Shown here one piece after another: positions 1 to 18,772 of a stretch of 18,772 nucleotides of DNA (its first letter is position 1; each line of letters opens with the position of its first letter). The notes under the pieces are model-generated. The model saw only the letters and a list, made by a program, of their open reading frames with translations, was not told the DNA's origin and searched no databases. The stretch spans positions 1 through 18,772 of the forward strand of contig CAKTKX010000010.1 of NCBI GenBank assembly GCA_934572365.1, written 5' to 3'. The position numbers and the translations under genes were made by a program. Source of the DNA: an uncultured Oscillospiraceae bacterium (GTDB taxonomy: Bacteria > Bacillota > Clostridia > Oscillospirales > Oscillospiraceae).

Positions 1-105
1 AAGAGCGAGCGCGTCCTTGGCTGGAAGGCGGAAAAGAATCTGGAAGACATGTGCCGGGACTCCTGGAACTGGCAGTCCAAGAACCCCATGGGGTACGGGG
101 AATAA
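1..105 (+). CDS. galE: UDP-glucose 4-epimerase, C-terminal fragment (partial at 5' end)
   Basis: The window opens inside a reading frame that starts at base 1 and ends in TAA at 103-105, giving 34 residues. The tail contains [20 protein letters not shown] followed by [12 protein letters not shown]. This is the characteristic C-terminus of bacterial GalE, where the LGWKAE and W-W-Q-x-NP-x-GY residues are strongly conserved. GalE interconverts UDP-glucose and UDP-galactose in the cytoplasm (Leloir pathway and supply of surface-sugar precursors). The NAD-binding Rossmann domain and the catalytic Ser/Tyr/Lys lie outside the window and cannot be checked. An intrinsic terminator follows within ten bases, so galE is the last gene of its transcript. 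Confidence 0.85.
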
Positions 106-113
106 GAAACCGC

Positions 114-153
114 AAACACATCGGGCATCCGTTTGGATGGCCGATGTGTTTTT
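114..153 (+). terminator. Intrinsic terminator after galE, between convergent genes
   Basis: Arms AAACACATCGG (114-124) and CCGATGTGTTT (141-151) pair. A G-G mismatch separates them from an inner stem CATCC/GGATG with a GTTT loop. The plus strand continues as TTTTT (149-153). It lies nine bases past the galE stop and nine bases from the stop of the convergent permease gene. It could partly serve the minus strand too, but the U-tract there is poor. Confidence 0.85.
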
Positions 154-161
154 GTATAGCG

Positions 162-776
162 TCAGATTTCCCGCTTTTCATATAACCGGATGGAGAGCAG
201 CCAGGAGGCGGCGAAAATGACCGTTGCCAGAATCGGCAGCAGCCCAATGGGGAGGGACAGACCGGACAAATCCGGCGTGTCCAGAATGGCGGCGAGACCG
301 CAGAAAATGCCAATGACGCCGATGAAAACAATGCGTCCCTTCTGCGCGCCGAATTTGAAGATCGGCGGCATAACCAGCGCGGAGGACAGCAGGGAGATCG
401 TGGCCAGCACTGCCAGCTGGTCGGTTAAATCTGCGGGGCAGAATGCGCCGTTCCGGCAGAGCCGAATCACGGCGGCAATGGCGGACAGCAGGAAAATGGT
501 ACCGCCACAGATCAGACTCATGATGTACTTTCCGCAGACATATTGCTGCCGGGTCACCGGGAGCGTGTCGCAATAGGTGAGCCAGTGCTCCGCGTCGTCG
601 TAAGCCAGCAGACTCACCGGCAGGGTGCTGCTGAGAATGCAGGGATAGTAGATGAAAAAGGGCGACTGCCCGTCCGAAGAAAAGGCGGAAAAGATAATAA
701 ACGCCAACAAAAACAGGGGCATCAGCCGGCAGTAACTCCAAAGCAGGTAAAAATCCTTCCGAATCAAACCCTTCAT
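162..776 (-). CDS. ABC-2 type transporter permease (YtrA-linked operon)
   Basis: A 204-residue, very hydrophobic protein with about six predicted membrane segments. It begins MKGLIRKDFYLLWSY, the usual opening of the short ABC-2 permeases of Firmicutes (ABC2_membrane_5-like). Hydrophobic runs lie near residues 18-31, 42-60, 84-105, 120-140, 147-163 and 172-197. Basic residues at both ends suggest cytoplasmic termini. The ATG at 774-776 follows the stop of the ATPase gene by a single base and has AAAGGAGG upstream inside that gene, so the two are translationally coupled. It would form the membrane part of the exporter powered by the upstream ATPase. The substrate is unknown. Related GntR-ATPase-permease operons often respond to cell-wall-active compounds, but nothing here fixes that. 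Confidence 0.8.
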   Translation of the reverse strand: MKGLIRKDFYLLWSYCRLMPLFLLAFIIFSAFSSDGQSPFFIYYPCILSSTLPVSLLAYDDAEHWLTYCDTLPVTRQQYVCGKYIMSLICGGTIFLLSAIAAVIRLCRNGAFCPADLTDQLAVLATISLLSSALVMPPIFKFGAQKGRIVFIGVIGIFCGLAAILDTPDLSGLSLPIGLLPILATVIFAASWLLSIRLYEKREI

Positions 777-777
777 T

Positions 778-1620
778 TCAGTGTTCCTCCTTTGCCATGA
801 AAATGAACAGCTGCTCGATGTCCACCGGGCTGAACGGGGGATTTCCGGGGACGCCCGACCGCCTCACCAGAAGCTCGCAGCCGAGGGGTGACACCCGCTT
901 GCCGACGATGGCGGAAGCGGGAATGGCCGCCGCGTCCCGGGCGGAGCAGTGGAGAACTCCGTATTCCTCCTTCAGCCGGTCTTTTTCCTCGCAGAGAATC
1001 AGCTCGCCTTTATGAAGGAAGGCAATGTAGTCGCAGATTTTTTCCAGGTCGCTGACGATGTGGGAGGAGATCAGAATGGCGTGGTTCTCGTCTCGGGTGA
1101 ATTCGTTGAAAATGTCCATGACCTCGTCCCGGACGACCGGGTCAAGGCCGCTGGTGGCTTCGTCCAGAATCAGAAGCCTTGGGTGGTGGGACAGGGCGAC
1201 GGCAATGCCCAGCTTCATTTTCATGCCCCGGGAAAAATCCTTGAATTTCTTGTCCGCGGGGACGGCCAGCCGGGTCAGATAGTCGGCAAAAACCGCATCG
1301 TCCCAGCTGCGGTAAATGCCCCCCATGATCTTGCCCACCTGGCGGGAGGTGAGACAGGCGGAGATGCCCACTTCGTCCAGCACCACGCCGATCTCTTCCT
1401 TGGACAGGCACAGGTTTTCCCGGTTGTCCCGGCCTAAAATGGTGACGGTGCCGCCATCACGGGAAATGGTGTTGAGAATGAGCTTAATGGTGGTGCTTTT
1501 TCCCGCGCCGTTTTCCCCCACAAGCCCCATAATGCAGCCCCAGGGCAGGGTCAGGTTCAGATGATCCAGGGAAAAACCGGCGTAGTGCTTGGTTAGATCC
1601 CGTATTTCCAATGCGTTCAT
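778..1620 (-). CDS. ABC transporter ATP-binding protein (YtrB/BcrA-like)
   Basis: A 280-residue single nucleotide-binding domain. Walker A is GENGAGKS (35-42), the signature region is FSRGMKMKLG (129-138), Walker B is LLILDEA (149-155) followed by TSGLDP, and the switch histidine is H187 (SSH). The Q-loop position reads GVVLDEVG and lacks the usual glutamine, as in some exporter ATPases of this group. The start chosen is ATG at 1618-1620, because GGAGG sits seven bases upstream. A TTG two codons earlier overlaps the regulator's stop and has no well-placed ribosome site. The domain order and the GntR-ATPase-permease context suggest a drug or peptide exporter. The last 60 or so residues are family-variable. 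Substrate unknown. Confidence 0.88.
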   Translation of the reverse strand: MNALEIRDLTKHYAGFSLDHLNLTLPWGCIMGLVGENGAGKSTTIKLILNTISRDGGTVTILGRDNRENLCLSKEEIGVVLDEVGISACLTSRQVGKIMGGIYRSWDDAVFADYLTRLAVPADKKFKDFSRGMKMKLGIAVALSHHPRLLILDEATSGLDPVVRDEVMDIFNEFTRDENHAILISSHIVSDLEKICDYIAFLHKGELILCEEKDRLKEEYGVLHCSARDAAAIPASAIVGKRVSPLGCELLVRRSGVPGNPPFSPVDIEQLFIFMAKEEH

Positions 1621-1622
1621 GT

Positions 1623-1994
1623 TCAATCCTCCATGGCGAATTTGACCATATCCAGAATTTCCTGTTCGCTCAGGCCGACGGACTGGGAAAGGCGGACGAT
1701 CTGGTCAATGTGGTTTTCGATGGTTTTTAGGGTTTCCTCCCGGAGCAGCTCTACGTTTTTGGGAGCCACGAAGCAGCCCTTGGCGGCGATGGTGTAGATG
1801 AAGCCCTCTTTTTCCAGTTCGTCGTAGGCGCGCTTGGTGGTGATGACGCTGATGCGCAGATCTTTGGCGAGATTGCGGATGGAGGGCAGGGCTTCATGCT
1901 CCTGAAGCTCGCCGCTGATGATCTGGGCCTTGATCTGGGAGTAGATCTGGTCGTAAATGGGAAGGCCGCCTTTATTGTCGATCAATACGGTCAC
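1623..1994 (-). CDS. GntR-family transcriptional regulator, YtrA subfamily
   Basis: A 123-residue regulator with an N-terminal winged helix-turn-helix (about residues 10-75). It includes PIYDQIYSQIKAQIISGEL, LPSIRNLAKDL as the HTH, and TTKRAYDELEKEGFIYTIAA leading to the wing. The C-terminal extension is only about 45 residues and helical, the hallmark of the YtrA subfamily, which lacks the large effector domain of FadR or HutC types. The start is GTG at 1992-1994, six bases after GAGGTG; the overlapping ATG is out of frame. It is the first gene of a three-gene operon with an ABC exporter. The symmetric operator over its own promoter argues for autorepression of the whole operon. The inducing signal is not visible from sequence. 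Confidence 0.88.
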   Translation of the reverse strand: MTVLIDNKGGLPIYDQIYSQIKAQIISGELQEHEALPSIRNLAKDLRISVITTKRAYDELEKEGFIYTIAAKGCFVAPKNVELLREETLKTIENHIDQIVRLSQSVGLSEQEILDMVKFAMED

Positions 1995-2010
1995 ATTGGC
2001 ACCTCATTTC

Positions 2011-2049
2011 TGTTACAACTGTATATGTGCAGTATATACAGATATAACA
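2011..2049. promoter_or_regulatory. Symmetric operator, probable GntR/YtrA binding site
   Basis: Nested inverted repeat: TGTTA (2011-2015), three bases, CTGTATAT (2019-2026), seven-base centre, ATATACAG (2034-2041), three bases, TAACA (2045-2049). Both arm pairs are perfect and equally spaced. It covers the -10 box of the regulator's promoter, so occupancy should block transcription. Assignment to the adjacent GntR protein is inferred from position. Confidence 0.7.
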
Positions 2050-2059
2050 GATTTGTCAA
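2031..2059 (-). promoter_or_regulatory. Sigma-A-type promoter of the gntR-ABC operon
   Basis: On the minus strand TTGACA (2059-2054) is separated by 17 bases from TATACT (2036-2031), a near-consensus housekeeping promoter. The start codon at 1994 lies roughly 30 bases past the expected transcription start. The operator arms flank and overlap the -10 element. Confidence 0.85.
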
Positions 2060-2069
2060 GTATCCACGT

Positions 2070-2103
2070 AAAAAAATATCCCAGCCTTTCCGGCTGGGAT
2101 ATT
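2070..2103 (-). terminator. Intrinsic terminator of the amino-acid ABC operon
   Basis: A perfect 12-bp stem, AATATCCCAGCC (2075-2086) with GGCTGGGATATT (2092-2103), and a five-base loop. Read on the minus strand it is followed by seven consecutive U. It sits 13 bases after the ATPase stop and just upstream of the gntR promoter, so it insulates the two operons. Confidence 0.93.
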
Positions 2104-2116
2104 CGCATAGTTGAAA

Positions 2117-2839
2117 TTACAGAACCTTGGACAGGAAATCCTGCAAGCGGGGATTCTGGGGATTGCCGAAAAGCTGGGCAGGGGAGCCTTGCTCCAGGAC
2201 TTTTCCGTCGTCCATGAACAGCACCCGGTTGCCCACCTCCCGGGCAAAGCCCATTTCGTGGGTGACGACCACCATGGTCATGCCGCTTTCCGCCAGCTCC
2301 TTCATAACGGCCAGGACTTCGCCCACCATTTCCGGGTCAAGAGCGGAGGTGGGTTCGTCGAAGAGCATGACCTTGGGATTCATGGCCAGCGCACGGACGA
2401 TGGCGATCCGCTGCTTCTGGCCGCCGGAGAGCTGATTGGGGTAGGCGTCCGCCTTTTCTTCTAGGCTGACCCGGCGCAGGAGCTGGGTGGCCTTGTCGTC
2501 CGCCTCCGCCTGGGTCATCAGGCCGGTGCGCACGGGGGCGAGGGTGATATTCTTGCGGATGGTCATGTTGGGGAAAAGGTTGAAGTGCTGGAACACCATG
2601 CCCATTTTCCGGCGAACCAGGTCGATATTGGTCTTGGGGTCGGTGATGACCTCCCCGTCAAAGGTGATGGTGCCGGAGGTGGGTTCTTCCAGCAGGTTCA
2701 GACTGCGCAGGAACGTGGACTTGCCGGAGCCGGAGGGGCCGATGATGACCATTTTATCCCCGGGGTAGATGTGTTCGGAGATGTCCTTGAGAACCAGATG
2801 GTCGCCGAAGGATTTGCTCAGATGCTTAACGTCGATCAC
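2117..2839 (-). CDS. glnQ: Polar amino-acid ABC transporter, ATP-binding protein (GlnQ/ArtP type)
   Basis: A 240-residue ATPase of the PAAT importer family, at the family's usual length. Walker A is GPSGSGKS (34-41), Q-loop glutamine Q84 ([10 protein letters not shown]), signature LSGGQKQR (137-144), Walker B VMLFDEP (157-163) with SALDPE, and switch histidine H194 in [11 protein letters not shown]. The segments [10 protein letters not shown] and [10 protein letters not shown] are typical of GlnQ, HisP and ArtP proteins. The start is GTG at 2837-2839 with AAAGGAGG ten bases upstream. It overlaps the permease reading frame by 14 bases, indicating translational coupling. It powers the permease encoded just upstream. 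The symbol reflects the family; glutamine specificity is not shown. Confidence 0.9.
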
Positions 2840-3587
2840 TTTGACGCAGCCTCCTTTCCAGTAAACTTTGCAGCCAGCTGAATACCATGACCAGCACCAG
2901 ATAGATGCAGGCGATGCCGATGAGGGGGAACATCTGCTCGTAGGTTCGGCCGTAGATGGCCTGGGCGGCGTAGACCATTTCCTTGCCGCCGATGACGGTG
3001 ATCAGGGAGGTGTCCTTCAGCAGCATGATGAACTCGTTGCCGAGAGCCGGTAAAATGGCCTTGAAGGCCTGGGGAATGACGATCAGACGCATGGTGTCGA
3101 TGTAGCCGAGGCCAAGGCTCCGCCCGGCTTCGGACTGGCCGGGGTCAAGGGACATAAGGCCGCCCCGGATGATCTCGGAGACGTAAGCGCCGGAGTTGAT
3201 GCCCAGGGTCAGGGCGCCCACCATGGTATAGTTCCGGGAGAAGGAGAAGATAACGAAGCCCATGATCAGCAGCTGCACCATCATGGGCGTGCCGCGGATG
3301 ACGGTGACGTATACCTTGCAGATGCCGTTGAACAGACCGAGAATGGGATTTCTGTGCCCCGTCCGCTGCTGGTCGTGGGCGGTTCGGATCACGGCCACCA
3401 GAATGCCGAGAATAATGCCCAGGGTCAGCGCCAAGGCGGTGACCAGCAGGGTGGTGCCGACGCCGTTTAGGTACTGCTTCCACCGGTTGCCGTCAATAAA
3501 TGCCTGGTAGAATTTGACGTAGAATTCCTGCCAGAAGGATGCGGTGCCGTCCCGCATCAGGGGTTTCCAAAGTTCGTAAAGTTCCAC
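2826..3587 (-). CDS. Polar amino-acid ABC transporter permease (HisM/GlnP type)
   Basis: A 253-residue inner-membrane permease. Hydrophobic segments cluster near residues 43-66, 95-115, 122-140, 185-205 and 222-243. Diagnostic motifs are [11 protein letters not shown] at about 97-107 and the EAA loop [20 protein letters not shown] followed by [14 protein letters not shown], which couples to the ATPase. The start is GTG at 3585-3587 with AGAAGGTG five bases upstream; no ATG is better placed. The N-terminus is about 40 residues longer than the shortest family members. It presumably homodimerises, since no second permease gene is present. It lies second in the operon, 129 bases after the binding-protein gene with a strong hairpin between them, and overlaps the ATPase gene. 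Confidence 0.9.
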
Positions 3588-3675
3588 AGCTTCACCTTCT
3601 CATTAAAATGTGTGCTATACGCAGAAAATCGGCCTCCCCCCGGGAAGGACGGTTTTCCGAATACAACGAAACGTC

Positions 3676-3703
3676 GCCAAGGGCGGCCTGAGCCGCCCTT
3701 GGC
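3676..3703 (-). other. Intercistronic hairpin between binding-protein and permease genes
   Basis: GCCAAGGGCGGC (3676-3687) and GCCGCCCTTGGC (3692-3703) form a perfect 12-bp G+C-rich stem with a four-base loop, 14 bases past the binding-protein stop on the minus strand. No U-run follows in the direction of transcription. It is more likely an mRNA-stabilising or partial-attenuation element that raises binding-protein output over the membrane genes than a full terminator. Confidence 0.7.
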
Positions 3704-3716
3704 TAAGCAGGTTACA

Positions 3717-4565
3717 TTATTCGGCGGTGATGTACTTGTCAACGATGGACTGAATGGTGCCGTCGGCGGTCAGCTCGGCCAGCGCCTGATTGATGGCGTC
3801 CAGCAGGGCGGTGTTGTCCTTGTTCACGCCGATGGCGTAGTTCTCGGTGACGTACTCGGTGTCCAGAATGGTCAGACCGGCGTTGGCTGCCACAAAGGCT
3901 TCGGCGGGAGCGGAGTCGATGACCACGCAGTCGACCTGACCGTTCAGCAAAGCCTGCACGGCGGAAGCGCCGTTGTCATAGGCGGTGACATGATCGTCGC
4001 CGTAATCGTCGGTGGTGTAGATGTTGCCGGTGGTGCCGCGCTGGGTGCCGATCATCTTCTCGCCCAGGTTGTCCAGGGTCACGTCGGAGCCTTCCTTGAC
4101 GATGACCACCTGCACGCCGGTGGCGTAGCTGTCGGAGAAGTTCATGACCAGCTGCCGATCCTCGGTGACGGTGACACCGGCCATAACGATGTCGGACTTG
4201 TTCTGCTGCACAGCCAGCAGAGCGGCGTCAAAGTCCATGTCGTCCACTTCCAGGGTCAGACCCAGCTTCTCGGCGATGGCGCCGGCGACCTCAACGTCAA
4301 TGCCCTCGAAGCTGCCGTCGTCGGCAACCATCTCATAGGGAGGGAAGGCGGCGTTGGTGGACATGATCAGCTTGCCGGACTCGATGGTCTTCAGTTCGGA
4401 AGCGGCGGTCTCGGCGGTCGTTGCTTCGGCGGTAGCGGCCTCGGTGGTGACGGCGGGAGCCTCAGTGGCGGCGGTGGTGGTCTTGGTGGTGTTGCTGCTG
4501 CCGCAGCCGGCGAACATGGCCATAACCATCAGAACGGTCAGCGCAAGTGCGAATACCTTTTTCAT
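3717..4565 (-). CDS. Amino-acid ABC transporter substrate-binding lipoprotein
   Basis: A 282-residue family-3 solute-binding protein. Residues 1-20 form a lipoprotein signal peptide (MKK, hydrophobic core, lipobox FAGC with Cys21). A flexible Thr/Ala/Glu-rich linker runs to about residue 57. The binding domain opens LKTIESGKLIMSTNAAFPPY. It contains FEGIDVEVAGAIAEKLGL, AGVTVTEDR and IGTQRGTTG, the usual ligand-contacting segments (conserved Asp after EGI, Arg in TEDR, Arg-Gly-Thr). The end LTADGTIQSIVDKYI is typical. It captures a polar amino acid outside the membrane and delivers it to the permease. The ATG start has AAAGGAG upstream. Its own strong promoter and a half-site-rich region lie upstream. 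Exact substrate cannot be read, though arginine is a candidate from the promoter motifs. Confidence 0.92.
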   Translation of the reverse strand: MKKVFALALTVLMVMAMFAGCGSSNTTKTTTAATEAPAVTTEAATAEATTAETAASELKTIESGKLIMSTNAAFPPYEMVADDGSFEGIDVEVAGAIAEKLGLTLEVDDMDFDAALLAVQQNKSDIVMAGVTVTEDRQLVMNFSDSYATGVQVVIVKEGSDVTLDNLGEKMIGTQRGTTGNIYTTDDYGDDHVTAYDNGASAVQALLNGQVDCVVIDSAPAEAFVAANAGLTILDTEYVTENYAIGVNKDNTALLDAINQALAELTADGTIQSIVDKYITAE

Positions 4566-4591
4566 AATTTTACTCTCCTTTTCATTTTCGG

Positions 4592-4609
4592 CCTCCCGAA
4601 GGGGGGAGG
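4592..4609 (-). other. Small hairpin at the 5' end of the binding-protein transcript
   Basis: CCTCCC (4592-4597) and GGGAGG (4604-4609) pair across a six-base loop. This lies a few bases after the predicted transcription start (about 4617) and about 15 bases before the ribosome site on the minus strand. Such 5' hairpins commonly protect mRNA; a regulatory role is possible but unsupported. Confidence 0.4.
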
Positions 4610-4623
4610 GAATTTATGCCTGC

Positions 4624-4652
4624 ATTATAGCGCGTATGTTATTCATCGTCAA
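4624..4652 (-). promoter_or_regulatory. Promoter of the amino-acid ABC operon
   Basis: On the minus strand TTGACG (4652-4647) is 17 bases from a perfect TATAAT (4629-4624). Transcription should start near 4617, about 50 bases before the ATG. An ATTCA half-site (4641-4645) lies in the spacer and a TGAAT half-site (4658-4662) just upstream of the -35 box. Confidence 0.88.
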
Positions 4653-4805
4653 TTGGGTGAATATACAACAATGAAAGAAAAATCAGGCTGCGTGTAATGA
4701 AAATACCACAAAAAAGCGCAAATTCAATATGTATATGTGAATATTCAAATGTTTCATCCTGAATTTTTACAGTGAGGGAATGCATATTATTCATTTTGAG
4801 TGAAT
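4641..4805. promoter_or_regulatory. Cluster of ATTCA/TGAAT half-sites in a divergent promoter region
   Basis: The pentamers ATTCA and TGAAT alternate four times as inverted pairs: 4641-4645/4658-4662, 4722-4726/4738-4742, 4743-4747/4760-4764 and 4789-4793/4801-4805. The spacers are 12, 11, 12 and 7 bases. The middle copies abut to give TGAATATTCA (4738-4747). The stretch is AT-rich between two G+C-rich genes and lies between divergent promoters. TGAAT/ATTCA is the half-site of ArgR/AhrC ARG boxes, but the spacing is not the standard four bases, so the binding protein is uncertain. Confidence 0.5.
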
Positions 4806-4838
4806 ATGCAGCCATGCAAAGCCACCGGGGCGGAAATC

Positions 4839-4867
4839 TTGACGTGCTTATCGGCATCTGGTATAAT
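4839..4867 (+). promoter_or_regulatory. Promoter of the acyltransferase gene
   Basis: TTGACG (4839-4844), 17-base spacer, TATAAT (4862-4867). The hexamers and spacing are identical to those of the divergent amino-acid operon promoter. The predicted start near 4874 leaves a leader of only about 25 bases before the ATG at 4900. Confidence 0.88.
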
Positions 4868-4899
4868 TTACGTAAATGCTGCAATCAGGAGGATGCCCT

Positions 4900-6189
4900 A
4901 TGAAAACCACCGTCAGAGAACTGGACTACGATAAAGTCATGGCGCTGCCCCAGTATCCCCATCTGCATCCCGTTAAGCCCGGCATCTTCTGGCGTACCCT
5001 CATCCGGGGACTCTCCGCCCTGGGGCTGGCCGGAACCCAGTTCCATTACACCAGCGAGGGCATGGAGAAGGTGGGCAGGAACGAGCCCTGCCTGATCCTC
5101 ATGAACCACTCCTGCTTCCTGGATTTGCAGATCGCAAGCACCATCCTGTACCCCAGACCCTACAATATTATTTGCACCTCCGACGGCTTCGTGGGTCTGG
5201 GCGGCCTGATGGCCTGGGCGATGCGCACCATCGGCTGCGTACCCACCCGGAAATTCGTCACCGACCTGACGCTGGTGCAGGATATGGTCTACTGCCTGAA
5301 AGACCTGAAAAGCAGCGTTCTCATGTACCCGGAGGCCAGCTATTCCTTCGACGGCACCTGCACGGCGCTGCCCCGGAAAATGGGCGTGCTGCTGAAAAAG
5401 CTGGATGTCCCGGTGGTGATGATCGAGACCTTCGGCGCGTTCAGCCGCAACCCGCTGTACAACGAATTGCAGGTGCGCAAAAGCGTCCCCGTTTCGGCGA
5501 AGGTGCGGTTGCTCTACAGCCGGGAGGACTTGAAGGAAAAGTCCGTCAAGGAGCTGTCCGACGGGCTGGACGAAGCCTTCTCTTTTGACCAGTTCCGCTG
5601 GCAGAAGGAAAACGGCATCAAAATCACCGACGGCTTCCGGGCGGACGGCTTGGAGCGCATCCTATATAAATGTCCCCGCTGCGGCGCAGAGGGGGAGCTG
5701 ACGGGCAAAGGCACCGGCCTGACCTGCCGCCATTGCGGCAAGCGTTGGGAACTGACCCCCATCGGCGATCTGGCGGCGTCGGAGGGGGAGACGGAGTTCG
5801 CCCACATCCCCGACTGGTATCGCTGGGAGCGGGAACAGGTGCGCCGGGAGCTTGAGGACGGAACCTACAGGCTGGACATCGACGTGGACATCGCCATGAT
5901 GGTGGATTTCAAGGCCATTTACAAAGTAGGGCAGGGGCGCCTGACCCACGACCGGGAGGGCTTCACCCTCACGGGCTGCGGCGGCCGTCTCCGCTACACC
6001 CAGAAGCCCACGGCCTCCTACGGCCTGTACGCCGACTACTACTGGTACGAGATCGCGGACACCATCTGCATCGGCGACAACCGGTGCCTGTATTACTGCT
6101 TCCCCAAGAAGGGCTGCCCGGTGGCGAAGACCCGCCTGGCGGCGGAGGAACTGTACAAGCTGTGCAAAGCCGGAGTATTGGCAAAATGA
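4900..6189 (+). CDS. PlsC-like lysophospholipid acyltransferase with C-terminal zinc ribbon
   Basis: A 429-residue protein. Residues 60-230 carry the PlsC/AGPAT-type acyltransferase fold: NHSCFLD (69-75) is the catalytic HX4D box (His70, Asp75), and MYPEASYSFDG (142-152) replaces the usual FPEG-T-R-S glycerophosphate-binding motif, keeping Pro-Glu. Residues 258-282 form a four-cysteine zinc ribbon, CPRCG and CRHCG (Cys258, 261, 276, 279). The final 130 residues are unrecognised and rich in aromatic and acidic positions (ADYYWYEIAD). It probably acylates a glycerolipid-type acceptor at the cytoplasmic membrane face, but substrate and acyl donor are unknown. The start at 4900 is chosen because AGGAGG (4887-4892) is seven bases upstream. 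An in-frame ATG at 4876 almost coincides with the predicted transcription start. It appears monocistronic. Confidence 0.8.
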   Translation: MKTTVRELDYDKVMALPQYPHLHPVKPGIFWRTLIRGLSALGLAGTQFHYTSEGMEKVGRNEPCLILMNHSCFLDLQIASTILYPRPYNIICTSDGFVGLGGLMAWAMRTIGCVPTRKFVTDLTLVQDMVYCLKDLKSSVLMYPEASYSFDGTCTALPRKMGVLLKKLDVPVVMIETFGAFSRNPLYNELQVRKSVPVSAKVRLLYSREDLKEKSVKELSDGLDEAFSFDQFRWQKENGIKITDGFRADGLERILYKCPRCGAEGELTGKGTGLTCRHCGKRWELTPIGDLAASEGETEFAHIPDWYRWEREQVRRELEDGTYRLDIDVDIAMMVDFKAIYKVGQGRLTHDREGFTLTGCGGRLRYTQKPTASYGLYADYYWYEIADTICIGDNRCLYYCFPKKGCPVAKTRLAAEELYKLCKAGVLAK

Positions 6190-6238
6190 CGGCGGGATAG
6201 GCGGGTTTCTTCGGTAAAAAATGGTGGTTTTGGCTGAA

Positions 6239-6252
6239 AAGGTCATGACCTT
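6239..6252. promoter_or_regulatory. Perfect 14-bp palindrome upstream of the ami promoter
   Basis: AAGGTCATGACCTT is exactly self-complementary and lies 93 bases upstream of the ami -35 box, in the 156-base gap after the acyltransferase gene. It could be an operator. The hairpin it would form in RNA has almost no loop, so a terminator is unlikely. No clear terminator of the acyltransferase transcript was found in 6190-6345. Confidence 0.35.
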
Positions 6253-6345
6253 GACCGGCTGAATTTGTTCGATTATGCCAAATGCACAAAACCGACCAAA
6301 CCGGTGGCAAATTGTTGTGAATTTTAATGAAATGTTAAAAAACAT

Positions 6346-6374
6346 TTGACATTCACACGCGGACAGTGCATAAT
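6346..6374 (+). promoter_or_regulatory. Promoter of the ami oligopeptide-transport operon
   Basis: TTGACA (6346-6351), 17 bases, CATAAT (6369-6374), preceded by an AT-rich stretch that could act as an UP element. Expected start is near 6381, giving a leader of about 155 bases before amiA. Confidence 0.8.
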
Positions 6375-6389
6375 AAAAGGGTGCAATCA

Positions 6390-6499
6390 GTCGGAATTCT
6401 ATAGTAAGACCGACGCATTGGCGGTACCGCCAATTTTCTTTTCCCATCCGGGAAAAGAATGTGTGCTGTAAGGCCATTGCCCTGCCGGACGGTGGGGCA
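6390..6499 (+). promoter_or_regulatory. Structured 5' leader of amiA, possible attenuator or cis-acting RNA
   Basis: Four successive hairpins lie between the promoter and the ribosome site. GTCGG/CCGAC spans 6390-6414. The 18-bp palindrome ATTGGCGGTACCGCCAAT (6417-6434) is followed at once by TTTTCTTTT, the form of an intrinsic terminator. TTCTTTTCCC/GGGAAAAGAA (6436-6445 with 6450-6459) has a four-base loop. TGCCC/GGGCA (6478-6482 with 6495-6499) has an inner CCG/CGG pairing. The U-tract of the second hairpin overlaps the 5' arm of the third, so the two could compete. No known riboswitch class was recognised. Confidence 0.5.
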
Positions 6500-6537
6500 G
6501 TTGTCATAAAAAATAAGAAAAGGAGGATTTTTTCAAA

Positions 6538-8742
6538 ATGAAAAAGTTCAACAAGATCGTGAGTCTGCTGCTGGCTCTGGTCATGGTTCTGAGTCTGGCT
6601 GCCTGCGGCGGCAAGACCACCACCCCCAGCACCACTGCTCCCGTTGCCGCGACCGAGGCAACTGCGGCTGCTGAGTACGTAGACCCCTATGCCGACATCC
6701 GCGATGACTACGACGCTCTGTCCGAGGCCATCTACAATGACGTGCTGGGCGACTTCATCACGGCCTATGACGCCGGTAAGGCGGTCACCGACAATGTCTC
6801 CGAGCGTTACGCTCTGATGGCCATTGCCGAGGCCAAGCTGCTGGAGTCCGCCACCCTGATGCCCCTGACCGCAAAGGGCGGCAACTATGCCATCTCCCGT
6901 GTGGCTCCCTACACCTTTTCCAGTGTTCTGTGGGGCAATGACGCCCAGCGTTATCACAACGCCATCGTCACCACCGAGCCCATCAAGACCGCTGACCGTG
7001 ACGAGCTGAAGGCTCTGTGGGCCGAGCTGAAGGGCACCGGCACCTACGCTGCCGAGGCTACCAAGCTGCTGGAGAGCAAGGGCTACACCATTAAGGACAC
7101 CTACGCTCCCGGCGGCAAGTTCTCCTCCGATCCCCAGACCTGGGACATTCTGGCTACCTCCCGTGCTGCTGACGCCGAGGCCATTGTCAACACCTACGAC
7201 GGCCTGGTCGAGTACGACTGCGAGAACGTCATGCAGCCCGCTCTGGCTGAGAGCTGGGAAGTTTCCGACGACGGCCTGACCTACACCTTCCACCTGCGTC
7301 AGGGCGCGAAGTGGGTCGACTCTCAGGGCCGTGAGGTCGGCGAAGTGAAGGCTGACGACTTTGTTGCCGGTATGCAGCACATGATGGACGTCATGGGCGG
7401 CCTGGAGTACCTGATCGAGGGCATCATTGTCAATGCCAGCGAATACATCTCCGGCGACGTCACCGACTTTGCTGAGGTCGGCGTCAAGGCCGTTGACGAC
7501 TACACCGTCGAGTACACCCTCTGCCAGCCCACCTCCTTCTTCATGACCATGCTGGGCTACAATGTGTTTGCTCCTATGAGCCGCAGCTACTACGAGTCCA
7601 AGGGCGGCAAGTTCGGTGCCGACTTCGACAACTCTGCTGCTTCCTACACCTACGGCAAGACCCCCAGTGACATCGCTTACTGCGGTCCTTACCTGGTGTC
7701 CAACTTCACCTCCGAGAACACCATCGTGTTCACCGCGAACCCCGCTTACTGGAACAAGGACAACATCACCATCAAGACCCTGACTTGGCTGTACAACGAC
7801 GGCCAGGACGCTCTGAAGGCCTACAACGACACCATGTCCGGTGTTCTGGACGGCGCCGGCCTGAACGCCTCCGCTGCTGAGCAGGCCAAGACCGACGGCG
7901 TGTTTGACACCCTGGCCTACGTTTCCGCCACCGACGCGACTACCTTCAGCGCGTTCCTGAACGTCAACCGTGCCGCTACCTCCAACGTCAATGACGGCTC
8001 CGTCGTCTCTCCCAAAGATGGCGACGAGGAGGCTATGACCCGTACCAACGCCGCCTTCCTGAACGTACACTTCCGCCGCGCCATCATGTTCGCGCTGGAT
8101 CGTGCCACCTACAACGCTCAGACCGTCGGTGAAGACCTGAAGTACGCTTCCATGGTCAACACCTACACCCCCGGCAACTTCGTGTCTCTGGAAGAGGACA
8201 CCACCGTTGACATCAACGGCACTGCCACCACCTTCCCCGCCGGCACCTACTACGGCGCCATCGTGCAGGCTCAGATCGACGCTGACGGCCTGACCATCAA
8301 GGTGTGGGATCCCGAGGCCGAAGGCGGCGTTGGTTCCTCCACTCAGTTTGACGGCTGGTACAACCCCGATGAGGCTGCTGCCGAGCTGGCCACCGCTGTT
8401 GAAGAGCTGGCTGCTGAGGGCGTCGAGGTTTCCGCTGAGAACCCCATCTACATGGATATCCCCTACTTCTCCGGTTCCGAAGCTTACGGCAACCGCGCCA
8501 ATGCCCTGAAGAAGTCCATTGAGACTGTCCTGGGCGGCGCCGTGATCGTCAACCTGGTTGAGTGCGTTGATTCCAACGCCTGGTACTACGCCGGCTACTA
8601 CACCGACTTCGGTTATGAAGCCAACTACGACTTCTACGATGTCTCCGGCTGGGGCCCCGACTACGGCGATCCTCAGACCTATCTGGATACTTTCCTGCCC
8701 GATTACGCTGGCTACATGGTCAAGTGCATCGGCCTGTTCTAA
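6538..8742 (+). CDS. amiA: Oligopeptide-binding lipoprotein (SBP family 5, AmiA/OppA-like), apparently circularly permuted
   Basis: A 734-residue extracellular lipoprotein that captures peptides for the Ami permease. The signal peptide (1-22) ends in lipobox LAAC with Cys23, then a Thr/Ala linker to about 47. Residues 196-734 read as the family-5 binding fold: LAESWEVSDDGLTYTFHLRQ (236-255), then GAKWVDSQGREVGEVKADDF, and finally GWGPDYGDPQTYLDTFLP (704-721). The protein stops 13 residues later. In AmiA-type proteins about 130 residues normally follow that motif, containing a RY..YA.AQAWL..S...P helix and a conserved tail. A segment of exactly that kind (SERYALMAIAEAKLLESATL, then MPLTAKGGNYAISRVAPY; about 52-165) lies instead at the N-terminus. 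Codon use (AAC, TTC, GCT, GAC) suggests very high expression. The ATG has AGGAGG 11 bases upstream. Confidence 0.9.
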   Translation: MKKFNKIVSLLLALVMVLSLAACGGKTTTPSTTAPVAATEATAAAEYVDPYADIRDDYDALSEAIYNDVLGDFITAYDAGKAVTDNVSERYALMAIAEAKLLESATLMPLTAKGGNYAISRVAPYTFSSVLWGNDAQRYHNAIVTTEPIKTADRDELKALWAELKGTGTYAAEATKLLESKGYTIKDTYAPGGKFSSDPQTWDILATSRAADAEAIVNTYDGLVEYDCENVMQPALAESWEVSDDGLTYTFHLRQGAKWVDSQGREVGEVKADDFVAGMQHMMDVMGGLEYLIEGIIVNASEYISGDVTDFAEVGVKAVDDYTVEYTLCQPTSFFMTMLGYNVFAPMSRSYYESKGGKFGADFDNSAASYTYGKTPSDIAYCGPYLVSNFTSENTIVFTANPAYWNKDNITIKTLTWLYNDGQDALKAYNDTMSGVLDGAGLNASAAEQAKTDGVFDTLAYVSATDATTFSAFLNVNRAATSNVNDGSVVSPKDGDEEAMTRTNAAFLNVHFRRAIMFALDRATYNAQTVGEDLKYASMVNTYTPGNFVSLEEDTTVDINGTATTFPAGTYYGAIVQAQIDADGLTIKVWDPEAEGGVGSSTQFDGWYNPDEAAAELATAVEELAAEGVEVSAENPIYMDIPYFSGSEAYGNRANALKKSIETVLGGAVIVNLVECVDSNAWYYAGYYTDFGYEANYDFYDVSGWGPDYGDPQTYLDTFLPDYAGYMVKCIGLF

Positions 8743-8779
8743 GAGCCTGATTGGTCGATTTCGGTAATTCAAAACACGG

Positions 8780-8808
8780 TGGAGGATGGACTTCGCGTCC
8801 ATCCTCCA
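8780..8808 (+). repeat. Hairpin shortly after amiA (stabiliser or weak terminator)
   Basis: TGGAGGATGGAC (8780-8791) and GTCCATCCTCCA (8797-8808) pair perfectly over 12 bp with loop TTCGC, 37 bases after the amiA stop. No U-tract follows. It probably shields the 3' end of a short amiA message, with partial read-through into amiC. Confidence 0.7.
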
Positions 8809-8846
8809 TCGGTGCATCCAATGACACCGAAGAAAAGCATGCATAG

Positions 8847-8936
8847 AGCGCTGCCCTCAGCGTTCCGCACTGCAATTTGGGAGGCTTTCGACTTTTTTCG
8901 AAGCTTTCCGGGCGCGAATCCGCTGAGGGCAGCGCT
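8847..8936. repeat. Long inverted repeat with 16-bp perfect arms, possible mobile palindromic element
   Basis: AGCGCTGCCCTCAGCG (8847-8862) and CGCTGAGGGCAGCGCT (8921-8936) are exact inverse complements around a 58-base interior. The interior holds a further imperfect stem around the TCGA boxes near 8888-8902. The overall form resembles a small extragenic palindromic or MITE-like repeat inserted between amiA and amiC. No transposase or target duplication was identified. Confidence 0.55.
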
Positions 8937-8966
8937 TTACCGTGAGCGCTGATACTCGTTTTATCC

Positions 8967-9101
8967 GGCCGCTGTTTCAGCAGCCGCAAAAAACGCAAGT
9001 CCATACATTTCTCGCCGCTGTCGGCGGCCTGCGAAGGATTCGCAGGATAAAATGGTCAACACCATTTTATCGGGAAATGGTACGAACGGCAGGCAACTGC
9101 C
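8967..9101. repeat. Run of five short hairpins upstream of amiC
   Basis: Successive stems are GGC-GCTG/CAGC-GCC (8967-8985), CGCCG/CGGCG (9013-9026), CTGCGAA/TTCGCAG with a three-base loop (9029-9045), GATAAAATGGT/ACCATTTTATC (9046-9056 with 9061-9071) and GGCAG/CTGCC (9088-9101). Together with the two preceding entries they fill nearly all of the 391-base gap between amiA and amiC. No convincing promoter is visible in the gap. Confidence 0.6.
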
Positions 9102-9133
9102 CTTCTATCACCGAATGAGATGAGAGATGTTCT

Positions 9134-10711
9134 ATGACGAGATATTTGATTAACCGAATCCTTCGGGGTATTTGCTCGATGGTAATCGTGGTCGGCATCG
9201 TCATGGTGATGGTCTATTCCGCACTGGACCGGAACCTGATTTTTGCCGCCGACTCCATGTATACCCGCGTGAAGTCCAACGCCAAGGAAGTATACATGAT
9301 GCAGCAGTGGGAACGCTATGGCTATGTGGATTACGTTCCCTACTCGGACTATATGCGCCAGCTTGTCCGTGACGACGAGATCACCCAGGAGCAGTACAGC
9401 GCTGCCATCACCTTTGGCAACAAGGCGAGCCAGGACAGCGACGAGGCCGCGGAGTTTATCCGGCGCTTCACCGAGGAATACGAATCCAAGGGCTACAAGG
9501 TCGTCCGTCTGGACGGCAAAATGAAAGGCAAGACCAAGAAATATCAGGACGGCGGCGAGCCGCGCCTGTACGCCTACAGGAACATTCCCGTTCTCATGCG
9601 TCTTGTCAACTATTTCAAAAACCTGATCACCGTCGATAACATCCACTATGTGGAGGATGAGATCGAGGATCGGGGCATTACCTTCACCCTCCGTGACCCG
9701 GTTTACGGCGGCGAAAAGTTCTCGCCAGCGGTGATGGGTACGGGTACGCAGTATAAGTACCTGTTCTATTTCGATGATTCCTTCCCCTTCATTCACCAGA
9801 ATCTGGTGAAGATCAACCTGGGTCTTTCCTACTCCATCCGCCAGGGCATTGACGTGTTCCAGACCATGACGGAATCGCAGGGTTCCTATGCCTATTCCAC
9901 CGTGACCTATCCCACCGGGTCGGTTTCCGAGTCGGCCGACGATCTGCACTCGGCTTCCTATATCTCCGGCTCCCTTGCCGGCGGCGGCCCCGTGGTCAAG
10001 GCCAGCTTTGTGGATGATTACACCAACATTTCCACAAACAAGAACGGCATGTCCAAAATCGGCTACTCCTTCACCATCGGCATCATCGCCGTGTTCCTTT
10101 CCTATTTGATCGGTGTCCCGGTTGGCATCATCATGGCGCTGCGGAAGGATAAGCTGATGGATCACATCGGCACGTTCTATATTGTGTTTATTACCGCGGT
10201 TCCCTCCCTTGCCTATATTTTCCTGTTCAAATCTCTGGGCGGCAGGTTTGGATTGCCCACGACCTTTGATATGGAGAATCCCACCTGGCTTATGTATGTG
10301 CTGCCCATCATCTCATTGTCCCTGCCCTCCATCGCCAGCCTGATGAAGTGGCTGCGGCGGTATATGATCGATCAGATGAACTCCGATTACGTCAAGTTCG
10401 CCCGGAGCGGCGGCCTGTCCGAAGGGGAAATTTTCCGGAAGCACATTCTGAAAAACGCCATCATTCCCATTGTCCATGACATCCCCGCCAGCATTCTGTT
10501 CGCCCTCACCGGTGCGATCATCACCGAGCGGGTGTACGTGGTTCCCGGCGTCGGCAACATGCTGACCCGCGCCATCAACGCTTACGACAACGGCGTGATC
10601 GTCGGTATGGTTCTCTTTTATGCCGTGCTGACCGTGACCTCCGTCATCCTGGGCGACGTGCTGATGTCCGTTTTGGACCCCAGAATTTCCTTTACGGCAA
10701 AAGCGAGGTAA
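9134..10711 (+). CDS. amiC: Oligopeptide ABC transporter permease AmiC/OppB
   Basis: A 525-residue membrane protein. One N-terminal membrane helix (about 8-30, RGICSMVIVVGIVMVMVYSA) is followed by an extracytoplasmic domain of about 270 residues. A standard BPD_transp_1 permease domain with about five helices occupies about 312-520. The EAA coupling loop begins VKFARSGGLSEGEIFRKHIL (from residue 420), and the C-terminus has DPRISFT. The large ectodomain and phrases such as NLIFAADSMYTRV, ERYGYVDYV, YKYLFYFDDSFPFIHQN and LVKINLGLSYS match streptococcal AmiC. Ordinary OppB proteins are about 300-330 residues and lack this domain. The ATG at 9134 is preceded by only a weak GAGATGAGAGATG ribosome site. 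It pairs with AmiD six bases downstream to form the channel. Confidence 0.92.
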   Translation: MTRYLINRILRGICSMVIVVGIVMVMVYSALDRNLIFAADSMYTRVKSNAKEVYMMQQWERYGYVDYVPYSDYMRQLVRDDEITQEQYSAAITFGNKASQDSDEAAEFIRRFTEEYESKGYKVVRLDGKMKGKTKKYQDGGEPRLYAYRNIPVLMRLVNYFKNLITVDNIHYVEDEIEDRGITFTLRDPVYGGEKFSPAVMGTGTQYKYLFYFDDSFPFIHQNLVKINLGLSYSIRQGIDVFQTMTESQGSYAYSTVTYPTGSVSESADDLHSASYISGSLAGGGPVVKASFVDDYTNISTNKNGMSKIGYSFTIGIIAVFLSYLIGVPVGIIMALRKDKLMDHIGTFYIVFITAVPSLAYIFLFKSLGGRFGLPTTFDMENPTWLMYVLPIISLSLPSIASLMKWLRRYMIDQMNSDYVKFARSGGLSEGEIFRKHILKNAIIPIVHDIPASILFALTGAIITERVYVVPGVGNMLTRAINAYDNGVIVGMVLFYAVLTVTSVILGDVLMSVLDPRISFTAKAR

Positions 10712-10717
10712 CCGACT

Positions 10718-11707
10718 ATGAACGAGAAAAAAATCGATTTAAGCGATCTGAATATGACGGACGAGGAGCTGTTCGCTCCCGTCAACCACGACGAGCTGGA
10801 ATCCGAACGGATCACCGCCCCCCGGTACTCCTACTGGCATTCCGTGTTCCGCGTGTTCTTTAAGAAAAAGATCAACACCGTGCTGCTGCTGATCCTGGCA
10901 GTGCTGCTGCTGTTCACCTATGTGTACCCCCTGATCATCCACTATGACGCGGCGGTGGATCCCTATATCAACCTGATGGACTCCACGGCCAAGCACTTAG
11001 GCCCCAAGGCCGCCATGGCGAAGTTCGGAAATAATATCCACTGGATCTTCGGCAGCGGCTCCGCCGGTCAGTCCACCTTTGACGCAGTGTGGTACGGCTC
11101 CAGCATTTCCGTTTCTCTGGCACTGGTGTGCGCCCTCATTAACATGACCGTGGGCGTTGTGATCGGCGCCGTCTGGGGCTTCAGCAAGAAAGTGGACTTG
11201 TTCATGACGGAGGTTTACAACGTCATTGCCAACATCCCCAGCATTCTGCTGATTTCCGTCATCGTGCTGATCATGTCCGCTTCCTTCTGGACAATGGTCT
11301 TCGCCTTGACCATCACCGGCTGGATCGGCATCGCCTACTTTATCCGCACCCAGGTCATCATCATCCGTGACCGTGAGTACAACCTGGCTTCCCGGTGCCT
11401 GGGTACACCCATCACCCGCATCGCGTCGAAGAATATTCTGCCCTTCATGACCTCCGTCATTGTGACCCTGGCCGCGGCGGAAATTCCCTCCTACACTTCC
11501 TATGAAGTGTTCCTGAGCTACATCGGCATGGGTCTTAAGGACATGTCCCTGGGCAAGCTGATCGAGGCTTCCCAGAACGCCATGCAGACCCCCGGCTGGG
11601 AGATCGAATTCTGGACGCCTGTGGCCGTCGCCTCCATCATCACCGTTGTGCTGTATGTGGTTGGCCAGAATCTGGGCGACGCTTCCGACCCCAGAACCCA
11701 TATGTAA
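10718..11707 (+). CDS. amiD: Oligopeptide ABC transporter permease AmiD/OppC
   Basis: A 329-residue permease subunit. A cytoplasmic N-terminus carries ITAPRYSYWHSVFRVFFKKK (about 29-48) before the first membrane helix. An extracytoplasmic segment includes HWIFGSGSAGQSTFDAVWYG, the typical HWFGTD-x-G region of OppC proteins. The five-helix permease core contains the EAA loop EYNLASRCLGTPITRIASKN (from about 220). The C-terminus ends VGQNLGDASDPRTHM, nearly the same as streptococcal AmiD (VGQNLADASDPRTH). The ATG is six bases after the amiC stop, with GCGAGG overlapping that stop, so the genes are translationally linked. Together AmiC and AmiD make the peptide-conducting pore. Confidence 0.93.
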   Translation: MNEKKIDLSDLNMTDEELFAPVNHDELESERITAPRYSYWHSVFRVFFKKKINTVLLLILAVLLLFTYVYPLIIHYDAAVDPYINLMDSTAKHLGPKAAMAKFGNNIHWIFGSGSAGQSTFDAVWYGSSISVSLALVCALINMTVGVVIGAVWGFSKKVDLFMTEVYNVIANIPSILLISVIVLIMSASFWTMVFALTITGWIGIAYFIRTQVIIIRDREYNLASRCLGTPITRIASKNILPFMTSVIVTLAAAEIPSYTSYEVFLSYIGMGLKDMSLGKLIEASQNAMQTPGWEIEFWTPVAVASIITVVLYVVGQNLGDASDPRTHM

Positions 11708-11719
11708 GAGGTGGCGCGA

Positions 11720-13468
11720 ATGGATAATCAAAAAGTATTGCTGTCCGTTGAGAACCTGCACGTGAATTTCCGGGTTCGCGGAAGGACCCTGTCTGCCATT
11801 CGGGGCATCTCTCTGGACTTCTATGAAAATGAATCCATCGCCATCGTGGGCGAGTCCGGCTCCGGCAAGTCCGTGTTTACCAAGACCTTTGCCGGTATGC
11901 TGGATACCAACGGCTACATCAGCGAGGGTTCCATCATCTTCAACGACGACGAGCTTTCGGACACGAAGGTTTCCTTGGACGCCCAGGCGAAGCGGCTCAT
12001 TGCCAATACCTGGGAGAAGCTGAACAAGTACTCCCAGCTGGAGTTTGGCGCGAAGACATACTGCGCCATGCGGGAGCTTGAGCAGGAGAAAAAGTCCAGA
12101 GAAGGCCTGAGCGAGGAGGAAAATCAGAACATTTCCGCCAAAATCGACGACCTGACCTTCCGCCGCACCGAGCTGTACAACCACAAGCTGACCATCGACC
12201 CCAAAAAGGAGCGGGAGCGCCATAAGGAGGTTTCCGCCGAAATCGACGCTCTGGATGCCGAGATCAAGGCGCTGCAAAAGGAACACGCCGCCGTGGCCGC
12301 TGCCCACAAGCAGGCGGCGAGGAACGACACCGCGTACCGCAAGCACTTCGACGAGCGGATGGGAGAACTGAAGGCGGAGTATGCCAGGCAGATTTCCACC
12401 CCCATTTCCGAGGATACCAAGGCGCGCAACGAGATCATCGCCAAGGAAATTTACCTGTCCGTCGGCCGCTATCCCATGTTCAAGCGCTTAAGGCTCATTG
12501 GTAAGCTGCTCAGCAGCTTCAAGGACGCCATGTCCGTGGGCAAGGATCTGAGCAGCGACGAGGTGCGTAATTCCGTGTTCGACGAGGTGGTCTTCCGGGT
12601 CAAATACCTGGACGAGACCGAGGATATGCTCCACGGCACCTGCGTCATCAACCTGGCCAAGATCCGGTATTCCAAGGACTGGACGCAGATTCGCGGCGGC
12701 AAGATCGCCACGGTGTTCCAGGATCCCATGACCTCCCTGAACCCCATCATCACCATCGGCAAGCAGATCACCTCCGTTATCCTCAAGCACCAGAACTGCT
12801 CTGAGCTGGAGGCGAGAGAGCGGGCTTTGGTGCTGATGAAGAAGGTGGGCATTCCCAATGCGGAATCCCGGTTCGACGATTACCCCTTCCAGTATTCCGG
12901 CGGTATGCGCCAGCGTATCGTTATCGCCATCGCCCTGTCCTGCCAGCCGAAAATTCTGATCTGCGACGAGCCGACCACCGCTCTGGACGTGACCATTCAG
13001 GCGCAGATCCTGAAGCTGATCAAGGATCTGCAGAAGGAATTCGGCTACACCATCGTCTTCATCACCCATGACCTGGGCGTTGTGGCCAACGTGGCCGACC
13101 GGGTCGCGGTGCTTTACGGCGGTCAGGTCGTGGAGCTGGGTACCTGCGAGGAAGTGTTCTACGATCCCAGACATCCCTACACCTGGGCGCTTCTGTCCAG
13201 CCTTCCTCAGCTGGCGCAGCGGAACACCAAGCTTTACTCCATCACCGGCACGCCCCCGTCTCTGTACAATAAGATCGTGGGCGACGCCTTTGCTCCCCGG
13301 AATCCCTACTGCCTGGAGATCGACACGCTGCGGGAGCCGCCTATGTTCCAGGTCTCCGAGACCCACTTTGCCAAGACCTGGCTGCTGGATCCAAGAGCAC
13401 CGAAGGTGGAAAAGCCCGAAATCATCCAAAACATCCACGAGAAGCTTGTGGAAGCATTCAACATTTAA
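11720..13468 (+). CDS. amiE: Oligopeptide ABC transporter ATPase AmiE/OppD with a large insertion
   Basis: A 582-residue ATPase, where AmiE/OppD proteins are about 320-360. Walker A is GESGSGKS (44-51), Q-loop Q334 ([14 protein letters not shown]), signature YSGGMRQR (392-399), Walker B ILICDEP (412-418) and switch histidine H450 (ITHDLG). The C-terminal oligopeptide domain ([18 protein letters not shown], about 484-562) retains [15 protein letters not shown] and [20 protein letters not shown], as in AmiE. Lys50 and Gln334 are 284 residues apart instead of about 57. The extra segment, roughly 85-315, is charged and helical, with a Lys/Glu/Ala-rich stretch at 165-225 that looks like a coiled coil. 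Sequence resumes cleanly at [11 protein letters not shown]. The start is ATG 11720, five bases after AGAGGTGG; an in-frame GTG at 11711 lies inside that ribosome site. Confidence 0.92.
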
Positions 13469-13480
13469 GGAGGATTCACT

Positions 13481-14782
13481 GTGTCTAAAGAAAAAGAAAC
13501 CGTGCGTGTTTCTCATCTACCGGAACATGGTCCTCTGGATGAGAATGGCAGAGAGATCCTGCTGAGTCTGAAAAATGTGGACATTACCTTCGGCAAAGGC
13601 GACGATGCTGTGAGGGCTGTCAAGAATGCCAGCTTCGATATTTACAAGGGCGAGACTTTCTCCCTGGTCGGCGAGTCCGGCTCCGGCAAAACCACCATCG
13701 GCCGGGCGATCATTCGGGTCAATCCCTGCGCCGCAGGCGAAATTCAGTATAAGGGCGTCCGCATTTCCGGCAAGACCCCCAAGAGCCTTGACCGGGAGGT
13801 CATCCGGAACATCCAGATGGTGTTCCAGGATCCCGCGGCGTCCCTGAACGAGCGCGCCACCGTGGACTACATCGTGTCCGAGGGCCTGTATAACTTCCAC
13901 CTGTTTGAGAACGAGGAAGACCGGGTCCGCAAGGTGGAAAACATCATCAGCGAAGTGGGCCTGCTGCCTGAGCATCTGACCCGGTATCCCCACGAGTTCT
14001 CCGGCGGCCAGCGGCAGCGTATCGGCCTTGCCAGAGCCATGGTCATGGAGCCGGAGCTGGTCGTCGCCGACGAACCCATTTCCGCGCTGGACGTTTCCAT
14101 CCGCGCCCAGGTGCTGAACCTGCTGAAAAAGTTCCAGAAGGAGCGGGACATCACTTATCTGTTCATTGCCCACGACCTGTCCATGGTGCGCCATATTTCC
14201 GACCGGATCGGCGTTATTTACAAGGGCGATATCGTGGAGATCGCGGAGGCGGAGGAGCTGTTTGATTTCCCCCTCCACCCCTATACCCGCAGCCTGATTT
14301 CTGCCATCCCCATTCCCGACCCCATTCTGGAGAAGAACAAGGTCCTCTTTACCTACGATCCTTCCGTCCACGACTACAGCGAGGACAAGCCCGAGCTGGT
14401 AGATATTGGCAATAATCACTTTGTCTACGGCAACAAGAAGGAGATCGAGGAGTACAAGGCCATCCGCGCCAAGGGCGAGAAGGTCAAGTCCATCACCATC
14501 CTGGATCCTGACGCCCCCAGACCGGAGCAGCCCGAGCAGAAGGTGGACGAGAAGGGCAGCGATGCTTTCCTGGAGACGCCGCTGCACGACACCGGCAGCA
14601 AGTGGTATTCCATTCTGTCCTTCTTCCTGCCCATTCTGGGCCTGATCGCCGCGGGCGTATTCCGCCATTTCCATCACATCCGCAACTACAGGGCATGCAA
14701 GAAAGGCGCAATCGCCGGCCTCATTACGCTGGCCGTGATCATCCTGTTCTTTGCCTTGATGTTGGTCTTTGCATTGCTATAG
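13481..14782 (+). CDS. amiF: Oligopeptide ABC transporter ATPase AmiF/OppF with two C-terminal membrane helices
   Basis: A 433-residue protein. The nucleotide-binding domain has Walker [10 protein letters not shown]-loop [14 protein letters not shown], signature [15 protein letters not shown], Walker [13 protein letters not shown] and switch [14 protein letters not shown]. The oligopeptide C-terminal domain follows, [20 protein letters not shown], then [20 protein letters not shown], which matches streptococcal AmiF (308 residues). Beyond it come about 110 residues not found in AmiF: an acidic/Pro linker and two hydrophobic helices, about 376-396 ([17 protein letters not shown]) and 410-433 ([20 protein letters not shown]). 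A basic, His-rich loop lies between them ([13 protein letters not shown]). The start is GTG at 13481 with AAGGAGG seven bases upstream. It partners AmiE as the second ATPase, here apparently membrane-anchored. Confidence 0.92.
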
Positions 14783-14793
14783 TCAAATGTTAA

Positions 14794-14820
14794 CGCGGAG
14801 CGGCGTTGTGCCGCTCCGCG
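14794..14820 (+). terminator. Strong G+C hairpin after amiF, likely partial terminator
   Basis: CGCGGAGCGGC (14794-14804) and GCCGCTCCGCG (14810-14820) form a perfect 11-bp stem with loop GTTGT. The sequence after it (CATTCTTTCC) has only an interrupted U-tract, and the next gene's ribosome site begins at 14831 with no promoter visible. Read-through into the next gene is therefore likely. Confidence 0.6.
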
Positions 14821-14847
14821 CATTCTTTCCAAGGAGTGGAAATCACC

Positions 14848-16080
14848 ATGAAGAAAAACGGTAAGGACAGCCGCCCCAGCTTGCCGCCAATCCGAAAAAT
14901 CGAAGTGTCCGAGGAGCGAAAGGGGCTGCGAATTGCTCTGGCGGCGGTCTTTCTTGTTATCGGCGCCGTGGCGATCATCATAGGCCTGGTTTCTCTGCTG
15001 AACACGGAGCCGGGCTGGCAGGAAGTGGAGATCAACGCCAACGGCGCCAACTGCGCCGGGGAGTTCGTGCTGATGTACGATTTTTCCGACGCGGGGGCTT
15101 CGGCATCGGCGGTGAATAAGCAGTTGACGACCCTGTATTCCCAGGCGGCAGAGGATGCCTACCGAATTTTCAGCCCCGATGTGAAGGAAGACGGGTTGGC
15201 GAATGTGGGGTATCTAAACGGACATGTGAATGAAATCGTGACCGTTGACCCGGCGCTTTATAAGGCGCTGACGGTGCTGACACAATATGATTGCCGCTAT
15301 GCCTATCTCGCCCCGGCCTATGCCGAATACGACCGGGTGTTTTCGGCGGAGAGTGACGCGGAGGCCGCGCGGTATGACCCTGCGGGCGACCCGGAGCTGG
15401 CGGAATATCTTGCCGAAATTGCCGCCTTTGCCGGAAATCCGGAGATGGTGAATCTGGAAACCCTGGGGGATAACCGGGTGCGGCTGACGGTTTCGTCGGA
15501 ATATCTGAAATTCGTGGAGGAAGACGAAATCGAGACGCTGCTGGATTTTGGCTGGATGAAAAACGCCATTATCGCGGACTATCTGGCGGATACGCTGGAA
15601 GCGGAGGGCTTTACCAGCGGCTATCTCAGCAGCTACGACGGCTTCACCCGAAACCTTGACCGGCGGGGAAACGAGTATGTTTTCAACCTGTTTGACCGGC
15701 AGCGAAGCGACGTGAATTTGCCTGCAAAAATGCGGTATATTGCCCCCTTAAGCATCGTGTTCCTGCGGGATTACCCCATGGGCGAACAGGACCAGTGGCA
15801 TTATCACGCCTTTGCCTCCGGGAAAATCGTCACGACGTTCCTGGATACCGCCGACGGCATGAGCAAGAGCGCCTGTCCCAATCTGGTTTCCTATTCCGAC
15901 AGCCTTGGCTGCGGAGAGATCCTGATGCAGACCGCGCCGGTGTTTATTGCCGACGAACTTGACACCCGGCCGCTGGACGCGCTGAAGGAAAAGCAGCTGT
16001 ACTCCATTTGGAGCGAGGGCGGAGAGCTGAAATGGAATGACCCGGAATTGAAGATCGATTTTATGGAAAAAGCAGATTAA
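14848..16080 (+). CDS. Membrane-anchored protein with a degenerate ApbE-like ectodomain
   Basis: A 410-residue protein: basic cytoplasmic N-terminus, one membrane helix (about 27-50) and an extracellular domain. I recognise no exact family, but the order of motifs follows ApbE (FAD:protein FMN transferase). NVGYLNGHVNEIVTVDPALY (119-138) stands where ApbE has S-x-x-RLN...V.VSPEL. DFGWMKNAIIADYLADTLEA (233-252) stands where it has DLGGIAKGYAAD. SSYDG (261-265) matches the GG turn, FLDTADG (331-337) matches H-I-I-D-P-x-T-G, and GCGEILMQTAPVF (354-366) matches the AD-x-x-AT helix. Several catalytic and metal positions are changed (no HIIDP histidine; Glu for Asp in the last motif), so enzyme activity is doubtful. 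The ATG has AAGGAG 11 bases upstream. It probably belongs to the ami transcript. The ApbE link is an inference. Confidence 0.6.
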   Translation: MKKNGKDSRPSLPPIRKIEVSEERKGLRIALAAVFLVIGAVAIIIGLVSLLNTEPGWQEVEINANGANCAGEFVLMYDFSDAGASASAVNKQLTTLYSQAAEDAYRIFSPDVKEDGLANVGYLNGHVNEIVTVDPALYKALTVLTQYDCRYAYLAPAYAEYDRVFSAESDAEAARYDPAGDPELAEYLAEIAAFAGNPEMVNLETLGDNRVRLTVSSEYLKFVEEDEIETLLDFGWMKNAIIADYLADTLEAEGFTSGYLSSYDGFTRNLDRRGNEYVFNLFDRQRSDVNLPAKMRYIAPLSIVFLRDYPMGEQDQWHYHAFASGKIVTTFLDTADGMSKSACPNLVSYSDSLGCGEILMQTAPVFIADELDTRPLDALKEKQLYSIWSEGGELKWNDPELKIDFMEKAD

Positions 16081-16101
16081 CGGCACCTAAAAAAGACATG
16101 A

Positions 16102-16145
16102 AAAATCCCCGACTTTGGTTGACCAGACCAAGTCGGGGATTTTCA
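16102..16145 (+). terminator. Intrinsic terminator at the end of the ami region
   Basis: AAAATCCCCGACTTTGGT (16102-16119) pairs with ACCAAGTCGGGGATTTT (16127-16143) over about 17 bp with one bulged T and a short loop. The A-rich 5' flank and U-rich 3' arm give terminator form, though the U-run lies within the stem. It is placed 21 bases after the preceding stop. Confidence 0.8.
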
Positions 16146-16166
16146 GAGAAAAAGAGAGGTAAGAAA

Positions 16167-16220
16167 ATGAAAAAGAAAATTATCATTGAGTACGCTTTCA
16201 TTATATCCGGGGGCTATTAA
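16167..16220 (+). CDS. Possible 17-residue hydrophobic peptide
   Basis: A short frame with AGAGAGGT (16152-16159) about seven bases before an ATG encodes MKKKIIIEYAFIISGGY and stops with TAA. The form is a lysine-rich start, one acidic residue, a hydrophobic run and Gly-Gly near the end. It recalls streptococcal short hydrophobic peptide (SHP) pheromones, which are imported by Ami. However, no Rgg-type regulator gene is nearby, no promoter is clear, and the frame is too short for coding statistics. It may be chance. Confidence 0.25.
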   Translation: MKKKIIIEYAFIISGGY

Positions 16221-16273
16221 AAAAATAAGTGAGCAAATATTAAATAAGTATTAAGCACGTAAAAATAAGGGCA

Positions 16274-16308
16274 GCGGTTTTGTGCAAAACGCCAAATGTG
16301 AATTTTTT
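16274..16308 (+). terminator. Weak terminator-like hairpin before the clpB promoter
   Basis: GC-GTTTT (16274-16281, one bulged G) pairs with AAAACGC (16286-16292) around a GTGC loop, and a run of six T lies at 16303-16308. The ten-base gap between stem and T-run makes it a poor terminator. The rest of 16221-16329 is AT-rich with no gene seen. Confidence 0.3.
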
Positions 16309-16329
16309 GTAGCTTGTGGGCTGCAACCC

Positions 16330-16357
16330 TTGACATTTTTTCAAATTGGGGTATAGT
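16330..16357 (+). promoter_or_regulatory. Sigma-A promoter of clpB
   Basis: TTGACA (16330-16335), a 16-base spacer and TATAGT (16352-16357). The expected transcription start, near 16364, lies just before the CIRCE element. Confidence 0.85.
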
Positions 16358-16370
16358 AAAGACAAATGAA

Positions 16371-16397
16371 TTAGCACTCACATCGATAGAGTGCTAA
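16371..16397. promoter_or_regulatory. CIRCE operator (HrcA binding site)
   Basis: TTAGCACTC (16371-16379), nine bases, GAGTGCTAA (16389-16397): a perfect match to the CIRCE consensus. It sits at the start of the clpB leader, where HrcA blocks transcription until heat or misfolding stress titrates the GroEL system. Confidence 0.97.
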
Positions 16398-16418
16398 AGC
16401 GAAAGGAAGGTAAAGTAG

Positions 16419-18772
<2,354 letters not shown>

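Follow-up and report, generated by a model that had tools for sequence, protein, structure and literature searches.

The 18,772-nucleotide stretch analysed here (the window), from a contig of an uncultured Oscillospiraceae bacterium, encodes an oligopeptide-binding lipoprotein whose chain appears to begin with what is normally its end. This raises the question of whether the order reflects a natural circular permutation, how often such an order has arisen, and what it may mean for the tethering of the receptor. Judged from its sequence, the protein is very probably an Ami/Opp-type (oppABCDF) substrate-binding lipoprotein whose cluster C (family 5) fold has been circularly permuted in nature.

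Parts of the window protein

The gene is the plus-strand ORF at 6538-8742, encoding 734 aa with the lipobox LAAC and Cys23. An earlier note on this DNA had set its start at 6691, which the ORF list of the window moves to 6538. The protein was compared with 137 permuted proteins (alignment A1), taken from the listed homologues thinned at 93% identity, leaving out P0106 and P0115 (apparent chimeras), P0088 (truncated) and P0213 (partial). Residues 1-23 (6538..6606, +) form a lipoprotein signal peptide with a predicted acylated Cys23, and Cys occupies column 23 in 134 of the 137 aligned proteins. A Thr/Ala-rich linker from lipid anchor to fold follows (residues 24-47; 6607..6678, +), largely without consensus in A1. 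Next is the displaced segment (residues 48-165; 6679..7032, +), equivalent to the canonical C-terminus, with homology detectable from about residue 65. By the AliD domain limits given in excerpts of the published structure description (PMC11192437), it holds the end of domain III, the third domain I stretch and the start of helix alpha19. A connector (residues 166-186; 7033..7095, +) leads from the old C-terminus to the old N-terminus; its G166, T167, G168, G182, Y183 and T184 are kept in at least 90% of the 137 permuted proteins. The canonical body, SBP_bac_5, runs from the old N-terminus up to the cut (residues 187-734; 7096..8739, +) and corresponds to PF00496 and to AmiA 15-497.

Near the end of the body is the GWGPDYGDPQTYLD motif (8647..8688, +), in which W705 and D708 correspond by alignment to AliD W498 and D501, the pair that holds the peptide N-terminus (PMC11192437, in excerpt); the AliD chain in phmmer runs 25 behind the numbering of that paper (chain W473 = W498). 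W705, D708 and D711 are invariant in all 137 permuted proteins. So are G115, G133, D135 and R138 of the displaced segment, and by a hand count on the phmmer alignment the last three fall close to the position of AliD N608, a domain I residue described as touching the peptide (PMC11192437, in excerpt). The new C-terminus (8689..8739, +) extends 17 residues beyond the motif, against 13 counted earlier; across A1 this tail measures 16-20 or 24 residues.

The best PDB matches by phmmer lie within the AmiA/AliB/AliC/AliD group, receptors of the Ami permease of S. pneumoniae. Like these, the window protein is a family 5 lipoprotein with the binding Trp and Asp kept, and its gene lies beside oppB, oppC, oppD and oppF, as for Ami/Opp receptors. 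In contrast to AmiA and the Ali proteins, which have native order and an anchor on lobe 1, it carries its C-terminal segment first, and its anchor would be on lobe 2. The only Pfam match is SBP_bac_5 (PF00496) at residues 232-721 (E 1.2e-44, 153.4 bits vs a gathering score of 32.4), leaving the first 231 residues unexplained. Models that depend on chain order thus cover permutants only partly, here 232-721 of 734. PF27766 was rejected as a description of the N-terminal segment (N-segment): the label also sits on P0106 and P0115, which alone among the 234 listed homologues lack the segment.

Evidence for the rotated chain order

phmmer against PDB chains placed query residues 190-719 on AmiA (8a42) 15-497 and residues 76-165 on AmiA 530-622, and the matches to AliD and AliC are rotated likewise. 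Each out-of-order piece is weak by itself (i-values 0.38, 0.072 and 0.026 in this search), and the N-segment searched alone gave a best E of 7.8e-4, to AliC. Since single out-of-order matches are weak, four further tests were run. Profile-profile comparison matched the N-segment of the 137 permuted proteins to the C-terminus of 58 canonical proteins over 94 gap-free columns (E 1.5e-7, probability 93.9%); as a negative control, the N-segment profile gave no match to the canonical body (probability 0.2%, one column). An N-segment HMM built from permuted proteins only matched 40 of 118 unique canonical ORFs, in all 40 cases within the last quarter; the 78 without a match are too distant. Doubling the canonical reference raised the local score from 701 to 788, from 455 to 506 and from 517 to 626 (gains of 87, 51 and 109), while shuffled N-segments, 50 per reference, gained at most 13, 14 and 32, and two canonical control pairs gained 0 and 11. 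The mycoplasma OppA model NF043077, which scores far below its cut-off in all genes compared, is met along the permuted protein G001:C103 in the order 781-886, 40-135, 263-485 and along that of G002 in the order 781-887, 46-135, 260-507, 702-733; along the canonical paralogue G001:C87, from the same genome as C103, the order is 36-155, 258-452, 783-880.

Together these methods strongly establish the circular permutation at the level of sequence. phmmer, profile, N-segment HMM, NF043077 order and doubled reference agree that the C-terminal segment sits N-terminally, after the lipobox linker and ahead of the usual beginning of the fold, as the earlier note had proposed. That note gave the segment as residues about 52-165; its N-terminal place stands, but not the start at 52, because the match to canonical ORFs usually begins at 62-75 (in one case at 51) and residues 48-61 have almost no detectable match to them. 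PF00496 places the protein in SBP_bac_5 and cluster C, yet the native order, with domain I both opening and closing the chain, is not found. The rotated order thus makes the window protein a variant of the cluster C family and not a standard member.

Two permuted queries yielded 234 distinct listed homologues (the best 120 of 6508 and the best 120 of 3677, overlap removed), of which 232 share the permuted order; a canonical query gave 119 of 120 listed homologues in normal order and one unclassified. These counts bear on two other explanations. Residues 48-165 could be an independent N-terminal domain resembling the C-terminus of a substrate-binding protein, the true C-terminus having been lost. 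The weak single-sequence similarity of the segment leans that way, but the profile match is gap-free and to the C-terminus only, the canonical HMM matches all fall in the last quarter, NF043077 is met in rotated order, and, had the C-terminus been lost without a substitute, part of domain I would be missing from 232 of the 234 listed homologues; we consider this very improbable. That the order is an assembly artefact, or a chimera of tandem oppA genes, has a negligible probability. Apparent chimeras do occur among the homologues, and tandem oppA arrays exist, but the same order recurs, diverged, throughout the 232 proteins; one of these, P0226, is from an assembly named Butyrivibrio fibrisolvens whose longest contig is 349 kb, and the other cut sites described below include cases on contigs longer than 3 Mb (G236:C1, G536:C1, G775:C1). 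Both weigh against an artefact, and natural circular permutation is the reading we retain. The two exceptions, P0106 and P0115, join a foreign OppA N-terminus to a window-type body with an abrupt switch at DDGLTYTF or DDSLTYTF, and are probably assembly chimeras.

In line with the earlier note, which would have yielded to a known family with this order as its standard, none was found in Pfam, NCBIfam or the literature (titles and abstract starts). The top NCBIfam models for all five window proteins are those of mycoplasma OppA (NF043077) and OppBCDF, below their cut-offs; in contrast to the rotated window protein, that OppA model follows the native order, with the segment last (781-887). No report of natural permutation in cluster C proteins was found among titles and abstract starts, a search with subscription journals and preprints outside it. 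A natural permuted sugar receptor is already known: TpMglB-2 (Tp0684) of Treponema pallidum, termed 'Type Ic / Cluster Bc', with relatives in gut Gram-positives (PMC4990184, in excerpt). Like the window protein, it is a substrate-binding lipoprotein with a permuted chain that probably serves an ABC importer. TpMglB-2 has the type I (cluster B) sugar fold, with strands moved from N- to C-terminus, whereas the window protein is of cluster C and shows the opposite move; Pfam and the PDB sequence matches put it in family 5 and not in the type I fold. The authors of TpMglB-2 noted that its moved part has 13% identity and may come from another gene (PMC4990184, in excerpt); in the window protein, unlike there, homology of the moved part is measurable. 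The sole natural precedent found in these searches among Venus-flytrap receptors is thus a sugar-binding protein.

Distribution, further cut sites and number of origins

We name the blocks of the fold A (domains I/II), B (the next part of I and the start of III), C (the motif-bearing middle of III) and D (the end of III and the C-terminus), so that the window type is D-A-B-C. It was found in 20 of 196 genomes of the family of G002 (19 as one fetched ORF each, one split over two contigs), in at least 5 of 391 genomes of its class and in at least 2 of 398 of its phylum, the last two counts being lower bounds with two candidates scored per genome. A plasmid search at E 1e-30 gave no window-type protein. 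All 20 window-type rows fall on one branch (SH-aLRT 99) of a 96-row quick tree, next to the canonical L048, L063 and L088 with weaker support (92). On this tree the window-type order is of one origin.

Two further cut sites, by alignment also in domain III, are new here and occur in ordinary Opp/Dpp-type proteins. The order C-D-A-B is present in 11 genomes (G292 L073, G236 L074, G346 L078, G984 L127, G546 L136, G859 L171, G637 L178, G710 L179, G789 L180, G765 L205 and G775 L206). On the OppA chain 8are, L073 matches with residues 214-563 at 17-364 (i-value 1.7e-81) and with residues 56-195 at 367-507 (6.5e-26). A third order, with its cut within B directly ahead of the RKAL helix, is present in three genomes (G536 L148, G572 L144 and G268 L164). 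With a doubled reference the scores rose from 816 to 1221 and from 829 to 1173 for L073, and from 710 to 1259 for L148. Approximate hand alignment sets the C-D-A-B and third-type cuts near AliD 429 and 330, within domain III as delimited in the excerpts. Such other cuts were found in 7 of 391 genomes of one class (G292, G236, G346, G546, G572, G536 and G268; E 1e-75, three candidates scored) and, with the query genome not counted, in 6 of 299 genomes of a phylum draw (G859, G637, G710, G789, G765 and G775; E 1e-70, four candidates scored); G984 was added from 30 genomes of one order. A plasmid match spanning the C-D-A-B junction was rejected as a permutant: it runs across two neighbours of four tandem genes, three complete and in normal order, the cut fourth likewise as far as it is readable.

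The rows of the quick tree were thinned by identity and gap content, and L205 and L206 are in no tree. From its 96 rows, 39 were drawn for a careful tree, which omits the window type, the half of the canonical proteins that is AmiA-like, and a number of canonical rows that were long or redundant. On this 39-protein tree the labels require 5 changes, at least 4 of them forced by well-supported branches. AU tests on it rejected one clade for C-D-A-B (p 1.9e-5), one clade for the third type (p 2.8e-62) and both single clades together (p 6.6e-66). One clade of C-D-A-B minus L136 was not rejected (p 0.43), a set picked after the tree was seen; the other groups were named by architecture. In the quick tree 6 changes are needed for all labels, but the canonical label has to change only 4 times when the starred branches alone are counted; the figure of five therefore rests on the careful tree. 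Gene conversion was considered as a source of the apparent multiple origins and set aside, as identity by halves in seven permuted proteins agrees with the tree; both halves of L136 are nearest to canonical proteins, so that gene conversion is not supported there.

The trees point to at least five changes of order, window type included. The tree itself cannot tell gains from returns to normal order, though gains seem likelier. Permutation is likely to be a recurrent route in the evolution of the cluster C fold, with at least five independent origins, three cut sites in domain III as a hotspot, the domain I termini closed, and the lipoprotein cases re-tethered from lobe 1 to lobe 2. Independent permutants of one fold at different sites offer a natural experiment on chain order, folding and membrane tethering in Venus-flytrap receptors.

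Lipid anchor, proposed origin and operon

In AliD, domain I comprises residues 29-63, 191-296 and 583-617, domain II 64-190, domain III 297-582, and helix alpha19 622-652 (PMC11192437, in excerpt). The first and third of the domain I stretches bear out the earlier claim that the native N- and C-terminal stretches both belong to domain I. By alignment the end of the window protein (733) lies near AliD 525, and the displaced match 84-163 near AliD 553-634. The new cut (AliD about 525-553) would accordingly lie in domain III, on lobe 2, and the old termini would be joined by the conserved connector on lobe 1. With the cut in domain III, the lipid anchor would pass from lobe 1 over to lobe 2, as the alignment and the excerpted AliD limits favour; the earlier note had anticipated a shift of the anchor relative to the peptide cleft.

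Whether the permutation was selected for moving the anchor to lobe 2, thereby changing the encounter of receptor and permease, is doubtful. Aligned to the excerpted limits, each of the three cut sites falls within domain III, giving a new N-terminus on lobe 2; the lipobox Cys is kept in nearly all window-type proteins (the 134 of 137 above); and the authors of TpMglB-2 raised an anchoring advantage for their permutant (PMC4990184, in excerpt). But six C-D-A-B genomes (G859, G637, G710, G789, G765 and G775) have no convincing lipobox, their signal peptides ending in AxA by eye, so anchor relocation cannot be the sole cause; flexible linkers, moreover, could make the anchor position neutral. The lipobox pattern flagged MATC in G859, and the gene start in G775 is uncertain; in L136 and L164 the pattern missed a Cys that is at the right place by eye.

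At the level of sequence, the native domain I termini are joined through the connector of about 20 residues, and the new termini lie in domain III directly behind the GWGPDY...YLD motif. The most likely route would be a tandem oppA duplication and in-frame fusion of the copies, after which most of the first copy and the final part of the second would have been lost. With both native termini in domain I, closing them would be cheap. A plausible start is a tandem oppA array such as that on Phyllobacterium plasmid NZ_CP088275.1 (L196), where positions 1-6097 carry four tandem oppA genes upstream of oppB; fusion across one would give the observed orders directly. The duplication-fusion route is a reconstruction, since none of 540 fetched proteins or ORFs with a domain I/II piece and a C-terminal-type segment was an intermediate with such a segment on both sides. 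Peptide binding would proceed as in AmiA and AliD by homology, with W705 and D708 holding the peptide N-terminus in lobe 2, the displaced segment completing the wall of lobe 1, and lobe 2 rather than lobe 1 carrying the lipid anchor. Elsewhere in the family, the permutations at the two other domain III sites appear to have arisen independently. On the simplest reading, the window protein would be a peptide receptor of the usual kind whose chain order has changed.

Downstream of the window protein gene the order is oppB (9134), oppC (10718), oppD (11711) and oppF (13481), all on the plus strand, and four window-type relatives (L002, L121, L122 and L123) have retained this operon, with its long-loop OppB and with OppC, OppD and OppF. 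The permease OppB (9134..10711) has 525 aa, with PF00528 at 327-519 and a match to NF043081; its long extracytoplasmic part resembles the large loop of AmiC, which has 498 aa (PMC11192437, in excerpt). At loci connected with the two other cut sites whose neighbouring genes were read (L117-L119, L161-L165, L171 and L178), the OppB encoded nearby matches only the C-terminal permease part of the window OppB. The second permease, OppC (10718..11707), matches PF00528, PF12911 and, with 319 bits below the cut-off of 370, NF043080.

The ATPase OppD (11711..13468) scores 715 bits with NF043079, just below the cut-off of 740, and carries an insert of about 220 aa (residues about 96-313) inside the ABC domain. 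The insert is common to NF043079 and the four window-type operons and absent from the canonical-order homologue in G114. The second ATPase, OppF (13481..14782), was assigned by NCBIfam and sequence, and has a hydrophobic C-terminal tail; by eye its last 75 or so codons would encode a two-helix membrane hairpin. A membrane-bound ATPase subunit would be unusual. The tail is present in L001-L004 and L123 and absent from L120-L122. Downstream of oppF, positions 14806-16080 encode an uncharacterised 424-aa protein with no Pfam match and, by eye, a single membrane helix; relatives stand at the same place in L002, L121 and L122 (41, 24 and 22% identity over parts).
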